Under the pieces are notes generated by a model. The model worked only from the letters and a program-made list of their open reading frames with translations. It made no database searches and was not told the origin of the DNA. A DNA stretch of 64,000 nucleotides, from the NCBI RefSeq assembly GCF_011297335.1, contig NZ_JAAOTJ010000009.1:1-64000 (forward strand), given 5' to 3'. Positions within the stretch are counted from its first letter, which is position 1. Each line of letters begins with the position of its first letter. Source of the DNA: Catellatospora methionotrophica. GTDB lineage: Bacteria; Actinomycetota; Actinomycetes; Mycobacteriales; Micromonosporaceae. The translations under genes were made by a program, and so were the position numbers. Positions 1-64,000 of the stretch are shown piece by piece.

Positions 1-73
1 CGGGCGGGGCGGCGGGGCGGGGCGGCGGCGCGGGGTGGGTGGCGGGGTGGGCGCGGGCCACGGTGGGGTGGGG

Positions 74-1294
74 TCAGGGGCGGGGGAGGCGGCCGGCGTC
101 GATGTGGTCGAGGATGGTGGCTGCTCCGCCGGTGGCTGCTGCGCCGTGGTCCAGGATGGAGGCGACGACCTGGGGGCTGCCGGTGTCGGGGCCGATGCGG
201 CGGGCGCGGAGTTCGGCTTCGACGGGTGGGAGGAGCCAGGGGGCCAGGGGGACGAAGTAGCCGCCGAGCACGATCACCTCGGGGTCGAGGAGGTTGGCGA
301 GGATGGAGACGCCCTGGCCGAGGGCTCGGCCTACGTCGTCCAGCGCGTGGAGGGCGGCGGGGTCGCCGGCGCGGGCTCGGCGTACGACCTCGTCGACCTC
401 GGGTTGCAGGTCCGTGATGTCGCCGTCGCCCGCGACCTCGGGCAGCACCCGCGCGATGATCGCGGTGATGCCCGCGATGGCCTCCAGGCAGCCGCGGCGG
501 CCGCAGGCGCACGGCGGGCCCTGCGGGTCGATGGTGATGTGTCCGATCTCGCCGGGGAAGCCGCGGTGGCCGCGCAGCGGCTGGCCGTCGCTGATGATGC
601 CCGCGCCGATGCCGACCTCGCCGGTCAGGTAGATCAGGTTCTGCGAGCCCGCGAACGCGCCGTAACGTGATTCGGCGAGCACCGCGAGGTTGGCGTCGTT
701 GTCGACGGCGACCGGGAAGCCGGGTTCGCCGAGCGCGCGGTTGACGATGTCGCGCAGGTTGACGTCGCGCCAGCCCAGGTTGGGGGCCATGATGACGACG
801 CCGTCGGGGGAGACCAGGCCGGGCACGCCGACGGTCAGCCCGAGCACCCGGCGGTCCTCCTTGAGCACCCGGTTGACCGCGCGCCGGCCGAGTGCCGCGA
901 TGGCGGTCGCGGCCTGCGCGGGGCTGGAGGTGAGCCCGGCGAACGAGCGCCTCCAGGACAGCACCTGCTGCCCGGCCAGGTCGATGGCGACCGCGGTGAG
1001 GTAGTCGGCGTTGACTTCGATGCCGATCGCGGCGTACGGGGAGCCGTCGAGCACGAGCATCGTCGCCGGGCGGCCGATCCGGTGCTCGGTGAGGCCGGTC
1101 TCGCGCAGCAGGCGGCGCTCGATCAGGTCGGCGACGAGGCTGGACACGGTGGCCTTGTTGAGCCCGGTGGTGGCGGCGATCTCCGCGCGGGAGCACGGCG
1201 CGTGGCCGCGTACGTAGCGCAGCACGACGGCCAGGTTCGTGGCCCTCACGTCGGCGAAGTCCGCCGGTTGAGGGCCGCGCTGCATGGTGATCAC
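74..1294 (-). CDS. ROK family transcriptional repressor (XylR/NagC type)
   Basis: The 406-residue protein has an N-terminal winged helix-turn-helix (about residues 15-75, with SRAEIAATTGLNKATVSSLV) followed by a ROK sugar-kinase-like domain. In the ROK part, DNDANLA and the zinc-binding CACGRRGCLE signature are visible. ROK repressors of this layout bind DNA until a sugar or sugar phosphate releases them. It is read divergently from a sugar ABC importer and close to xylulokinase and glycosidase genes, so it is the likely local regulator. A GTG start is chosen because GGAGGG lies 6 nt upstream; an internal ATG three codons later is possible. Family is certain; the effector sugar (xylose is a guess) is inference from neighbours. 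Confidence 0.9.
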   Translation of the reverse strand: MITMQRGPQPADFADVRATNLAVVLRYVRGHAPCSRAEIAATTGLNKATVSSLVADLIERRLLRETGLTEHRIGRPATMLVLDGSPYAAIGIEVNADYLTAVAIDLAGQQVLSWRRSFAGLTSSPAQAATAIAALGRRAVNRVLKEDRRVLGLTVGVPGLVSPDGVVIMAPNLGWRDVNLRDIVNRALGEPGFPVAVDNDANLAVLAESRYGAFAGSQNLIYLTGEVGIGAGIISDGQPLRGHRGFPGEIGHITIDPQGPPCACGRRGCLEAIAGITAIIARVLPEVAGDGDITDLQPEVDEVVRRARAGDPAALHALDDVGRALGQGVSILANLLDPEVIVLGGYFVPLAPWLLPPVEAELRARRIGPDTGSPQVVASILDHGAAATGGAATILDHIDAGRLPRP

Positions 1295-1412
1295 CGTCTG
1301 CCCTCCGGTGTGGCTGCACTGGTCGCACCATCATGCCGTATCGAGCCATGGCTCAGCACCGCCGTGGACCTCGGCATGGGAACGCTCCCTTGTGGTCGCC
1401 CTGACCTTCGGC

Positions 1413-1443
1413 TAGTTTGTTTAGTCGGAAGCCGAACTAACTG
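1413..1443. promoter_or_regulatory. Candidate ROK operator between the repressor and the ABC importer
   Basis: GTTTGTTT (1415-1422), 12 nt, then AACTAA (1435-1440), with a surrounding imperfect dyad centred near 1429. The same two half-sites with the same 12-nt spacing recur in inverted orientation at 10194-10219. The TTAGTTTGTT-like half resembles known XylR operators of the ROK family. Location between the divergent repressor and transporter genes fits an operator; binding is inferred. Confidence 0.5.
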
Positions 1444-1514
1444 TACCGTGCAATCGCTCCACAGACACCCCTTTCCCTGATCCTGAGCTTGACAAATGAC
1501 GAAGGGAGCACGCC

Positions 1515-3185
1515 GTGGACAACCCCCTCGCGGGCGCGGCGGCGAACCGCCGATCGTTCCTGAGCCTGCTCGGCCTGGGCGCGGTCGCCGTAGCGGGCAG
1601 CGGCACCCTCGCCGCCTGCGGTGAGAAGGCGGCGGACCCGGGCACGACGCAGCAGCTCGACAAGCTGCAGGCGGTCCTGCCCAAGTTCCAGCCGCTGGAG
1701 CTGGTGCAGCCGGACATCAAGGGCGTCTCGCCGGTCGCCAACGGCTTCACCAAGTATCCGTCCGCGCTGGTCGACGCGATCACTGAGAAGCCCGGCCGGG
1801 GCAGCACCATCACCACGATGACCCCGTTCTGGGGGCAGGTGCCCGCCGGTCCGGGCCAGAACGCGTACCTCGACGCGATCAACGCGGAACTGGGTGCGGT
1901 GGTCACGCCGGGCGTGCAGGACGGCAACACGTACGCCGACAAGCTGAACGCGATCCTGCCCGCCCGTGACATCCCGGACGTGCTGTGCATTCCGGGCTGG
2001 GAGATCAGCAAGATCCCCAACTTCTCCGAGGCGGCCAAGGCGCTGTTCGAGGACCTCACCGACCACCTGGCCGGGGACAAGGTCAAGCCGTACCAGATGC
2101 TGGCCAGCCTGCCGACCGTCGCCTGGGGCAACGCGGTGTGGAACGAGCGGCTGATGGCGGTCCCGTGGCCGACAGACGGCCCCTACCCGTGGGCGCTGTT
2201 CTACCGCAAGGACCTCGTCGACGCCGCGGGGGCGGGGATTCCGAAGACCGCCCAGGAGCTGTACGACTTCGGCAAGAAGATGACCGATCCCGGCAAGGGC
2301 GTGTGGGCGTTCAACGACGTCCAGGCGATGGTCGAGATGATCTTCCGGGTGCCGAACTCGAAGGACGGCTGGGGGTACAAGAACGGCAAGGTGCTGTTCA
2401 AGTACGAGACCGACGAGTTCAAGGCCGCGCTGGAGTTCATGGCCAAGCTGTACAAGGACGGCCTGATCCACCCCGAGGTCGTGGCCAGCAAGGGTGCCGA
2501 CGCCAAGCTGCTGTTCTCCGGCGGCAAGATCGCGATGATCCAGGACGGCGTGGGCGCGTGGCTCGGCATGCAGGCCGAGCAGCAGAAGGTCACCTCCGGC
2601 TTCAACATGCAGCCGGTGCCGTTCTTCGCCGCCGACGGCGGCGCGCCGCTGGTCTGGGGCTCGCCCGACCCGGTCTTCTACACCTTTGTCAAGAAGGGCC
2701 TCGGCAAGGAGAGGACCGAGGAGATCCTGCGCATCCTCAACTTCGTCGCCGCGCCGCTGGGGACGAAGGAGTTCGAGCTCGTCGAGTACGGCGTCGAGGG
2801 CAAGCACTTCACCAAGGGCGCCGACGGCTGGCCGGTCGGCACCGACCTGCAGGGCAAGGAGAAGGCGGACCAGTTCCGCTTCCTGGCCGGCACCGCCCCC
2901 ACGATCAAGTACGACGCACGGGTACCCAACTACGTGACCGATCTGATCAACTGGGAGAACGCCGCGGTCAAGAACCTCGAGGTCGACCCGTGGCTGGGCA
3001 TGAAACTCGAGATGCCGGCGGAGTACGTGAAGGTCAAGCAGCCCACCGAGGACAAGGTCAAGGACATCGCCCGGGGTCGCCGGCCGCTGTCCGACCTGGA
3101 CACCGTGCTCAAGCAGTGGCGTGACGGGGGCGGCGAGACGGGCCGCGCGCACATGGCGAAGGCGCTGAGCGACGCTGGCCGATGA
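1515..3185 (+). CDS. Tat-exported sugar ABC transporter substrate-binding lipoprotein
   Basis: The 556-residue protein starts with a twin-arginine signal (NRRSFLSLLG, residues 12-21), a hydrophobic stretch and a lipobox ending LAAC, so it should be exported folded and lipidated at the membrane. The remainder looks like the long LplA/YtcQ class of extracellular solute-binding proteins (family 1), which pair with LplB/LplC-type permeases. It would capture oligosaccharide outside the cell and deliver it to the two permeases immediately downstream. The GTG start has AAGGGAG about 8 nt upstream. The exact ligand cannot be read from sequence; the neighbouring alpha-xylosidase and beta-galactosidase suggest a xylose- or galactose-decorated oligosaccharide. 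Confidence 0.9.
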   Translation: MDNPLAGAAANRRSFLSLLGLGAVAVAGSGTLAACGEKAADPGTTQQLDKLQAVLPKFQPLELVQPDIKGVSPVANGFTKYPSALVDAITEKPGRGSTITTMTPFWGQVPAGPGQNAYLDAINAELGAVVTPGVQDGNTYADKLNAILPARDIPDVLCIPGWEISKIPNFSEAAKALFEDLTDHLAGDKVKPYQMLASLPTVAWGNAVWNERLMAVPWPTDGPYPWALFYRKDLVDAAGAGIPKTAQELYDFGKKMTDPGKGVWAFNDVQAMVEMIFRVPNSKDGWGYKNGKVLFKYETDEFKAALEFMAKLYKDGLIHPEVVASKGADAKLLFSGGKIAMIQDGVGAWLGMQAEQQKVTSGFNMQPVPFFAADGGAPLVWGSPDPVFYTFVKKGLGKERTEEILRILNFVAAPLGTKEFELVEYGVEGKHFTKGADGWPVGTDLQGKEKADQFRFLAGTAPTIKYDARVPNYVTDLINWENAAVKNLEVDPWLGMKLEMPAEYVKVKQPTEDKVKDIARGRRPLSDLDTVLKQWRDGGGETGRAHMAKALSDAGR

Positions 3186-3198
3186 ACAGGGAGTCGCG

Positions 3199-4266
3199 GT
3201 GAAAGGCACCACCGAAACTGGTGGGCAGCCGGCGGTCCGTCTTCACGACGGGCCGCCGGAGCAGCCCCCGAGTCCAGTGGCCGGGTCTTCGGCGGCCCGG
3301 CCACTTCCCGCGCCCGGCGGGCCGCCCGTCCGGCGGCGGGCCTCGTTCGGCGCGCGCTGGCGGCGGGACTGGCCGCTGCTGGTGATGGCGCTGCCCGCCG
3401 TACTGCTGCTGCTGGTCTTCCACTACCTGCCCACGCTGGGCAACGTGGTCGCCTTCAAGGACTACGACCAGTGGTCGGGCGACACCGCGATCGAGGCGAT
3501 CGTGAACAGCCGGTGGATCGGCTTCACCAACTTCGCGGAGCTGTTCGCCGACTCGCAGTTCTGGGACGCGCTGCGCAACACGCTGCTGATCACCACGTTC
3601 CAGCTGGTCTTCTTCTTCCCGCTGCCGATCGCGCTGGCCATCCTGCTCAACAGCGTGGTGTCCAGCCGCCTGCGCGGCTTCATCCAGACCGTGGTCTACC
3701 TGCCGCACTTCTTCAGCTGGGTGCTGGTCGTGACGTTCTTCCTGCAGATGCTCGGCGGCTCGGGCCTGCTGGCCCAGGTGCTGCGGGACAACGGCCTGCA
3801 GCCGTGGGACGTCATGACCAATCCGGACACATTCATCCTGCTGGTCAGCTCCGAGTCGCTGTGGAAGGACGTCGGCTGGGGGACCATCATCTTCCTCGCC
3901 GCGCTGACCGCGATCGACCAGAACCTGTACGAGGCGGCGGCCTCCGACGGGGCGAACCGGTGGCGGCGGCTGTGGCACATCACCCTGCCCGGCCTGCGAC
4001 CCGTCGTCGTACTGCTGCTCATCCTGCAGCTGGGCAACGCGCTGTCCGTCGGCTTCGAGCAGTTCATCCTGCAACGCGACGCCGTCGGCCGGCAGGCCGC
4101 CGAGGTGCTCGACACCTACGTGTACTACCTCGGCCTGCTCACCCAGGACTACGGGGTCGGCGCGGCGGCCGGGCTGTTCAAGGCCGTCATCGGCCTGATC
4201 CTGATCCTGGTCGCCAACCGGGTGGCCCGCCGCTTCGGCGAGGAGGGGGTGTTCGTCCGCTCATGA
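3199..4266 (+). CDS. Sugar ABC transporter permease (LplB/UgpA type)
   Basis: A 355-residue binding-protein-dependent permease with a Pro/Gly-rich cytoplasmic N-terminus (about 50 residues), then about six membrane segments. The EAA loop is visible as YEAAASDGANRWRRLWHITLPGL, which contacts the ATPase. It begins 13 bp after the binding-protein gene with AGGGAG upstream of its GTG start, and its stop overlaps the next permease start as ATGA. It forms half of the membrane channel of the importer. No ATPase gene follows, so the complex probably borrows a shared MsiK-like ATPase encoded elsewhere, as is known for many actinobacterial sugar importers. Confidence 0.92.
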   Translation: MKGTTETGGQPAVRLHDGPPEQPPSPVAGSSAARPLPAPGGPPVRRRASFGARWRRDWPLLVMALPAVLLLLVFHYLPTLGNVVAFKDYDQWSGDTAIEAIVNSRWIGFTNFAELFADSQFWDALRNTLLITTFQLVFFFPLPIALAILLNSVVSSRLRGFIQTVVYLPHFFSWVLVVTFFLQMLGGSGLLAQVLRDNGLQPWDVMTNPDTFILLVSSESLWKDVGWGTIIFLAALTAIDQNLYEAAASDGANRWRRLWHITLPGLRPVVVLLLILQLGNALSVGFEQFILQRDAVGRQAAEVLDTYVYYLGLLTQDYGVGAAAGLFKAVIGLILILVANRVARRFGEEGVFVRS

Positions 4267-5195
4267 CCGCTGTCACCCCTGCCATGCGGGACCGCCGTCG
4301 GCGTGCCCAGCGCCCGGCCTGGGAGGAGCCGCCCACGGTTCCCGGGCGGCTCGCCAAGGGCGTACTGCTGACCGCCGTGGTGCTCGCCGTGCTGATCCCG
4401 ATGTGGTCGGTGATCGTGACCAGCTTCTCGTCGAAGCAGGCGATCGCCGACGCGGGCGGCATGGTGTTCCTGCCCCGCGACTTCGACATCTCCGCGTACG
4501 TGCTGATCTTCACGCGGGGCGAGGTGTCGGCGGCGATCTGGAACAGCGTGTTCGTCACCGTCGTCGGCACCACGCTCAGCCTGGTCTGCACCGTGCTCGC
4601 CGCGTACGGGCTGTCCCGGCCGGGCAGCCTCTGGCACCGGCCGCTGCTGATGTTCTTCCTGATCACCTTCCTGATCGGGCCCGGCCTGGTGCCGACCTAC
4701 GTGGTGGTGACCAGCCTCGGGCTCAAGGACTCGCACTGGGCGCTGATCCTGCCCGCCGCCGTGAACGCGTTCAACCTGATGGTGGTACGGCAGTTCTTCA
4801 TGGGCATCCCGTCGGAGCTGCTGGACAGTGCCCGGATCGACGGGGCGGGGGAGTGGATGATCCTGGCCCGGATCGTGCTGCCGCTGTCCAAGGCCGTGGT
4901 CGCGGTGGTGGGGCTGTTCTACGCCGTCGGGTACTGGAACATCTACTTCAACGCGGTCCTCTACCTCAACGACGCCGAGGACCGGGTGGTGCAGCAGGTG
5001 CTACAGGCGTACATCATCGCCGGTCAGAGCCCTGCGGGTATCGGCTCACCGCCGGCGCTGGGCTTCAGCGCGCCACCCAGCCTCGCGGTCAAGATGGCCG
5101 TAGTCGTCGTCGTCCTCATCCCCGTCGTCGCCGTCTACCCGTTCATCCAGCGCCACTTCACCAAGGGCGTCATCACCGGCGCCCTCAAGGGCTGA
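4263..5195 (+). CDS. Sugar ABC transporter permease (LplC/YtcP/UgpE type)
   Basis: A 310-residue inner-membrane permease, partner of the preceding one. The ATG overlaps the upstream stop codon (ATGA), implying translational coupling. It has about six membrane helices and an EAA-type loop (LLDSARIDGAGEWMILARIVLPLSK, about residues 180-205). The C-terminus (FIQRHFTKGVITGALKG) is typical of the LplC/YtcP class, which supports assignment of the binding protein to the LplA class. The gene is last in the three-gene transport operon and is followed by a strong hairpin at 5225-5257. Confidence 0.92.
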   Translation: MTAVTPAMRDRRRRAQRPAWEEPPTVPGRLAKGVLLTAVVLAVLIPMWSVIVTSFSSKQAIADAGGMVFLPRDFDISAYVLIFTRGEVSAAIWNSVFVTVVGTTLSLVCTVLAAYGLSRPGSLWHRPLLMFFLITFLIGPGLVPTYVVVTSLGLKDSHWALILPAAVNAFNLMVVRQFFMGIPSELLDSARIDGAGEWMILARIVLPLSKAVVAVVGLFYAVGYWNIYFNAVLYLNDAEDRVVQQVLQAYIIAGQSPAGIGSPPALGFSAPPSLAVKMAVVVVVLIPVVAVYPFIQRHFTKGVITGALKG

Positions 5196-5224
5196 CCCCG
5201 CCGCGGCACCCGCCGCCCCGAACG

Positions 5225-5257
5225 GATCGCCGCGGCTCTCCCTTCGCCGCGGCGATC
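5225..5257. terminator. Hairpin after the ABC importer operon
   Basis: Perfect 11-bp inverted repeat GATCGCCGCGG / CCGCGGCGATC around an 11-nt loop, 30 bp after the last permease stop. There is no clear T tract, which is common for actinobacterial terminators. It also faces the end of the convergent hydrolase gene. Confidence 0.6.
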
Positions 5258-5292
5258 TCCAACCCCACCCGGCCCCGCCGCGCCGCCGCGAA

Positions 5293-5353
5293 GATCGCCG
5301 TTTCGGGCCAAAAAGTGGAGTCCGCCCACACTTTTCGACCCGAAATGGCGATC
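5293..5353. repeat. Long imperfect intergenic palindrome
   Basis: Arms at 5293-5316 and 5327-5353 share GATCGCC, TTTCGGG and AAAAGTG with their complements, with a few mismatches and bulges. It sits in the 184-bp space between the convergent permease and hydrolase genes. The outer GATCGC sequence recalls the elements at 39336-39396 and 60461-60508, but the interior differs, so common origin is only suspected. Confidence 0.45.
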
Positions 5354-5379
5354 ATGCCGCGCCCGCGCCGCCGGAGCGA

Positions 5380-6144
5380 TCAGGTGAGGAAGGTGACTAT
5401 GGCGGCGGCGAATTCGGGGTTGCGGACGACGGTGAGGTGGTCGCCCGCGAGGACTTTCCAGCGGGCGTCGGGCAGGGCGGCGGCCAGCACTTCGGGGCGG
5501 GTGGCCAGCCAGTCGTCGGTGCCGGCGAGGACGAGCGCGGGGATCGTGATGCGGTCCAGGGCGATGGGGGCGCGGTGGCCCGCCTGGGCCTGGGCCGCCA
5601 GCGCCTGGCGGTCCGCGCCGGACGCGTCGGCGAACAGCCGGAAACCCATGACCCGCTCGTCGGTGATGGTGCTCGGGTCGTCGGTGAGCAGGCCGTCGAC
5701 CAGTGCCCGGCCGGGCAGGGCGGCCCGGTCGACGCCGCCCTGCTCGACGGCTCCGGCCCCGATGCCGCCGGTGACCAGTCGTCGGACCCGCCGGTCCGCG
5801 GCGGCGGTGAGCAGCGCGACGACGCCGCCCATCGAGTAGCCGACCAGGTCCACCCGGTCCAGTCCGAGCTGGTCGAACAGGGTGCCCAGGTCGCGGGCCA
5901 TCTTGTCCTCGCCGTACCGCGCGGGGTCGTGGGGTTTCTCGGAGGAGCCGTGGCCCCGCGCGTCGATCGCGATGACGTGGCGGCCCGCCCCGACCAGGGC
6001 GTCGACGATGCCGGGCGCCTTCCAGTTGGCGGCGGCCGAGGTGCTGAACCCGTGGTGTAGGACCACGGGCGGCAGGTCGCCGCCAGGTTCGCCCCAGGTG
6101 TGGTACGCCAGCGTGATGCCGTCGTACGACGGGAAGGTCTGCAT
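5380..6144 (-). CDS. Alpha/beta-hydrolase
   Basis: A 254-residue single-domain alpha/beta-hydrolase. Visible features are the oxyanion HHGF segment (about residue 30), the nucleophile elbow GYSMGG (Ser near residue 102), an acid in AGTDDW and the catalytic His in GDHLT near the C-terminus. No signal peptide, so cytoplasmic. Substrate is not predictable; the family includes esterases, epoxide hydrolases and ring-cleavage hydrolases. Its place between the importer and xylulokinase suggests, but does not prove, a deacylating role on imported sugars. The 246-bp space upstream contains a palindromic repeat (6335-6389) and no further gene was seen. Confidence 0.85.
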   Translation of the reverse strand: MQTFPSYDGITLAYHTWGEPGGDLPPVVLHHGFSTSAAANWKAPGIVDALVGAGRHVIAIDARGHGSSEKPHDPARYGEDKMARDLGTLFDQLGLDRVDLVGYSMGGVVALLTAAADRRVRRLVTGGIGAGAVEQGGVDRAALPGRALVDGLLTDDPSTITDERVMGFRLFADASGADRQALAAQAQAGHRAPIALDRITIPALVLAGTDDWLATRPEVLAAALPDARWKVLAGDHLTVVRNPEFAAAIVTFLT

Positions 6145-6334
6145 GCGGCTCTCCGATCAGGTCAGGGCCCGGAGCCGCCGCACTCGGCGGGCGTGCCACC
6201 GGGGCACGCGATGCCAGGGCGCACGGTGCCGGCGGCTACTTGATCAGTCTGCGCAGCGGTGCGGCTCGGCGGCATCGGCGATTTCACCGGTCCCGCCGCA
6301 CCCGCGCCCCGACCTGCTCCGCAGGGACTGCGGG

Positions 6335-6389
6335 GCAAGGAAGGGCACCTTCCACAACGCTCTGGCGTTGGGAAGGTGCCCTTCCTTGC
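6335..6389. repeat. GGAAGGGCACCTTCC palindromic element, intergenic copy
   Basis: Perfect 19-bp arms GCAAGGAAGGGCACCTTCC (6335-6353) and its complement (6371-6389). The loop contains a second small stem CAACGC/GCGTTG. The element abuts the 3' end of xylulokinase (stop at 6391) and could serve as its terminator. The same core is found inside the GH42 gene at 11413-11458. The core family is one I associate with Micromonosporaceae genomes. Confidence 0.85.
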
Positions 6390-6390
6390 A

Positions 6391-7785
6391 CTACACGCGG
6401 GGGAGGGTGAGCTCGCGGGCCTCGGCGTAGCGGGCACGGACGGCGGGCACGGCGTCGGCTTCGAAGGTCTCCAGGCCGTCGAGGGTCCACGCGGGGGCGG
6501 TGCCGGTGGCGACCCAGGCGGCCTGGCGGGCCGCTCCGTCGGCCACGTACTCGCCTGGCGGGGGGACCACGACGGGGCAGCCGAACACCGACGGGGCGAT
6601 CCGGCGTACCGCCTCGGCGCGGGCGCCGCCGCCGACCAGGACCACGCGGGACACGGTCGCGCCCTGGCCGCGCAGGGCGTCGAGGCCGTCGGCCAGGGCG
6701 CAGAGCATGCCCTCGACGGCGGCCCGGGCCAGGTGCGCGGCGGTGGACGTGCCCAGGGTCAGGCCGTGCAGCGAGCCGGTGGCGTCGGGCTTGTTCGGGG
6801 TGCGCTCGCCTTCGAGGTAGGGGACCAGCACCAGGCCGTCGCTGCCCGCCGGGGCGGACAGGGCCAGCCGGGACAGTTCGGCGTGGTCGACGCCGAGCAT
6901 GGTCGCGGCGGCGTCCAGGACGCGGGCCGCGTTCAGGGTGCAGACCAGCGGCAGGTAGTGCCCGGTCGCGTCGGCGAACCCCGCCACGGTGCCGGTGTCG
7001 TCGGCGGCGGGGGTGGTGGCGACGCTGAACACGGTGCCCGAGGTGCCGATGGAGACGACCACGTCACCGGGCCGCGCGCCGACGCCCAGCGCCGCGGCGG
7101 CGTTGTCGCCCGCGCCGGGGCCGAGCAGCGCGCCGCCGGGGGTGCGGCCGGGGGAGCCGTCGGGGCCGAGCACGGTCGGCAGCACCAGGGCGTCCCGGCC
7201 GAAGGCGAGTTTGAGCAGGTCGCGACGGTACTCGCCGGTGGTCGGGGACCAGTAGCCGGTGCCGGAGGCGTCGCTACGGTCGGTGGCCAGCGCGGACAGG
7301 TCGCCGGTCCCGCCCAGCCGCCAGGTCAGCCAGTCGTGCGGCAGGCACACCGCCTCGGTGCGGGCGGCGTTGTCCGGCTCGTGCTGGGCCAGCCAGCGCA
7401 GCTTGGTCACGGTGAACGAGGCGACCGGCACGCTGCCGACGGCGTCGGCCCAGGCACGTGGCCCGCCGAGTTCGGCGACCAGGTCGGTGGCGGCCTGCGC
7501 GCTGCGGGTGTCGTTCCACAGCAGCGCGTCGCGCACGACGGCACCGGAGGCGTCGAGGCAGACCATGCCGTGCTGCTGCCCGCCGACCGAGATCGCCGCG
7601 ACGTCGTCCAGCCCGCCCGCCGCGGTGATCGCCGTCTGCAGGGCCTGCCACCAGGCCTCGGGCGGGCAGGACGTGCCGTCGGGGTGGCTCGCCCGGCCCT
7701 GGCGGACCAGCGCGCCGGTGTCGGCGTCGCGGACCACCACCTTGCACGATTGGGTGGAGGAGTCGATGCCGGCGACGAGTGTCAT
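6391..7785 (-). CDS. xylB: Xylulokinase
   Basis: A 464-residue FGGY-family kinase. The N-terminal ATPase fold starts [13 protein letters not shown]; the C-terminal half carries the nucleotide-binding [18 protein letters not shown]. Length and the VGGQQHGMV segment fit xylulokinase rather than glycerol kinase. It phosphorylates D-xylulose to xylulose 5-phosphate for the pentose phosphate pathway in the cytosol. It starts 5 bp after the GH31 gene, so the two form an operon: release of xylose from oligosaccharide, then kinase. The intervening xylose isomerase (xylA) is not in this window. ROK control is likely because of the upstream motif at 10194-10219. Confidence 0.93.
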
Positions 7786-7790
7786 GAAGT

Positions 7791-10151
7791 TCAGTCTCCT
7801 GGAGCCTGCCAGGCCGCCGTGAGCAGGCCGTCCACCGGGCCCAGCGTGGCCCGCACGCCGTTGACCAGCACGGTGGCCGGAGGGGTGCCGCCGGCGACGG
7901 TGGGGAACGCGATCGCCGTGACCCGGGCCGGCCCGGCGATGGTCACCGAGAGCGTATCCCCGTCCCGCCGTGCCGCGACAGTGCTTACGTAACCGTCGTC
8001 ACGTATCTCGCACGCCCCGTCGCCGCCCCCGAAGCTCAGCAGGGTGAGCTGCGCCCACGGCCCGTCGGCCAGGTGCTCGGCGGGCGCGGCCACCGGCAGC
8101 AGCGCGTCGCGGCGCACCCACAGCGGCTGCTGCGTCAGCGGCGGGGCGACACGCAGCGTGACACCGCCGCCGACCACGTCGCCGCTCCACCAGTCGACCC
8201 ACTCGCCGGGCGGCAGGTACACGTCGCGCTGCTGGCTGGAACTGATCATGGGAGCGACCAGCAGGTCCGTGCCGAGCCGGTACACGTGCTCGGCCCGCCA
8301 CGACGCCGCGTCGGCCGGGGAGTCCACGCCCAGCGCCCGCATCATCGGCTCGCCGGTCGCCGCCGAGCGCAGCGCGGCCGAGTACAGGTACGGCAGCAGC
8401 CGGTAGCGCAGCCGCAGCGCCTCGATCACGTCCGCCTCGACGGCCGGGAAGCGCCACGGCTCGCGGGTCGTCGTGCCGTGGAAGCGCACCAGCGGCGACA
8501 GCGCCCCGAACTGGGCCCAGCGCAGGTAGAGGTCGTCGCTCGGCACGCCGCAGAAGCCGCCGCTGTCGTGCGACCAGTACGGCACCCCGGACAGCCCGTG
8601 CGCGAGCCCGCCGTTCATGGACGAGGCCAGCGCCTCGTACGAGCACATCGTGTCCCCGCCCCACTGCGCCGCGTGCCGCTGCCCGCCCAGGTACGACGAG
8701 CGGGCCCACACCATCGTGTGCCCGTGCACCTCGCGGGTGACCTCGGCGACGGCGTCGTTGAACAGCAGGGCGTACACGTTGTGCAGCTCGGTGCCGGTCA
8801 TGCCGTTGAAGGCGACCGCGTCGGCGGGCACGCCCTCGGCGAAGTCGGTCTTGAACACGTCGACGCCCTGCCGGGCCAGCGGCCGCAGCAGGTCCTGGAA
8901 CCAGGCGGTCGCCTCCGGGTTGGTGAAGTCGACGATGCCGCCCGCCGGGAACGAGCCGTGCCAGGAGTCGGCTACGTACACCGCGCCGTCGGCCCGGCGC
9001 AGCAGGAAGCCCCGCTCGGCGGCCTCGGCGAAGCGGTCGGTGCGGTGCGACAGGTACGAGTTCATCCACACGCAGACCCGGAAGCCCTGCTCGTGCAGGG
9101 TGGCCAGCATCGCGTCCGGGTCGGGGAACGCCACCGGGTCCCAGCGCAGGTGCGACCAGGTGCCCTCGGCCTGCCAGTAGGTGTCCAGGTGCAGCACGTC
9201 GCAGGGGATGCCGTGGGCGCGGATGGTCGCCGCACGGGCCAGCACCGCCTCCTGCGTGTCGCGGCAGAAGCCCGACGAGATCCAGGAGCCGAACGCCCAC
9301 TTCGGCGGGCAGGCCGGGCGGCCGGTGAGCGCGTCGTAGCGGTCCAGCACGTCGGCCGGGGTGGGCCCGGCGAGCACGTAGTACTCGATCAGGTCGTCGG
9401 GCACGAGGAGCTGGGTGACGCTGCCGGTGGACGCGCCGAAGTCGAACTCGACCGGCATGCCCGAGTCGACCACGACACCGTAGCCCCGGCTGGACTGGTA
9501 GAACGGCACGTTCTTGTACGCCCGGTCGGACTCGCTGCCGAAGGCGTCGAAGTTCCACATCACCGGCCGCTGGCCGCGCAGGTTCAGCGCGGTGAAGCGC
9601 TCGCCGGTGCCGGACAGGACCTCGTCGGCGGGCATGGCGAAGCTCTCGTGGTAGGCCACGATCTGCCCGTCGACGCGCGAGCAGCCCAGCGGCAGGGTGC
9701 GCATCCGTCCGGAGATGTCAGTCAGGCCGGGGTCCGCGCCGAGCAGCGGCCGCCCGTCGGCGTCGTGAAAGGACAGCCGCCACGGGTCCAGCGTGACCTC
9801 GGCGGTCAGCGGCCCGGCCGTGACGGTGACGGTGTTCTCGCCGGTCACCACGGTCGCCACCGCGCCCGGGTCGGGCTGGGTGAGCGGGAGCAGCCGGGCG
9901 CTGCGGCTGCGCGCCCCGGCCTCGGCGGACAGGCGTACCCGCAGGATCCCGTCGCCGGCCGCGCCGACGTGCAGATGCAGCACGGTTCCGGCGTCGGTGA
10001 ACGCGTCGAAGGTCACGCCGACGGAGTCCTTGCCGGTCAGCTCGGCCCGCACGACGGTCTCCGGGCCGGGTTCGCCGTGGGCGCGGCGGGGCAGTTCCGG
10101 CGGGTCGGCGGAGAAGTACTCGTGGGCCACCAGTGGCGGGCGGAACGGCAT
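7791..10151 (-). CDS. GH31 alpha-xylosidase-like glycosidase
   Basis: A 786-residue glycoside hydrolase family 31 enzyme of the YicI/XylS type. The nucleophile region reads [10 protein letters not shown] (Asp near residue 432), matching the KTDFGE signature of alpha-xylosidases, and the acid/base segment is [12 protein letters not shown] (Asp near residue 497), followed by [15 protein letters not shown]. There is no signal peptide, so it acts in the cytosol on imported oligosaccharide, releasing alpha-linked xylose. It is the first gene of an operon with xylB. The start has GGGAG 8 nt upstream. Alpha-glucosidase activity is the main alternative, but the KTDF motif and the xylB neighbour favour alpha-xylosidase. 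Confidence 0.9.
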
Positions 10152-10193
10152 TATCGGCTCCCAGCGCGGCGTCTACTGCAGGTATGACGTCTT

Positions 10194-10219
10194 TTAGTTT
10201 TCCGTGTAGCCAAACAAAC
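10194..10219. promoter_or_regulatory. Candidate ROK operator between GH31 and GH42 genes
   Basis: TTAGTT (10194-10199), 12 nt, then AAACAAAC (10212-10219): the reverse complement of the GTTTGTTT-N12-AACTAA motif found at 1415-1440. A perfect 13-bp palindrome, GTCAACGGTTGAC, follows directly at 10220-10232. The region drives GH31-xylB leftward and GH42 rightward. Confidence 0.5.
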
Positions 10220-10263
10220 GTCAACGGTTGACGCCCCGTCCTGCTCCCTCTAATTTGGCCGGG

Positions 10264-12270
10264 GTGCCGACAAACTCGACCTTCTACGGTGCGGACTGGA
10301 ACCCCGAGCAGTGGCCGGAGCCGGTCTGGGCGCAGGATCTCGCCCTCATGCGCGAGGCCCGCGTCACCGCGGCGACCGTCGGCGTGTTCAGCTGGTCGCG
10401 CCTGGAACCGAGCCCCGGGGCGTACGACTTCGGCTGGCTCGACCGCGTCCTCGACGGCCTGCACGCCCACGGGATCGGCGCGGTGCTGGCCACCCCGACC
10501 GCCTCCCCGCCGCCCTGGTTCACCCGGGCCCACCCCGACGCGCTGGCGACGCGCCGCGACGGCGTACGCCTGGTCCACGGCTCCCGCGACACGTACTGCG
10601 TCAACGCCCCCGCCTACCGCGCCGCGAGCCTGCGCATCGCGACCGCGCTCGCCGTGCGCTACGCCCGCCACCCCGCACTACGCCTGTGGCACGTACACAA
10701 CGAGTACGGCACCTGGTGCTTCTGCGACCACTGCGCGCGCGCCTTCCGCACCTGGCTACGCGAGCGCCACGGCGCCGTCGACGCCCTCAACGACGCCTGG
10801 ACCGCCGACTTCTGGAGCCAGCGCCACGGCGACTGGTCCGAGATCCTCCCGCCCCGCGCCACCCAGTACCTCGGCAACCCCGCGCACGAGCTGGACTACC
10901 GGCGCTTCCTGTCCGACAGCATGCTGGCGGCGTACACCGAGCAGCGCGACGCGATCAAGGCGGTCGCCCCGGCCGCGCAGGTCACCACGAACTTCGTGCT
11001 CGGCGGATGGGTGCCCGTCGACCACGCCAGTTGGTCCCGCGAGGTCGACCTCGTCGCCATCGACCACTACCCGTCCACACTGGACGGCGTACCCGCGCAG
11101 AGCGCCTTCGCCGCCGACGCCGCGCGGGGCTGGTCGGCCGCCGCCGGGCACGGCGGACGCTGGCTCCTGATGGAGCACGCCCCCGGCCACGTCACCGAGC
11201 AGGGTGTCCAGCGCCGCAAACCACCCGGCATGCTCGCCCGTACCGCGCTGGCGCACGTCGCCCGTGGCTCGGCGGGGGCGATGTACTTCCAGTGGCGCGC
11301 GAGCCGCGGTGGCGCTGAACAGTGGCACACCGCCCTGGTCGCCCACCCCGGCCCGGCCACCCGCCTCTTCGCCGAAGCCGTCGCCCTCGGCAACCGCCTC
11401 GCGGCAACTGAAGGAAGGGCACCTTCCGATCGCTCGGCCGATCGGAAGGTGCCCTTCCCCACGGGCGAGCCCGCCGGAGCCGCGACGGCGTGCGGCGAGG
11501 TGGCGGTGTGGTTCGACGAGACGTGCGGTTGGGCGGTCGGGGCGTCGCACCTGCCCGCGCCCGTGGACTACCAGGGGATCGTCGAAGACTGGCACCGGGC
11601 GCTGTGGCGGCTGGGGTATCAGGTCGACGTGGTGCCGCCCTCGGCCGCGCTGGACGGATACCGCGTGCTGGTCGTGCCTGCGGCCTACCTGCTCACCGAC
11701 GAATCGGCGCGCAGGCTGGAGCGGTACGTGCGCGAGGGCGGGCACCTGGTGGTGACGTACCTGTCCGGGATCGTCGACGAGCACCTGCGGGTGCGGCTCG
11801 GCGGATACCCGGGCGCGCTGCGCGAACTGCTCGGCGTGCACGTCGAGGAGTTCGACCCGCTGCCGACCGGAACGGCCGTCACCCTGGACAACGGCGACCG
11901 TGCCACCGCCTGGACCGAGCACCTGACCGCGCCCGGCGCGGCGGTGCAAGTCTCCTATCCCGATGGACGACCGGCGATCACCCGGCGCGAGCACGGCACC
12001 GGCACCGCGCACTACGTCTCCTGCGGCCTGGCCGAGACCGCGACGGCACACCTGCTCGACGGGGTCTGTGCCGCCGCCGGAGCCGCCCCGGTCCTGCCCG
12101 GCCTGCCCGACGGCGTGGAGGCGGTCCGCGCCACGGACGGAGTCTGGCTGTTCAACCACACCGGCGAATCTCACGACATCGCCGGTCATGCGCTCCAGCC
12201 AGGCGCAGCGATGGAGCTACCTGCTTTTAGCAGCCTTTTCACGGAAATCGCTGCTACGAGGTCCCGATAG
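10264..12270 (+). CDS. GH42 beta-galactosidase
   Basis: The protein (about 668 residues from GTG 10264) is a glycoside hydrolase family 42 enzyme. The start MPTNSTFYGADWNPEQWPE matches the family N-terminus better than the upstream TTG at 10228. Acid/base Glu147 lies in WHVHNEYG and nucleophile Glu304 in LLMEHAPG. Cys112, 152, 154 and 157 form the usual zinc cluster. The A domain is followed by the trimerisation domain (about 400-610) and a short C-terminal part. It removes terminal beta-galactose from oligosaccharides in the cytosol. Residues 384-399 are encoded by a palindromic repeat (11413-11458), an insertion at the boundary of two domains that keeps the reading frame. It is divergent from GH31-xylB and shares their candidate operator. 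Confidence 0.9.
   Translation: MPTNSTFYGADWNPEQWPEPVWAQDLALMREARVTAATVGVFSWSRLEPSPGAYDFGWLDRVLDGLHAHGIGAVLATPTASPPPWFTRAHPDALATRRDGVRLVHGSRDTYCVNAPAYRAASLRIATALAVRYARHPALRLWHVHNEYGTWCFCDHCARAFRTWLRERHGAVDALNDAWTADFWSQRHGDWSEILPPRATQYLGNPAHELDYRRFLSDSMLAAYTEQRDAIKAVAPAAQVTTNFVLGGWVPVDHASWSREVDLVAIDHYPSTLDGVPAQSAFAADAARGWSAAAGHGGRWLLMEHAPGHVTEQGVQRRKPPGMLARTALAHVARGSAGAMYFQWRASRGGAEQWHTALVAHPGPATRLFAEAVALGNRLAATEGRAPSDRSADRKVPFPTGEPAGAATACGEVAVWFDETCGWAVGASHLPAPVDYQGIVEDWHRALWRLGYQVDVVPPSAALDGYRVLVVPAAYLLTDESARRLERYVREGGHLVVTYLSGIVDEHLRVRLGGYPGALRELLGVHVEEFDPLPTGTAVTLDNGDRATAWTEHLTAPGAAVQVSYPDGRPAITRREHGTGTAHYVSCGLAETATAHLLDGVCAAAGAAPVLPGLPDGVEAVRATDGVWLFNHTGESHDIAGHALQPGAAMELPAFSSLFTEIAATRSR
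11413..11458. repeat. Palindromic element inside the GH42 coding sequence
   Basis: Perfect 20-bp arms GGAAGGGCACCTTCCGATCG (11413-11432) and complement (11439-11458) around the 6-nt loop CTCGGC. The core is identical to the intergenic copy at 6335-6389. In the GH42 frame it encodes GRAPSDRSADRKVPF, a hydrophilic stretch that is not expected in the family. Confidence 0.88.
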
Positions 12271-12286
12271 CCCGGTCGTAGTCGGA

Positions 12287-13696
12287 TCAGCCGGTCCGCT
12301 CGATCTCGCCGGGGCGCCAGGTCTGGTCGTACCAGGGCTGGAGCGGGGTGTAGAGGCGCAGGAAGGTGAACCAGTGCTTGCCGGGCACGGTCTGGATCCA
12401 GTTCGCCTCCCGGCCGGGCGGCGGCGTAGGGCCGAACCAGACCTCGGTGCTGCCGTCGGCTTCGGCCACGACCGTGCCGGACAGGCTGCTCAGGCTCGGG
12501 TACGGGGTGTCGGTGGCCAGCAGCGAGCGGGTCTGGCAGTCGTACACGCACACCGACCAGAACGTCTTCGCCGGGACGTGCCGGGGCAGGCGCAGCCGGT
12601 AGGAGTGCCCGCCGTCGAGCCACCGGCCGTCGGCGTCCTCGGCGGTGTAGGCGTACGCCGAGCCGGTGCCCACCGGGGACTGCGCCATCGCGGGCGTGAC
12701 GACCGTGGCGAGGTAGTGGAATGCCGCGCGGGCGTCGAGCAGGCGTGCGCCCTCGCGGAGGAACTCGTGGCTGCCGCCGATGAACAGCCGCTTCCACGAG
12801 GAGTCGGGGTAGTAGTACGCCTCGGGGTCGCGGGGCCGGAACGCCAGCGCACGGGCGATGCCGGCGGCCAGCGGGGCGGCCTTGGCGAGGATCGCGCGCA
12901 GACGCTGGTCGGGGCCGAACACGTCGCCCTTGACCAGGCCGATCCCGGCCAGGATGCCGCGGCGTTCGGGATCCAGGGAGTCCAGCGGCTCCTCCTGGAT
13001 CACCACGTCGACCTCGTCGTAGAAGGTCGCGTCGTTGGCGTGCACGGTGTTGTGCGGCCGGTCGGCGAGGTTGACGAACTCGTTCGGCGGCGGGTACGCG
13101 GCCTGGGACAGCGGGTAGACCCGGATCCTCCGGATCGCCTCGACACCGTCGAGGGCGCGGAACATGGCCCAGTTGGTGAAGGTCGGGCAGCGGAAGACGT
13201 AGTAGCCGTCGGGCACCTCGTCCTCGTGGTCCGGCGGCAGGAACAGGTACTTGCCGCCCGCGCCCTGGTCGGGGCCGCTCAGGCCGAGGTCGGTGACGTA
13301 GCGGAACCAGAAGTCGTCGACGACGCACAGCGCGTTCGGCGGCACCTCGACCACGGTCGGCCCGTCGGTGTCGAGGTCGAGGAAGGTGTGGCCGTACGTG
13401 GTGTCGGTGTTGGGGGTCAGGTAGAGGCTGGTGGAGTTGAAGCGCGGGTCGGTGATGCCGATCTGGCGGGCCGAGGTGACGCCGACGTTGCGCAGTCCGG
13501 CCCGGATCGCGGCGAGCGACGCGGCGGGCATGGCGACCAGGAACGCCTCGACCGCGCGGATCAGGTCCAGGGCGTCGTAGAGCCCGTCGGTGCTGTCGTC
13601 GGCGGGCAGGCCGTCGGGGAAGGCGAACTGGCCGAGCGGGGTGTCCAGCGTCTCCGGCATGCCGATGGCGGCCAGGATCTCCTTCGGAATGGACAT
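12287..13696 (-). CDS. DUF1254/DUF1214 domain protein
   Basis: A 469-residue protein with an N-terminal DUF1254 region (about residues 60-190, with PNTDTTYGHTFLDL) and a C-terminal DUF1214 region (about 330-460, with FWSVCVYDCQTRSLL and WIQTVPGKHWFTFLRLYTP). Proteins with this pair are widespread and have no firmly established biochemical role. No signal peptide or membrane segment is evident here. It is convergent with the GH42 gene, 16 bp away, and not obviously co-transcribed with anything. No function is assigned. Confidence 0.85.
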   Translation of the reverse strand: MSIPKEILAAIGMPETLDTPLGQFAFPDGLPADDSTDGLYDALDLIRAVEAFLVAMPAASLAAIRAGLRNVGVTSARQIGITDPRFNSTSLYLTPNTDTTYGHTFLDLDTDGPTVVEVPPNALCVVDDFWFRYVTDLGLSGPDQGAGGKYLFLPPDHEDEVPDGYYVFRCPTFTNWAMFRALDGVEAIRRIRVYPLSQAAYPPPNEFVNLADRPHNTVHANDATFYDEVDVVIQEEPLDSLDPERRGILAGIGLVKGDVFGPDQRLRAILAKAAPLAAGIARALAFRPRDPEAYYYPDSSWKRLFIGGSHEFLREGARLLDARAAFHYLATVVTPAMAQSPVGTGSAYAYTAEDADGRWLDGGHSYRLRLPRHVPAKTFWSVCVYDCQTRSLLATDTPYPSLSSLSGTVVAEADGSTEVWFGPTPPPGREANWIQTVPGKHWFTFLRLYTPLQPWYDQTWRPGEIERTG

Positions 13697-13823
13697 GCGC
13701 GCACCTCTCGCGCGGCCGTCTGCCGCGCCTTATCGCACGGTACGCAGAGAGTTTGCGAGATGTCCCGGTTATGCCCAGGATGCGCGGGGACCGCAGCGGG
13801 TGGAACGCGACCGGGCCGGGTGC

Positions 13824-15182
13824 TCAGTCCGCGTTGACCGGGAGCGGGCGGCGGGCGGGGTGGGGCAGGGTCACCGGCGGGTGGCCGTTGCCGTGTCCCT
13901 GCTCGGCCGGGCCGTAGCCATGCGGGCCACCCGCGGCGAAGCCGTTGCCGGTGCTGGGCATCGACTGCTCAGGAGCTGCGGGCGCGGGCACGTGGCCGTT
14001 GGCCGAGCCGTGCCCGCCAACCTGCCCGTTGCTCGGGGCGTACCCGTTGCCGGGGGTCTGCCCGGTGCCGGTGGCGTGCCCGTTCGTGCCGCCGCCGGCA
14101 GTGTGGCCGTTGGCCGGGGCGGGACCTTTGGGCGAGGTGGTCGTCGTGGACAGCGGCACCATGACCGGCACGTACGCGCCACCGGCCGGTTCCGGTTCGG
14201 GGGTCTGGCCGGGCAGGGGGACCGTCGCGGTGCGCGGCGCGGGATCACTCGCGCCGGGGACCTGGAACACGCCGCGGGCCGGATGCTCGGGCAGACCGGG
14301 CACGGAGGCGGAGCTGAACCGCACCGGTAGTGGCACCGGTTCGGCGACGAGGTCGTGTTGTGGTTCGGCATAGCGGGTGAGCGCGATCACCGCCCCCAGG
14401 GTGATGACGAAGCCGAGCGCGGCGACCCAGGACATGCCGGGGCGGATCTTGTCACCCAGCAGCAGCATGCCGATCACGGCGGCGGGCACCGCGCCCGCGG
14501 CGTCCATGGCGGCGACGGCGGCGTTGGTGGAGCCGCGCTGCATGGCCAGGCCGAGCAGCAGCTGGCCGGTGAGCGAGTGCGCGATGACCAGGTAGAGCAG
14601 CGGGTTCAGGCCGAACTCGACGATGGTCTGCGCCGAGGCCAGCGGCCGGGCCGCGATGGCGGCCGAGGCGAAGCAGAGCCCGGCCAGCGAGCCGAGCACC
14701 ACCGAGCCGAGCACGCCCTTGACCTTGCCCGCGAACGCGCTCACCCCGGCGATCGCGACCAGCGCGAAAACCAGCGAGATCACGCCCTTGGCGTCCAGCG
14801 GCTCGGCGTGGCCGGGCTCGGCCGACACGGCCAGCATGCCGATGCCCGCCATGACCGCCAGCAGGAGCAGGACCTCGGCCAGCGGCAGCTTCCACTTGAG
14901 CACCGCGACCCCGGCGAAGGCGGTGACGCACAGGCCCGCGGTGACCGCCGACTGGACGAGGAACAGCGGCAGATCGCGCCGCGCACCGAGGGCGAGGAAG
15001 AAGCCGAGGATCTGACAGCCGAGGCCGAGCAGGTACGTCGAGTTGCCGAAAAGGCGCAGCAGCAGGCCCGGATCAAGGGTGTCCGTCGTCGCTGTGCGTG
15101 TCGCCGCGATGGACTGCAGCAGGTTGGCGATGCCGTATGCGGCGATCATCGCCACCAGGAACCACCAGCCAGAGGACACCAC
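13824..15182 (-). CDS. DMT-like integral membrane protein with Asn-Gly-His-rich tail
   Basis: Residues 1 to about 285 form roughly nine or ten hydrophobic segments in the pattern of drug/metabolite-transporter (EamA-like) proteins. The last 165 residues are a low-complexity hydrophilic tail rich in Pro, Gly, Asn and His with repeated NGH and GNG units. The tail may be cytoplasmic and could bind metal through its histidines, but this is conjecture. The GTG start at 15182 is the first possible codon and precedes a hydrophobic segment; no strong ribosome site is visible. Substrate unknown. The gene stands alone between DUF1254 and hisN. Confidence 0.75.
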   Translation of the reverse strand: MVSSGWWFLVAMIAAYGIANLLQSIAATRTATTDTLDPGLLLRLFGNSTYLLGLGCQILGFFLALGARRDLPLFLVQSAVTAGLCVTAFAGVAVLKWKLPLAEVLLLLAVMAGIGMLAVSAEPGHAEPLDAKGVISLVFALVAIAGVSAFAGKVKGVLGSVVLGSLAGLCFASAAIAARPLASAQTIVEFGLNPLLYLVIAHSLTGQLLLGLAMQRGSTNAAVAAMDAAGAVPAAVIGMLLLGDKIRPGMSWVAALGFVITLGAVIALTRYAEPQHDLVAEPVPLPVRFSSASVPGLPEHPARGVFQVPGASDPAPRTATVPLPGQTPEPEPAGGAYVPVMVPLSTTTTSPKGPAPANGHTAGGGTNGHATGTGQTPGNGYAPSNGQVGGHGSANGHVPAPAAPEQSMPSTGNGFAAGGPHGYGPAEQGHGNGHPPVTLPHPARRPLPVNAD

Positions 15183-15255
15183 CCTGGCAGCTTAGACCCT
15201 TAGGGGTCGGCAGCGCCCTACCCGCCCGGCGACTTCACCGAGTGAATGAGAGTGA

Positions 15256-16059
15256 CTACAGTGCGCGAAGCCCGGCGGGGCTCAGCCGTTCCAGCACGTC
15301 GTCGTGCAACTGACCGTTGGTGGCCACCGCGGAGCCGCCGCCCGCGCCGTTGCGCCCCGACAGGTCGGTGAAGCTGCCGCCCGCCTCGGTGACGATCGGC
15401 ACCAGCGCCGCCATGTCCCAGAGCATCAGCTCCGGCTCGATCATGATGTCGACCGCGCCCTCGGCGAGCAGCATGTAGCCGTAGAAGTCGCCGTACGCCC
15501 GGCTGCGCCAGGTCTTGCGCATCAGGTCGAGCACCGAGGCCAGGCGGCCGGTCTGCTCCCAGCCGTCCAGGGAGGAGTAGCAGAAGCTCGCGTCGGCCAT
15601 GCGGCGTACGCCGGAGACCCGGATCGGCTGGGCGGCGGCCTGGTGGCGGCCCGCGAAGGCACCCAGCCCGCGCGCGGCCCACCAGCGGCGGCCCAGCGCC
15701 GGGGCGGAGACCATGCCGACGACCGGCTCGTCGCCCTCCATCAGCGCGATCAGCGTGCCCCAGATCGGCACGCCGCGGATGAAGTTCTTGGTGCCGTCGA
15801 TCGGGTCGATGACCCACTGCCGGTTGCCGGTGCCACCGGCGACCCCGAACTCCTCGCCGAGCACGCCGTCGCGCGAGCGGGTGCGCGCCAGCGTCGAGCG
15901 CAGCGCCTTCTCCACCGCGGTGTCCGCGTCCGAGACGGGCGTCAGGTCGGGCTTGCTCTCCACGTACAGGTCGAGCGCCTTGAACCGGGACATGGAGATG
16001 GAGTCGGCGGTGTCCGCCAGCACGTGGGCAAGCCCAAGGTCGTCCGAGTAGCGGGCCAT
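15256..16059 (-). CDS. hisN: Histidinol-phosphatase (inositol monophosphatase family)
   Basis: A 267-residue member of the inositol monophosphatase superfamily. The metal-binding motifs are clear: GEEFG (about residue 70), DPIDGTKNFIRG (about 85-96) and WDMAALVPIVTEAGG (about 210-225). Actinobacteria use this type as HisN, which dephosphorylates histidinol phosphate in histidine synthesis. The FIRG after the DGT motif is typical of actinobacterial HisN. Activity on inositol phosphate or related substrates is the alternative. The gene is monocistronic here. Confidence 0.85.
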   Translation of the reverse strand: MARYSDDLGLAHVLADTADSISMSRFKALDLYVESKPDLTPVSDADTAVEKALRSTLARTRSRDGVLGEEFGVAGGTGNRQWVIDPIDGTKNFIRGVPIWGTLIALMEGDEPVVGMVSAPALGRRWWAARGLGAFAGRHQAAAQPIRVSGVRRMADASFCYSSLDGWEQTGRLASVLDLMRKTWRSRAYGDFYGYMLLAEGAVDIMIEPELMLWDMAALVPIVTEAGGSFTDLSGRNGAGGGSAVATNGQLHDDVLERLSPAGLRAL

Positions 16060-16202
16060 GGCGAGAACTTATCGGATCTCCGCACCGCCGAGGTATCGGG
16101 TTGGCGGACCCGCCGTAAATGAGAACGCGTGGATCACGGCGGGGCGGGTAATTTCACGGGCATGAGCGGGTGTGCACGCCCGTGGCACGGCAAGGAGGAG
16201 TC

Positions 16203-16481
16203 ATGGGTGCTGACCCGGAAAAGGTGCTCCGGACGTTCCTCGACGAACACGGGCGGCTGACCTCGATGCCCGCGAAGGCGGGCAAGCGGCGGGTGCTGCT
16301 GGAGCACATCGTGGCGGCCTTCGAGCCGGGGGTGAAGATGCCCGAGCGCGAGGTCGACGCGGTGCTGCGGGCGTTCTACGAGACCGACTGGGTGTCGCTG
16401 CGGCGCTACCTGATCGACACGGGCCTGATGGCGCGCGCCGACGGGCTGTACTGGCGCACCGGCGGCTACGTCGAGGTCTGA
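16203..16481 (+). CDS. DUF2087 domain protein
   Basis: A 92-residue protein resembling DUF2087 domains (KVLRTFLDEHGRLTSMPAKAGKRRVLLEHIVAAFEPG), which occur alone or at the end of small regulators. The start is placed at ATG 16203 because AAGGAGG lies 4 nt upstream; the longer reading frame from 16170 lacks such a site. The basic KAGKRR patch and predicted helical fold suggest nucleic-acid binding, but no function is established. Its 3' end overlaps the convergent rsgA gene by 16 bp. Confidence 0.82.
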   Translation: MGADPEKVLRTFLDEHGRLTSMPAKAGKRRVLLEHIVAAFEPGVKMPEREVDAVLRAFYETDWVSLRRYLIDTGLMARADGLYWRTGGYVEV

Positions 16482-17500
16482 CCGGGCTCGGTGTCGCCCG
16501 CGCGGGACGACAGCAGGCGGCGGTACGACGCCAGCCGCCGGGCGTCGGCCTTGCCCTGCGCGACCCAGGCGTCCAGCGCGCACTCGCCGCCGGTGTGCTC
16601 GCAGTTGGGCGGGCAGTCCACGGTGCCCTCGACCAGGTCGGGGAAGCCGTGCAGCAGGTCGTCGGAGGAGACCAGGGCCAGGCCGAAGCTGCGTACGCCC
16701 GGGGTGTCGATGATCCACGACTCGCGCTTGTCCGGCAGCCGCAGCGCGACCGCGCTGGTCGAGGTGTGCCGCCCCTTGCCGATGGCGCTGACCACGCCGA
16801 CCGCCCGGCGCGCGTCCGGGATGAGCCGGTTGACCAGTGTCGACTTGCCGACGCCGGAGTGCCCGACGAGCACCGAGCGGCGCCCGGACAGCCGCTCGCG
16901 CAGCTCGTCGAGGTCGCCGTCGGGGCGGGTCAGCACGTAGTCGAGGTCGAGCTCGGCGTAGTAGCTGATCACCTGCTCCGGACCGGCCAGGTCGGCCTTG
17001 GTCAGGCACAGCAGCGGCTCGATGTCGGCGGCGTACGCGGCGACCAGGCACCGGTCGATGAACCCCTCGCGCGGCGGCGGATCGGCCAGCGCGCTCACGA
17101 TCACGAGCTGGTCGGCGTTGGCGACCACGACCCGCTCGATGCGGCCCTCGGCGGTGGTGTCGTCGTCGTCGGCGGTGCGCCGCAGCACCGAGCGCCGCTC
17201 CTCGATCCGCACGATCCGGGCCAGGCTGCCGACATCGCCGGTGACGTCGCCGACCAGACCGACCTCGTCGCCCACCACGACCGACTTGCGGCCCAGTTCG
17301 CGGGCCCGCATGCAGGTGACCTCGAAGACCTTCCTGCCCTCGTGCACCACGCAGGTGTAGCGGCCCCGGTCGACGGCGACCACGAAGCCGGTCACGGCGT
17401 CGTCGTGCTTGGGCCGGGTCCGCGTACGGGGACGCGAACGTGACGACTTGGTGGCCCGCACCTTCACATCGTCCTCGTCGTACTCCCGTTTCTTCTTCAC
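16466..17500 (-). CDS. rsgA: Ribosome small subunit-dependent GTPase A
   Basis: A 344-residue circularly permuted GTPase. A basic N-terminal extension (residues 1-35) precedes an OB fold; then the permuted G motifs appear as LTKADL (G4), GHSGVGKST (G1, about residues 212-220) and DTPGVRSFG (G3). The C-terminal zinc finger is CPPNCEHTGGEC. RsgA assists late 30S maturation and releases after GTP hydrolysis. It lies 10 bp downstream of aroA on the same strand, an arrangement known in other actinobacteria. Its stop overlaps the convergent DUF2087 gene. Confidence 0.95.
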   Translation of the reverse strand: MKKKREYDEDDVKVRATKSSRSRPRTRTRPKHDDAVTGFVVAVDRGRYTCVVHEGRKVFEVTCMRARELGRKSVVVGDEVGLVGDVTGDVGSLARIVRIEERRSVLRRTADDDDTTAEGRIERVVVANADQLVIVSALADPPPREGFIDRCLVAAYAADIEPLLCLTKADLAGPEQVISYYAELDLDYVLTRPDGDLDELRERLSGRRSVLVGHSGVGKSTLVNRLIPDARRAVGVVSAIGKGRHTSTSAVALRLPDKRESWIIDTPGVRSFGLALVSSDDLLHGFPDLVEGTVDCPPNCEHTGGECALDAWVAQGKADARRLASYRRLLSSRAGDTEPGQTST

Positions 17501-17510
17501 TGCAGGCCTC

Positions 17511-18797
17511 TCATCGTCCGGCGACCACCGCGCTCCATAGTGCCGGGAATTCGGGCAGCGTCTTGGAGGTACACGCCACGTCGGTCAGCCGCACCCCGGG
17601 CACGCGCAGGCCGATGACCGCGGCGGCGTGCGCCATCCGGTGGTCGTCGTAGGTCTCGAAGGTCGCACCGGTCAGCGGGCCGGGCGTGATGGACAGCCCG
17701 TCCGCGGTCTCGGTGACCCGCGCGCCGAGCGCGGTCAGCTCGCGGGCCAGGGCGGCCAGGCGGTCGGTCTCGTGGGTGCGGATGTGCCCGACGCCACGCA
17801 GCGTCGACGGGCCGTCGGCCAGCACGGCCAGTGCCGCGACGACCGGGGTCAGCTCGCCCACGTCGGACAGGTCGGCGTCGATGCCGTGGATCTCGCCGGT
17901 GCCGGTGACGGTCAGGCCGTGCTCGGACAGGGTGACCGTGCCGCCCAGCGCGCCGAGCAGCTGGCGGACCTTGTCCACCGGCTGCACGCTGCTGCGCGGC
18001 CAGCCGGCCAGGGTGACGCTGCCGCCGGTGACCAGTGCCGCCCCGAAGAACGGGGCCGCGCCGGACAGGTCCGGCTCGATCTGCCAGGCCCGCCCGGACA
18101 GGCGGCCGGGGGCCACGTGCCAGACGTCGCGGGCCGAGTCGTCCACGGCCGCGCCCGCGGCGCGCAGCATCTGCACGGTCATCCGCAGGTGCGGGGCGCT
18201 GGGCACCGGGTTGTCGCCGGTGTGGCGCACGGTGACGCCCTCGTCGAAGTCGGCCCCGGACAGCAGCAGGCCGGAGATGAGCTGGCTGGACAGCGAGGCG
18301 TCGACGGCGACCTCGCCGCCGCGCAGCCCGCCCTTGCCGTGCACGGTCAGCGGCATGCCGTCGATGCTCGACGCGTCGATCGTCGCACCCAGCTCGCGCA
18401 GGGCCTTGAGCAGCGGCCCGAGCGGGCGCTGCCGGGCGCGGGGGTCGCCGTCGAAGGTGATCGGGCCGTCGGCCAGCGTGGCCAGCGGCGGCAGGAAGCG
18501 CATCACGGTGCCCGCCAGGCCGACGTCGACGTGCGCGGGCCCGACCGGCGGACGCGGCCGGATCTCCCAGCGCTCGTCGTCGGAGGTGGACACGTGCGCG
18601 CCGAGCGCGCGCAGCCCGGCGGCCATCAGTTCGGTGTCGCGGGCGCGCAGCGGGGCCAGCAGCGTCGACGGCCCCATGCCGAGCGCGGACAGCACCAGCG
18701 CCCGGGCGGTGATGGACTTCGAACCGGGCAGGCGTACGACAGCGTCGGTCGCATCGACCGCGGTCGGCGCGGTCCACGGCACGAGTGCTCTGCTCAC
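17511..18797 (-). CDS. aroA: 3-phosphoshikimate 1-carboxyvinyltransferase (EPSP synthase)
   Basis: A 428-residue EPSP synthase: LPGSKSITARALVLSALG near residue 25, the GLAGTVMRFLPPLA motif near residue 95 and the DDHRMAHAAAVIGL motif near the C-terminus. It joins shikimate 3-phosphate and PEP in the shikimate pathway. GTG start with AGGAG upstream. It precedes rsgA by 10 bp and is divergent from the SRAP peptidase gene. The 177-bp upstream region holds the promoters, but none could be assigned confidently for aroA. Confidence 0.95.
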   Translation of the reverse strand: MSRALVPWTAPTAVDATDAVVRLPGSKSITARALVLSALGMGPSTLLAPLRARDTELMAAGLRALGAHVSTSDDERWEIRPRPPVGPAHVDVGLAGTVMRFLPPLATLADGPITFDGDPRARQRPLGPLLKALRELGATIDASSIDGMPLTVHGKGGLRGGEVAVDASLSSQLISGLLLSGADFDEGVTVRHTGDNPVPSAPHLRMTVQMLRAAGAAVDDSARDVWHVAPGRLSGRAWQIEPDLSGAAPFFGAALVTGGSVTLAGWPRSSVQPVDKVRQLLGALGGTVTLSEHGLTVTGTGEIHGIDADLSDVGELTPVVAALAVLADGPSTLRGVGHIRTHETDRLAALARELTALGARVTETADGLSITPGPLTGATFETYDDHRMAHAAAVIGLRVPGVRLTDVACTSKTLPEFPALWSAVVAGR

Positions 18798-18974
18798 ACC
18801 TGCTCCTCGCTGCGCTGGTCGGCGGCGGATCGGCCGCGCGTGGTCTGCTCACTGCGTTCGGTTACGCCTCACAGTCTGCCTGATGACCGCCGACGGGGGA
18901 CCCTCGGTATTGCGCCGTCCTGCGCGGGCCGCCGGGGACGGGCCGCCGGCGCGAACCGGCGTATGGTGGGCGCC

Positions 18975-19661
18975 ATGTGTGGGCGGTACGCGACGACACG
19001 TACGGCGGCGGATCTGACTCAGCTGTTCGCGGCCGAGGACGAGACCGCGGAATCGCTTGCCCCGGACTACAACCTCGCGCCCACCGACCCGGCCCCGATC
19101 GTGCGCGTCTGCGCGACGCGGGAGGCCCGGGTGCTGAGCCTGGCGCGGTGGGGTCTGGTGCCGCCGTGGGCCGACGATCCGCGCACCGGGCTCAAGCTGA
19201 TCAACGCGCGAGCCGAGACGCTGGCCACCTCCCGTGTGTTCGCGCCGTCGTTCGCGAAGAAGCGCTGCATCGTGCCCGCGGACGGCTGGTACGAGTGGGT
19301 GCGCACCGAGAGCGGCAAGCAGGCGTACTACATGACCGACCCGGCCGCGGGGCGGGGGCTCGCTTTCGCGGGCCTGTGGACGGCGTCGAAGTTCGGCCTG
19401 AGCTGCACCATCATCACCACGGCGGCGCAGGGTGAGCTGGCCCGGGTGCACGACCGCATGCCGCTGCTGCTGGAGCCCGAGCTGTGGGAGGCGTGGCTGA
19501 CCGGCCCGGCCGATCCGGAACTGCTCGCGCCGCCGGGACCGGGATACCTGTCCGGTCTGGAGATCCGTCCGGTGGGCGCGGCGGTCGGCAACGTACGCAA
19601 CGATGGTCCTGAATTGACCAGGCGGCTCGCGGAGCCGGACACACAGGTCAGTCTGTTCTGA
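18975..19661 (+). CDS. SOS response-associated peptidase (SRAP, YedK/HMCES family)
   Basis: A 228-residue SRAP protein. After removal of Met1 the catalytic Cys2 (MCGRYA) is exposed and can form a thiazolidine link with abasic sites in single-stranded DNA. Asn77 (LINARAET), Glu106 (DGWYEW) and the His in VHDRMP match the conserved active site. It protects abasic sites during replication. There is no ribosome-binding site; a TATGGT hexamer ends 7 nt before the ATG, so the mRNA may be leaderless. It is divergent from aroA, as in mycobacteria. Confidence 0.93.
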   Translation: MCGRYATTRTAADLTQLFAAEDETAESLAPDYNLAPTDPAPIVRVCATREARVLSLARWGLVPPWADDPRTGLKLINARAETLATSRVFAPSFAKKRCIVPADGWYEWVRTESGKQAYYMTDPAAGRGLAFAGLWTASKFGLSCTIITTAAQGELARVHDRMPLLLEPELWEAWLTGPADPELLAPPGPGYLSGLEIRPVGAAVGNVRNDGPELTRRLAEPDTQVSLF

Positions 19662-19840
19662 TTTTGCACTGGATCGTGTTAGTTTGCGCCACGAATTTGC
19701 GGGTAAACCCTTGCCTCGTTCTTCTACCGTGCGGTAAGACACAGCGTCGGTGGTAAGCGGCAGTGCCGCGCGTCACCGTCTGTCTGAGCCGGATCCTCCC
19801 GCCGGGGGCGGGGGGACCGACCCACGGGGGAGGTGGGTGG

Positions 19841-20380
19841 ATGACCCGCGCGCGTATTCCACGCCCGCACGAAGTCGCCGCTGCTCGCAGGGACCCGCGC
19901 TTGGTGCGGGCCGTGCGGGAGCGGCATGACAACGCCTGGCGCACCAGAGGTGCCTGCCAGGCCGTCGACCCGGAGACGTTCTTTCCGGCACCGCTGGAGC
20001 CGGCCGACACGGCCGTCCAGCTGTGCGGAAGGTGTCCGGTGTCGGGGGCCTGCCTGGCCTGGGCGCTCAGCGTCGGCGACTGCCACGGAGTCTGGGGCGG
20101 CACGACCGCACGCGAGCGGCGGGCCATGCTCGTCGCCTGGCGCACCGAGGAGCAGCAGGAGGAGATGCCGTACACGACGTACGGGCCGCAGCCGGACCTG
20201 GTGGTCTCGGCCGGACAGCTCGCCCCGCCACAGCGGGCGGCCGGGGTGACGCGGCAACTGCCGCGCATCCCCACCCAGTCCCGCGCCGAACTCGCCCTGT
20301 GCACGCTGGGCGAGGCGGAACGCGACACCGCGCTGCAAACCCTGCCCCTGCTGACCAGGGAGCACGCGCACGCCGCATGA
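19841..20380 (+). CDS. WhiB-family iron-sulfur transcription factor with C-terminal extension
   Basis: A 179-residue protein. The four cluster ligands follow the WhiB pattern: a Cys in RGACQAVDPETFF, then LCGRCPVSGAC (C-x2-C-x5-C), followed by the GVWGGTT turn. WhiB proteins hold a [4Fe-4S] cluster and usually bind the primary sigma factor. The start is ATG 19841 because GGGGGAGG lies just upstream. The 75-residue tail after the core is not a recognised AT-hook, so subclass is unclear. It lies between the SRAP gene and a small hydrolase, close to sigR, so a redox-response role is possible. The 180-bp upstream region showed no feature I could name. Confidence 0.88.
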   Translation: MTRARIPRPHEVAAARRDPRLVRAVRERHDNAWRTRGACQAVDPETFFPAPLEPADTAVQLCGRCPVSGACLAWALSVGDCHGVWGGTTARERRAMLVAWRTEEQQEEMPYTTYGPQPDLVVSAGQLAPPQRAAGVTRQLPRIPTQSRAELALCTLGEAERDTALQTLPLLTREHAHAA

Positions 20381-20387
20381 TCGCGGT

Positions 20388-21059
20388 ATGCGAAGTGGCA
20401 CGGAAACGGTCGAGACCGGGCGCGGCCCGGCACGGGTAGCCGTCACCATGCCCGGCGACGCGGCCGGGCGCACCGGTGACGAAGCGCGACAGCAGGCCGG
20501 GGCGGGCACGCCAGCCGCCCCGGCCGCGCTGCTGGTGCTCGGGCACGGAGCCGGCGGCAGCGTGGACGCGCCCGACCTGGTCGCGGTGCACGACGCCGCG
20601 GTCGCCGCAGGCGTGGCGGTGGCCCTGGTCACCCAGCCCTACCGGGTCGCGGGCCGACGTGCGCCCGCACCCGCCGGGCACCTCGACGAGGCCTGGTGCA
20701 CGGTCGCCGACCTGCTCACCGAGCGCTTTCCGGGGGTGCCGCTGATCGTCGGCGGCCGCTCCAGCGGGGCGCGGGTCGCATGCCGCACCGCCGCAACGGT
20801 CGGCGCGGCCGGCATCGTGGCACTGGCGTTCCCCCTGCACCCGCCGGGCAAGCCGGACCGCAGCCGGGCTCCGGAGCTGGACACCGGTCTGCCGACGCTC
20901 GTCGTCAACGGCTCCGCCGATCCGTTCGGCGTGCCCGGTGCCGCACCGGGGGTCGAGATCGTTGTCCTTCCCGGGGAGCGGCACGACCTGCGCAAAGCGC
21001 CGGACACCGTCGGCCGGGCCGTGGCCGGATGGCTGCGCGCCCATGGCTGGGCCCGGTAG
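20388..21059 (+). CDS. Small alpha/beta-hydrolase (Tex30/KANL3-like)
   Basis: A 223-residue protein with a disordered N-terminus (about 45 residues), then [10 protein letters not shown] (oxyanion region), GGRSSGAR (nucleophile Ser near residue 128), an acid in NGSADPFG and a late His in GERHDL. This resembles the alpha/beta-hydrolase family found in Tex30/KANL3 proteins. Function unknown. It begins 7 bp after the whiB-like gene, so the two may be co-transcribed. Confidence 0.8.
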
Positions 21060-21102
21060 CGGCGAGCGGACGTGACGGTCGCCACTGCCCCGAGTGTCCC
21101 GC

Positions 21103-21129
21103 GGAATGCGACAGCCGTCGCGTGGCGTT
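21103..21129 (+). promoter_or_regulatory. SigR-type promoter upstream of sigR
   Basis: GGAAT (21103-21107), 19 nt, GTT (21127-21129). This fits the SigR/SigH consensus GGAAT-N18/19-GTT. It is placed so that the transcript would begin about 21135, upstream of the ATG at 21179, giving an autoregulated transcript encoding the longer form of the sigma factor. Confidence 0.6.
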
Positions 21130-21178
21130 ACAGACCGCGGGTGGCCGGAAGCGTCCGGCCCCGGCGAGAGGTGGGTCG

Positions 21179-22015
21179 ATGGTGCGGACGGGAACGCGCT
21201 GCCTGACGCGGTCGGGCGACGATCCGGTGCTGAAGACCGTGGAGCGGCTGCTGTCCGCTCCCGCGTGGCCGGCGGCGCTGGACGACGACGCGGCATCAGG
21301 CATTACCGCGGTGCCCGCCCCGCGGGTGCACCTGGCATCGGTAGAGTCAGCCTCAGCGCTGCGGTCCGCTGTCAAGGAGCCGCGGCAAGAGCGTACTCCG
21401 AGGGTGGTCTCGCGGTTGACCAGCACCGACAGCGTCGAAGAGCGTCGTTCCCGCTTCGAGCGGGACGCGATGCCCTTCCTCGACCAGCTCTACGCGGCCG
21501 CCCTGCGGATGACGCGTAACCCGGCCGACGCCGAGGACCTCCTCCAGGAGACCTTCCTGAAGGCATACGCCGCCTTCCACCAGTTCGAGGACGGCACGAA
21601 CCTCAAGGCGTGGCTCTACCGCATCCTCACGAACACCTTCATCAACTCGTACCGCAAGAGGCAGCGGCAGCCCATCCAGGCGCCCACGGACGAGATCACC
21701 GACTGGCAGCTGGCGGAGGCGGAGTCGCACACCTCCCAGGGGCTGCGCTCGGCCGAGACCGAGGCGCTGGACCGGCTGCCCGACAGCGACGTCAAGGACG
21801 CGCTGCAGACGTTGCCGGAGGAGTTCCGCCTGGCGGTGTACCTCGCCGACGTGGAAGGCTTCTCCTATAAAGAGATCGCGGACATCATGAACACGCCGAT
21901 CGGCACCGTGATGTCCAGGCTGCACCGCGGCCGGCGCAACCTGCGCAAGCTCCTGGAGGGCTATGCCGCGGAGCGCGGGTTCTCGGGCACGACCAGCGCT
22001 CGGGAGGCGTCATGA
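21179..22015 (+). CDS. sigR: ECF sigma factor SigR/SigH (thiol-oxidative stress)
   Basis: The core (from about residue 80) is an ECF group 12-type sigma factor: region 2 [35 protein letters not shown] (with [10 protein letters not shown]) and region 4 [33 protein letters not shown]. It directs transcription of thiol-redox repair genes when its anti-sigma is oxidised. The long form starts at ATG 21179 with AGAGGTGGG upstream. A short form would start at GTG 21404 or TTG 21416, the latter 8 nt after GAGGGTGG. In Streptomyces an upstream SigR promoter produces an unstable extended SigR prime, and the same layout is present here. The stop overlaps the rsrA start. Confidence 0.93.
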
Positions 22016-22290
22016 CGACGGAACACGAGGACGGCGACTGCCGCGAGGTGCTCACCGAGGTATACCTCTACCTCGACCTCGAATGCTCTGACGACCGCCG
22101 CTCACTGATCAAGCAGCATCTCGACGAGTGCTCGCCGTGCCTGCGCGAGTTCGGCATCGAGCAGGAGGTCAAGGCGCTGGTGAACCGGTGCTGCGGGCAG
22201 GAGCAGGCGCCCGCGGAACTGCGGGACCGGCTCCGGGCCAAGCTCTCCGAACTCGTGGTCGAGGTCGAGGCCACCCGCGAGATGGGCTGA
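22012..22290 (+). CDS. rsrA: Mycothiol-system anti-sigma factor RsrA/RshA
   Basis: A 92-residue zinc-binding anti-sigma factor. The ZAS signature HLDECSPC (H-x3-C-x2-C) is present, with an upstream Cys in DGDC and a CC pair near residue 63. Oxidation forms a disulfide, releases zinc and frees SigR. The ATG overlaps the sigR stop (ATGA), so the two are translationally coupled. A hairpin follows at 22302-22323. Confidence 0.93.
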
Positions 22291-22301
22291 CGAACGATCG
22301 G

Positions 22302-22323
22302 GGCTCCGCCGGACGGCGGAGCC
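22302..22323. terminator. Terminator between rsrA and the convergent VWA gene
   Basis: Perfect 9-bp stem GGCTCCGCC / GGCGGAGCC with tetraloop GGAC, 12 bp after the rsrA stop and 10 bp before the end of the opposing gene, so probably bidirectional. Confidence 0.7.
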
Positions 22324-22333
22324 TTCGTCGTGC

Positions 22334-24181
22334 TCAGCGCAGGCGGAAGACGTCCCCGCGCGGGGTGAACGGCAGCCGGGCCCGCTCGGGCATCAGGTAC
22401 GCGTGCTCGCGGCGCACCCGCAGCACGTCGCAGTCGCCGTCGGTGATGATCAGGATCGGCCCGTCGGCGGGGAAGTCCTCGGCCCGTTCCAGCAGCCGGA
22501 TACCGGGCTGCAGTTCGGTGCCGCCCCGGCCGCGCACCTTCACCCGCCCCGCGATGTCCTCGACCGGCAGGTAGCCCGCGTCGTAGGCGGCCGCGTCGCA
22601 GAACACCACCCGCGCCGCGGGCACGTCACGGGCCAGCGCGTACGACGCGATCGCGCCCAGCGCCCGGCCCATCAGCTCGGTGCTCATCGAACCCGAGGTG
22701 TCCAGCACGACCCCGAACGTGCGCTGCCGCTCGACCAGCTCGGGCCGCACCCTGCCCGGCCGCGGGATGTCCGGGGCCGACGCCTGGCGGCGGGAGGCGC
22801 GGGCGTACGAGCGGGTCGGCTCCAGCGGTGCGAAGTAGCGGTCGAACCATTGCGCCAGCTGCACGTCCCAGGGCGGCGGCGGGTGCTCCAGCACCCGGAT
22901 CTCGGCGACCAGCCCGGCGGGCAGCAGGCCACGGCCGTGCTGCTCGTGATGGGCCAGCCCGCCGATCAGCGCCCGGCGGCAGAAGTCGTCGACGTCGCCC
23001 GCCCGCCGCGCCTCGCCCGCGCCGGGGATCGGCCGGTCGATCATGTCGCCCAGCCCGCGCCCGCGCAGCGTGGCCAGCTTGCGGTAACGGCGCAGGTTGG
23101 CGGTGATGAGGTCGTACACCTCCTCGGCGGAGTGGTCCTTGAGCGCCGGGTCGTAGAGCACGTCGTCGGGCATCTCCCCGACGCCCATCTGCACCAGCCA
23201 GCCGTTGATCACGTAGTCGGCGGCGACGTTCCACAGGTACGGGTCGCGCGGGCCGACCCGCTGCCCGTGGCGCAGCGCGGCGTGCAGCATCTCGTGCGCG
23301 AGCACGAACCGGCGCTCCGGCCCGGACATGCGGTGCAGCGGGTTCACGTAGATCTCGCCCGCAGCCGCGTCGACGGCCGCGACGGAGATCTGCCAGGTGC
23401 GCGCCAGCTCGGCGTCGGCGACGATCGTGAAACCCGCCGCCAGCGCACCGAGCAGCGGGTACGACGACACGAACCAGCGCCGTGCCTGCTCCCACGGGTG
23501 GTCGGGACCCAGCTCGCGGTCCCCGCGCGGCCGCTGCTGCCCGGCCTCCTCGACCGCCTCGGTCGCGGCGGCGGCCAGCCCGACGGCGAACAGCTCCGGC
23601 CAGGTCGGCGGCGGGGTCGCCGCGGCGGCCTGCCGTGCCCAGCGCCCGGTCTCCGGCTCCGGAGCGAACTCCAGATGCTGGTCGGGGGACGCGCCCCCGC
23701 AGCCCAGCGCGGCGTACTCGGCGGGCACGCCGGTGTCGCGCCACAGCGCGGCCAGCCGGTCCTCGTCGGTGCCGGGCAGCTCGGCGGGCACGGCGAACGG
23801 CGGCGTGCCGATACGCAACTGCTGCTGGAACCGGGTCACCGCCAGGCAGGCCGCCGCCTGTGCGGCATGGTCGGCGGTCCGGCCCGGCTCCAGGTGCCCG
23901 AAGCCGAGGTGCAGCGCGCAGTGCGCGAGCACCCACATCCACTCGGCCGGCTCGGCGGGGGCGTTGCGGTTGACCGTGATGAGGCCGTCGGAACGCACCC
24001 GCGCCCAGCCCCGGGCCCGGCCCAGCTCGGCGTCCTCGGCCCAGGTGCTGCGCAGCACCCGGCCGTGGTGCGACGAGTCGTCCATGGTCCGGAACATGCG
24101 CCGCGAGAAGACGGTGTGCGCGGCGGCCTGGAAGGCCTCCCGCCGAGGGTCCTTGCGCTGCGTGCCGCCGCGTCGGCTCAC
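22334..24181 (-). CDS. VWA-like / putative metallopeptidase protein (DUF2201-like)
   Basis: The 615-residue protein has two recognisable parts. Around residue 295 is LAHEMLHAALRHG, a zincin HExxH motif in a DUF2201-type N-terminal domain. From about residue 490 is a von Willebrand A-like domain with the metal-site motif DTSGSMS and a later ITDGDCD. The GTG start overlaps the stop of the MoxR ATPase gene (GTGA), so the products are made together. MoxR/VWA pairs act as chaperone-like or metal-insertion systems in several pathways; the target here is unknown. Its C-terminus faces rsrA across a shared terminator. Confidence 0.85.
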   Translation of the reverse strand: MSRRGGTQRKDPRREAFQAAAHTVFSRRMFRTMDDSSHHGRVLRSTWAEDAELGRARGWARVRSDGLITVNRNAPAEPAEWMWVLAHCALHLGFGHLEPGRTADHAAQAAACLAVTRFQQQLRIGTPPFAVPAELPGTDEDRLAALWRDTGVPAEYAALGCGGASPDQHLEFAPEPETGRWARQAAAATPPPTWPELFAVGLAAAATEAVEEAGQQRPRGDRELGPDHPWEQARRWFVSSYPLLGALAAGFTIVADAELARTWQISVAAVDAAAGEIYVNPLHRMSGPERRFVLAHEMLHAALRHGQRVGPRDPYLWNVAADYVINGWLVQMGVGEMPDDVLYDPALKDHSAEEVYDLITANLRRYRKLATLRGRGLGDMIDRPIPGAGEARRAGDVDDFCRRALIGGLAHHEQHGRGLLPAGLVAEIRVLEHPPPPWDVQLAQWFDRYFAPLEPTRSYARASRRQASAPDIPRPGRVRPELVERQRTFGVVLDTSGSMSTELMGRALGAIASYALARDVPAARVVFCDAAAYDAGYLPVEDIAGRVKVRGRGGTELQPGIRLLERAEDFPADGPILIITDGDCDVLRVRREHAYLMPERARLPFTPRGDVFRLR

Positions 24182-25239
24182 GTGCGGGCCGCGACCAGCC
24201 GGGGCAGGTCGCGGGTCACCTCCACCAGGAACCAGGCGGGCAGCACCGGGCGGCCCTCGGCGTCGGCGGCGACGACGAGCTGCGCGCACTCCAGCGAGAT
24301 CTCGGCCAGCTCGACCAGCAGGCCCTTGGCGCGCATGGCGAAGTCGCGTACGGCCCGGCTCGCGTGCTCGCGGCTGTCCGGCAGGTCGTGGACCAGCCGG
24401 GCCCGGAACGCCTCGGCGAAGAAGAACAGCAGGTCACGGTCAGTGGCGGCGCGCGGCCAGGAGGCGTCGCCGCGCACGATCGCGTCCAGGCCGTAGCGGT
24501 GGCGGACCGTCTTGACGTACGCGCAGAAGCCCGACGCGTGCGCCGGGGTGAGCGTGCCGCCCGCCAGCAGGCGCAGCGTGTCCTCGACGATGTCGTCGCC
24601 GTAGGAGTGCAGCGCGTCGGACAGCATGTGCCAGGCGCGCGGGGTGGAGAACGGCTCCTCGGTCTTCGGCGGCTGCACCCACAGGTGGTCGGGGCGCTGG
24701 GTGAGGTAGTCGAGCACCCACGGGTGGATGCCCGCGCCCGCCGCCCAGTCCAGCCAGTCCACCGCCGAGGCCCGCAGGTGCAGGTGCAGCAGGCGGTTGA
24801 CCAGGGCGGACGCCATCGGGCGGGCGAGCGCGTTGTCGGTGGCCCGGTTGCCCGCGCCGATCACGATCGAGCCCGCGGGCAGCTCGTACTCGCCGATGCG
24901 GCGGTCGAGGATGAGCGAGTAGAACGCCTTCTGCACGTCGGGGCTGGAGGCGTTGAGCTCGTCGAGGAAGAGGCAGTACGGCTCGGCGCGGGCGATGGAC
25001 TCCGGCGGCGCGAAGCGGCTGCGGCCGTCGCGCAGCTCCGGGACGCCGATCAGGTCCTCGGCGGCGAGCTGGGTGCCGACCAGGGTGACACAGGGCAGGC
25101 CCAGCGAGTCGGCGAAGGCGCGGACCAGGGAGCTCTTGCCGATGCCCGGCGCGCCCCAGACGAAGACAGGCCGGACCACCGCGACGTGCAGCAGCAGGTC
25201 GGGCAGTTGGGCCGGGGTGAGCGTCAGCGCGGAGTGCAC
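24178..25239 (-). CDS. MoxR-type AAA ATPase
   Basis: A 353-residue AAA+ ATPase: Walker A GAPGIGKSS (about residues 29-37), Walker B CLFLDELNASSP (about 90-101), sensor 1 in VIGAGNRATDN (about 126-136). MoxR proteins remodel partner complexes together with VWA proteins, and a VWA gene overlaps its stop here. The apparent GTG start at 25239 lies within the 3' arm of a hairpin (25231-25271) and has no ribosome-binding site; translation may therefore depend on the hairpin being open, or the start may be mis-assigned. Function of the pair unknown. Confidence 0.88.
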   Translation of the reverse strand: MHSALTLTPAQLPDLLLHVAVVRPVFVWGAPGIGKSSLVRAFADSLGLPCVTLVGTQLAAEDLIGVPELRDGRSRFAPPESIARAEPYCLFLDELNASSPDVQKAFYSLILDRRIGEYELPAGSIVIGAGNRATDNALARPMASALVNRLLHLHLRASAVDWLDWAAGAGIHPWVLDYLTQRPDHLWVQPPKTEEPFSTPRAWHMLSDALHSYGDDIVEDTLRLLAGGTLTPAHASGFCAYVKTVRHRYGLDAIVRGDASWPRAATDRDLLFFFAEAFRARLVHDLPDSREHASRAVRDFAMRAKGLLVELAEISLECAQLVVAADAEGRPVLPAWFLVEVTRDLPRLVAART

Positions 25240-25271
25240 GGCGGGAAATGATCCGCCCCGCCGTGCACTCC
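25231..25271. terminator. Hairpin after bL37 containing the MoxR start codon
   Basis: Perfect 15-bp arms GGAGTGCACGGCGGG (25231-25245) and CCCGCCGTGCACTCC (25257-25271), loop 11 nt. It begins 11 bp after the bL37 stop on the minus strand, the expected place for a terminator. The GTG start of the MoxR gene (25239-25237) lies inside it. Confidence 0.65.
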
Positions 25272-25281
25272 GGCAACGTGA

Positions 25282-25356
25282 TTAGGCGTTGGGTCGCTTG
25301 CCGTGGTTGGCCTTCGAGCCCTTACGAGCCTTCTTCTTACGGGCCTTCTTACCCAT
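25282..25356 (-). CDS. Large ribosomal subunit protein bL37
   Basis: A 24-codon gene too short for most gene callers. Its product, MGKKARKKKARKGSKANHGK plus RPNA, is highly basic and ends in SKANHGKRPNA, the same end as the bL37 proteins described from mycobacterial ribosomes (24 residues). ATG at 25356 has an AAGGGG-type ribosome site about 10 nt upstream. It should bind 23S rRNA as a structural peptide. It is followed by a hairpin and the MoxR gene on the same strand, and divergent from the biotinyl carrier protein gene. Confidence 0.9.
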   Translation of the reverse strand: MGKKARKKKARKGSKANHGKRPNA

Positions 25357-25485
25357 GGTGAACACCCCTTCCGTCTTCGGCGGTTCGCAGCCTCAGATCC
25401 TATGCGCAGGTTGATCGGCGCTGTCCAGGCGCTCCGTGATTGGATACGGAACGTCCTGCTTGCGATCCAAGGAAGGGGCCCGGCG

Positions 25486-25701
25486 ATGGCCGAGGAGATC
25501 AAGGCCGAGATGGTGGCCAACGTGTGGAAGGTCGTCGCGGCGGCGGGGGACGAGGTGTCCGAGGGCGACACCCTGGTCATCCTCGAATCGATGAAGATGG
25601 AGATCCCGGTCATCACCGAATCCGACGGCGTGGTCTCCAAGATCGCTGTCAACGAGGGCGACGTCGTCCAGGAGGGCGACCTGATCGCCGTCATCGAGTA
25701 G
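25486..25701 (+). CDS. Biotin/lipoyl-binding carrier protein (TB7.3-like)
   Basis: A 71-residue single biotinyl domain. The biotinylation motif ESMKMEIPV is near residue 36. Length and sequence match the M. tuberculosis TB7.3 type (Rv3221c), also found near sigH. It could act as biotin carboxyl carrier for an acyl-CoA carboxylase, or as a free biotinylated protein; which carboxylase is unknown. The ATG at 25486 is chosen for AAGGAAGG about 9 nt upstream. It is followed 14 bp later by an acetyltransferase gene. Confidence 0.9.
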   Translation: MAEEIKAEMVANVWKVVAAAGDEVSEGDTLVILESMKMEIPVITESDGVVSKIAVNEGDVVQEGDLIAVIE

Positions 25702-25715
25702 TAGCCTCACCGGGC

Positions 25716-26216
25716 ATGACCGAGATCCACGTCCGCCCGGCCACCCCCGCCGACCACGACGCGGTCGGCGCGCTGTCCGTCGCCGCCTACCGTGGCGACG
25801 GGCAGACCCGTGAGGACCACCCGTACGAGCCGACCCTGCGCGACGCCGCCGCCCGCGCGGCGCAGGCCGAGCTGCTGGTCGCCGTTGACGAGGCCACCGG
25901 GGCGGTGCTCGGCTCGGTCACCTTCGCGCTGCCCGGCAGCCCGCTGGCCGAGCTGGCCACCGAGGGCGAGGCGGAGTTCCGCATGCTCGCCGTGTCGCCG
26001 CTGGCCCAGGGCCGGGGCGTCGGCGAGGCGCTGGCGCGGGCCTGCCTGAACCGGGCGCGCGAGCTGGGCTGCCGCAGCGTCGTGATCTGCGTACGCGACT
26101 TCGCGGCCGACGCGCGCCGCCTGTACGCCCGGATGGGTTTCGTGCCCGCGCCCGAGCTGGACTGGACGCCGCAGCCCGATGTCGTCCTGCTGGGCCTGCG
26201 CTACCCGCTCGGTTAG
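25716..26216 (+). CDS. GNAT-family N-acetyltransferase
   Basis: A 166-residue GNAT protein with the acetyl-CoA-binding segment RMLAVSPLAQGRGVGEAL (R/QxxGxG/A pattern, about residues 90-107) and the C-terminal RRLYARMGFV. Substrate unknown. It starts 14 bp after the biotinyl carrier gene without a clear ribosome site, so translation may be coupled. The stop overlaps the convergent TetR gene by 4 bp. Confidence 0.88.
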   Translation: MTEIHVRPATPADHDAVGALSVAAYRGDGQTREDHPYEPTLRDAAARAAQAELLVAVDEATGAVLGSVTFALPGSPLAELATEGEAEFRMLAVSPLAQGRGVGEALARACLNRARELGCRSVVICVRDFAADARRLYARMGFVPAPELDWTPQPDVVLLGLRYPLG

Positions 26217-26791
26217 CGGAGCAGGTCGAAGGCGACCTCCATGGCCGCCTCGCGCAGGTCCTCGTCGCTGATGTCGGTGTCGCGCAGCAGGAACCAGCTG
26301 GTGTTGATGGCGAGCACGGCCATGCCCGCGCGCAGTTTCGCGGTCGGCGTCGACTCGGGCTCGACCAGCAGGCCGATCAGGTCCATCATCGCCTGGCGCA
26401 TCTTGGCCCCGGCCGGAGCGTTCTTGAAGGCTGGCTGGTTCTGGTGGAAGAACTGCATGACCTTGGAGTACCGGCCGGTGTACAGCTCCTGGGCGTAGCG
26501 CTGCAGCAGCTCGCGCCGGAACTCCGTCGAGCGGTGGTCCGGCTGGCTGCGGGCCCACTCCACGATCCGGCTGAGCTTGACGAGTTGGTCGGCGCTGAAG
26601 CTGTCGACGATCTCCTCTTTGCTCTTGAAGTGGTAGTAGAGCGCGGCCTTGGTCACGCCGAGGCTCTCCGCGATCTCGCGCAGCGAGGTGGCGTCGTATC
26701 CCTGCTCGGTGAACAGGTCCAGGGCGACGGTCTGGATGCGGGCACGGGTGTCGGGCCGGGCCTCGGCACTGCTGGTCGCGGGCTCGTTCAT
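26213..26791 (-). CDS. TetR-family repressor
   Basis: A 192-residue TetR regulator. The N-terminal HTH is canonical (RIQTVALDLFTEQGYDATSLREIAESLGVTKAALYYHFKSKEEI, about residues 18-61); the C-terminal ligand domain is not assignable. ATG 26791 is preferred to GTG 26794 because GGAG is 5 nt upstream of the ATG. It is divergent from an MFS efflux gene with two operator-like dyads between them, the usual layout of a drug-responsive repressor and its pump. Confidence 0.92.
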   Translation of the reverse strand: MNEPATSSAEARPDTRARIQTVALDLFTEQGYDATSLREIAESLGVTKAALYYHFKSKEEIVDSFSADQLVKLSRIVEWARSQPDHRSTEFRRELLQRYAQELYTGRYSKVMQFFHQNQPAFKNAPAGAKMRQAMMDLIGLLVEPESTPTAKLRAGMAVLAINTSWFLLRDTDISDEDLREAAMEVAFDLLR

Positions 26792-26840
26792 CACTGCTCC
26801 GTGTTACGTAGACCACACCGTCATCCGGACGCACGAACTA

Positions 26841-26881
26841 ACTTGACGGCCGGCAAGTAGGGAACTTACCGTACGGCTAGT
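26841..26881. promoter_or_regulatory. Two candidate TetR operators upstream of the MFS pump
   Basis: Two 18-bp imperfect dyads share half-sites: ACTTGACGGCCGGCAAGT (26841-26858) and ACTTACCGTACGGCTAGT (26864-26881), centres 23 bp apart. A further dyad, CGGCTAG-N8-CTAGCCG, follows at 26874-26895. They lie in the divergent TetR/MFS intergenic region. Confidence 0.6.
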
Positions 26882-26934
26882 AAATATTCTAGCCGGGCGG
26901 CAGGTAAGCGTACCGGTGAACGAGTGGAGCCCCC

Positions 26935-28524
26935 GTGACCACAGTCCAGGACCGGACGTCCTCCCCTGAAATCCCCAAGCCGAATCTCCGGGTAGTGCTG
27001 CCCGGCCTGATGCTGGCCATCCTGCTGGCGATGCTCGACAACATGATCATCGGCACCGCGATGCCCCGCATCGTCGGCGAGCTGGGCGGCCTCGACAAGC
27101 TCTCGTGGGTGGTCACGGCCTATGTGCTGGGCACCACGATCTCGACCCCCATCTGGGGCAAGCTGGGCGACCTGTACGGCCGCAAGACCATCTTCCTGGT
27201 CTCGATCATCATCTTCCTCGTCGGCTCGGCGCTGTCCGGCGCGGCCGGCGAGATCATGCCCGAGTCGGGCATGAACCAGCTCATCGCCTTCCGCGCCCTG
27301 CAGGGCCTGGGTGCCGGCGGTCTGATGGTCGGCGCGATGGCGATCATCGGTGACCTCGTCTCCCCGCGCGAGCGCGGCAAGTACCAGGGCATGATGGCCG
27401 CGATCATGGGTGTCGCGATGATCGGCGGACCGCTCATCGGCGGCGTCATCACCGACCACTTCGACTGGCGCTGGGCCTTCTACGTGAACCTGCCGATCGG
27501 CGGCATCGCGCTGTTCGTCCTGGCCACCACGCTGCACCTGCCGAAGTACCGGACCGAGCACCGCATCGACTGGCTGGGCGCGGCGCTGCTGAGCGTCGGC
27601 GTGACCGCGCTCGTGCTGATCACCACCTGGGGCGGCAACAAGTACGCCTGGGGCTCCAAGGAGATCATCGGCATGGCCGTGCTGGGCGTGGTCATGGTCG
27701 GCCTGTTCCTGTGGACGCAGACGCGGGTCGCCGAGCCGATCCTGCCGCTGGGCATCTTCCGCAACCGCAACTTCAGCCTGGTCTCGGTGATCGGCTTCAT
27801 GGTCGGCTTCGCGATGTTCGGCGCGATCTCGTTCCTGCCGCTCTACATCCAGACCGTGCAGGGCGCGTCGGCCACCAACAGCGGCCTGCTGCTGCTGCCG
27901 ATGATGCTCGGCATGATGGTCACCTCGATCGTGGCCGGCCGCACCATCACCAAGACCGGCAGGTACCGGATGTTCCCGATCCTGGGCGGCATCACGCTGG
28001 CGCTGGCGATGTTCCTGCTGACCCGCCTCGACGTCGACACCTCCATCACCGAGTCCTCGATCTACATGGTCGTGCTCGGCGTGGGCATGGGCTTCCTGAT
28101 GCAGACCACCATGCTGATCGCGCAGAACAGCGTGGACCAGAAGGACCTGGGCGTGTCCAGCTCGACGGCGACGTTCGTGCGCTCCATCGGCGGCTCGTTC
28201 GGTGTCTCGATCTTCGGCGCCGTCTTCGTCAACCGGCTCAAGGACGACCTGTCCAGCGCGATGCCGGCGGGCACCCCGGCCGGCGGCATGGCGACCGACG
28301 TCGGCGCCCTGCAGCCCGACAAGCTGGAGCTGCTGCCCCCGCCGATCAAGGAGGCGGTGCTGCACGGCATCGCGTACGCCACCTCGGGTCTGTTCTGGTG
28401 GGCGCTGGGCTTCGCGATCCTCGTCCCGGTCGCGGCCTGGTTCATCAAGGAGGTCCCGCTGCGCGGCTCCGAGGCGCTGACCGACGGCGAGCAGGCGCAC
28501 CGCCCGCTGGTGGCCGTCGACTGA
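26935..28524 (+). CDS. MFS multidrug exporter, DHA2 family (EmrB/QacA)
   Basis: A 529-residue proton-coupled exporter with about 14 transmembrane helices. Motif A appears as GKLGDLYGRKTIF (about residues 75-87) and motif C as VAMIGGPLIGGVITDHFDWRW (about 160-180, with GGPLIGG). GTG start with GTGGAG upstream. It likely removes a toxic compound sensed by the divergent TetR protein; the compound is unknown. A strong terminator follows at 28542-28585. Confidence 0.93.
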   Translation: MTTVQDRTSSPEIPKPNLRVVLPGLMLAILLAMLDNMIIGTAMPRIVGELGGLDKLSWVVTAYVLGTTISTPIWGKLGDLYGRKTIFLVSIIIFLVGSALSGAAGEIMPESGMNQLIAFRALQGLGAGGLMVGAMAIIGDLVSPRERGKYQGMMAAIMGVAMIGGPLIGGVITDHFDWRWAFYVNLPIGGIALFVLATTLHLPKYRTEHRIDWLGAALLSVGVTALVLITTWGGNKYAWGSKEIIGMAVLGVVMVGLFLWTQTRVAEPILPLGIFRNRNFSLVSVIGFMVGFAMFGAISFLPLYIQTVQGASATNSGLLLLPMMLGMMVTSIVAGRTITKTGRYRMFPILGGITLALAMFLLTRLDVDTSITESSIYMVVLGVGMGFLMQTTMLIAQNSVDQKDLGVSSSTATFVRSIGGSFGVSIFGAVFVNRLKDDLSSAMPAGTPAGGMATDVGALQPDKLELLPPPIKEAVLHGIAYATSGLFWWALGFAILVPVAAWFIKEVPLRGSEALTDGEQAHRPLVAVD

Positions 28525-28541
28525 TCCGCGGATCCCGCTGA

Positions 28542-28585
28542 GCGAGGCCCCGTCCGGCTGCATCCGCAGCGGGACGGGGCCTCGC
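28542..28585. terminator. Strong bidirectional terminator
   Basis: Perfect 14-bp arms GCGAGGCCCCGTCC (28542-28555) and GGACGGGGCCTCGC (28572-28585) with a 16-nt loop, between the convergent MFS and TPR genes. Confidence 0.85.
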
Positions 28586-28591
28586 CCGTGT

Positions 28592-30424
28592 TCAGCCGCG
28601 GCCGAGCAGCCGGTCCAGCCAGGAGCGGCGAGGGCGGGGCAGGGGAGCGGCCAGGCCCGGCGCGTACGTCGCGGAGGCGGGCCACTGGTCCTGGGCCAGC
28701 TCCCGGGCGAGCGCGCGCACGTCGGCGGGCATGCCGGGGGTGATGAAGGCGAGCTGGGCGACCGACGCCGCGATGGTGACCGCGCGGGTGCGCCGGGCGT
28801 CCAGCAGCGCCCGCAGCCGTGCCGCGACCAGCTCGGCCACGTCGGCCCGGCACGCGGGGTCCACCCAGGCGGCGGTGACCAGCGCGTACAGGGCTGCCTC
28901 GGTGGTCCAGTCCTCCGCACCGAAGACGATCTCCACCAGCAGCCGCCGCCGGGTCGAGGCCGCCCACGGCTCGGCGGTGCGGTGGTGCAGCAGGCCGACG
29001 CAGGCCCACACCTGCAACTGCCGTTCCGGCACCGACACCCGGTCGGGATCGGTCTCGACCGTCGGCGTCGGCGGATGCACCAGCGCCGCGAGCAGCTCGT
29101 CGACCGGCACCCCGGACAGCCGCACCGCCATGTCGTACACCATCGGCGGCGGCGCCCAGCCCAGCGGCAGCATGCCCGCGACCTCCCGGGCGGCGTGCGG
29201 AGCGGGCGGCTCCAGCGCGGGCGACGGCCGGGTGCCGTCGAAGTCCCACAGCCTGATCCCCGGCCGCAGCGCCACGCGCGGGTCCGGCGGACGCGGCTCG
29301 GCCGCCGCGATGGCCAGTCCCGGCCAGGCCCGCCTCAGCAGGGCCAGCGCGCTGGGCGACTCCATCGAGGACAGCCCCAGCTCGCCCGGATGGGTCCTTT
29401 GCTCGTCGGTCGTACGGCGCAGCGCGTTGACGCAGGCCTCGACGGCCGCGGGCACGTAACCCAGCCACGGCAGCCCGTCACAGCAGTGCTGCAGGTCGTG
29501 GTGCTCGTGGCTGGCGTCGGTGGTGGATCGCATGAAGTCGGCCAGCGCGACCAGGTGGTCCGGGTCGCCGTCGGACTGGAAGCGCAGCCGGTGCGCGGTG
29601 TGCACGGCGCAGTCGTACGACGGGTCCCGGACCAGGGCCTGCTCGATGAGTTCGAGCGCTTCGGCGGTGTGGCCGAGTTCGGTGAGCCACAGCGCGAGGT
29701 CCGAGGTGACCGACAGGTCCGCCGGGTCGTGCCGCTGCGCCGCGCGCATGGCCTGGACCGCGGCGGACAGCTGGCCGTCGGCGCGCAGCGCGTTGCCCCA
29801 CCACATCTCGGTCAGCTTGCTCGACTCCAGTTCGACCCCGCGCTGGGCCCAGCGCAGCGCGAGCGGCACCTCGCGCAGCCGCCGGGCCACCCCGGAGGCC
29901 GCCCCGTGCAGCAGCGCGTCCTGCGGGTACGCGGTCAGCGCGCGCTCGGCCAGCGCCAGGTAGGGCCGGGTCGCGGCGGCGATCGGCGCGGGTGCGGGGT
30001 CCGGCAGCGCGCCGAGCACCGCCAGCAGCACCCGCACCAGCCGGTCGGCCGGGACCAGCCGCGCGTCCAGGGCCTGCACCCAGCTGACGTCGGCCCAGGC
30101 GCGGCTCGGATCGTGCACGGTCGCCTGGGCCAGCAGGCTGAGCGCGTCGGCGTGGCCGCCATGCCGGGCCAGCACGTGCGCGAACGCGACGACGCGGCCC
30201 ACCGGCGCGCGCTCGCCGGGGCGGAACAGCGCCAGCCCGCCGTCGTCGGACCGGGCCGCCAGCTTGGCCAGCAGCTCGTGGGCCTCGGGCAGGCCGGGTT
30301 CGTGGGCCAGGGCCACCGACAGGTGGCTGACCGCGTGGTCCAGGTCGTGCTCGTCGAGGGCGAGGCCGGCCAGGGCGAGTTCGCCCAGCGCCTCCTGGTG
30401 CGGGTCGTTGACGCCGTCGGCCAC
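28592..30424 (-). CDS. TPR-repeat protein
   Basis: A 610-residue soluble protein. The first 330 residues contain several degenerate tetratricopeptide repeats (for example LLAKLAARSDDGGLALFRPG, then alanine-rich helical pairs up to VRDPSYDCAVHTAHRLRF). The C-terminal part is also helical but not recognised. The start is GTG 30424 with GAGGAGA 4 nt upstream. TPRs usually mediate protein contacts; partner and function unknown. It is divergent from the SIS isomerase gene across 233 bp. Confidence 0.8.
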   Translation of the reverse strand: MADGVNDPHQEALGELALAGLALDEHDLDHAVSHLSVALAHEPGLPEAHELLAKLAARSDDGGLALFRPGERAPVGRVVAFAHVLARHGGHADALSLLAQATVHDPSRAWADVSWVQALDARLVPADRLVRVLLAVLGALPDPAPAPIAAATRPYLALAERALTAYPQDALLHGAASGVARRLREVPLALRWAQRGVELESSKLTEMWWGNALRADGQLSAAVQAMRAAQRHDPADLSVTSDLALWLTELGHTAEALELIEQALVRDPSYDCAVHTAHRLRFQSDGDPDHLVALADFMRSTTDASHEHHDLQHCCDGLPWLGYVPAAVEACVNALRRTTDEQRTHPGELGLSSMESPSALALLRRAWPGLAIAAAEPRPPDPRVALRPGIRLWDFDGTRPSPALEPPAPHAAREVAGMLPLGWAPPPMVYDMAVRLSGVPVDELLAALVHPPTPTVETDPDRVSVPERQLQVWACVGLLHHRTAEPWAASTRRRLLVEIVFGAEDWTTEAALYALVTAAWVDPACRADVAELVAARLRALLDARRTRAVTIAASVAQLAFITPGMPADVRALARELAQDQWPASATYAPGLAAPLPRPRRSWLDRLLGRG

Positions 30425-30558
30425 GTGATCTCCTCGGTCCGCGGAGCACGTGGGGGTCCCTGCGGGAGCGACCGCGTGAGCGGTGGCGCGCCGTCGGGCC
30501 GTGGTCCGGCACGGACAGGCTAGAGCCGGTCGGCCGCGCTGTGTGCCCCTGCTCATTT

Positions 30559-30606
30559 GTGCGCGCAGTGTTGCTAGAGCGAGCATTAACGTGCAAGACT
30601 GCGCAC
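30559..30606. promoter_or_regulatory. Nested inverted repeats upstream of the SIS gene
   Basis: Outer arms GTGCGCGCAGT (30559-30569) and ACTGCGCAC (30598-30606) differ by a 2-nt insertion; inside them lies TGCT-N6-AGCA (30572-30585). The region lies between the divergent TPR and SIS genes and is a candidate regulator site. The cognate protein is unknown. Confidence 0.35.
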
Positions 30607-30657
30607 TGTACGAGCTGTATCGCGCAGCACTCCAGGGCGAAGTGGTAGGAGACAGAG

Positions 30658-31713
30658 ATGGCCCAGCGTGGCACCGGAATGGCAGCCGACATCGCCGAGC
30701 AGCCGGAGGTGTACGCGACCCTGCTGGAACCGGCCCACGCCGGAGCCATCGCGAAGGTCGCGAAGGTGATCGCCGAACGCCGTCCGCAGCACGTCGTGTT
30801 CACCGCGCGCGGCACCTCCGACCACGCCGCCCTGTACGCCGCCTACCTCACCGAGATCCGGCTCGGGCTGCCCGCCGGGCTGGCCTCGCCGAGCGCGATC
30901 ACCGTCTTCGGCGCCCGCCCCGACCTGTCGCACGCCCTGGTCATCGGCGTCTCGCAGAGCGGCGGCTCGCCCGACCTGGCCGAGGTGCTGCGGGTAGCCC
31001 GCGCGTCCGGCGCGCTCACCCTCGCGGTGACCAACAACCCCTCCTCGGCGCTGGCGCAGACCGCCGAGCTGTCCGTGGACGTCGCCGCCGAGCACGAGCG
31101 CGCGGTCGCCGCGACCAAGACCTACACCGCCGAGCTGATGGCGCTGCTGATGCTGATCGAGGGCGTACGCGCCGGCGACGGCGTGCTGCCCGCCGACGAG
31201 CACGCGGCCCTGTCCGCGCTGCCCGAGCTGGCCACCCGCACGCTCGCCGACACCACCGCGACCGACATCGCCGCGCGCTACCGGTTCGCGGCGCGGATGG
31301 TCACCACCGGCCGGGGCTACGCCTACCCGTCGGCCCGCGAGGCCGCGCTCAAGCTGATGGAGACCTCGTACCTGCCCGCGCTCGCGTTCTCCGGCGCGGA
31401 CCTGCTGCACGGCCCGCTCGCGATGACCGACCCGGACGTGCCGGTGCTGGCCATGGTCGGCGCGGGGCTCGGCGGCCAGGCGATGCGCGAGGTGCTGACC
31501 CGCCTCGACGAGCGCCGCGCGGACGTGGTCACGGTCGGCCCCGAGGCGGTGCCCGGAGCGAAGGCCCTGCTGACCGTGCCCGCCGTCGACGAGCGCTACG
31601 CCCCGCTGCTGGAGATCCTGCCGCTGCAGCAGCTCGCCCTCTCCCTCGCGCTCGCCCGCGGCGAGGACCCCGACGCGCCCCGCGGCCTGAAGAAGGTCAC
31701 CGCCACGCTGTGA
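30658..31713 (+). CDS. SIS-domain sugar-phosphate isomerase/deaminase (GlmS C-terminal-like)
   Basis: A 351-residue protein with two SIS domains: the first with FTARGTSDHAALYAAY and GVSQSGGSPDL, the second with YPSAREAALKLMETSY and SGADLLHGPLAM, which match the isomerase half of GlmS and the NagB-II/AgaS proteins. The glutaminase half is missing. It likely acts on amino-sugar phosphates such as glucosamine 6-phosphate, but substrate is not certain. GGAGA precedes the ATG. It is followed 24 bp later by pdtaS and may share its transcript. Confidence 0.85.
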   Translation: MAQRGTGMAADIAEQPEVYATLLEPAHAGAIAKVAKVIAERRPQHVVFTARGTSDHAALYAAYLTEIRLGLPAGLASPSAITVFGARPDLSHALVIGVSQSGGSPDLAEVLRVARASGALTLAVTNNPSSALAQTAELSVDVAAEHERAVAATKTYTAELMALLMLIEGVRAGDGVLPADEHAALSALPELATRTLADTTATDIAARYRFAARMVTTGRGYAYPSAREAALKLMETSYLPALAFSGADLLHGPLAMTDPDVPVLAMVGAGLGGQAMREVLTRLDERRADVVTVGPEAVPGAKALLTVPAVDERYAPLLEILPLQQLALSLALARGEDPDAPRGLKKVTATL

Positions 31714-31737
31714 CACGCGCCGTGAGAGGCTGACTGC

Positions 31738-33264
31738 GTGTCAACGCTGCGTGAACTGGTCGAGGAGCACACCTCGCTCGGCCCGGTCGACATCGACCAC
31801 CTGCACCGGCTCGCCGGCGACTGGCAGATGATCTCCGATCTCTCCTTCGCGGACCTGCTGCTGTGGGTGCCGGTCGAGGGCGATCCGAGCGCGGGCCTGT
31901 CCTTCCTCTGCGTCGCGCAGGTGCGGCCGACCACCGCGCCGACGGCATACCAGGACGACCAGGTGGGGCGCATCTCCAGCGGCGCGGAGGTGGCCCACCT
32001 GGGCGTCGCGCGCGAGCAGGGCCGCATCTGGCGCGAGGGCGACCCCGTCTGGTACGGCGACACCCCGGCCCGGCACGAGGCCATCCCGGTGCGCCTGCGC
32101 GGCGAGGACGGCGAGGCCGGGCCGGTGATAGCCGTCGTCGGCCGGGACACCAACCTGTCCACCGCGCGTACGCCCAGCCAGCTCGAACTGAACTATCTGA
32201 CCACGGCCGACGACCTGGCGCAGATGATCGCCGACGGCACCTTCCCGTCGGTGCGCCACCCGGGTGAGACCACCTCGGCCCCGCGCGTCGGTGACGGCCT
32301 GATCAGGCTGGACGGCAGCGGCAAGGTCACCTACGCCTCGCCCAACGCGCAGTCGGCCATCCGCCGCCTCGGCTTCTCGGCCCACCTGGTCGGCGAGGAC
32401 CTGGCCGCGCTGTTCAACCGGCTCGCCGAGGACCCGCTGGAGGGCTCGGAGGCCAGCAACCGCATCCTGGGCGCGCTGCGCGGGGACGCCCCGCCGCGCA
32501 AGGAGATCGAGGCGCGCACCGCGACCGTGCTCAGCCGGGCGCTGCCGCTGATGCCCGCAGGCGTGCCCATCGGCGCGCTGGTGCTGGTCCGCGACATCAC
32601 CGAGGTCAAGCGCCGGGACCGCGCGCTGATCACCAAGGACGCCACCATCCGGGAGATCCACCACCGGGTGAAGAACAACCTGCAGACCGTGGCCGCCCTG
32701 CTGCGCCTGCAGGCCCGCCGGGTCAACCACCCGGAGGCGCGGGCCGCGCTGGAGGAGTCGGTGCGCCGGGTCGCCTCCATCGCGCTGGTGCACGAGACGC
32801 TGGCCATGTCCGCCGACGAGGCGGTCGAGTTCGACGGCATCGTCGACCGGGTCGCCAACGCGGCCGCCGAGGTCGCCTCGCCGGAGTCGCCGGTGCGCAC
32901 CCGCCGCGAGGGCACCTTCGGCGTGCTGCCCGCCGAGATCGCCACCCCGCTGGTCATGGTGCTCAACGAGCTGCTGCTCAACGCCGTCGAGCACGGCTTC
33001 GACTCGCTGGAGGGCAAGGTCGCCGACGGTGCCGAGGTGGTCGTGCATGTCAACCGGGCCAAGCGGGAGCTGCACGTGGTGGTCGCCGACAACGGCCGGG
33101 GCCTGCCCGAGGACTTCGACCCGACCACGAACAAGCGCCTCGGCCTGCAGATCATCCGTACGCTGACCACCGGTGAGCTGCGGGGCACCATCGAACTGCG
33201 CAACCGGGCCGAGGGCGGCACGGAGGCCCTGCTGTTCGTGCCGCTGGCGAAACGTGACCGTTGA
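31738..33264 (+). CDS. pdtaS: Sensor histidine kinase PdtaS
   Basis: A 508-residue soluble kinase that aligns along its length with mycobacterial PdtaS. The N-terminal GAF domain begins STLRELVEEHTSLGPVDIDHLHRLAGDWQ, PAS domain at about 175-300, then the HisKA_2 H-box REIHHRVKNNLQTVAALLRL (His near residue 311) and a HATPase with NELLLNAVEHGF and DNGRGLP. PdtaS phosphorylates the ANTAR-domain RNA-binding regulator PdtaR, which is not in this window. It has no membrane segment. It starts with GTG 24 bp after the SIS gene. Its proximity to the biotinyl carrier and whiB1 genes fits the mycobacterial order. Confidence 0.93.
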   Translation: MSTLRELVEEHTSLGPVDIDHLHRLAGDWQMISDLSFADLLLWVPVEGDPSAGLSFLCVAQVRPTTAPTAYQDDQVGRISSGAEVAHLGVAREQGRIWREGDPVWYGDTPARHEAIPVRLRGEDGEAGPVIAVVGRDTNLSTARTPSQLELNYLTTADDLAQMIADGTFPSVRHPGETTSAPRVGDGLIRLDGSGKVTYASPNAQSAIRRLGFSAHLVGEDLAALFNRLAEDPLEGSEASNRILGALRGDAPPRKEIEARTATVLSRALPLMPAGVPIGALVLVRDITEVKRRDRALITKDATIREIHHRVKNNLQTVAALLRLQARRVNHPEARAALEESVRRVASIALVHETLAMSADEAVEFDGIVDRVANAAAEVASPESPVRTRREGTFGVLPAEIATPLVMVLNELLLNAVEHGFDSLEGKVADGAEVVVHVNRAKRELHVVVADNGRGLPEDFDPTTNKRLGLQIIRTLTTGELRGTIELRNRAEGGTEALLFVPLAKRDR

Positions 33265-33369
33265 TTCCCCTTTTAACAAAGAGCGATCTGCGTCACCTCC
33301 GCGTCAATATGTGGGACGTAACGCGGCCGGTGATTGGCACGGGCCTGCCCGCCGTGAGAAAGTGACACC

Positions 33370-33471
33370 ATGACCGCCGCTGCCAGCCGCCGCTTGATGG
33401 GGCTCGGGCTCACCGCCCGCCGCCACATCGACTTCGGCCGCGTGCGCAGCGCCATCTGTCCGGCTGGCTGA
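33370..33471 (+). CDS. Leader peptide of the sulfur assimilation operon
   Basis: A 33-codon reading frame, MTAAASRRLMGLGLTARRHI then DFGRVRSAICPAG. The RRHID-x2-RV-x-SAIC segment belongs to the short actinobacterial putative leader peptide group found before sulfite reductase and other sulfur genes. It ends in a Cys codon close to its stop, then a hairpin (33474-33506) and the sulfite reductase gene 136 bp downstream. Cysteine-responsive attenuation is the simplest idea, but is inferred. A GAGAAAGTG stretch precedes the ATG. Confidence 0.8.
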   Translation: MTAAASRRLMGLGLTARRHIDFGRVRSAICPAG

Positions 33472-33473
33472 TC

Positions 33474-33506
33474 CGCGCCCGTCTGTTTTTTCGAAACCCG
33501 GGCGCG
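33474..33506 (+). promoter_or_regulatory. Hairpin between leader peptide and sulfite reductase
   Basis: CGCGCCCG (33474-33481) and CGGGCGCG (33499-33506) form an 8-bp stem; the loop holds a T6 run. It starts 3 nt after the leader stop codon, as expected for an attenuation structure. Further small GC stems lie downstream up to the ribosome site of the reductase. Confidence 0.5.
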
Positions 33507-33607
33507 CATACGCGCCGGGGACATTCATGTTCTTGAATTCGCCGCTCTGTCGCGGCGCTGGCGCATAGGCGCGTCCTCGCTCCACTGGACTACAGGAGGA
33601 CGCTGCG

Positions 33608-35305
33608 ATGGCAGCACCGGCAGCAAGCACGCCAACCCCGGGACGGGCCGCGCGCAAACCGCGTGGCGAGGGTCAGTGGGCGCTCGGGCACCGCGAGCCC
33701 CTCAACCCGAACGAGCGCACGAAGAAGGACGACAACGGCCTGAACGTGCGGGCCCGGATCGAGAACATCTACGCCCACGGCGGCTTCGCCTCCATCGACC
33801 CCGCCGACCTGCGCGGGCGGATGCGCTGGTGGGGCCTGTACACCCAGCGCAAGCCCGGGATCGACGGCGGCCGCACCGCGGTGCTGGAGCCGCACGAGCT
33901 CGACGACGAGTACTTCATGCTCCGCATCCGCGTCGACGGCGGCCAGCTCGACCTGGCCCAGCTGCGCGCCATCGCGAACGTGTCCAGCAAGTACGGCCGC
34001 GACACCGCCGACATCACCGACCGGCAGAACATCCAGCTGCACTGGGTGCGCGTCGAGGACGTGCCGGCGATCTGGCGCGAGATCGAGGCCGTCGGCCTGT
34101 CCACGACGGAGGCCTGCGGCGACACCCCGCGCGTGGTGCTCGGCAGCCCGGTCGCCGGGATCAGTGAGCACGAGGTGCTCGACGGCACCCCGGCCATCGA
34201 CGAGATCGTCGAGAAGTACATCGGCGACCCGGCGCTGTCCAATCTGCCCCGCAAGTTCAAGTCCGTGGTGTCCTGGCTGGCCGATGTGCCGTACGAGGCC
34301 AACGACATCTCGTTCCTCGGGGTGGTGCACCCGGAGCACGGGCCCGGCTTCGACCTCTGGGTCGGCGGCGGCCTGTCCACCAATCCGATGCTGGCCCAGC
34401 GCCTGGGCGCCTGGGTGCCGCTGTCCGAGGTGGCCGAGGTGTACGCCGCCGTCGCCCGCCTGTTCCGCGACTACGGCTACCGCCGCCTGCGCGCGCGGGC
34501 GCGCATCAAGTTCCTGGTCGCCGACTGGGGCGTGGCGAAGTTCCGGCAGATCCTGGAGGACGAGTTCCTCGGCCGCAAGCTGGTCGACGGCCCCGCGCCG
34601 GAACTGCCCGAGCACCCGATCGACCACATCGGCGTGCACCGCCAGCGCGACGGGAAGTTCTACGTCGGCGCGGCGGCCGTCGCGGGCCGGGTCAGCGGCA
34701 CGGTGCTGGCGCAGGTCGCCGACATCGCGCAGGCGCACGGCTCGGGGCGGGTGCGGCTCACGCCGTACCAGAAGCTGCTGGTGCTCGACGTCGCCGAGGA
34801 CCGCGTCGAGTCGCTGATCACGGCGCTGGACGCGATCGGGCTGCAGGCCCGGCCGTCGTCCTGGCGGCGCGACACGATGGCCTGCACCGGCATCGAGTAC
34901 TGCAAGCTCGCCATCGTCGAGACCAAGGCGACCGCCGCGCGCACCATCGACCACCTGGAGCGCACCATCGGCCGGATCGACGGCTCGATCTCGATCAACG
35001 TCAACGGCTGCCCGAACGCCTGCGCCCGCACCCAGGTCGCCGACATCGGGCTCAAGGGCCAGCTGGTCCCCGGCCCCGACGGCACGATGGTCGAGGGCTT
35101 CCAGGTGCACCTGGGCGGCGGCCTGAGCATGGCCCAGGGGCAGAACCCGAACTTCGGTCGCAAGCTGCGCGGTCTCAAGACCACCGCCGCGGAGCTGCCC
35201 GAGTACGCGGAGCGCCTCGCCCGCCGCTACCTCGACGGCCGCAAGGACGCGACCGAGCCGTTCGCGGAATGGGTGCTGCGGGTGGACGAGGAAGAACTCC
35301 GATGA
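33608..35305 (+). CDS. sir: Ferredoxin-type sulfite (nitrite) reductase
   Basis: A 565-residue siroheme/[4Fe-4S] reductase. Cys426 and Cys432 (CTGIEYC) with Cys468 and Cys472 (CPNAC) bind the coupled cofactors. Two ferredoxin-like half-domains and two catalytic domains follow the usual order. It reduces sulfite to sulfide with six electrons, probably from ferredoxin. The CysH and sirohydrochlorin chelatase genes downstream favour sulfite over nitrite. AGGAGG is located 9 nt before the ATG. The N-terminal 20 residues are Ala/Pro rich and disordered. The leader peptide upstream probably controls it. Confidence 0.93.
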   Translation: MAAPAASTPTPGRAARKPRGEGQWALGHREPLNPNERTKKDDNGLNVRARIENIYAHGGFASIDPADLRGRMRWWGLYTQRKPGIDGGRTAVLEPHELDDEYFMLRIRVDGGQLDLAQLRAIANVSSKYGRDTADITDRQNIQLHWVRVEDVPAIWREIEAVGLSTTEACGDTPRVVLGSPVAGISEHEVLDGTPAIDEIVEKYIGDPALSNLPRKFKSVVSWLADVPYEANDISFLGVVHPEHGPGFDLWVGGGLSTNPMLAQRLGAWVPLSEVAEVYAAVARLFRDYGYRRLRARARIKFLVADWGVAKFRQILEDEFLGRKLVDGPAPELPEHPIDHIGVHRQRDGKFYVGAAAVAGRVSGTVLAQVADIAQAHGSGRVRLTPYQKLLVLDVAEDRVESLITALDAIGLQARPSSWRRDTMACTGIEYCKLAIVETKATAARTIDHLERTIGRIDGSISINVNGCPNACARTQVADIGLKGQLVPGPDGTMVEGFQVHLGGGLSMAQGQNPNFGRKLRGLKTTAAELPEYAERLARRYLDGRKDATEPFAEWVLRVDEEELR

Positions 35306-35363
35306 GCGAGCGGAGCGGGCGCAGGGGCGCCGTTCGGCTCCTGGCGACGCCGGAGGCGGCGCT

Positions 35364-35561
35364 ATGAGCTCCGACGGCAGCCAACGCGCGGTGCCGTACT
35401 ACTGCCCGTTCTGCGGCGAGGAGGCCTTCCTCCGGCCGCACGCGGGTCCCGAGAACGAGGACGCAGAGCCCGCCAGCACACACGGGCAGTGGGAGTGCCG
35501 AGCATGCCGCAGGGTTTTCGCGCTGAAGATGATCGGACTGCTGGGGAGGGTGACGCCATGA
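35364..35561 (+). CDS. Small zinc-ribbon protein of the sulfur operon
   Basis: A 65-residue protein with two CxxC knuckles (YYCPFCGEEAFL and WECRACRRVFAL), a typical zinc ribbon. A similar small gene sits between sulfite reductase and cysH in other actinobacteria, with unproven function; sulfide handling or an electron-carrier accessory role is possible. GGAGG precedes the ATG, and the stop overlaps the cysH ATG. Confidence 0.85.
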   Translation: MSSDGSQRAVPYYCPFCGEEAFLRPHAGPENEDAEPASTHGQWECRACRRVFALKMIGLLGRVTP

Positions 35562-36268
35562 CAGTCGACGTGCGACGTTCCACCGCCGAGCTGATGGACC
35601 TGGCCAGCCGGGCCGGAGCCGAGCTGGAGGGCGCGCCGGCCGAGGAGATCATCGGGTGGGCCGCCGAGACGTTCGGGCCCCGCTTCTGCGTCACCAGCTC
35701 CATGGCCGACGCGGTGCTGGCCCACGTGGCCGCGCGGGTGGTGCCCGGCATCGAGGTCGTCTTCCTCGACACCGGCCTGCACTTCCCGGAGACGCTGCGG
35801 GTACGCGACCAGGTCGCCCGCACCATCCCGGTGACCGTGGTGACGGTGCGGCCCGAGATCAGCGTCGAGGAGCAGGACGAGCGCTTCGGCCCCCGGCTCT
35901 ACTCCCGCGACCCCGACTCGTGCTGCTACCTGCGCAAGGTCAAGCCGCTGGAGGACGCGCTGGCGGGGTACGACGCGTGGGCGGCGGGCCTGCGCCGCGA
36001 CGAGTCGCCGACCCGGGCCAACACCCCCGTCGTGCACTTCGAGCAGGCCCGCGGCAAGGTCAAGGTCAACCCGCTGGCCACCTGGACCACCGACGAGGTC
36101 GACCAGTACATCGCCCGCTACGACATCCCGGTCAACCAGCTGCTCAACCAGGGCTACGGCTCGGTCGGCTGCTGGCCGTGCACCCGGCGCATCCAGCCGG
36201 GTGAGGACGCCCGTGCCGGTCGCTGGGCCATGTTCGACAAGACCGAGTGCGGTCTGCATGCGGCCTGA
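35558..36268 (+). CDS. cysH: Phosphoadenylyl/adenylyl-sulfate reductase
   Basis: A 236-residue reductase. Cys122-Cys123 and Cys205-x2-Cys208 form the CC/CxxC set for a [4Fe-4S] cluster, which marks the APS-type enzyme; Cys231 in TECGLH is the catalytic thiol. The N-terminal P-loop-like region (CVTSSMADAV) binds the nucleotide. It converts adenylyl sulfate to sulfite, the substrate of the upstream reductase. Thioredoxin is the usual donor. Its start overlaps the zinc-ribbon gene, and its end overlaps the next gene by 11 bp. The cysD/N sulfate adenylyltransferase genes are not in the window. Confidence 0.93.
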   Translation: MTVDVRRSTAELMDLASRAGAELEGAPAEEIIGWAAETFGPRFCVTSSMADAVLAHVAARVVPGIEVVFLDTGLHFPETLRVRDQVARTIPVTVVTVRPEISVEEQDERFGPRLYSRDPDSCCYLRKVKPLEDALAGYDAWAAGLRRDESPTRANTPVVHFEQARGKVKVNPLATWTTDEVDQYIARYDIPVNQLLNQGYGSVGCWPCTRRIQPGEDARAGRWAMFDKTECGLHAA

Positions 36269-37001
36269 TCCGGCGGCGGCCGGCACCGCGGCGGCGCCCG
36301 TGGTGCTGGTCGCGCACGGCTCCCGCGACCCGCGGGCGCAGGCGGCGACCCGGGCGCTGGCCCGGGGCGTCGCGGCTGGGCGCCCCGGACTGGACGTGCG
36401 GGTGGCGTTCCTGGAGCTGGCCGACCCGCGCCCGGCCGACGTGCTGGGCGCGCTGCGGGCGGCGGGGGAGCCCGCTCCCGTGGTCGTCCCGCTGCTGCTG
36501 ACCCGGGCGTACCACGGACGGGTGGACCTGCCCGCCCAGGTCGCCGGGTTCGACTGCGTCATCGCCGACACGCTGGGCGAGGTGTCCGAGCCGCTGCTGG
36601 CCGGGCTGACCCGGCGGCTGCACGAGGCGGTGACCCGCTACGACGCGGTGGTGCTCGCCGCGGCGGGCACGAGCGTGGCGTCAGGCCGGGCCATGGTCGA
36701 CGAGGTAGCCGGGGCGCTCACCTCGCGGCTGGGCGTGCCGTGCGTGGCGGCGTACGCCAGCGCGGCCGCGCCCACCGGTGGCGAGGCCGTCGCCGCGCTG
36801 CGGGCCCGTGGGGCACGCCGGGTCGCGGTGGCGTCGTACTTCCTCGCGCCCGGCCGGTTGCACGAAGCCGTGCTCGCCGACGCCCGCACGGCGGGTGCGA
36901 TCGGGGCGGCAGCCCCGCTGGGAGCGTCGAGAGAGCTCGTACGCCTCGTCCTGCAACGCGTGGACGCCATTGCTCCGCGACGCGCCCTGCTGGCCGTCTG
37001 A
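36258..37001 (+). CDS. Sirohydrochlorin chelatase (CbiX/SirB family)
   Basis: A 247-residue protein with two CbiX-like halves. The first contains VVLVAHGSRDPRAQAA with the catalytic His and LLLTRAYHGRVDLP; the second has VAVASYFLAPGRLHE. It inserts iron (or cobalt) in sirohydrochlorin; in the sulfur operon, iron for siroheme is most likely. It overlaps cysH by 11 bp, so is translated from the same mRNA. The uroporphyrinogen methyltransferase step is not in the window. A terminator follows at 37081. Confidence 0.9.
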   Translation: MRPDPAAAGTAAAPVVLVAHGSRDPRAQAATRALARGVAAGRPGLDVRVAFLELADPRPADVLGALRAAGEPAPVVVPLLLTRAYHGRVDLPAQVAGFDCVIADTLGEVSEPLLAGLTRRLHEAVTRYDAVVLAAAGTSVASGRAMVDEVAGALTSRLGVPCVAAYASAAAPTGGEAVAALRARGARRVAVASYFLAPGRLHEAVLADARTAGAIGAAAPLGASRELVRLVLQRVDAIAPRRALLAV

Positions 37002-37080
37002 GCGGGTTTCCGCAGCTCTTAACCCCGCGTGAGCCCCCGCTCACAGACCGTTTCGCTCGGTGTGGTAGCCGGGTCCGGAC

Positions 37081-37124
37081 AACGTAAAAGCCCCGGAGCA
37101 GCGGCGCTCGGGGCTTTCTACGTT
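37081..37124. terminator. Bidirectional terminator between sulfur operon and whiB1
   Basis: Arms AACGTAAAAGCCCCG (37081-37095) and CGGGGCTTTCTACGTT (37109-37124) pair with one mismatch or bulge. The stem is flanked by A- and T-rich ends on both sides. It serves the chelatase gene (+) and whiB1 (-). Confidence 0.85.
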
Positions 37125-37155
37125 GTGCGGTGAGGCGTAGCGGTTTCGCGGGTGC

Positions 37156-37410
37156 TCAGAGCGAGTGTGCGCGGACCCGAAGGCCGCCGCGGCGCTTGAC
37201 TGCGCGCCGCTCCTCTTCGCTCATCCCACCCCAGACACCCGCGTCCTGCCCGGTCTCCAGCGCCCACTTGAGGCACTCGGTGGAGACGGGGCACCGCCCG
37301 CACACCTTCTTGGCCTGTTCGACCTGAAGTAGCGCAGGGCCAGACGTCCCAATGGGGAAGAACAGCTCCGGGTCTTCGTCGCGGCAGACCGAATGGTGGC
37401 GCCAGTCCAT
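37156..37410 (-). CDS. whiB1: Transcription factor WhiB1
   Basis: An 84-residue protein, exactly the length of M. tuberculosis WhiB1, starting MDWRHHSVCRDEDPELFFP. Cys9, 37, 40 and 46 bind the [4Fe-4S] cluster; GVWGG and a basic tail (KRRGGLRVRAH) follow. WhiB1 binds sigma region 4 and reacts with nitric oxide. ATG 37410 has AGGAGTG about 9 nt upstream. The long 410-bp upstream region holds two CRP-like sites and an extra inverted repeat, but no other gene. Confidence 0.95.
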   Translation of the reverse strand: MDWRHHSVCRDEDPELFFPIGTSGPALLQVEQAKKVCGRCPVSTECLKWALETGQDAGVWGGMSEEERRAVKRRGGLRVRAHSL

Positions 37411-37586
37411 GGCGGAAACACTCCTTGTGATGGCAGTGGAAATTGCTAACGCTTGGTTTGGTACGTTCGGGCTTCTCTGTATGCGAACGCGCGTGAAGCG
37501 ATTTGGATGCGATCCGACTTGGTTACGGACCGCTACCGAAATCAGCAGCGCGTGTATGAGCAACAGCTTCAGCGCTCGGTACGCTT

Positions 37587-37600
37587 GTGAATGCTTTCAC
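37587..37600. promoter_or_regulatory. CRP-like site 1 upstream of whiB1
   Basis: GTGAATGCTTTCAC matches the GTGA-N6-TCAC core of CRP/FNR-type sites; flanks read TT and GA. It is about 180 bp upstream of the whiB1 ATG. M. tuberculosis whiB1 is known to be controlled by the cAMP-responsive CRP protein. Confidence 0.5.
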
Positions 37601-37646
37601 GAACTCCAGCGATGTCAAGGGGGGTGCCGGAAATTAGGACAGACGG

Positions 37647-37660
37647 GTGAGCAAGCTCAC
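37647..37660. promoter_or_regulatory. CRP-like site 2 upstream of whiB1
   Basis: GTGAGCAAGCTCAC is a perfect palindrome and also GTGA-N6-TCAC. Its centre is 60 bp from that of site 1. It lies about 240 bp upstream of the whiB1 ATG. Confidence 0.5.
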
Positions 37661-37761
37661 GACCGTTTTGTCCGGATCACCGGGCGTTACCCTTGCCCCC
37701 GACAACCGACAGTCAGTGATCAATGTAGTACGGGGCGTAATAGGCCACCAGTATTTCCAGC

Positions 37762-37788
37762 GTGTGTCACCTGTGCCCATTGACACAC
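37762..37788. promoter_or_regulatory. GTGTGTCA inverted repeat
   Basis: GTGTGTCA (37762-37769) and TGACACAC (37781-37788), perfect 8-bp arms, 11 bp apart, between the 3' end of the lipid kinase gene and whiB1. An operator or a weak terminator of the kinase gene are both possible. Confidence 0.4.
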
Positions 37789-37820
37789 ATCTGCTCCGCG
37801 CAGCCTTTCGGCAGCGACTC

Positions 37821-38762
37821 TTAGCAGATTACGCGCAGTGCCCCGGGCACCGCGGTGAATTTCACCTTTTCGCGTTCGCCTAAGTAGTCCCCGTCGAGTT
37901 GGAACGCCTGGGGGGTGGCGCAACGGATGACGAACTCCGCCAGATCGTGGCGCACCATGATCTTCTTTCCGGTGACATCGCCCCGTTCGTCGGGGTCGTC
38001 CGGCTGGTGGGCCACCATCTGCGTGACCGTATGGAGGGTGCTCGGCAGGTGGAGGGCTTGCAGCGCAAGCACATCGAGCCCCCCGTCGAAGGACGCGCGC
38101 GGGCTGGCGTGGATCGGCCGGTCCCCCAGATAGGTCCACGGAGCGGTGTTCTGCACGATCACGTTGGCCAGGCCGCCCGACGGCTCCGCGCCCGGCTCCT
38201 CCAGCACGATGCCCGGTTCGCGGCGGCCCTCGACGAAGTACTGCCCCAGCGTGGAGCGCAGATAGAGACCGGGAGTGGAGCGGCGGCCCTTGCGCCGCGC
38301 CCGCTCGACCCGGCGCACCACGGCGGCGTCGAGGCCCAGGCCCGCGCAGAAGGTGAAGTAGCGGTCGTCGGCCAGCCCGAGGCTGACCCGGCGGCTGGTG
38401 CCCCGGCGCAGCGCCTTGAGGATCACCGAGGTGGCGTCGACGGCCTGGCGCGGCAGGCCCAGGGCGCGTACGAAGACGTTGGTCGACCCGCCCGGCACCA
38501 CGGCCAGCGCCGGGGCGTCCGCGCCCCGCTGGGCCGCCATCAGGCCGTTGACGACCTCGTTGACGGTGCCGTCCCCGCCCAGGGCGACGACCACGTCCAC
38601 GCCCCCGGCCGCGGCGTCACGGGCGAGGTCGAAGCCGTGGCCGCGGCGGCGGGTGAAGCCCAGGGTCAGCTCCATCTCGCTGCGCAGCGCGCCGGCCAGC
38701 ACCTCGCGGGTGCGGGCGGACGTGGTGGTCGCCTTGGGATTGACGACGAGCAGACCTCGCAT
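37821..38762 (-). CDS. Diacylglycerol kinase family lipid kinase
   Basis: A 313-residue DAGK-catalytic protein: VALGGDGTVNEVVNGL (about residues 58-73) is the nucleotide site, followed by VVPGGSTNVFVRALGL. The C-terminal beta-sandwich ends QLDGDYLGEREKVKFTAVPGALRVI. It phosphorylates a lipid such as diacylglycerol at the membrane; phosphatidylinositol mannoside or sphingosine-like substrates cannot be excluded. It lies upstream of whiB1 in the same orientation, 410 bp away, so is probably a separate transcript. Confidence 0.9.
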   Translation of the reverse strand: MRGLLVVNPKATTTSARTREVLAGALRSEMELTLGFTRRRGHGFDLARDAAAGGVDVVVALGGDGTVNEVVNGLMAAQRGADAPALAVVPGGSTNVFVRALGLPRQAVDATSVILKALRRGTSRRVSLGLADDRYFTFCAGLGLDAAVVRRVERARRKGRRSTPGLYLRSTLGQYFVEGRREPGIVLEEPGAEPSGGLANVIVQNTAPWTYLGDRPIHASPRASFDGGLDVLALQALHLPSTLHTVTQMVAHQPDDPDERGDVTGKKIMVRHDLAEFVIRCATPQAFQLDGDYLGEREKVKFTAVPGALRVIC

Positions 38763-38853
38763 GACCGGGAATGTACCGGGTGCGGTGACCTCGCGTTACG
38801 CCGCCCGTACGCGGCGAGACGATGGCCACCACAGGTTCGCTAGGGTGTCATTC

Positions 38854-39258
38854 ATGTCCGCCGCCGAGACGACCATCGCCCGCCCGCCCGCCACCCTGTA
38901 CGGCGCGGTGGCGCTGATGGGGCTGCAGGCGCTCGCGGTCACCGTGCTGGGCGCGGTGCTGATCTACGCCGACCTGACCGCCGACGCCGCCGATCTCCGG
39001 CTAGCCCTCGGCGTGACAGTGTTCGCCCTGGCCATCGGGGGCAGCCTGGGGGCCCTGGCCCGCGCGCTGACCCGCCGCCGCCCCGGTGCCCGCGGGCCGT
39101 CGCTGGCGCTGGAGCTGATGCTCTGCGCCCCGGCCTACTTCATGATCAACGGCGGTATGCCCCAGCTCGGCTGGACCGTCCTGATCACCGCCGTCGCCGT
39201 TATGGCCCTCATCCTGGCCCCCGCCACCACCCGCTGGCTCGGCTGGAACCCGCGCTGA
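38854..39258 (+). CDS. Small integral membrane protein
   Basis: A 134-residue protein with four predicted membrane helices (about residues 15-40, 50-70, 85-103, 107-125) and a basic loop RALTRRRPGARG. Not recognised beyond actinobacterial membrane protein. TAGGGT at 38841-38846 ends 7 nt before the ATG, as in leaderless transcripts, and no ribosome site is present. The gene is divergent from the lipid kinase. Confidence 0.72.
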   Translation: MSAAETTIARPPATLYGAVALMGLQALAVTVLGAVLIYADLTADAADLRLALGVTVFALAIGGSLGALARALTRRRPGARGPSLALELMLCAPAYFMINGGMPQLGWTVLITAVAVMALILAPATTRWLGWNPR

Positions 39259-39335
39259 CCGCAGCGGCACCGCCGCCCACCGGGCGGGGCGGTGGCGGCC
39301 CCGGGCGGGGTGGTGGCGGCCCCGGGCAGGGTGAT

Positions 39336-39396
39336 GATCGCTGTTTGCGGGCAAAAGCCGAGGTTGGACCGCAGATCTTGGCACCAGACAGCGATC
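39336..39396. repeat. GATCGCTGTTTGCGG repeat element, copy 1
   Basis: GATCGCTGTTTGCGG (39336-39350), 17 nt, ACCGCAGATCTTG (39368-39380). The same two blocks with the same 17-nt gap occur on the minus strand at 60461-60505. A 9-bp dyad GATCGCTGT / ACAGCGATC (39336-39344, 39388-39396) encloses the unit. It lies in a 185-bp gap with no gene. Confidence 0.75.
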
Positions 39397-39443
39397 TTCG
39401 GCCGGATCGCGCCTTCTGAGGGGCGCGAGCGGGGCCGGGTGGA

Positions 39444-39863
39444 TCAGGAGGTGGGAAGCTCGGTGATCAGGCGGATCGTGGCGCGGCCGTCGGCCTGCTC
39501 GGCGTCGACGCGTGAGGTCAGGCCGCTGAGGACCTTCCAGGCGAACGCGGACTGGTCCGGGAGTTTCTTCTTGCCGTTGACGGGGGCGGAGATGGCCACC
39601 GTCAGCTCGGTGTCGCCGATCTCGAAGCGGCAGTGCAACTGCCCGCCGGGCGGGGCGATGACCAGCAGCATCGCGCACGCCTCATCGACGGCGATGCGCA
39701 GATCCTCGATCTTGTCGCCCGCGAAGCGCAGCCGGGCGGCGAGGCCCGCGGTCGCTGTGCGCAGCACACCCAGCCAGCCGCCGTCGGCAGGCACGGTGAC
39801 AGCGACGACGTTGTCGGTAAGCGCCGTCGCCGCCGATTGCAGAATCTGACTCACCTGGCCCAA
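39444..39863 (-). CDS. Anti-sigma regulatory ATP-binding protein (RsbW-like)
   Basis: A 139-residue HATPase_c protein with the N-box in DLRIAVDEACAMLLVI and a GGQLHCRFEIG strand. Such proteins hold sporulation or stress sigma factors (SigF/SigB class) and may phosphorylate an anti-anti-sigma partner. No sigma gene is next to it here, so the target is unknown. GTG/ATG context is ordinary. The neighbour sodN is on the same strand 110 bp upstream but with its own terminator. Confidence 0.82.
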   Translation of the reverse strand: MGQVSQILQSAATALTDNVVAVTVPADGGWLGVLRTATAGLAARLRFAGDKIEDLRIAVDEACAMLLVIAPPGGQLHCRFEIGDTELTVAISAPVNGKKKLPDQSAFAWKVLSGLTSRVDAEQADGRATIRLITELPTS

Positions 39864-39920
39864 CCCCCCGCGCGGAGCCTAGCTCATAGCCGGGCGGTTG
39901 TGCGCATTCGTCGTCCGGTG

Positions 39921-39951
39921 ATGCCGGGTGGCCGTCCGGGCCACCCGGCAT
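39921..39951. terminator. sodN terminator
   Basis: Perfect 13-bp arms ATGCCGGGTGGCC / GGCCACCCGGCAT with a 5-nt loop, 22 bp beyond the sodN stop on the minus strand. Confidence 0.85.
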
Positions 39952-39973
39952 ACGTCGGCGCTGACGTTCAGGC

Positions 39974-40384
39974 TCAGGCCTGCTTGGTCTCCCAGAAGAT
40001 CTTCGAGATCTCCTCGATCTTGCCCAGCAGCTGCTCGGCCACGGCCGGGTCGGCCTGGCCCTTCGTGCCACCGGCGCCGGCCAGCTTGGTGGCCTCGTTG
40101 AACAGCTGGTTCAGGTTCGGGTACTTCTCGAAGTGCGGGGCCTTGAAGTAGTCGGTCCACAGCACCCACAGGTGGTGCTTGACCAGCTCGGCCCGCTGCT
40201 CCTTGATGATCAGCGCCCGGGTGCGGAACTCCGGGTCCGTGTTGGCCTGGTACTTCTCGCAGATGGCCTTGATCGACTCGGCCTCGATCCGGGCCTGGGC
40301 CGGGTCGTAGACGCCACACGGCAGGTCGCAGTGAGCGCTGACCACCGTGCGCGGCTTCAGGCTGCGTCCTTTCAAGAACTGCAT
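39974..40384 (-). CDS. sodN: Nickel superoxide dismutase
   Basis: A 136-residue Ni-SOD precursor. A 17-residue leader is followed by HCDLPCGVYDPAQARIEAESI, whose His18, Cys19 and Cys23 become the nickel hook (His1, Cys2, Cys6) after cleavage. The remainder is the four-helix bundle that forms a hexamer in the cytosol. The gene for the maturation protease is divergent just upstream. Nickel-responsive control by Nur is known in Streptomyces, but no clear Nur site was found here. Confidence 0.97.
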   Translation of the reverse strand: MQFLKGRSLKPRTVVSAHCDLPCGVYDPAQARIEAESIKAICEKYQANTDPEFRTRALIIKEQRAELVKHHLWVLWTDYFKAPHFEKYPNLNQLFNEATKLAGAGGTKGQADPAVAEQLLGKIEEISKIFWETKQA

Positions 40385-40460
40385 CAGGATCCTCCATGAG
40401 GTACGTGGTCTGAACGGGACAATGATCCCCTTGCGACCCTACTCCGCCGGGGAGGCTCAC

Positions 40461-40790
40461 TTGCGCTGGCCGCTGTTTCCCGTACTAGTTCATGGCCCGT
40501 CCATGGCGCCGACGCTGCGGCACGGCGACATGCTGCTCGTGCGCCGTGGCGGGCGGCCCGTGCGGACGGGCGACGTGGTGGTCGCCCGGTTCCGCTCCCG
40601 TCCCGGCCTGCTGGTCGTCAAGCGCGTACGCCGGGCGCAGGACGGCGGATGGTGGCTGATCGGCGACAACGGCCTGGTCACCGACGACTCCCGGGCGTAC
40701 GGCGTGGCGGACGTGGTCGGCCGGGTGCTCTGCCGGTACTGGCCGCGTCCGGGCCGGCTGGACCGCGGTGCCGGGTCCGCCGATGAGTGA
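40461..40790 (+). CDS. sodX: Ni-SOD maturation protease SodX
   Basis: A signal-peptidase-like protein (about 109 residues). GPSMAPTLRHGDMLLV carries the catalytic Ser and VVKRVRR the Lys; GDNGLVTDDSRAYG is the family motif. It removes the sodN leader so the new N-terminal His can bind nickel. TTG 40461 is favoured as start, because GGGGAGG is 5 nt upstream; ATG 40422 in the same frame is possible but would leave only 37 bp for two divergent promoters. Confidence 0.9.
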   Translation: MRWPLFPVLVHGPSMAPTLRHGDMLLVRRGGRPVRTGDVVVARFRSRPGLLVVKRVRRAQDGGWWLIGDNGLVTDDSRAYGVADVVGRVLCRYWPRPGRLDRGAGSADE

Positions 40791-40855
40791 GGTGACGTGA
40801 ACCGGACAGCGTCCCCACCAGGTGTGAAATGGTCCACGCCCGGCCGCCCCGATCG

Positions 40856-40884
40856 TTGATCAAGTGCAGGCCCGGGTCTAGACT
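40856..40884 (+). promoter_or_regulatory. Housekeeping promoter of malic enzyme
   Basis: TTGATC (40856-40861), exactly 17 nt, TAGACT (40879-40884). This is a good fit to HrdB/SigA promoters. Transcription would start near 40891 and give a leader of about 90 nt. A start in the middle of the preceding gene is excluded by distance. Confidence 0.65.
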
Positions 40885-40984
40885 CCTGACCTCGGGAGAA
40901 CCCCGTGACCTCGCCGCGCCGTGTCAACGCTGACCCGTCGTTGAACCGACTCGGCTCGAGTGCGTCGTCATAGTGGAGTTCAAA

Positions 40985-42148
<1,164 letters not shown>

Positions 42149-42159
42149 CCGGCCCCGAG

Positions 42160-42223
42160 CTGCGGTTTCGGGAAAACTGTGGCTACCGGGCTGGGGATGG
42201 CTGCAGTTTTGCCGAAACCGCAG
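42160..42223. repeat. Long hairpin after malic enzyme
   Basis: 20-nt arms CTGCGGTTTCGGGAAAACTG (42160-42179) and CAGTTTTGCCGAAACCGCAG (42204-42223) pair with one mismatch, loop 24 nt. It begins 12 bp after the malic enzyme stop and probably terminates it. The GGTTTCGG block recalls the palindrome at 5293-5353. Confidence 0.75.
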
Positions 42224-42293
42224 GCCGCCTGCCTCCTTAACGGAGGCTCAGGGTGGGCGGGGGTGGAGTCGGGGTGGCTGTTAGCGTCGAGGG

Positions 42294-43265
42294 ATGCGTG
42301 CTGTCTATGCCGAGTCGATCAATCCGGACAACCCGCTGGCGGGGCTTGTGGTGGGGGAGCGGCCTGAGCCGCAGGTCGCCGAAGGGTGGACCACCGTACG
42401 GGTGATGGCCAGTGCGCTGAACCATCACGACCTGTGGTCGCTGCGGGGGGTGGGGCTGCCCGCCGAGCGGTTGCCGATGATCCTGGGCTGCGACGCCGCC
42501 GGGATCGACGAGGACGGCAACGAGGTCGTCGTACACGCGGTGGTCGGCGACGCGGCCGCCGGGGACGGCGATGAGACGCTGGACCCGAAGCGCTCCCTGC
42601 TCTCCGAGCGCCACCAGGGCACGCTGGCCGACCTGGTGACGGTGCCCCGGCGCAACCTGGTGCCCAAGCCCGAGGGCATGACCTTCACCGACGCGGCGTG
42701 CCTGCCGACGGCCTGGCTGACGGCGTACCGCATGCTGACCACGCGCGGGCGGCTGCAGGCCGGCGGTAGCGTGCTGGTGCAGGGCGCGGGCGGCGGTGTG
42801 GCGACCGCGGCCGTGGTGCTGGCCCAGGCGCTCGGCGCGCGTGTCTACGCGACCAGCCGGGACGCGGCCAAGCGCGAGAACGCGGCCGGGCTGGGCGCGA
42901 CCGTGCTGACCCCGGGCGAGCGGCTGCCCGAGCGCGTCGACGTGGTGATCGAGACCGTCGGCGAGGCCACCTTCGACCACTCCGTCAAGAGCACCAGGCC
43001 GGGTGGCCGGATCGTGGTGTCCGGCTCGACCTCCGGGCACCTGGCCACGGTGGACCTGCGCCGGATCTTCTTCCTGCAGCAGGAGATCGTCGGCTCGACC
43101 ATGGGCAGCCGCGACGAGCTGGCGGCGCTGCTGGAGCTGATGGCCGCCCGGAAGATCGCGCCGGTGGTGGACACCGTCTTCGACTTCGCCGACGCCCGCG
43201 GGGCCTTCGAGCGGATGGCCGCGGGCGCGGGCTTCGGCAAGATCGTGCTCGATCACCAGGCCTGA
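42294..43265 (+). CDS. Quinone oxidoreductase-like medium-chain dehydrogenase
   Basis: A 323-residue MDR protein. The N-terminal GroES-like domain (ALNHHDLWSLRGVG) lacks the structural zinc Cys set; Rossmann motif VLVQGAGGGVATAAV lies near residue 165. This favours a zinc-free NADPH:quinone reductase type, though substrate is unknown. GAGGG is 1-2 nt from the ATG, too close for a normal site, so translation initiation is unclear. It follows malic enzyme after a terminator. Confidence 0.85.
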   Translation: MRAVYAESINPDNPLAGLVVGERPEPQVAEGWTTVRVMASALNHHDLWSLRGVGLPAERLPMILGCDAAGIDEDGNEVVVHAVVGDAAAGDGDETLDPKRSLLSERHQGTLADLVTVPRRNLVPKPEGMTFTDAACLPTAWLTAYRMLTTRGRLQAGGSVLVQGAGGGVATAAVVLAQALGARVYATSRDAAKRENAAGLGATVLTPGERLPERVDVVIETVGEATFDHSVKSTRPGGRIVVSGSTSGHLATVDLRRIFFLQQEIVGSTMGSRDELAALLELMAARKIAPVVDTVFDFADARGAFERMAAGAGFGKIVLDHQA

Positions 43266-43272
43266 GACCGGC

Positions 43273-43527
43273 TCAGGTGCGCGGGGTCGGCGACGGCTCC
43301 GCGGTGGTCGCCGTCAGCCCGCCCCACGGGTCGCGGCAGACGTAGCTCAGATCCGCGTGGATCCAGCGGGCGTCGTTGTCGCGCAGCACCGGGCGGGCGC
43401 AGTGCAGACAGGGCGAGACCCGGGGGTACGCCGCCCGGCCGCCCTCCCCGATTCGTGGCGCCTCGGTCCGGCCCGCTCTGCCGTCCTGCTCCCCGACAGC
43501 GCTCGCCACCATGATCGGCTCGTGCAC
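43273..43527 (-). CDS. Small conserved hypothetical protein with Cys knuckles
   Basis: An 84-residue product from GTG 43527 (GGGGAGG 4-5 nt upstream). It contains SPCLHCARPVLRDNDARWIHADLSYVCRD: C-x2-C and a later His/Cys that could bind zinc. I do not recognise a named family. Convergent with the MDR gene, 7 bp away. Confidence 0.6.
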   Translation of the reverse strand: MHEPIMVASAVGEQDGRAGRTEAPRIGEGGRAAYPRVSPCLHCARPVLRDNDARWIHADLSYVCRDPWGGLTATTAEPSPTPRT

Positions 43528-43618
43528 GCACCCTCCCCAGAGACCTGCCCGCTGATCGGGCATGTTCATCAACAATGTTGATGATGGTCTGTCCGATCAG
43601 GATGCGCAAGCCCGGATC

Positions 43619-44164
43619 TCAGGCGGTCGGCCATTCGCGCGCCAGCACCGACCAGAACTCGCTGTCATAGCGCCTGCCGCGGTACGGGAAGGACTCGCGC
43701 AGCACACCCTCCCGGGTCATGCCCAGCCGGGCCGCGACGGCCAGGCTGCGGGCGTTGTCCGGCCGGGTCACCCACTGCACCCGGCTCAGGCCGCGCTCGC
43801 CGAACGCCCAGTCCAGCATCGCCCGGCACGCCCGGGTGACGAGCCCCCGGCCCTGTCCGGCCGGCTCCAGCCATACCCCGATCTCGCCGTTGCCGGACTC
43901 GGCGTCCATGCCGAACAGCATGGTGCCGCCCACCAGCGTGCCGTCCAGCCAGATGCCGGCGATGCGGCCGGTGCCCGCGGCGTTCATGTCGGCGTAGCGC
44001 TGCAGCGTGGCGCGGGCCGAGTCCAGATCGGTCGAGCGGCTCGCCCACGGGATCCACGGGTCGACGTCGTCGCGCGCGCGGTCGATGTGTGCCAGGAACT
44101 CCTCGGCCTGCCACGGTTCGAGCGGCCGCAGCTCTGCGCCGTCGCCGAGGGGGAGTGCGAACAT
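43619..44164 (-). CDS. RimJ/RimL-type N-acetyltransferase
   Basis: A 181-residue GNAT protein beginning FALPLGDGAELRPLEPWQAEEF, with NGEIGVWLEPAGQGRGLVTRACRAMLDWAF (acetyl-CoA site) and the C-terminal DSEFWSVLAREW. This layout fits RimJ/RimL ribosomal-protein or self-resistance acetyltransferases; target unknown. ATG 44164 is preferred over the upstream ATG 44206 since GAGG is 7 nt before it. Confidence 0.85.
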   Translation of the reverse strand: MFALPLGDGAELRPLEPWQAEEFLAHIDRARDDVDPWIPWASRSTDLDSARATLQRYADMNAAGTGRIAGIWLDGTLVGGTMLFGMDAESGNGEIGVWLEPAGQGRGLVTRACRAMLDWAFGERGLSRVQWVTRPDNARSLAVAARLGMTREGVLRESFPYRGRRYDSEFWSVLAREWPTA

Positions 44165-44304
44165 GCCGGTCCTCTTTCGCTGCTGGTTGATCACGACGCT
44201 GGCCATTGTGCCCCATCCGAGGTTCCGTCGAACCAGTCCGAAACGGTTTCAAACGGCGCTAGTCTGGCGTCGGGTCGTGATCGATCAGAGACACGGGGGT
44301 ACTG

Positions 44305-44754
44305 ATGAACCAGCCTCAGGACAAAGAGGGTCACCTGGAGAACCTGGAGCATGAGGCCGCGGGCTTCATGAACCCGTTCAACTGGGGCAAGAAGAAGAAG
44401 GAAGAGGAGGAGGCGAAGAAGGCGCAGGAGGCCCAGGCCCAGGCCCAGGCCAAGGCGCAGGCCGCCCCGCCGCAGGCCGCGCCCGCCCCGCCACCGGCGG
44501 CCGCGCCGCCGATCACCGAACCGGCCGCGACCACGCCCAAGCCCGCGCCGCCGCCCGCGGCCGCACCGAAGCCACAGGCACCGCCCGCGGCCAAGGCCGA
44601 GCGCACGTACAAGGTGAAGTCCGGCGACACGCTGTGGGACATCGCCGCGCAGTACTACGGCGACGGCCGGCAGTACATGAAGATCGCCAAGGCGAACAAC
44701 ATCGCCAACCCGAACCTGATCAACGTCGGCGTGGTCCTGAAGATCCCCGACTGA
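44305..44754 (+). CDS. LysM-domain protein
   Basis: A 149-residue protein. Residues 28-45 are Lys/Glu-rich (KKKKEEEEAKK), then about 55 residues of Ala/Pro/Gln linker, then a C-terminal LysM domain (YKVKSGDTLWDIAAQYYGDGRQYMKIAKANNIANPNLINVGVVLKIP). No signal peptide or membrane segment is seen, so it may be cytoplasmic like the BON/LysM proteins of actinobacteria, or exported by an unrecognised route. The terminator at 44769 follows closely. Confidence 0.85.
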   Translation: MNQPQDKEGHLENLEHEAAGFMNPFNWGKKKKEEEEAKKAQEAQAQAQAKAQAAPPQAAPAPPPAAAPPITEPAATTPKPAPPPAAAPKPQAPPAAKAERTYKVKSGDTLWDIAAQYYGDGRQYMKIAKANNIANPNLINVGVVLKIPD

Positions 44755-44768
44755 GTACGCGGAGCACC

Positions 44769-44796
44769 CGGCGGCGGGCCCGACGGCCCGCCGCCG
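44769..44796. terminator. Terminator between LysM gene and ackA
   Basis: Perfect 12-bp arms CGGCGGCGGGCC / GGCCCGCCGCCG with tetraloop CGAC, in the 52-bp gap between convergent genes. Confidence 0.8.
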
Positions 44797-44806
44797 TGCC
44801 GTGCCC

Positions 44807-45901
44807 TCAGCGGGTCAGCAGCTCCGCGGTCTGGTTGGCGATCTCCAGCTCCTCGTCGGTGGGCACCACGCAGACGGCCACCGCCGCGCCCTCGGGCGAG
44901 ATCAGCCGCTCCCCGCGCTCGCCGGAGCCGTTACGCGCGGGGTCCACCGCGATGCCCATCGCCTCCAGGCCGGACAGCGAGGCCGCCCGCACCGGGGCGG
45001 CGTTCTCGCCCACGCCCGCCGTGAAGGTGATCGCGTCGACCCGGCCCAGCAGCGCGTAGTAAGCGCCGACGTAGGCCTTCACCCGGTCGCAGTACACGTC
45101 GAAGGCCAGCGCGGCCGCCTCGTCGCCGGCGTCGCGGCGGCGCAGCACCTCACGCATGTCGTTGTCCCCGCACAGGCCCTTCAGGCCGCTGCGCTGGTTC
45201 AGCAGGTCGTCGATCGCCTCGAACGACATCCCGGCCACCCGGTGCAGGTGGAACACCACCGCGGGGTCGATGTTGCCGCTGCGGGTGCCCATCACCAGGC
45301 CCTCCAGCGGGCTCAGGCCCATGCTGGTGGCGAAGCTCAGCCCACCGCGCACCGCGCAGGCGCTGGCCCCGTTGCCCAGGTGCAGCGAGATCACGTTGAG
45401 CCCGGCCGGGTCCCGGCCCAGCAGCTCGGCGGTCCGGTGCGACACGTACGCGTGGGACGTGCCGTGGAAGCCGTAGCGGGCGATCCCGTTCTCCTGCGCC
45501 ACCTCGACGTCGATGGCGTACATCGCCTGCGCGGGCGGGATCGTCCGGTGGAACGCCGTGTCGAAGACGGCGACCTGCGGCACCCCCGGCAGCATCTCGC
45601 GGGCGATCGCGATGCCCTCCAGGTTCACCGGGTTGTGCAGCGGTGCGAGCGGCACCAGCCGGGTCACCGCGTCCAGCACCTCGTCGTCGACCAGCGTCGG
45701 CGTCGTGAAGCGCAGCCCGCCGTGCACCACCCGGTGCCCGACCGCGTCCACGTCGGAGACGTCCGTCGTGAACAGCACCTCGCGGACCGCCTGGGCGCAG
45801 TCGGTGACCCGTTCGATCAGCCCGCCGTCGATAGGCTTGCCGTCGGCGTACAGGCCCCACTTCACCGAGGCCGAGCCGCAGTTGAGCACGAGGATCTTCA
45901 T
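44807..45901 (-). CDS. ackA: Acetate kinase
   Basis: A 364-residue acetate kinase, a little shorter than the usual 390-400. ILVLNCGSASVKW (phosphate 1), VGHRVVHGG, FDTAFHRTIPP, RYGFHGTSH, and FTAGVGEN are all present. It interconverts acetyl phosphate and acetate with ATP gain. The ATG overlaps the pta stop (ATGA). Together they form the Pta-Ack overflow or acetate assimilation pathway in the cytosol. Confidence 0.95.
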   Translation of the reverse strand: MKILVLNCGSASVKWGLYADGKPIDGGLIERVTDCAQAVREVLFTTDVSDVDAVGHRVVHGGLRFTTPTLVDDEVLDAVTRLVPLAPLHNPVNLEGIAIAREMLPGVPQVAVFDTAFHRTIPPAQAMYAIDVEVAQENGIARYGFHGTSHAYVSHRTAELLGRDPAGLNVISLHLGNGASACAVRGGLSFATSMGLSPLEGLVMGTRSGNIDPAVVFHLHRVAGMSFEAIDDLLNQRSGLKGLCGDNDMREVLRRRDAGDEAAALAFDVYCDRVKAYVGAYYALLGRVDAITFTAGVGENAAPVRAASLSGLEAMGIAVDPARNGSGERGERLISPEGAAVAVCVVPTDEELEIANQTAELLTR

Positions 45902-47976
45902 GAGACCACCTGAGACTGGATCGCGGTGATGGCCACGGTCGAGATGATGTCGCGCACCGTCGCGCCGCGCGACAGGTCGTTGACCGGCTTGCGCAGACCC
46001 TGCATGACCGGGCCCACCGCGACCGCGCCCGCCGAGCGCTGCACGGCCTTGTACGTGTTGTTGCCCGTGTTCAGGTCCGGGAAGATCAGCACGGTGGCCC
46101 GCCCGGCGACCTCGCTGCCCGGCAGCTTCGTCGCGGCGACGCTCGGGTCGACCGCCGCGTCGTACTGGATCGGCCCCTCCACCGGCAGATCCGGGCGGCG
46201 CTCGCGGACCAGCTTGGTGGCCAGCGCGACCTTGTCCACCTCGGCGCCCTGCCCCGAACCGCCGGTCGAGTAGGACAGCATCGCCACCCTCGGCTCCACC
46301 CCGAACCGGGCCGCCGTCTCCGCCGACGACAGCGCGATGTCGGCCAGCTGCTCGGGGGTCGGATCGGGATTGATCGCGCAGTCGCCGTACACCAGCACGT
46401 GGTCGGCCAGGCACATGAAGAACACGCTCGAGGCGACCCCGACCCCCGGCTGCGTCTTGATGATCTCGAACGCCGGGCGGATCGTGTCGGCCGTCGGGTG
46501 CACCGCGCCGGAGACCATCGCGTCGGCCCGGCCGGTGTGCACCATCATCGTGCCGAAGTAGTTCACATTGGTCATCAGGTCGTACGCGATGTCGCGGGTC
46601 ATGCCCTTGTGCGCGCGCATCCTGGCGTACTCGGTCGCGAACTCCGACCGCCAGCGGGCGTCCGCCGGGTTCACCAACCGCGCGTCGCCCAGGTCCAAGC
46701 CCAGCTCCCGCGCCTTCTGCTCGATCTCGTCCACCGGCCCGAGCAGGGTCAGATCGCACACGCCACGCCGGTTCAGCGCCTCGGCGGCCCGCAGGATGCG
46801 CTCCTCGACCCCCTCCGGCAGCACCACGTGGCGGCGGTCGGCACGGGCCCGTTCGATCAGCTCGTACTCGAACATCAGCGGCGTGACGCGGTCCGGCCGG
46901 CTCAGGTCCAGCCGCCCGGCCAGCTCGATCGAGTCCACGTGCGACTCGAACAGGCCCAGCGCCGCGTCGACCTTGCGCTGGTTGTCGCCGCGTAGGCGGC
47001 CCTCCAGGCCGGTCAGCGCCGCGACCGTGTCGTAGCTGTCCGACGGCACCGTGAAGATCGGCAGTTCCACGCGGAACCGGCTCACCAGCGCCACCACCCG
47101 CGGATCGGGCTCCACGCCCAGCGTCAGCAGCAGCCCCGACACCGCGGCCTGCCCGCCCAGGTGCGCGGCGAACGTCGCCACGATCAGATCCGCCCGGTCG
47201 CCCGGCGTCACCACCAGGCAGTTGTCCCGCAGATGCTCCAGGAACGTCGGCACCGACGCCGCGCCCACCACGGCACTGACCACGTCGCGGGCCAGCGCGC
47301 CCGGCGTCGCGCCGTGCACCGGCGTGGCCTGCAACGCGGCGGCCACCTCGGCGACCGTCGGCGCGGCGATCGCGGGCAGCAGCGGGATGGCGTACACCGG
47401 CACGGGCAGCGACGGCAGGCGCGAGTCCGCGCCCGGCGCCACCCGATTGGCGATCACCGCCAGCACCGGCAGCTCGTCACAGGCGTAGTAGGCGGCGCGC
47501 ACGGCGTCGGCGATGTCACCGGAGTCGCGGCGGTGCCCGTTGACCACGGGCAGCACCGACGCGCCCAGCTCGCCCGCGATCCGCAGGTTCAGCTGCAACT
47601 CCTCGGGCAGCGAAGGCTCGTCGTGGCCCTCGCCCAGGGTGCGGCCGAAGTCGGTGCCCACCACGATCACGGCGTCGCAGGAGCGCTCCAGCGCGTGGTA
47701 GTGCTCCAGGATCTCGCCGACCAGGTCGTCGACCCGGTGCGCGCCCAGCAGCTCCGACGCGTGCTGGTAGCTCGGCCCGGCCGCGCCGACGGTGCCGTAG
47801 CGGCTGCGCAGCAGCGCCACGATCGGGTCGGTCTCGCCGTCGTCACGGGTCAGCGGGCGGAACACGCCCAGCCTGCGTACGCGTCGGCTGAGCAGTTCCG
47901 CCAGGCCCAGCGCCACGGCAGACTTGCCGCCGCCCGCCTCGACGCCGGTCACATATACGCCACGAGCCACAGTCAT
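45898..47976 (-). CDS. pta: Phosphate acetyltransferase (long form)
   Basis: A 692-residue long-form Pta. The N-terminal P-loop domain (about 1-210, YVTGVEAGGGKS) and DRTGG domain (about 215-330) precede the catalytic PTA_PTB domain (about 370-690, YDLMTNVNYFGTMMVHTGRADAMVSGA and LSYSTGGSGQGAEVDKV). It forms acetyl phosphate from acetyl-CoA. It is upstream of and overlaps ackA. The stop codon of the DUF5615-like gene lies 45 bp upstream on the same strand, but that pair appears to be a separate unit. Confidence 0.95.
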   Translation of the reverse strand: MTVARGVYVTGVEAGGGKSAVALGLAELLSRRVRRLGVFRPLTRDDGETDPIVALLRSRYGTVGAAGPSYQHASELLGAHRVDDLVGEILEHYHALERSCDAVIVVGTDFGRTLGEGHDEPSLPEELQLNLRIAGELGASVLPVVNGHRRDSGDIADAVRAAYYACDELPVLAVIANRVAPGADSRLPSLPVPVYAIPLLPAIAAPTVAEVAAALQATPVHGATPGALARDVVSAVVGAASVPTFLEHLRDNCLVVTPGDRADLIVATFAAHLGGQAAVSGLLLTLGVEPDPRVVALVSRFRVELPIFTVPSDSYDTVAALTGLEGRLRGDNQRKVDAALGLFESHVDSIELAGRLDLSRPDRVTPLMFEYELIERARADRRHVVLPEGVEERILRAAEALNRRGVCDLTLLGPVDEIEQKARELGLDLGDARLVNPADARWRSEFATEYARMRAHKGMTRDIAYDLMTNVNYFGTMMVHTGRADAMVSGAVHPTADTIRPAFEIIKTQPGVGVASSVFFMCLADHVLVYGDCAINPDPTPEQLADIALSSAETAARFGVEPRVAMLSYSTGGSGQGAEVDKVALATKLVRERRPDLPVEGPIQYDAAVDPSVAATKLPGSEVAGRATVLIFPDLNTGNNTYKAVQRSAGAVAVGPVMQGLRKPVNDLSRGATVRDIISTVAITAIQSQVVS

Positions 47977-48021
47977 ACCGTACGGCCTGCGCCGGGTTCG
48001 AGTCCTCGGGGTGACCGGAAC

Positions 48022-48447
48022 CTAGCCGTTGATCTGCAATCGGCGGCGGCGGATCGTGTCCTGGGCAACCGCGACGACATACGGCCCTTCAGCGCGCCCG
48101 GCCATGGTGAAGATCTGTGCCTGGTGGTGCAGGAAGAGACGACCGGCGTCGTGCCCGGTCAAACGCGCGTTGGCCAGGCCGAAGATACGGGCGCTCGTCC
48201 TGCGCACGGCTTCGGCCTCCAGCGGGTTCCGGGCGATGGCGAGGTCCTTGCACAGGATCACCTCGTCACGTTCGGCAGCCTCGGCTATCCAGTCGACGTC
48301 GGCGACCGCCTGGCTCTGCTCGAACCCGTATCGCTCGTCCATCGTCGTGAGCTGCCATCCGGCCGCCCGCAGCAGTTGAGGAACCACCCGGGAGCCCAGA
48401 CCGCGATCGAGAAAGAAGAGAAGTGGCGCGGGGGTGGACGCCGACAT
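48022..48447 (-). CDS. PIN-like (DUF5615-type) putative toxin
   Basis: A 141-residue protein starting LLFFLDRGLGSRVVPQLLRAAGW; acidic residues in FLDRGLG, DVDWIAEAA and LCKDLAIARNP match the active-site pattern of PIN-like DUF5615 nucleases. Such proteins cut RNA. It lies 6 bp after the DUF433 gene with AGGAGTCC just before its ATG, so the pair forms an operon in the antitoxin-first order. Toxicity is inferred only from family and context. Confidence 0.8.
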   Translation of the reverse strand: MSASTPAPLLFFLDRGLGSRVVPQLLRAAGWQLTTMDERYGFEQSQAVADVDWIAEAAERDEVILCKDLAIARNPLEAEAVRRTSARIFGLANARLTGHDAGRLFLHHQAQIFTMAGRAEGPYVVAVAQDTIRRRRLQING

Positions 48448-48453
48448 GGACTC

Positions 48454-49158
48454 CTAACCGGCGCCTGCTAGGGACACGACCTCCGAGGGATCGAGGCCGT
48501 AGTCGTCGGCGACGTCAGCGGGACTCTCTCCGGCCCGCACCCGTCCCAGCACGTCGGCCACCCGCACGCCGCGTCGGCGCAGGGTGGGCAGACCGCCGTT
48601 GATGAGCGGGTCAGCGATGACGTCAGCCTGGTAGCTGGGGAGCCGGATCGCGCTGATCCAGCCGTTGCGGTAGGTGACCCGCTTCAGGAACTGCTCGACG
48701 ACCGGCCGGAAGACCTGCTGCCCGCTGCGCACGACGACCAGTCCCTCGATCGCCTCGCGGGCGTCGTCGTCGTCGCCGTGGTGGGCGAAGTCGTACAGCA
48801 CCTCGGCCCCGTCGGTCATGAGCCGTTCGCTCGCCAGGGCCTGCGGCAGACCCAGGTGCTCGTCGAGCCATTTGACGGCCGGACGGATCCGCAGGACGGG
48901 CACGCCCGCCTCTTTGAAGGCCAGCAGGGCGTATGCCTCGGCGAGGCCGACGAAGGGCAGCACGGCCCGGCTGCCCGGCCGTTTCGCCGAGCTGGTGACG
49001 AGCGGGTAGGCGACCGAGGGCGGCGCGTCCGCGCGCTTGAGCACGTAGCCGGTTGCCCAGTTGTGCAGGGTGTTGGGAGGCATGCCGAGCATCCGCGCGC
49101 CGTCGGCGAACGAGTAGATCGGCGTGGTGAGGTGCCGGTCCAGCGTCGCCGCGGTCAT
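48454..49158 (-). CDS. DUF433-domain putative antitoxin
   Basis: A 234-residue protein. The N-terminal part holds a helix-turn-helix-like segment (SFADGARMLGMPPNTLHNWATG) and the C-terminal 60 residues a DUF433 domain (VIADPLINGGLPTLRRRGVRVADVLGRVRAGESPADVADDYGLDPSEV). DUF433 proteins are often antitoxins for PIN-like partners and bind their promoter. ATG 49158 is used since GAGGTGC lies upstream. It precedes the PIN-like gene. Confidence 0.82.
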   Translation of the reverse strand: MTAATLDRHLTTPIYSFADGARMLGMPPNTLHNWATGYVLKRADAPPSVAYPLVTSSAKRPGSRAVLPFVGLAEAYALLAFKEAGVPVLRIRPAVKWLDEHLGLPQALASERLMTDGAEVLYDFAHHGDDDDAREAIEGLVVVRSGQQVFRPVVEQFLKRVTYRNGWISAIRLPSYQADVIADPLINGGLPTLRRRGVRVADVLGRVRAGESPADVADDYGLDPSEVVSLAGAG

Positions 49159-49269
49159 CGATGCACCTCGCCTCCGCACCAGGTCCGACGACGTGCGTCG
49201 TCGTCGATACGCACATTACCGGGGGCGGACGCCACCCGTCACACGTGAATGCTCAAGCGGGGAACATCG

Positions 49270-49446
49270 CTACTCTTCGTCCTCGTCGAGGCGGGCGAGC
49301 CAGGTGGCGAAGCGCTCGACGGGGGTCTCGAACTCGGGGTTCAGGTCGATGAAGTCGCGCAGGCGCTCGGCCAGCCACTCCAGGGTGACCTGCTCGTCGC
49401 CCCGGCGCTCGACCAGCTCCTCGATGCCGCGATCGGTGAAGTACAT
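49270..49446 (-). CDS. DUF6104 family small protein
   Basis: A 58-residue acidic protein, MYFTDRGIEELVERRGDEQV onward, ending LARLDEDEE. It matches a short actinobacterial family (DUF6104) commonly found next to kgd. ATG 49446 has GGAGG 5 nt upstream. It lies 77 bp after kgd on the same strand, with a hairpin between. Function unknown; a link to oxoglutarate metabolism is guessed from context. Confidence 0.85.
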   Translation of the reverse strand: MYFTDRGIEELVERRGDEQVTLEWLAERLRDFIDLNPEFETPVERFATWLARLDEDEE

Positions 49447-49465
49447 GAGGTCCTCCGGAAAAGGG

Positions 49466-49505
49466 CCGCCGTCCCCGCCCCGCGCCTGCGGGCCGGGGAC
49501 GGCGG
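49466..49505. terminator. Hairpin between kgd and the DUF6104 gene
   Basis: Perfect 11-bp arms CCGCCGTCCCC (49466-49476) and GGGGACGGCGG (49495-49505), 18 bp after the kgd stop. It could end the kgd transcript or reduce expression of the downstream gene. Confidence 0.65.
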
Positions 49506-49523
49506 TCATCTGTCGTGCGGTGT

Positions 49524-52500
49524 TCAGGAGCGGGGCAGCGCCGCCTCCAGCAGCGCGGCCTGCTCGACGTCGTGCAGCTTGGTGGAGCCCACGGCCGGGG
49601 CCGCGGCAGCGGGGCGGGAGATGCGGCGCATGCGCACCCCGTCCAGGTGCTCCAGCAGGTTCAGGGCGACGAACGACCAGGCGCCCTGGTTGGCCGGCTC
49701 CTCCTGCACCCAGCAGAAGTCCTCGGCGGCGGCGTACTTGGCCAGCTCGGCCTTCAGTTCGTCGACGGGCAGCGGGTAGAGCTGCTCCAGGCGGATGATC
49801 GCGGTGTCGGTGACGCCGCGCTCCTGCCGCGCCTGGACCAGGTCGTAGTAGACCTTGCCCGAGCACAGCAGCACCCGCTTGACCTGCGCCGGATCGATCT
49901 GCCCGGTCTCGCCGATCACCGGCTGGAAGGTGCCCTCGGTGAAGTCGGCGACCGACGACACCGCGAGGCGGTGGCGCAGCAGCGACTTCGGCGTGAAGAC
50001 CACCAGCGGCTTGCGCTTGGCCGACAGCGCCTGGCGGCGCAGCAGGTGGAAGTGGCTGGCCGGGGTCGACGGGATGGCCACCCGCATGTTGTCCTCGGCG
50101 GCCAGCTGCAGCCAGCGCTCCGGGCGGCCCGAGGTGTGGTCGGGGCCCTGGCCCTCGTGGCCGTGCGGCAGCAGCACGACCAGGCTCGACTGCTGGCCCC
50201 ACTTGACCTCGCCCGAGCTGATGAACTCGTCGATGACCGACTGCGCGCCGTTGACGAAGTCGCCGAACTGCGCCTCCCAGAGCACGAGCGCGCTGGGGTC
50301 CTCGACGGAGTAGCCGTACTCGAAGCCGAGCGCGGCGTACTCGCTCAGCAGCGAGTCCTGGGCGTGGAAGCGGGCGTCGTCGGCGGCCACGGCGGTGGCG
50401 GGCAGGAAGTCCGCGCCGGTCTGCGCGTCGACGATGGCCGCGTGCCGCTGCACGAACGTGCCGCGGCGCGAGTCCTGGCCGGACAGGCGCACGGTCACGC
50501 CCTGGGCCAGCAGCGAGGCGAACGCGATGATCTCGCCGAAGCCCCAGTCGATGTCGCCCTCGACGGCCATCTTGGCGCGCTTGTCCAGCAGCTGCTGGAT
50601 GCGCTTGTGCGGGGTGAAGCCCTCGGGCAGCGTGGTGTGCGCCTCGCCGATGCGGCGGACCAGGTCGGTCGGGATCGCGGTGGCGACGCTCGGCTCGGGC
50701 AGCACCTCGCGGGCGCGGGTGAGCCGGCTGGACACCCCGGCGACGGCGTCGCGGGTGGCCTTGAAGACCGTCTCCAGCTGCGTCTGGTAGTCGCGCAGCG
50801 CCTCCTCGGCCTGCTCGACGGTGATGTCGCCGCGGCCGATCAGCTCCTCGGTGTAGAGCTTGCGCACCGAGCGCTTGGTGTCGATGATCTGGTACATCAG
50901 CGGGTTGGTCATCGAGGGGTCGTCGCCCTCGTTGTGACCGCGCCGCCGGTAGCAGACCATGTCGATGACGACGTCCTTGTTGAACTCCTGGCGGTACTCG
51001 AACGCCAGGCGGGCCACCCGGACGACCGACTCGGGGTCGTCGCCGTTGACGTGGAAGATCGGCGCCTGGATCATGCGCGCGACGTCGGTGCTGTACAGCG
51101 ACGAGCGGCTGTACTCCGGGGCGGTGGTGAAGCCGACCTGGTTGTTGACGACGACGTGCACCGAGCCGCCGGTGCGGTAGCCGCGCAGCTGGGACAGGTT
51201 CAGCGTCTCGGCGACCACGCCCTGGCCGGCGAACGCGGCGTCGCCGTGGATCAGCAGCGGCAGCACGGTGTAGCCGTGCAGGCCCAGGTCGAGGCGGTCC
51301 TGCTTGGCCCGGACGATGCCCTCCAGCACCGGGTCCACGGCCTCCAGGTGCGACGGGTTGGCCGCCAGCGACACGGTGGTGGTGAACTGCCCGTCCGGCG
51401 AGGTGAACTTGCCGGTGGAGCCCAGGTGGTACTTCACGTCGCCGGAGCCCTGCGCGGTCTTCGGGTCGAGGTGCCCCTCGAACTCACCGAAGATCTTCTC
51501 GTACGGCTTGCCGACGATGTTGGCGAGCACGTTGAGCCGGCCGCGGTGCGCCATGCCGATGACGACCTCGTCGAGGCTGCTCTCGGCGGAGGCCTGCAGG
51601 ATCTCGTCGAGCAGCGGGATCAGCGACTCGCCGCCCTCCAGCGAGAAGCGCTTCTGGCCGACGTACTTGGTCTGCAGGAAGGTCTCGAAGGCCTCGGCGG
51701 CGTTGAGCCGGCCCAGGACGTGCTTCTGCTCCTCCGGGCTGGGCTTGGTGTACTTGCGCTCGACCCGCGCCTGGATCCAGTTGCGCTCCTCCGGGTCGGT
51801 GATGTGCATGTACTCCACGCCGACGCGGCGGCAGTAGGAGTCGCGCAGCACGCCCAGGATGTCGCGCAGCTTCATCACGTCCTTGCCGGCGAAGCCGCCG
51901 ACGGGGAACGTGCGGTCGAGGTCCCAGAGGGTCAGGTCGTGCTGGCGCACGTCCAGGTCCGGGTGCTTGCGGATCATGAACTCCAGCGGGTCGGTGTCGG
52001 CCATCAGGTGGCCCCGGACCCGGTAGGAGTGGATCAGCTCGATGACCCGCGCGGCCTTGTCGATCTGGCCCTCGGAGGTGTGCGCGATGTCGCGCACCCA
52101 GCGGACCGGCTCGTACGGGATGCGCAGCGCGGTGAAGATCTCGTCGTAGAAGCCGTGCTCGCCGAGCAGCAGCTCGTGCATGACCTTCAGGAACTCACCG
52201 GACTGCGCGCCCTGGATGACCCGGTGGTCGTAGGTGCTGGTCAGCGAGATGATCTTGCTGACGGCCATGTCGGCCAGCTGCTGCTCGCTCATCCCGGAGA
52301 ACGGCGCCGGGTACTCCATCGCGCCGACGCCGATGATGGCGCTCTGGCCCTGCATCAGGCGCGGGATCGAGTGCACGGTGCCGATGCCGCCGGGGTTGGT
52401 CAGCGACGTCGTGGTGCCCGTGTAGTCGTCCATGGTCAGCTCGTTCTTGCGAGCCCGGCGCACCACGTCCTCGTACGCCTGCCAGAACTGGCGGAAGTCC

Positions 52501-53255
52501 ATCTGCTCGCAGCCCTTGATGGACGGCACCACCAGGTTGCGGGTGCCGTCGGGCTTGGCCAGGTCGATGGCGATGCCGAGATTCACGTGCTCCGGCTTGA
52601 CCAGCGACGGCTTGCCGTTGACGACGGCGAAGTGGTTGTTCATCTCGGGGTGCATGCCGATGGCGCGGACCATGGCGTACCCGATGAGGTGGGTGAAGCT
52701 GACCTTGCCACCGCGACCGCGGGTCAGGTGGTTGTTGATCACGATGCGGTTGTCGGAGATCAGCTTCGCGGGGACGGCGCGCACGCTCGTGGCGGTCGGC
52801 ACCTCCAGCGAGGCGTCCATGTTCTCGACGATCTTGGCCGCGATGCCGCGCAGCGGCACGACCTGCGCCCCGGCGGGCGCGGGCTTCTCGGCGGGCTTGG
52901 CCTGAGCCGGGGCCGGCTTCGCCGCGACGGGCGCGACGGGCGCGGGTGTGGCGGCGGGGGCGGCTACCGGAGCGGGGGCCGGGGCAGCGGCGGCCGGAGC
53001 GGGCTGCGCGGGGGCAGCGGGCTGCGCGGGCGCGGCGGGCTTGGCGGCAGCCGGCTTGGCCGCGGCGGGCGCGGTGTCGGCCGGCTTGTAGTCGGCGAAG
53101 AAGTCGTGCCACGCCGGATCGACGCTGGTCGGGTCGGCGAGGTACCGCTGGTACATCTCCTCCACGATCCACTCGTTCGGACCGAAGCTCGCCAGTGGGT
53201 TGTCCTGAACTGAGCGTCCAGTCGGGCCGGCGCCCGATGTGTGCTGGGTCGACAC
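49524..53255 (-). CDS. kgd: Multifunctional 2-oxoglutarate decarboxylase/dehydrogenase E1 with fused E2 domain
   Basis: A 1243-residue protein of the actinobacterial Kgd/OdhA type. Order: short N-terminal region ending [11 protein letters not shown], a long Ala/Pro linker (about 60-125), an E2 acyltransferase domain (about 130-350, with [15 protein letters not shown]), then the E1 domain with [11 protein letters not shown], the thiamine-diphosphate site GDAAFAGQG, and NNQVGFTT. It decarboxylates 2-oxoglutarate and, with the E2 and E3 of pyruvate dehydrogenase, gives succinyl-CoA. Kgd is restrained by the FHA protein GarA in relatives. GTG start at 53255 with GAGG 11 nt upstream. Confidence 0.96.
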
Positions 53256-53437
53256 GGGTTCTTTCGCCTCTTCCGCACGTCTTTAACGAGTACTCAGAAA
53301 ACCGGCTCCCAGGCTACGCGGTGCGCTGTGGCGCGGCACTCGCGGCACGGCTCCGTGTCGCATGACACACGCCGTCCTATGCGCGACAGTACGCCCGGGG
53401 CGGAACCGCAGCTCGGCGGTGACCCACGGCACAGCCG

Positions 53438-54112
53438 TCAGCCGGGGACCGCGATCCAGGTGGCCTCGGCCCGCGCGAGCAGGGAACCGTCGGGGGCGTA
53501 CAGCGACGAGCGGACCAGCGCCTTGCGCCCCTCCCGGTGCACCGGCTGCCCGACGACCACGCACTCGTCGTCGGCTTCGGGCAGCCCGTCCACCGCCACG
53601 GCGTACCGGCCGAGCACGAAGGCCTGGTCCCGGTCGATGACGGCCCAGCCGCCGGGGCAGTCCAGGGCGGCCCACACCACGGTCGGCGACACGTCGGCCG
53701 GCACCACGAACGTGGCCGCGGTCCGGCCGTCGGGCAGCCGCCCGGGGAAGATGCGCAGCCCGTCCGCGCGCTGCGGCCCGCAGACGAAGCAGGTCGGGAA
53801 CGGGTGGTCGGTGTGCCCGGCGTAGCGACCGGAGGCGGCCAGCGCCTCGGTGCGGCTCACCGGCGGCACCGCCGGGATGTCGTCGGCGCGCGGAGCGGCG
53901 GACGCGATCAGGGTGTCCTGATCGAGCACCGCCCAGCCGTCCCCGGTCGCGGTGACCGCCAGCGCGACGTCCAGCGGCGGCGGCTTGCGCAGGGTGATCT
54001 CGACCAGTCCGCTCCGCACGCCGACAGCCCCCGCGACCAGGCCACTCGTCCAGCCGCCGTTGCCGGAGCCGGGCGGTCCGTTGTGCCGGGCGTCGATCAC
54101 CAGGGAGGTCAT
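53438..54112 (-). CDS. Hotdog-fold thioesterase-like protein
   Basis: A 224-residue protein with hotdog-like halves: NGPPGSGNGGWTSGLVAGAV near the start and PTVVWAALDCPGGWAVIDRD in the middle. A CFVCG element (HPFPTCFVCGPQRADGLRIFPG) resembles actinobacterial hotdog proteins related to acyl-CoA thioesterases. Substrate unknown. ATG 54112 has AGAGG upstream; ATG 54136 is an alternative. It lies 180 bp downstream of kgd's start side in divergent-from-OlsB position. Confidence 0.75.
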   Translation of the reverse strand: MTSLVIDARHNGPPGSGNGGWTSGLVAGAVGVRSGLVEITLRKPPPLDVALAVTATGDGWAVLDQDTLIASAAPRADDIPAVPPVSRTEALAASGRYAGHTDHPFPTCFVCGPQRADGLRIFPGRLPDGRTAATFVVPADVSPTVVWAALDCPGGWAVIDRDQAFVLGRYAVAVDGLPEADDECVVVGQPVHREGRKALVRSSLYAPDGSLLARAEATWIAVPG

Positions 54113-54191
54113 GCCGTCAAGCCTCTCACTCTTCATGTGCCGGTCATCCAGCACGGGCCCAGGTGTCAAGCAGGGCTTCTACACAGGGCAC

Positions 54192-54935
54192 ATGACGACG
54201 ATGTTGCTTACCGCCGCCCCCACGGGCTACTCCGCGCTGATCGCCGGGGACGCGGCCACTGTCGAGGCGGCGCAGCGGCTGCGCTACCGCGTTTTCGCCG
54301 AGGAGATGGGCGCCCGGCTTCCCGACACGGGAGGCCTGGACGTCGACGAGTTCGACGCGTACTGCGATCACCTGGTGGTGCGGGAGGACCGCACCGGCGA
54401 GATCGTCGGTACGTACCGGCTGCTGCCCCCGCAGCGGGCGATCTGGCTGGGCCGCCGCTACGGCGACAGCGAGTTCGACCTGACCGCGCTCACCGTACTG
54501 CGCGACCAGCTGGTCGAGGCCGGACGCAGCTGCGTACACCCCGACCACCGCACCGGCGCCGTGATCAACCTGATGTGGGCCGGTATCGCCAAGTACCTGG
54601 ACCGGATGGGCCACCGCTGGCTCGCGGGCTGCGCCTCGGTGCCGCTGGCCGACGGCGGCGCGCAGGCGTCGCAGGTGTGGGACCTGGTGTCCCGCAAGCA
54701 CCTGGCTCCGCCGCAGCTGCGCGTGGTGCCGCGCACCCCGTGGCAGGCGCTGCCCGTCGAGCGTCCGGCGACCATCGCCGCCGCGCCGCCGCTGCTGCGC
54801 GGTTACCTGCGGCTGGGCGCGTGGGTCGCCGGTGCGCCCGCGTACGACGAGTCCTTCGGGGTGGCCGACTTCTACGTCCTGCTCGGCCTGGACCGGATCG
54901 ACCCGCGCTACCTCAAGCACTTTCTCGCCGCGTGA
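54192..54935 (+). CDS. OlsB-like N-acyltransferase (GNAT superfamily)
   Basis: A 247-residue protein of the ornithine-acyl-[ACP] N-acyltransferase/hemolysin-like family: AQRLRYRVFAEEMGARL near residue 32, FDAYCDHLVV, VGTYRLLPP, then ELGRSCVHP-like EAGRSCVHPDHRTGAVI. OlsB makes lyso-ornithine lipid from a 3-hydroxyacyl-ACP. The next gene encodes an OlsA-like acyltransferase, completing the pathway. An autoinducer or other N-acylation role cannot be excluded. Confidence 0.85.
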   Translation: MTTMLLTAAPTGYSALIAGDAATVEAAQRLRYRVFAEEMGARLPDTGGLDVDEFDAYCDHLVVREDRTGEIVGTYRLLPPQRAIWLGRRYGDSEFDLTALTVLRDQLVEAGRSCVHPDHRTGAVINLMWAGIAKYLDRMGHRWLAGCASVPLADGGAQASQVWDLVSRKHLAPPQLRVVPRTPWQALPVERPATIAAAPPLLRGYLRLGAWVAGAPAYDESFGVADFYVLLGLDRIDPRYLKHFLAA

Positions 54936-54959
54936 GCGGCTCGCGACAGGGGTGACACC

Positions 54960-55796
54960 GTGCAAGAGATGAGAACGGCGCCGCGGACGGCGACTCCGCC
55001 CGCGGCGCGGGTCCGCCCTGCCGCGCCGCCACGCATACCCGGCGACCAGCTGTGGCGGCCGTACGCGGACTGCGGGCGGCAGTGCGGGGGCGACGGTGGG
55101 CCGCGGGTCGGCCGGCTGCGCCAGACGCTACGGGCCGTGGCGGGCGGGCTGGTGCTGCTGCTCGGCACGCTGCTGCCCTGGCGGGCCGACCTGCTGGCGC
55201 GGGCGCTGCTGCGGGCGCTGGGCATCCGGCTGCGGGTGACCGGGCCGGGCGTCGCGCCGGGCGCGCTGCTGGTCGGCAACCACGTGTCCTGGCTGGACAT
55301 CGTGGTGATGACGGCGCTGAGCCGCCGCGCCGGCGGGCTGCGCATGGTGGCCAAGACCGAGGTCGCCACCTGGCCGGTGATCGGGCGGATCGCCCGGCGC
55401 CAGCGGACGATCTTCGTGGACCGGGCCCGGCCCCGGGCGCTGCCGGGCACGGTCGCGCAGGTGGCGGTGGCGTTGCGGGCGGGACAGGCGGTGCAGGTGT
55501 TCCCCGAGGGCACCACCACCTGCGGCCCGCACCCGGTCCCGTGGCGCGCGGCGTTCCTCCAGGCCGCGATCGACGCGGACGCGCCGGTGCAGACCATCAC
55601 CCTGCGGTACGCCCACCCGGCGGCGGCCTTCGTCGGCGACGACACCCTGGTCGTATCGCTGCGCCGGGTGCTCGCCGCCCGGGGCATGTCCGCGGCCGTG
55701 CTGCTGGGCGCGCCACGCCCGGCCGACGCGCCGCGCCGCGAACTGGCCGCCCGCCTGTCCCACGCCGACCTGGAGCACGCGGAACCGGGGCGATAG
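54960..55796 (+). CDS. 1-acyl-sn-glycerol-3-phosphate acyltransferase family protein (OlsA-like)
   Basis: A 278-residue PlsC-family membrane-associated enzyme. The HX4D box (NHVSWLDI), FVDRARPRALP and FPEGTTT motif are present, with a hydrophobic N-terminal helix (about 58-80). It would O-acylate lyso-ornithine lipid when paired with the upstream OlsB-like protein, or acylate lysophosphatidate. It starts 24 bp after its partner. The N-terminal 45 residues are Pro/Ala/Arg-rich and disordered. Confidence 0.87.
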   Translation: MQEMRTAPRTATPPAARVRPAAPPRIPGDQLWRPYADCGRQCGGDGGPRVGRLRQTLRAVAGGLVLLLGTLLPWRADLLARALLRALGIRLRVTGPGVAPGALLVGNHVSWLDIVVMTALSRRAGGLRMVAKTEVATWPVIGRIARRQRTIFVDRARPRALPGTVAQVAVALRAGQAVQVFPEGTTTCGPHPVPWRAAFLQAAIDADAPVQTITLRYAHPAAAFVGDDTLVVSLRRVLAARGMSAAVLLGAPRPADAPRRELAARLSHADLEHAEPGR

Positions 55797-55897
55797 TTCC
55801 GAATTCAGGCTATTCGCCGGGTTCTGTCGCCGAATTCACAGGAAGCGTTCAGGGTATCCACAGCGCCGGGCGAGCGATCCGGCGCAGGATGGGGGAC

Positions 55898-56584
55898 ATG
55901 CCTGAGGCGAATCTGCTCGTGGTCGAGGATGACCCGAACATCCTGGAGCTGCTGTCGGCCAGCCTGCGTTTCGCGGGCTTCGAGGTCAAGGCGGTGGGCG
56001 ACGGCGCGACCGCGCTCGACGCCGCCGCGAAGGCGCGGCCCGACCTCGTCGTGCTCGACGTGATGCTGCCGGACCTGGACGGCTTCGAGGTGATCAAGCA
56101 GCTGCGCCAGGACCGCGGTCGCGTGCCGGTGGTGTTCCTGACCGCGCGCGACGCCACCGACGACAAGATCCGCGGGCTGACCCTGGGCGGCGACGACTAC
56201 GTCACCAAGCCGTTCAGCCTGGAGGAGCTGACCGCCCGCATCCGCGCGGTGCTGCGGCGCACCAGCGGCGAGACCGACTCGCCCAAGCTCACGTTCGCCG
56301 ACCTGGAGCTGGACGAGGAGACCCACGAGGTGCGCCGGGCGGGCAACCTGGTGCAGCTCTCACCGACCGAGTTCAAGCTGCTGCGATACCTGATGCTCAA
56401 CCCGAACCGGGTGCTGTCCAAGGCGCAGATCCTCGACCACGTGTGGAACTACGACTTCCGCGGCGACGACAACATCGTCGAGTCGTACATCTCGTACCTG
56501 CGCCGCAAGGTGGACAACGTCTCGCCCCGGCTCATCCAGACCCTGCGCGGCGTCGGTTACGTCCTGCGCAAGCCGACGTCGTGA
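55898..56584 (+). CDS. OmpR-family response regulator
   Basis: A 228-residue regulator. The receiver has DD near residues 11-12 (VVEDDPN), phospho-acceptor Asp in VVLDVMLPDLDG, Thr in FLTARDATDD and Lys in VTKPFSLEEL; the OmpR winged helix ends the protein (LVQLSPTEFKLLRYLMLNPNRVLSKAQILDHVW). ATG 55898 is preferred; ATG 55889 in frame is also possible. Its stop overlaps the kinase start (GTGA). It may control the htrA gene downstream, as MprA controls pepD. Confidence 0.92.
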   Translation: MPEANLLVVEDDPNILELLSASLRFAGFEVKAVGDGATALDAAAKARPDLVVLDVMLPDLDGFEVIKQLRQDRGRVPVVFLTARDATDDKIRGLTLGGDDYVTKPFSLEELTARIRAVLRRTSGETDSPKLTFADLELDEETHEVRRAGNLVQLSPTEFKLLRYLMLNPNRVLSKAQILDHVWNYDFRGDDNIVESYISYLRRKVDNVSPRLIQTLRGVGYVLRKPTS

Positions 56585-58185
56585 GGCTCCCGCGGCTCAC
56601 CCGCGACCAGCCGTTGCGGGTGAAGCTGACGGCGTACACGATGTTGCTGCTGGTCCTGGCGATCGTGCTGATCGGGGTGGCCAGCCACCTCGCGATGCGG
56701 CGCTACCTGACCGACCGGGTCGACAGCGACCTGGCCGGAGCCCGGCTGCTGCTGGAGAGCGAGATGTCCAAATCGTCCCGCCCCGGCACCAGCACCGAGG
56801 TCTTCCTGCCGAGCGACTTCATCATCGGCTGGGAGAAGGCGGGACCGCTGCCCGACGGCGAGGACCCCTGGGGGTACGAGAAGCCGCCGAACGTGACCCC
56901 GCAGGACCTGCCGCAGCTGCCGTCGCCGAGTGAGCTGCGTGGCCGGGCCGGTGAGTACTTCACGGTCAAGGCCCGCGACGGCGCGCCGCACTGGCGGGTG
57001 ATGGTGGGTGAGCTGAAGTTCCGTGGCGGCCCCACCGGAGTCCTCATCGTCGCCGAGCGCACCACCACCATCGACGCCGCGGTGCACCGCCTGCTGTGGA
57101 TCAACATCTACGGCGGCGCGGCGGTGCTCATCCTGGCCGCGATGATCGGAACGGAGCTGGTCCGGCGCAGCCTGCGGCCGCTGGCGGCGATCGAGAAGAC
57201 GGCCAAGGCGATCGCCGGCGGCGACCTGACCCAGCGCGTGCCCGACCCCGAGGAGGGTTGCGTCACGCCCCGGACCGAGGTCGGCTCGCTGGCCCGCGCC
57301 CTCAACGCGATGCTGGCGCAGATCGAGACCGCGTTCAGGGCCCGCGCCGCGTCGGAGACATCGGCCCGTGCTGCCGAGACCTCGGCCCGCGACGCCGCCG
57401 TGGCGGCGCAGGTCTCCGAGGGACGCGCCCGCCGCTCCGAGGAGAAGATGCGGCGCTTCGTCGCCGACGCCTCGCACGAACTGCGTACGCCGCTGACCAC
57501 CATCCGCGGCTTCGCCGAGCTCTACCGGCAGGGCGCGGCCCGCGCGCCCGAGGAGACCGCGTCGCTGGTCAGGCGGATCGAGGACGAGTCCCAGCGGATG
57601 GGCCTGCTCGTCGACGACCTGCTGCTGCTGGCCCGGATGGACCAGGAGCGCCAGTTGCACCCGGCCCCGGTCGAGCTGCGCGTGCTGGCCGTGGAGGCGG
57701 TGCAGGCCGCCCGCGTGATGGACCCCGACCGGCCGATCGAGCTGGTCGTCGCGCCGCACGCCGGCCACCTGGTGGTCGCCGGGGACGACGCCCGGCTGCG
57801 GCAGGTCATCGGCAACCTGATGAGCAACGCGCTGGCGCATACGCCGGCGGGCACCCGGGTGCAGTTGCGGCTGCGTACCGAAGCGGGGCAGGCTGTGCTG
57901 GAGGTGGCCGACGAGGGCCCCGGCCTCGACCCGGCCCAGCGGGACCGGGTGTTCGAGCGGTTCTACCGCGCGGACCCCGCCCGGACCCGGCGCGCCAACG
58001 GCGACGTCAGCACCGGACTCGGCCTGGCCATCGTGGCCGCGCTGGTCGAGGCGCACCGGGGCACCATCGAGGTGGACAGCGAGCCCGGCAAGGGCGCCGT
58101 GTTCCGGGTGCGGGTGCCGCTGGTAGAGGTCGACGACGATGCCGATGATCAGTCCGACAGCACGTCGCAGCAGGTGGACGCCTGA
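56581..58185 (+). CDS. Membrane sensor histidine kinase
   Basis: A 534-residue kinase. TM1 (about 17-39), an extracytoplasmic domain (about 40-170), TM2 (about 172-195), HAMP (about 195-250) with a helical linker rich in Ala, then HisKA (FVADASHELRTPLTTIRGFAEL, His near residue 300) and HATPase (NLMSNALAHTP, DEGPGLD, GLGLAIV). The GTG overlaps the regulator's stop. An HtrA protease follows; this recalls MprB with PepD, which senses envelope stress. Ligand unknown. Confidence 0.92.
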   Translation: MRLPRLTRDQPLRVKLTAYTMLLLVLAIVLIGVASHLAMRRYLTDRVDSDLAGARLLLESEMSKSSRPGTSTEVFLPSDFIIGWEKAGPLPDGEDPWGYEKPPNVTPQDLPQLPSPSELRGRAGEYFTVKARDGAPHWRVMVGELKFRGGPTGVLIVAERTTTIDAAVHRLLWINIYGGAAVLILAAMIGTELVRRSLRPLAAIEKTAKAIAGGDLTQRVPDPEEGCVTPRTEVGSLARALNAMLAQIETAFRARAASETSARAAETSARDAAVAAQVSEGRARRSEEKMRRFVADASHELRTPLTTIRGFAELYRQGAARAPEETASLVRRIEDESQRMGLLVDDLLLLARMDQERQLHPAPVELRVLAVEAVQAARVMDPDRPIELVVAPHAGHLVVAGDDARLRQVIGNLMSNALAHTPAGTRVQLRLRTEAGQAVLEVADEGPGLDPAQRDRVFERFYRADPARTRRANGDVSTGLGLAIVAALVEAHRGTIEVDSEPGKGAVFRVRVPLVEVDDDADDQSDSTSQQVDA

Positions 58186-58292
58186 TGAACCGTGCTTTCG
58201 ACCCCGCCTTCGACCCGTGACGAATCGCGACTCACAGATATTTTCCAGAACCAACCCAGATCAGACGCAGCGTCGCACGGAAGACTGAGGAT

Positions 58293-59861
58293 ATGAGCGA
58301 GTACGACAAGCCCCAGACCGCAGCGCAGCCGGCCGAAGCCGACACCGCCGCCGTACCCCCGCGTCCGGAGGCGACGGCCGGCACCGTGCCGGGCACTCCT
58401 GCTCACGCGGCACCCGACGACACCGCGGTCACCGCGCCCCAGGCCCCGGCGGCCGGCCTGCCGGTCGAGCCCGCCCCGGCGGCCTGGTCGCAGCCCGCCG
58501 CGCCAGCCCAGCCCGGCCCGCAGCCGCCGGCCGGTCCACAGCCGCCCGCGCACGCCTACCCGGCCACCGCCTACCCGCAGTCCGCCCCCGCGTCGGCCTA
58601 CCCGCAGTCCGCCCCCGCGTCGGCCTACCCGCAGTCCGCCCCGCCGTCGGCCTACCCGCAGTCCGCCCCGCCGTCGGCCTACCCGCAGTCCGCGCAGCCC
58701 GGCTCCGCGTACCCGGGCACCCCGGCCGGCTACCCGGCGGCGGGCTACCCGGCCGCCGGTTACCCGACGGGCTCCTACCCGACCACCGGCCAGCCCGCGT
58801 GGACCCCGCCCAGCACGCCCGGCAAGAGCGTCGGCGGGACCATCGCGAAGTTCGCGCTCGGCTCGGTCGCCGCGGTGGTGCTCGCGCTGGCCTCCGGCGT
58901 AGCGGGAGCGGTGATCGCCACGAAGTACGCCGACGACGGCAAGATCACGGTGTCGTCGGGCAGCACCGCCGCCGCGCCCGTGGTGGACCGCTCGTCGCTG
59001 GCCGGGGTGGCCAAGGCGATGCAGCCCAGCGTCGTGAACATCAGCACCGGCACCGGCGAGGGGTCGGGAATCGTGCTCACCGAGGACGGCTACATCCTCA
59101 CCAACAACCACGTGGTCGCCGGGGCGGAGGGGCAGAACGTCTCGGTCACCCTGTCCAGCGGCAAGAAGGTGCCGGCCAAGGTGGTGGGCACCGATCCGCG
59201 TACCGACCTCGGCGTGGTCAAGGCCACCGCGACCGGTCTGACGCCGGCGCCGTTCGGCGACAGCGACCAGGTCTCCGTCGGTGACACCGCGCTGGCCATC
59301 GGCAGCCCGCTGGGCCTGCGCGGCTCGGTGACCGCCGGCATCATCAGCGCCCGCGACCGCACCATCTCGGTCGGCGAGGGCCGCTCGACCTCGCTGTCCG
59401 GCCTGCTGCAGACCGACGCGCCGATCAACCCGGGCAACTCCGGCGGCGCGCTGGTCAACACCAAGGGCGAGGTGATCGGCATCAACACCGCCATCGCCAC
59501 CAACGGCAGCAGCGACGGCAACATCGGCGTCGGGTTCGCCATCCCGAGCAACAAGGCCAAGGCCATCGCCGAGCAGATCATGAACGGCAAGCCGGTGAGC
59601 CACCCGTACCTGGGCGTCTCGGTGACCGCCTCCGACACCGGCGGCGCGGCCGTCAGCGCGGTGACCGAGAACAGCCCGGCGAACAAGGCCGGGCTGCAGA
59701 AGGGCGACATCATCAGCAAGTTCAACGGGAAGATCATCAACGACAGCGACGACCTGGTGTCTGCCGTCCAATCGGGCACCGTCGGCCAGCAGGTGACCGT
59801 CGAGTTCACCCGAAACGGCGAGGCCAAGACTGCAACGGTGACGCTCGGCGAAGCGTCCTAA
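58293..59861 (+). CDS. htrA: HtrA/DegP-like serine protease with PDZ domain
   Basis: A 522-residue membrane-anchored S1C protease. Residues 1-180 are a Pro/Ala/Tyr/Gln-rich cytoplasmic region, with a nonapeptide repeated five times (58569-58703). One TM helix (about 185-210) is followed by the protease domain with His273 (NNHVV), Asp305 (DPRTDLGVVK) and Ser383 (NPGNSGGAL), then a PDZ domain (HPYLGVSV to the end). It degrades or holds misfolded envelope proteins. It lies 107 bp downstream of the kinase gene. Confidence 0.95.
   Translation: MSEYDKPQTAAQPAEADTAAVPPRPEATAGTVPGTPAHAAPDDTAVTAPQAPAAGLPVEPAPAAWSQPAAPAQPGPQPPAGPQPPAHAYPATAYPQSAPASAYPQSAPASAYPQSAPPSAYPQSAPPSAYPQSAQPGSAYPGTPAGYPAAGYPAAGYPTGSYPTTGQPAWTPPSTPGKSVGGTIAKFALGSVAAVVLALASGVAGAVIATKYADDGKITVSSGSTAAAPVVDRSSLAGVAKAMQPSVVNISTGTGEGSGIVLTEDGYILTNNHVVAGAEGQNVSVTLSSGKKVPAKVVGTDPRTDLGVVKATATGLTPAPFGDSDQVSVGDTALAIGSPLGLRGSVTAGIISARDRTISVGEGRSTSLSGLLQTDAPINPGNSGGALVNTKGEVIGINTAIATNGSSDGNIGVGFAIPSNKAKAIAEQIMNGKPVSHPYLGVSVTASDTGGAAVSAVTENSPANKAGLQKGDIISKFNGKIINDSDDLVSAVQSGTVGQQVTVEFTRNGEAKTATVTLGEAS
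58569..58703. repeat. 27-bp in-frame tandem repeat in htrA
   Basis: Five units coding AYPQSAP followed by AS, PS or PG. The unit is 27 bp, so copy-number change keeps the frame. The third to fifth copies carry point differences, which gives an order for duplication. Confidence 0.9.
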
Positions 59862-59896
59862 TAGCAGCGCACAGGATCTGTGCCTCCTCCCCACCC

Positions 59897-59945
59897 GGCG
59901 GCGGGTGGTGGTGACCATCGGGGTTGGTCACCATCACCCGCCGCC
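59897..59945. terminator. htrA terminator
   Basis: Arms at 59897-59917 and 59925-59945 pair over 21 bp with one G-T mismatch (GGCGGCGGGTGGTGGTGACC part shown), loop 7 nt, 36 bp after the htrA stop. Confidence 0.88.
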
Positions 59946-60073
59946 ACCTTTGTGCCCTGAGCAGGGCCCGTGCGGGTTCAGCTCGGCATCTCACGCTCGC
60001 GACGGCGGGAGCCGGACCTGGCGGTGGGAGCGTTGTCGACCTCGACCACGGTTGAGGTGTTCCACTGTCGGCT

Positions 60074-60420
60074 GTGGCCCGTGAGGGATCACGGGTGGCT
60101 GTCACGGGAGCTGGACGTGACACGGGACGGCTGCGGGCCGAAGCTTCGCCGCGTGCGGTGCGCAGGTCTTCGTCACTGCGCGGTCGCTGGCGGCGGCCGA
60201 GCATGTCGCGGATGCGGTCACCCGCGACGGGCCGGGACAGGCCACGGCGTTTCGCTGCGACATCGCGGATGCGGATGCGGTACGCGAGTTCGCCGCGGCC
60301 CTGGCCACGCGGACGGAACACCTCGATGTCCTGATCAACAACGGTGCCGCCTACGTGGAGGGCTTCGACCTCGACGACGTCGACGACGACCGGATCACGA
60401 GCGTGACGGCGGCGGGCGGA
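60074..60420 (+). pseudogene. Frameshifted and truncated short-chain dehydrogenase
   Basis: From GTG 60074 the frame reads MAREGSRVAVTGAGRDTGRL, an SDR glycine motif. At about 60145 a single missing T shifts the frame; after it AACGAQVFVTARSLAAAEHV and then HLDVLINNGAAYVEGFDLDDV follow (NNG/NNAG motif). The gene stops at about residue 115 of an expected 230-270 without catalytic Ser or Tyr-x3-Lys. The 3' end runs into the repeat at 60461. This is a decaying gene, not a working enzyme. Confidence 0.85.
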
Positions 60421-60460
60421 ACCGGTGCCCGCTGCTGCGGGCTTGATCACCGGTTGCGGT

Positions 60461-60508
60461 CAAGATCTGCGGTTACACCCGAGGAAACGACCGCAAACAG
60501 CGATCTTG
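60461..60508. repeat. GATCGCTGTTTGCGG repeat element, copy 2
   Basis: On the minus strand: GATCGCTGTTTGCGG (60505-60491), 17 nt, ACCGCAGATCTTG (60473-60461). Spacing is identical to copy 1 at 39336-39380. It lies between the truncated SDR gene and the RND terminator. Confidence 0.75.
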
Positions 60509-60521
60509 CTCCAGTTGGTTG

Positions 60522-60557
60522 CTGCCCGTCCCGGGGAGGCGGCCCCGGGACGGGCAG
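60522..60557. terminator. RND transporter terminator
   Basis: Perfect 15-bp arms CTGCCCGTCCCGGGG / CCCCGGGACGGGCAG with a 6-nt loop, 20 bp beyond the RND stop on the minus strand. Confidence 0.88.
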
Positions 60558-60576
60558 GGTTGGTGGCGGGCCTGGG

Positions 60577-63500
60577 TCAGCGCAGGGCTTGGGCCAGGTC
60601 CTCGTCGGTCAGGCCGGTGTGCGGCTGCTGCGCGGGCGCGGCGGCCGGCTCGGCGTGACCCTCGTGGCGCGGGGCGACGTGCTTGCCCGCGTTGCGCTTG
60701 CGCTTGATCCGGGCCTTGAGGCCCTCCACCAGCGAGTAGAGGACCGGCACCAGGACCAGCGTGAGCAGCGTGGAGCTGACCAGACCACCGATCACCACGA
60801 CCGCGAGCGGCTGCGAGATGAAGGCGCTCGACTCGGTCAGGCCCAGCGACATCGGCAGCAGCGCGAAGATGGTCGCCACCGCCGTCATCAGGATCGGGCG
60901 CAGGCGGCGGCGGCCGCCCTCGATGATCGCGTCACGCGTGGTGTAGCCGTCGGCCCGGTACTGGTTGATCAGGTCGAGCAGCACGATCGCGTTGGTGACC
61001 ACGATGCCGACCAGCATCAGCAGGCCGATCATCGCGGCGAGGCCGAGCGGCTGACCGGTGACGGCCAGCAGACCCAGCGCGCCGGTCGCCGCGAACGGCA
61101 CCGAGATCAGCAGGATCAGCGGCTGCACCAGCCCGCGGAACGTGGCGATCATGATGATGAACACCAGCGCGATGGCGACCAGCATGGCCAGCCCCAGGTC
61201 GCCGAAGGCGTCCTGCTGGGCCTCGGTGACACCGCCGATGGAGTACGACGCGCCGTCGGGCAGGTCGAGGCTCTTCAGCTTCTTGTCCAGCTCGGCGTTG
61301 ATCGTGCCCAGCGCCTCGGCGCTCGGCGTGCCGGTCACCTTGGCGGTGCGGACCTGGTCCACGCGGTTGATCTGGCTCGGACCGGCCACCGTGTTGACGT
61401 CGGCGACGTCGTCCAGGATGAAGCCGGGGCCGATCGGCAGGGCGCGCAGCGCGGCGATGTCGGCCGGGGCCGCTCCGCTGCGCAGTACGACCGGCTGCTC
61501 GATGCCGTTGATCACGACGCGGGTCAGCGTGGTGCCGCGGAACGCCGCGCCGACCAGCTGGCCCAGCGCCGCGTCGCTCAGCCCGGCCCGCGCCGCCGCG
61601 ACCCGGTCCAGGGTGACCTGCACCTGCGGGGTGTTGGCGGCCAGGTCGCTGTCGACCTCGGTGACGTTGGGCAGCTCGGCGACGGCAGCGCGGATCTGCT
61701 CGGCCGCGGCGCGCAGCGTGGCGTCGTCGGCCGCCTCGACCGCGACCTCCAGGCCGTTGCCGCCGAAGCCGCCCTGCACCGCGCCGACCACGACCTCGCC
61801 GACGGCGCTGTCGTCCAGCGCGTCGATCTTGTCGCGCAGCGAGTCGGTGAGCACCTTCTGGTCGGTGCCGGTCTCCGAGGTCACCTGGAAGCGGGCCTGG
61901 GTGGTGTTGGCGCCGCCGCCACCGCCGAAGATGCCGCCGCCACCGCCGACCGTCACCTGGTACGACTTCACGCCGTCGGTGGAGTCGAGGATCGTCTCGA
62001 CCCGCTTGGCGGCCTCGTCGGTGGTGGCCAGCGAGGTGCCGATCGGCATCGTCTGGGTGATCGAGAACGAGTTGCCGGAGCTCTCGATGAAGCTGGTCTC
62101 GATGCGGGTCGCCAGGTAGCTGGTGCCCGCGATGATGCCGAATGCCACCAGCAGGGTGATCGCCCGGTGGCCCAGCGACCAGCGCAGGATCGGCACGTAC
62201 GCGCGCTGCAGCGGGCTGCGCAGCTCCTTGGCCTCGGCCTTGGCCCGGATGGCCTCCAGCTCCTCGGCGGTGCCCTGCGGGGACTTGAGGAACCAGTACG
62301 CCATGACGGGGACGATGGTCAGCGACACCAGCAGGGAGGCCAGCAGCGCCGCGGTCACGGTCAGGCCGAACGGGCCGAACAGCTGGCCGACCATGCCGCC
62401 GACCAGCGCGACGGGCAGGAACACCGCGACGGTGGTCAGCGTCGAGGCGGTCACCGCGCCGGAGACCTCCTTCACCGCGGTGAGGATCGCCTCCTTCTTC
62501 GGTTCGCCGTACTCGAGGTGACGTTTGATGTTCTCCAGGACCACGATCGAGTCGTCGACCACCCGGCCGATCGCGATCGTCAGGCCGCCCAGGGTGAGCA
62601 GGTTGAGCGAGTAGTCGCCGGCCCACAGCGCGATCAGCGCGATGACCACGCTGACCGGGATCGACACGGCGGTGACCAGCGTCGAGCGGACCGACAGCAG
62701 GAAGACCAGGATGACGAGCACGGCGAAGGCCAGGCCCAGCGCGCCCTCGGTGGTCAGGCTGCTCACCGAGCGCTCGACCTCGGGAGCCTGGTCGAAGATG
62801 ACCTGCAACGCGCCGCCCGCGCCGAGCTGCGCGGCGAGCTCAGGGAGCTTGTCGTTGACCTGGTGCGAGATCTCGACCGCGTTCGCGCCGGGCAGCGCGG
62901 TGACGCCGACGCCGAGGCTCGGCTTGCCGTTGGTACGGGTCAGCGTGGTCGCGTCGGCGGGCGCCGAGGTGACCGTGGCGACGTCCTTGAGCTGCGTCGG
63001 AGCGGCCGGGGCGGCGGGCTTGCCGGCTACCGGGCGGGCCGCGCCGAGGTACAGGTCGGCGATCTGCTCGACGGTGGTGAAGCGGCTGCCGACCGCGACC
63101 GAGTAGACCAGACCGCCGTCGGTGATCACGCCGCCGGGCATGCTGATGCCGTTGGCGGTCAGCACGCCGGTGACGGCCTGCGCGGTGAGGCCCCTGGCGG
63201 CCAGTTTGACCGGGTCCAGGTTGACCGTCACCTGCGGGGTGCGGTCACCGGACAGGGTCGTCTCGCGTACGCCCTCGATGTTGTTGAGGGCAGGCAGGAC
63301 GGTGGCCCGCAGCCGGCGGGCCAGCTCCTGGTCGTCGCCGCCCGCGCCGCTGGCGGCAAGCTGGATGACCGGGATGTCGTCGGTGGTGCCCGCGAAGACG
63401 GCCGGGTCGACGTTCTGCGGCAGGCGCGCGTCGATGCGGGCCAGCGCCTGCTGGATGTCACCCTCGACCTGGTCGATGTCCGCGCCGAAGTCGAAGGCCA

Positions 63501-63780
63501 CGCTCACGGACGCGGAGCCGTTACGCGACGTCGACGTCACGCTGGTCACCCCGCTGACGCCGGCGACCGCCTGCTCGATCGGTATGGCGACCTGCTGCTC
63601 GACGATCTCCGGCGTGGCGCCCGGGTAGGCGGCGACCACGGAGACCATCGGGAACTGCAGGTCGGGGAACATCTGCTGGCGCAGCTGCGGCAGCACGAAA
63701 GCACCCGCACCGAGGATCGCCACGCTGATCAGCGCGACTAGTCCGCGGTTGGCGAGGCTCAGCCTGGCCAGGAATGACAT
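60577..63780 (-). CDS. RND-superfamily efflux transporter (AcrB/HAE1-like)
   Basis: A 1067-residue RND permease: about 12 membrane helices with two large extracytoplasmic loops. N-terminal MSFLARLSLANRGLVALISV, then FPDLQFPMVSVVAAYPGATPEIVE; the proton-relay region is GRVVDDSIVVLENIKRHLEYGE (about 400-420). The second half has GGGGGIFGGGGG in its loop, an odd glycine-rich insertion. In Gram-positive bacteria such pumps lack an outer-membrane partner and export lipids or drugs. No TolC or MFP gene is adjacent. C-terminal tail is basic and Ala/Gln/Pro-rich. Confidence 0.93.
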   Translation of the reverse strand: MSFLARLSLANRGLVALISVAILGAGAFVLPQLRQQMFPDLQFPMVSVVAAYPGATPEIVEQQVAIPIEQAVAGVSGVTSVTSTSRNGSASVSVAFDFGADIDQVEGDIQQALARIDARLPQNVDPAVFAGTTDDIPVIQLAASGAGGDDQELARRLRATVLPALNNIEGVRETTLSGDRTPQVTVNLDPVKLAARGLTAQAVTGVLTANGISMPGGVITDGGLVYSVAVGSRFTTVEQIADLYLGAARPVAGKPAAPAAPTQLKDVATVTSAPADATTLTRTNGKPSLGVGVTALPGANAVEISHQVNDKLPELAAQLGAGGALQVIFDQAPEVERSVSSLTTEGALGLAFAVLVILVFLLSVRSTLVTAVSIPVSVVIALIALWAGDYSLNLLTLGGLTIAIGRVVDDSIVVLENIKRHLEYGEPKKEAILTAVKEVSGAVTASTLTTVAVFLPVALVGGMVGQLFGPFGLTVTAALLASLLVSLTIVPVMAYWFLKSPQGTAEELEAIRAKAEAKELRSPLQRAYVPILRWSLGHRAITLLVAFGIIAGTSYLATRIETSFIESSGNSFSITQTMPIGTSLATTDEAAKRVETILDSTDGVKSYQVTVGGGGGIFGGGGGANTTQARFQVTSETGTDQKVLTDSLRDKIDALDDSAVGEVVVGAVQGGFGGNGLEVAVEAADDATLRAAAEQIRAAVAELPNVTEVDSDLAANTPQVQVTLDRVAAARAGLSDAALGQLVGAAFRGTTLTRVVINGIEQPVVLRSGAAPADIAALRALPIGPGFILDDVADVNTVAGPSQINRVDQVRTAKVTGTPSAEALGTINAELDKKLKSLDLPDGASYSIGGVTEAQQDAFGDLGLAMLVAIALVFIIMIATFRGLVQPLILLISVPFAATGALGLLAVTGQPLGLAAMIGLLMLVGIVVTNAIVLLDLINQYRADGYTTRDAIIEGGRRRLRPILMTAVATIFALLPMSLGLTESSAFISQPLAVVVIGGLVSSTLLTLVLVPVLYSLVEGLKARIKRKRNAGKHVAPRHEGHAEPAAAPAQQPHTGLTDEDLAQALR

Positions 63781-64000
63781 GACGACTCCAGGTGCATCAC
63801 GGTCGAGCGTTATGGGGGAATGCGACCGCCGCAGTCAACCAGGTCTACGCGCAGGAACTGTGAACCAAACCTGAAAGCCAGCCGAAAGCCGGTACGAGTT
63901 CGTCACAGTCGTTCTTCGCCAGTTGCCGGGTGAGACAGGGGGAACGGTCCCCAAGTTACAAGCCGCCGATCGGTGAATCGGCCGAAATCGGGCGTGAGCC
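63781..64000. other. Region upstream of the RND gene, no gene seen
   Basis: The last 220 bp contain no reading frame with gene-like properties. The RND promoter must lie here. A GCCGATCGG-N..-CCGAT-like inverted pattern occurs near 63967-63990, but too weak to call. Confidence 0.5.

Follow-up and report, generated by a model that had tools for sequence, protein, structure and literature searches.

The palindrome within a GH42 beta-galactosidase gene of Catellatospora methionotrophica is probably an old, in-frame copy of a genus-wide, REP-like family of hairpins that usually sits at gene ends and is maintained by copying rather than by fresh transposition. We propose that the copy entered GH42 before eight of the Catellatospora genomes diverged, and that the insertion would have fallen in a length-tolerant linker and left the frame open. 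Since then, the copy may have been kept palindromic by arm-to-arm templated repair and by exchange with other copies; candidate mechanisms for this copying are gene conversion and template switching. Most members of the family would form a stable RNA hairpin at mRNA 3′ ends, and the effect of the insert on the GH42 enzyme would be near-neutral.

The GH42 insertion

The window, by which we mean the whole 64,000-nt stretch of DNA that was analysed, contains a perfect inverted repeat at positions 11413–11458 of the plus strand, made up of a 5′ arm (11413–11432) that includes the inner near-palindrome GGAAGG-GCA-CCTTCC, a 6-nt loop of sequence CTCGGC (11433–11438) and a 3′ arm (11439–11458), the 20-nt arms being 100% complementary. 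The repeat lies within the plus-strand GH42 open reading frame (ORF) at 10228–12270 (alternative start, GTG at 10264), which runs through it, as the initial annotation had claimed in describing an in-frame palindrome with perfect 20-bp arms. The codons at 11413–11457 (plus strand; ORF residues 396–410) are translated as GRAPSDRSADRKVPF, that is, 15 residues where about 16 had been estimated, and the insert was indeed located between the two GH42 domains, Pfam Glyco_hydro_42 (23–392) and Glyco_hydro_42M (424–615). In an AlphaFold2 model built with 18 sequences (mean pLDDT 84; model numbering starts at ORF residue 19), the insert occupies residues 378–392 of a low-confidence linker. A helix that runs up to 377 and a strand that begins at 407 flank it, and pLDDT falls below 50 at 380–387 and 396–401 between them, so that the model describes what is probably a flexible linker. 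The 91-nt RNA of positions 11390–11480 was predicted to fold with −54.4 kcal/mol (z −5.85), and none of 200 shuffled sequences was as stable.

The core of the repeat, GGAAGGGCACCTTCC, was found four times in the window when up to two mismatches were allowed, each time exactly, against 0.18 occurrences expected. Two of these cores form part of the GH42 palindrome and two lie at 6339–6385, which bears out the claim that an intergenic copy has the core in common. The intergenic copy (6337–6387, no strand assigned) is matched by both the core and a covariance model, R1, and lies 3 nt past the stop of a minus-strand gene at 6391–7785 that is kinase-like by eye only. R1 placed the GH42 element at 11411–11460 (plus strand, 50 positions), this copy itself being among the 17 building sequences of the model, which include both window copies; a palindrome may match R1 on both strands. 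No Rfam family reached threshold within positions 6000–12500.

The GH42 gene is present in all 11 Catellatospora genomes, and eight of them carry the element at the corresponding site. Six have it in the frame of the window (its own genome, G000, and G002, G003, G004, G005 and G010) and two, G001 and G006, have it one base out of that frame, where it reads ERKGTFLT...; the second arm has decayed in G001, and the second core is direct, not inverted, in G006. With this distribution the copy is old, neither recent nor private to its own genome, and the initial wording of a repeat that has inserted here is to that extent not supported. The three genomes without the element (G007, G008 and G009) were grouped in a midpoint-rooted tree of the protein (support 100/99), as were the eight with it (85/97, drawn open). 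These data are compatible with a single ancestral insertion that was followed by a one-base shift, and also with two separate insertions at the same place. In G007, 33 residues separate conserved anchors that are 51 residues apart in the window, a difference of 18 residues or 54 nt; a gap of about 48–54 nt exactly at the repeat had been anticipated, and its length agrees, but clean borders were not obtained from the alignment with G007, in which the adjoining linker is too diverged. Target-site duplications were not established around any of the elements. The GH42 linkers of G008 and G009 are long and rich in proline and alanine without holding a palindrome, indicating that this linker tolerates several types of expansion. 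Within this linker (loci L058 and L057), short tandem repeats are present in G008. Separately, the GH42 reading frame at 3001–5097 of L048 has an in-frame stop at residue 690 of 699, inside the stretch that aligns to the GH42 protein of the window.

The dispersed family and its seat at gene ends

The palindrome had been assigned to a dispersed family rather than to chance, and counts in its own genome agree: the 15-base core has 139 exact occurrences (67 and 72 on the two strands, respectively), and the reversed control does not occur. Each core is itself the near-palindrome described above, and the usual element consists of two cores 31 nt apart that are inverted or, sometimes, direct. Among 200 genomes of the bacterial family, the exact core was found in 21, namely all 11 of Catellatospora and 10 of the 189 others, the latter with one or two matches each; a looser core pattern was found in 19 of 121 genomes and 5 of 44 genera. 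R1, with no more than 150 candidates scored per genome, gave at least 143–150 matches in each of the 11 Catellatospora genomes. The prevailing core type differs between them: G000 has 139 CTTCC cores versus 47 CTTCT cores, and in its relatives the ratio is reversed, with 366 CTTCT-type cores in G001, except for G008 (one of each). The case for a core shift in G000 is built on these genome counts and on the GH42 and 6337–6387 sites; the UreF core is CTTCC in G000 and four relatives alike and adds nothing to it. REP sequences carry a GTAG or CGTC tag at one end (PMC3733652); by eye, the Catellatospora elements end in AAGG/CCTT, and GTAG is present in the interior of many G001 copies. No account of a Catellatospora hairpin family or of the core string was found in a literature search that covered few subscription journals and is weak evidence of absence. 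An orientation bias by replichore (30 of 31 elements on the plus strand at first) was dropped, as a further listing mixes both strands. In G010, the GH42 (L051) and ScpB (L186) copies have GCG-type centres, and those of the other element-bearing genomes are mostly GCA at the two loci counted. A second dispersed near-palindromic repeat, ~80–125 bp long, was noticed at about 10440–10570 of L196; it is present at no fewer than about 40 places in G006, on both strands, and sequence that looks similar by eye lies beside elements in L006, L023, L028, L122 and L087.

Elements are concentrated outside genes and close to gene 3′ ends, according to gene calls from a simple codon-score finder. The 90 elements placed in G000 comprise 44 between tandem genes, 34 between convergent and 5 between divergent genes, 6 inside genes and 1 at an edge; 112 gene 3′ ends lie at a median of 24.5 nt from an element and 54 gene 5′ ends at a median of 120.5 nt. 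The G001 sample (780 kb in 40 stretches, 38 of them picked for holding listed matches and two around GH42) yielded 80 clusters, of which 36 are convergent, 33 tandem, 3 divergent, 5 inside genes and 3 at edges, with 105 gene 3′ ends at a median of 9 nt, 39 gene 5′ ends at a median of 93 nt and 41 gene ends within about 6 nt of the end of an element. Divergent spacers are depleted both in G001 (3/72 elements versus 117/418 spacers of at least 60 nt; Fisher p 2e-6) and in G000 (5/83 elements versus 14/64 spacers in 104 kb, whatever their length; Fisher p 0.006), and only 6/90 and 5/80 elements of G000 and G001, respectively, are inside genes, although 84–88% of the sequence is coding. An element lies directly behind the counterpart of the 6391–7785 gene in six of seven relatives examined; in G007, the exception, about 1 kb separates the gene from the nearest stem-loop. 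The seat at gene ends and the depletion between divergent genes suggest an RNA 3′-end hairpin, and, from position and fold, gene-end copies most likely act at mRNA 3′ ends, where they would either terminate transcription without a U-tract or protect the transcript from decay. A T-run behind the stem was absent from the 57 gene-end copies tabulated in G001, and a scan for consensus terminators lists neither window copy.

In-frame copies occur in several unrelated conserved genes. The six copies inside genes of G000 are internal or near the N terminus in GH42, UreF and ScpB and at the C-terminal end in three proteins that stop within the element or just beyond it, a sigma factor, CobD/CbiB and a RibD_C protein (Pfam names); the five inside genes of G001 are in GH42, inside a protein that has a CysS_C domain at its C terminus and, in three cases, near C termini, two of these three being in one gene that is CobD-like by eye. 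The rarity that had been ascribed to palindromic elements inside proteins thus does not extend to Catellatospora, whereas the comparison drawn with the palindromic elements of Rickettsia (RPEs) is a fair one. The UreF insert lies within the Pfam-matched stretch 34–189, and an AlphaFold2 model of UreF (mean pLDDT 55) is usable only to place it after a helix. Eight of the 11 genomes have the UreF element, and G008 and G009 have a degenerate form of it; in G007 it is missing, and UreF is 13 residues shorter there than in G000, the aligner splitting the gap in two. ScpB has a direct-type copy, in a different frame, in 8 of the 11 genomes, and no core was present in the ScpB ORFs of G007, G008 and G009. 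Elements that overlap gene ends give proteins C-terminal tails (L027, L109, L122, L198 and L203). The KGTFLT frame introduces a TTA leucine codon into GH42 at L055 and L056 (G001 and G006) and likewise into the ScpB orthologs L182, L183, L184, L185 and L188; the window copy of GH42 contains no TTA. High-GC actinomycetes contain few TTA codons, the reading of which can depend on a developmental tRNA, so that an element copy in this frame could, via TTA, tie its gene to development.

Site occupancy, interior change and competing explanations

The palindrome had been called mobile or dispersed, and of these only dispersal was supported: sites of elements were largely shared between the sister genomes G001 and G006. 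Of 78 G001 sites, 42 were located in the stretches compared and 40 of these are occupied in G006; in the opposite direction, 43 of 53 sites were located and 42 are occupied. Among the three rows scored as empty, two apparently represent a single site whose core has mutated, and the remaining one seems absent or decayed. For G000 and G002, only three orthologous sites were located. Two of these are occupied; at the third (L087), G002 has no element although the flanks align at 92–94%. These two probable absences show that turnover is not zero at sites that are otherwise mostly stable.

Current mobility of the family is therefore not supported, as far as one sister pair shows, and we consider it unlikely that the GH42 palindrome is a currently mobile miniature element (a MITE or REP mobilised by an enzyme, Y1/RAYT transposase or other) that keeps jumping and landed in frame by chance. 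Such an element would be consistent with the high number of near-identical copies, the strain-specific abundance of core variants and the two probable site absences, one in each genome pair. It is difficult to reconcile with the occupancy of located sites and with the lack of an established target-site duplication. A RAYT/Y1 transposase in particular was rejected as the mover, the link typical of REP/REPIN sequences not being found: Y1_Tnp (PF01797) was detected in 6 of the 11 genomes, G001 with its 366 CTTCT-type cores not being one of them, and no core was present in L080–L085, six of the nine loci with Y1_Tnp matches, which the repeats thus do not flank.

At these shared sites, the interiors of elements differ in a genome-specific manner. 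We compared 29 orthologous pairs of G001 and G006. Intact cores and standard spacing were the criteria by which these pairs had been chosen, and conservation of the core is therefore by construction in this set. Interiors were identical in 12 pairs and different in 17, and in 16 of the latter each side was nearer to the type of its own genome, a score reached by none of 2000 label swaps. At one interior position, 15 of the 29 pairs have A in G001 opposite T in G006 and none has the reverse; another differs in the same one-sided way in 13 versus 0 pairs. Independent mutation would not be expected to produce such parallel change at separate loci. A coding copy, that of UreF, differs as a block as well: G001 and G006 are 97.4% identical outside the element (530 columns) and 100% identical in the arms (28 columns), whereas the 18-nt interior is 44% identical and the frame is kept. 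By contrast, the interior of the GH42 copy in G006 is not of the type that prevails in that genome (11 of 17 copies). In an initial small set of 11 pairs, one of them mispaired, orthologs had 3.0 interior differences versus 5.3–5.5 for paralogs; because orthologs are still closer than paralogs, concerted evolution would be partial. The data thus point to an RPE/REP-like family with partial concerted evolution. We tentatively extend this to the idea that ~50-bp hairpins at mostly fixed sites exchange sequence among copies, those in protein genes included, which we regard as a serious possibility rather than as the expected outcome. The central trinucleotide of the inner palindrome was also seen flipped, GCA versus TGC, between orthologs (L245 3056–3105 versus L205 15959–16008, and GH42 of G001 versus G006), for which a palindrome-centred inversion or template switching would do.

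The arms of the GH42 element have changed in a matched manner. Over the six genomes that have it in the window frame, 4 of 20 arm pairs changed on both sides, whereas shuffles, which ignore the relatedness of the genomes, averaged 1.0 (2 of 500 reached 4) and slid controls gave 0 in all cases. One matched change (L031, G010) costs a valine-to-alanine change. The arms of the window copy are perfect over 20 bp and those of the five other genomes of its frame are mismatched at the inner two pairs. Matched changes at an amino-acid cost, together with the very stable fold, could indicate a stem selected within GH42, either for ribosome pausing between the domains or for transcription attenuation when translation lags. 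Templated arm-to-arm correction, or replacement by another copy, yields the identical pattern and explains the matched changes without stem selection; moreover, the second arm is decayed in G001, the second core is direct in G006, three genomes have no element in GH42 and unrelated proteins hold copies in other frames. We accordingly regard selection on the stem as improbable.

Selection on the peptide itself, in GH42 and UreF, is very improbable. The frame reading GRAPS...KVPF recurs in both proteins, and GRAPS is found again in the sigma-factor tail. However, the frame varies between the GH42 clades and in the ScpB, CobD and RibD_C proteins (KGTF, EGHL), the UreF interior varies freely and confidence in the GH42 model drops below 50 within the insert (model residues 380–387). 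A chance palindrome or an assembly artefact is scarcely credible in view of the shuffled folds, the excess of cores over expectation and the element at the corresponding place in seven other genomes, the last of which excludes the sequencing or assembly error that the initial annotation had named as a possible refutation.

Relation to known repeat systems

Terminator hairpins without a U-tract share some features with the family described here. Actinobacteria use an I-shaped terminator type, a hairpin without a U-tract, and such terminators likewise place a GC-rich stem directly behind stop codons. Plain terminators would not be expected to have a primary sequence common to more than 100 copies, some of them inside genes, and the U-tract of intrinsic terminators was not found in the 57 G001 gene-end copies.

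A close likeness is to the palindromic elements of Rickettsia and Wolbachia, which are dispersed hairpin repeats that are also intergenic and occur in frame in conserved proteins (PMC2229807, PMC3733652). Rickettsia RPEs are 105–146 bp long and have intragenic insertions in 19 reading frames (PMC2229807). The Catellatospora family is, like them, a dispersed family of hairpin-forming repeats; compared by description, its element differs in being about 50 bp long, GC-rich, located mostly behind stop codons and found in a soil actinomycete genus. Rickettsia repeats lose the identity of their arms over time (PMC6649704), whereas the GH42 arms of Catellatospora show matched changes. REP/REPIN sequences are short extragenic palindromes present in hundreds per genome, with paired units able to form a hairpin (PMC3116915). 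The Catellatospora repeat is similarly a short, high-copy palindrome with an extragenic preference, and it differs from them in having several in-frame coding copies. Inverted repeats are also found in protein genes of Nematomorpha mitochondria, where the arms co-change at an amino-acid cost and template switching has been proposed (PMC6649704); these palindromes are mitochondrial, and the available text of that article describes no dispersed family seated at stop codons.

What is unusual about the Catellatospora family is that copies at mostly fixed sites do not evolve independently of one another, and signs of this are also seen in the copies within genes. If exchange among copies holds true, short peptides of unrelated proteins would be rewritten in parallel and in frame by one DNA family while most of its copies serve as gene-end hairpins. 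A review of 1988, listed in the references of PMC3116915, asks in its title whether REP sequences evolve by gene conversion. Shared sites with genome-specific interiors make this question directly testable: flanks in G001 and G006 are mostly 90–98% identical, and about 40 comparable sites were obtained from less than one-tenth of the genome. Coding palindromes have been described for Rickettsia, Wolbachia and some mitochondria, and a genus of soil actinomycetes in which several genes hold a copy in frame provides a tractable system in which to study them.
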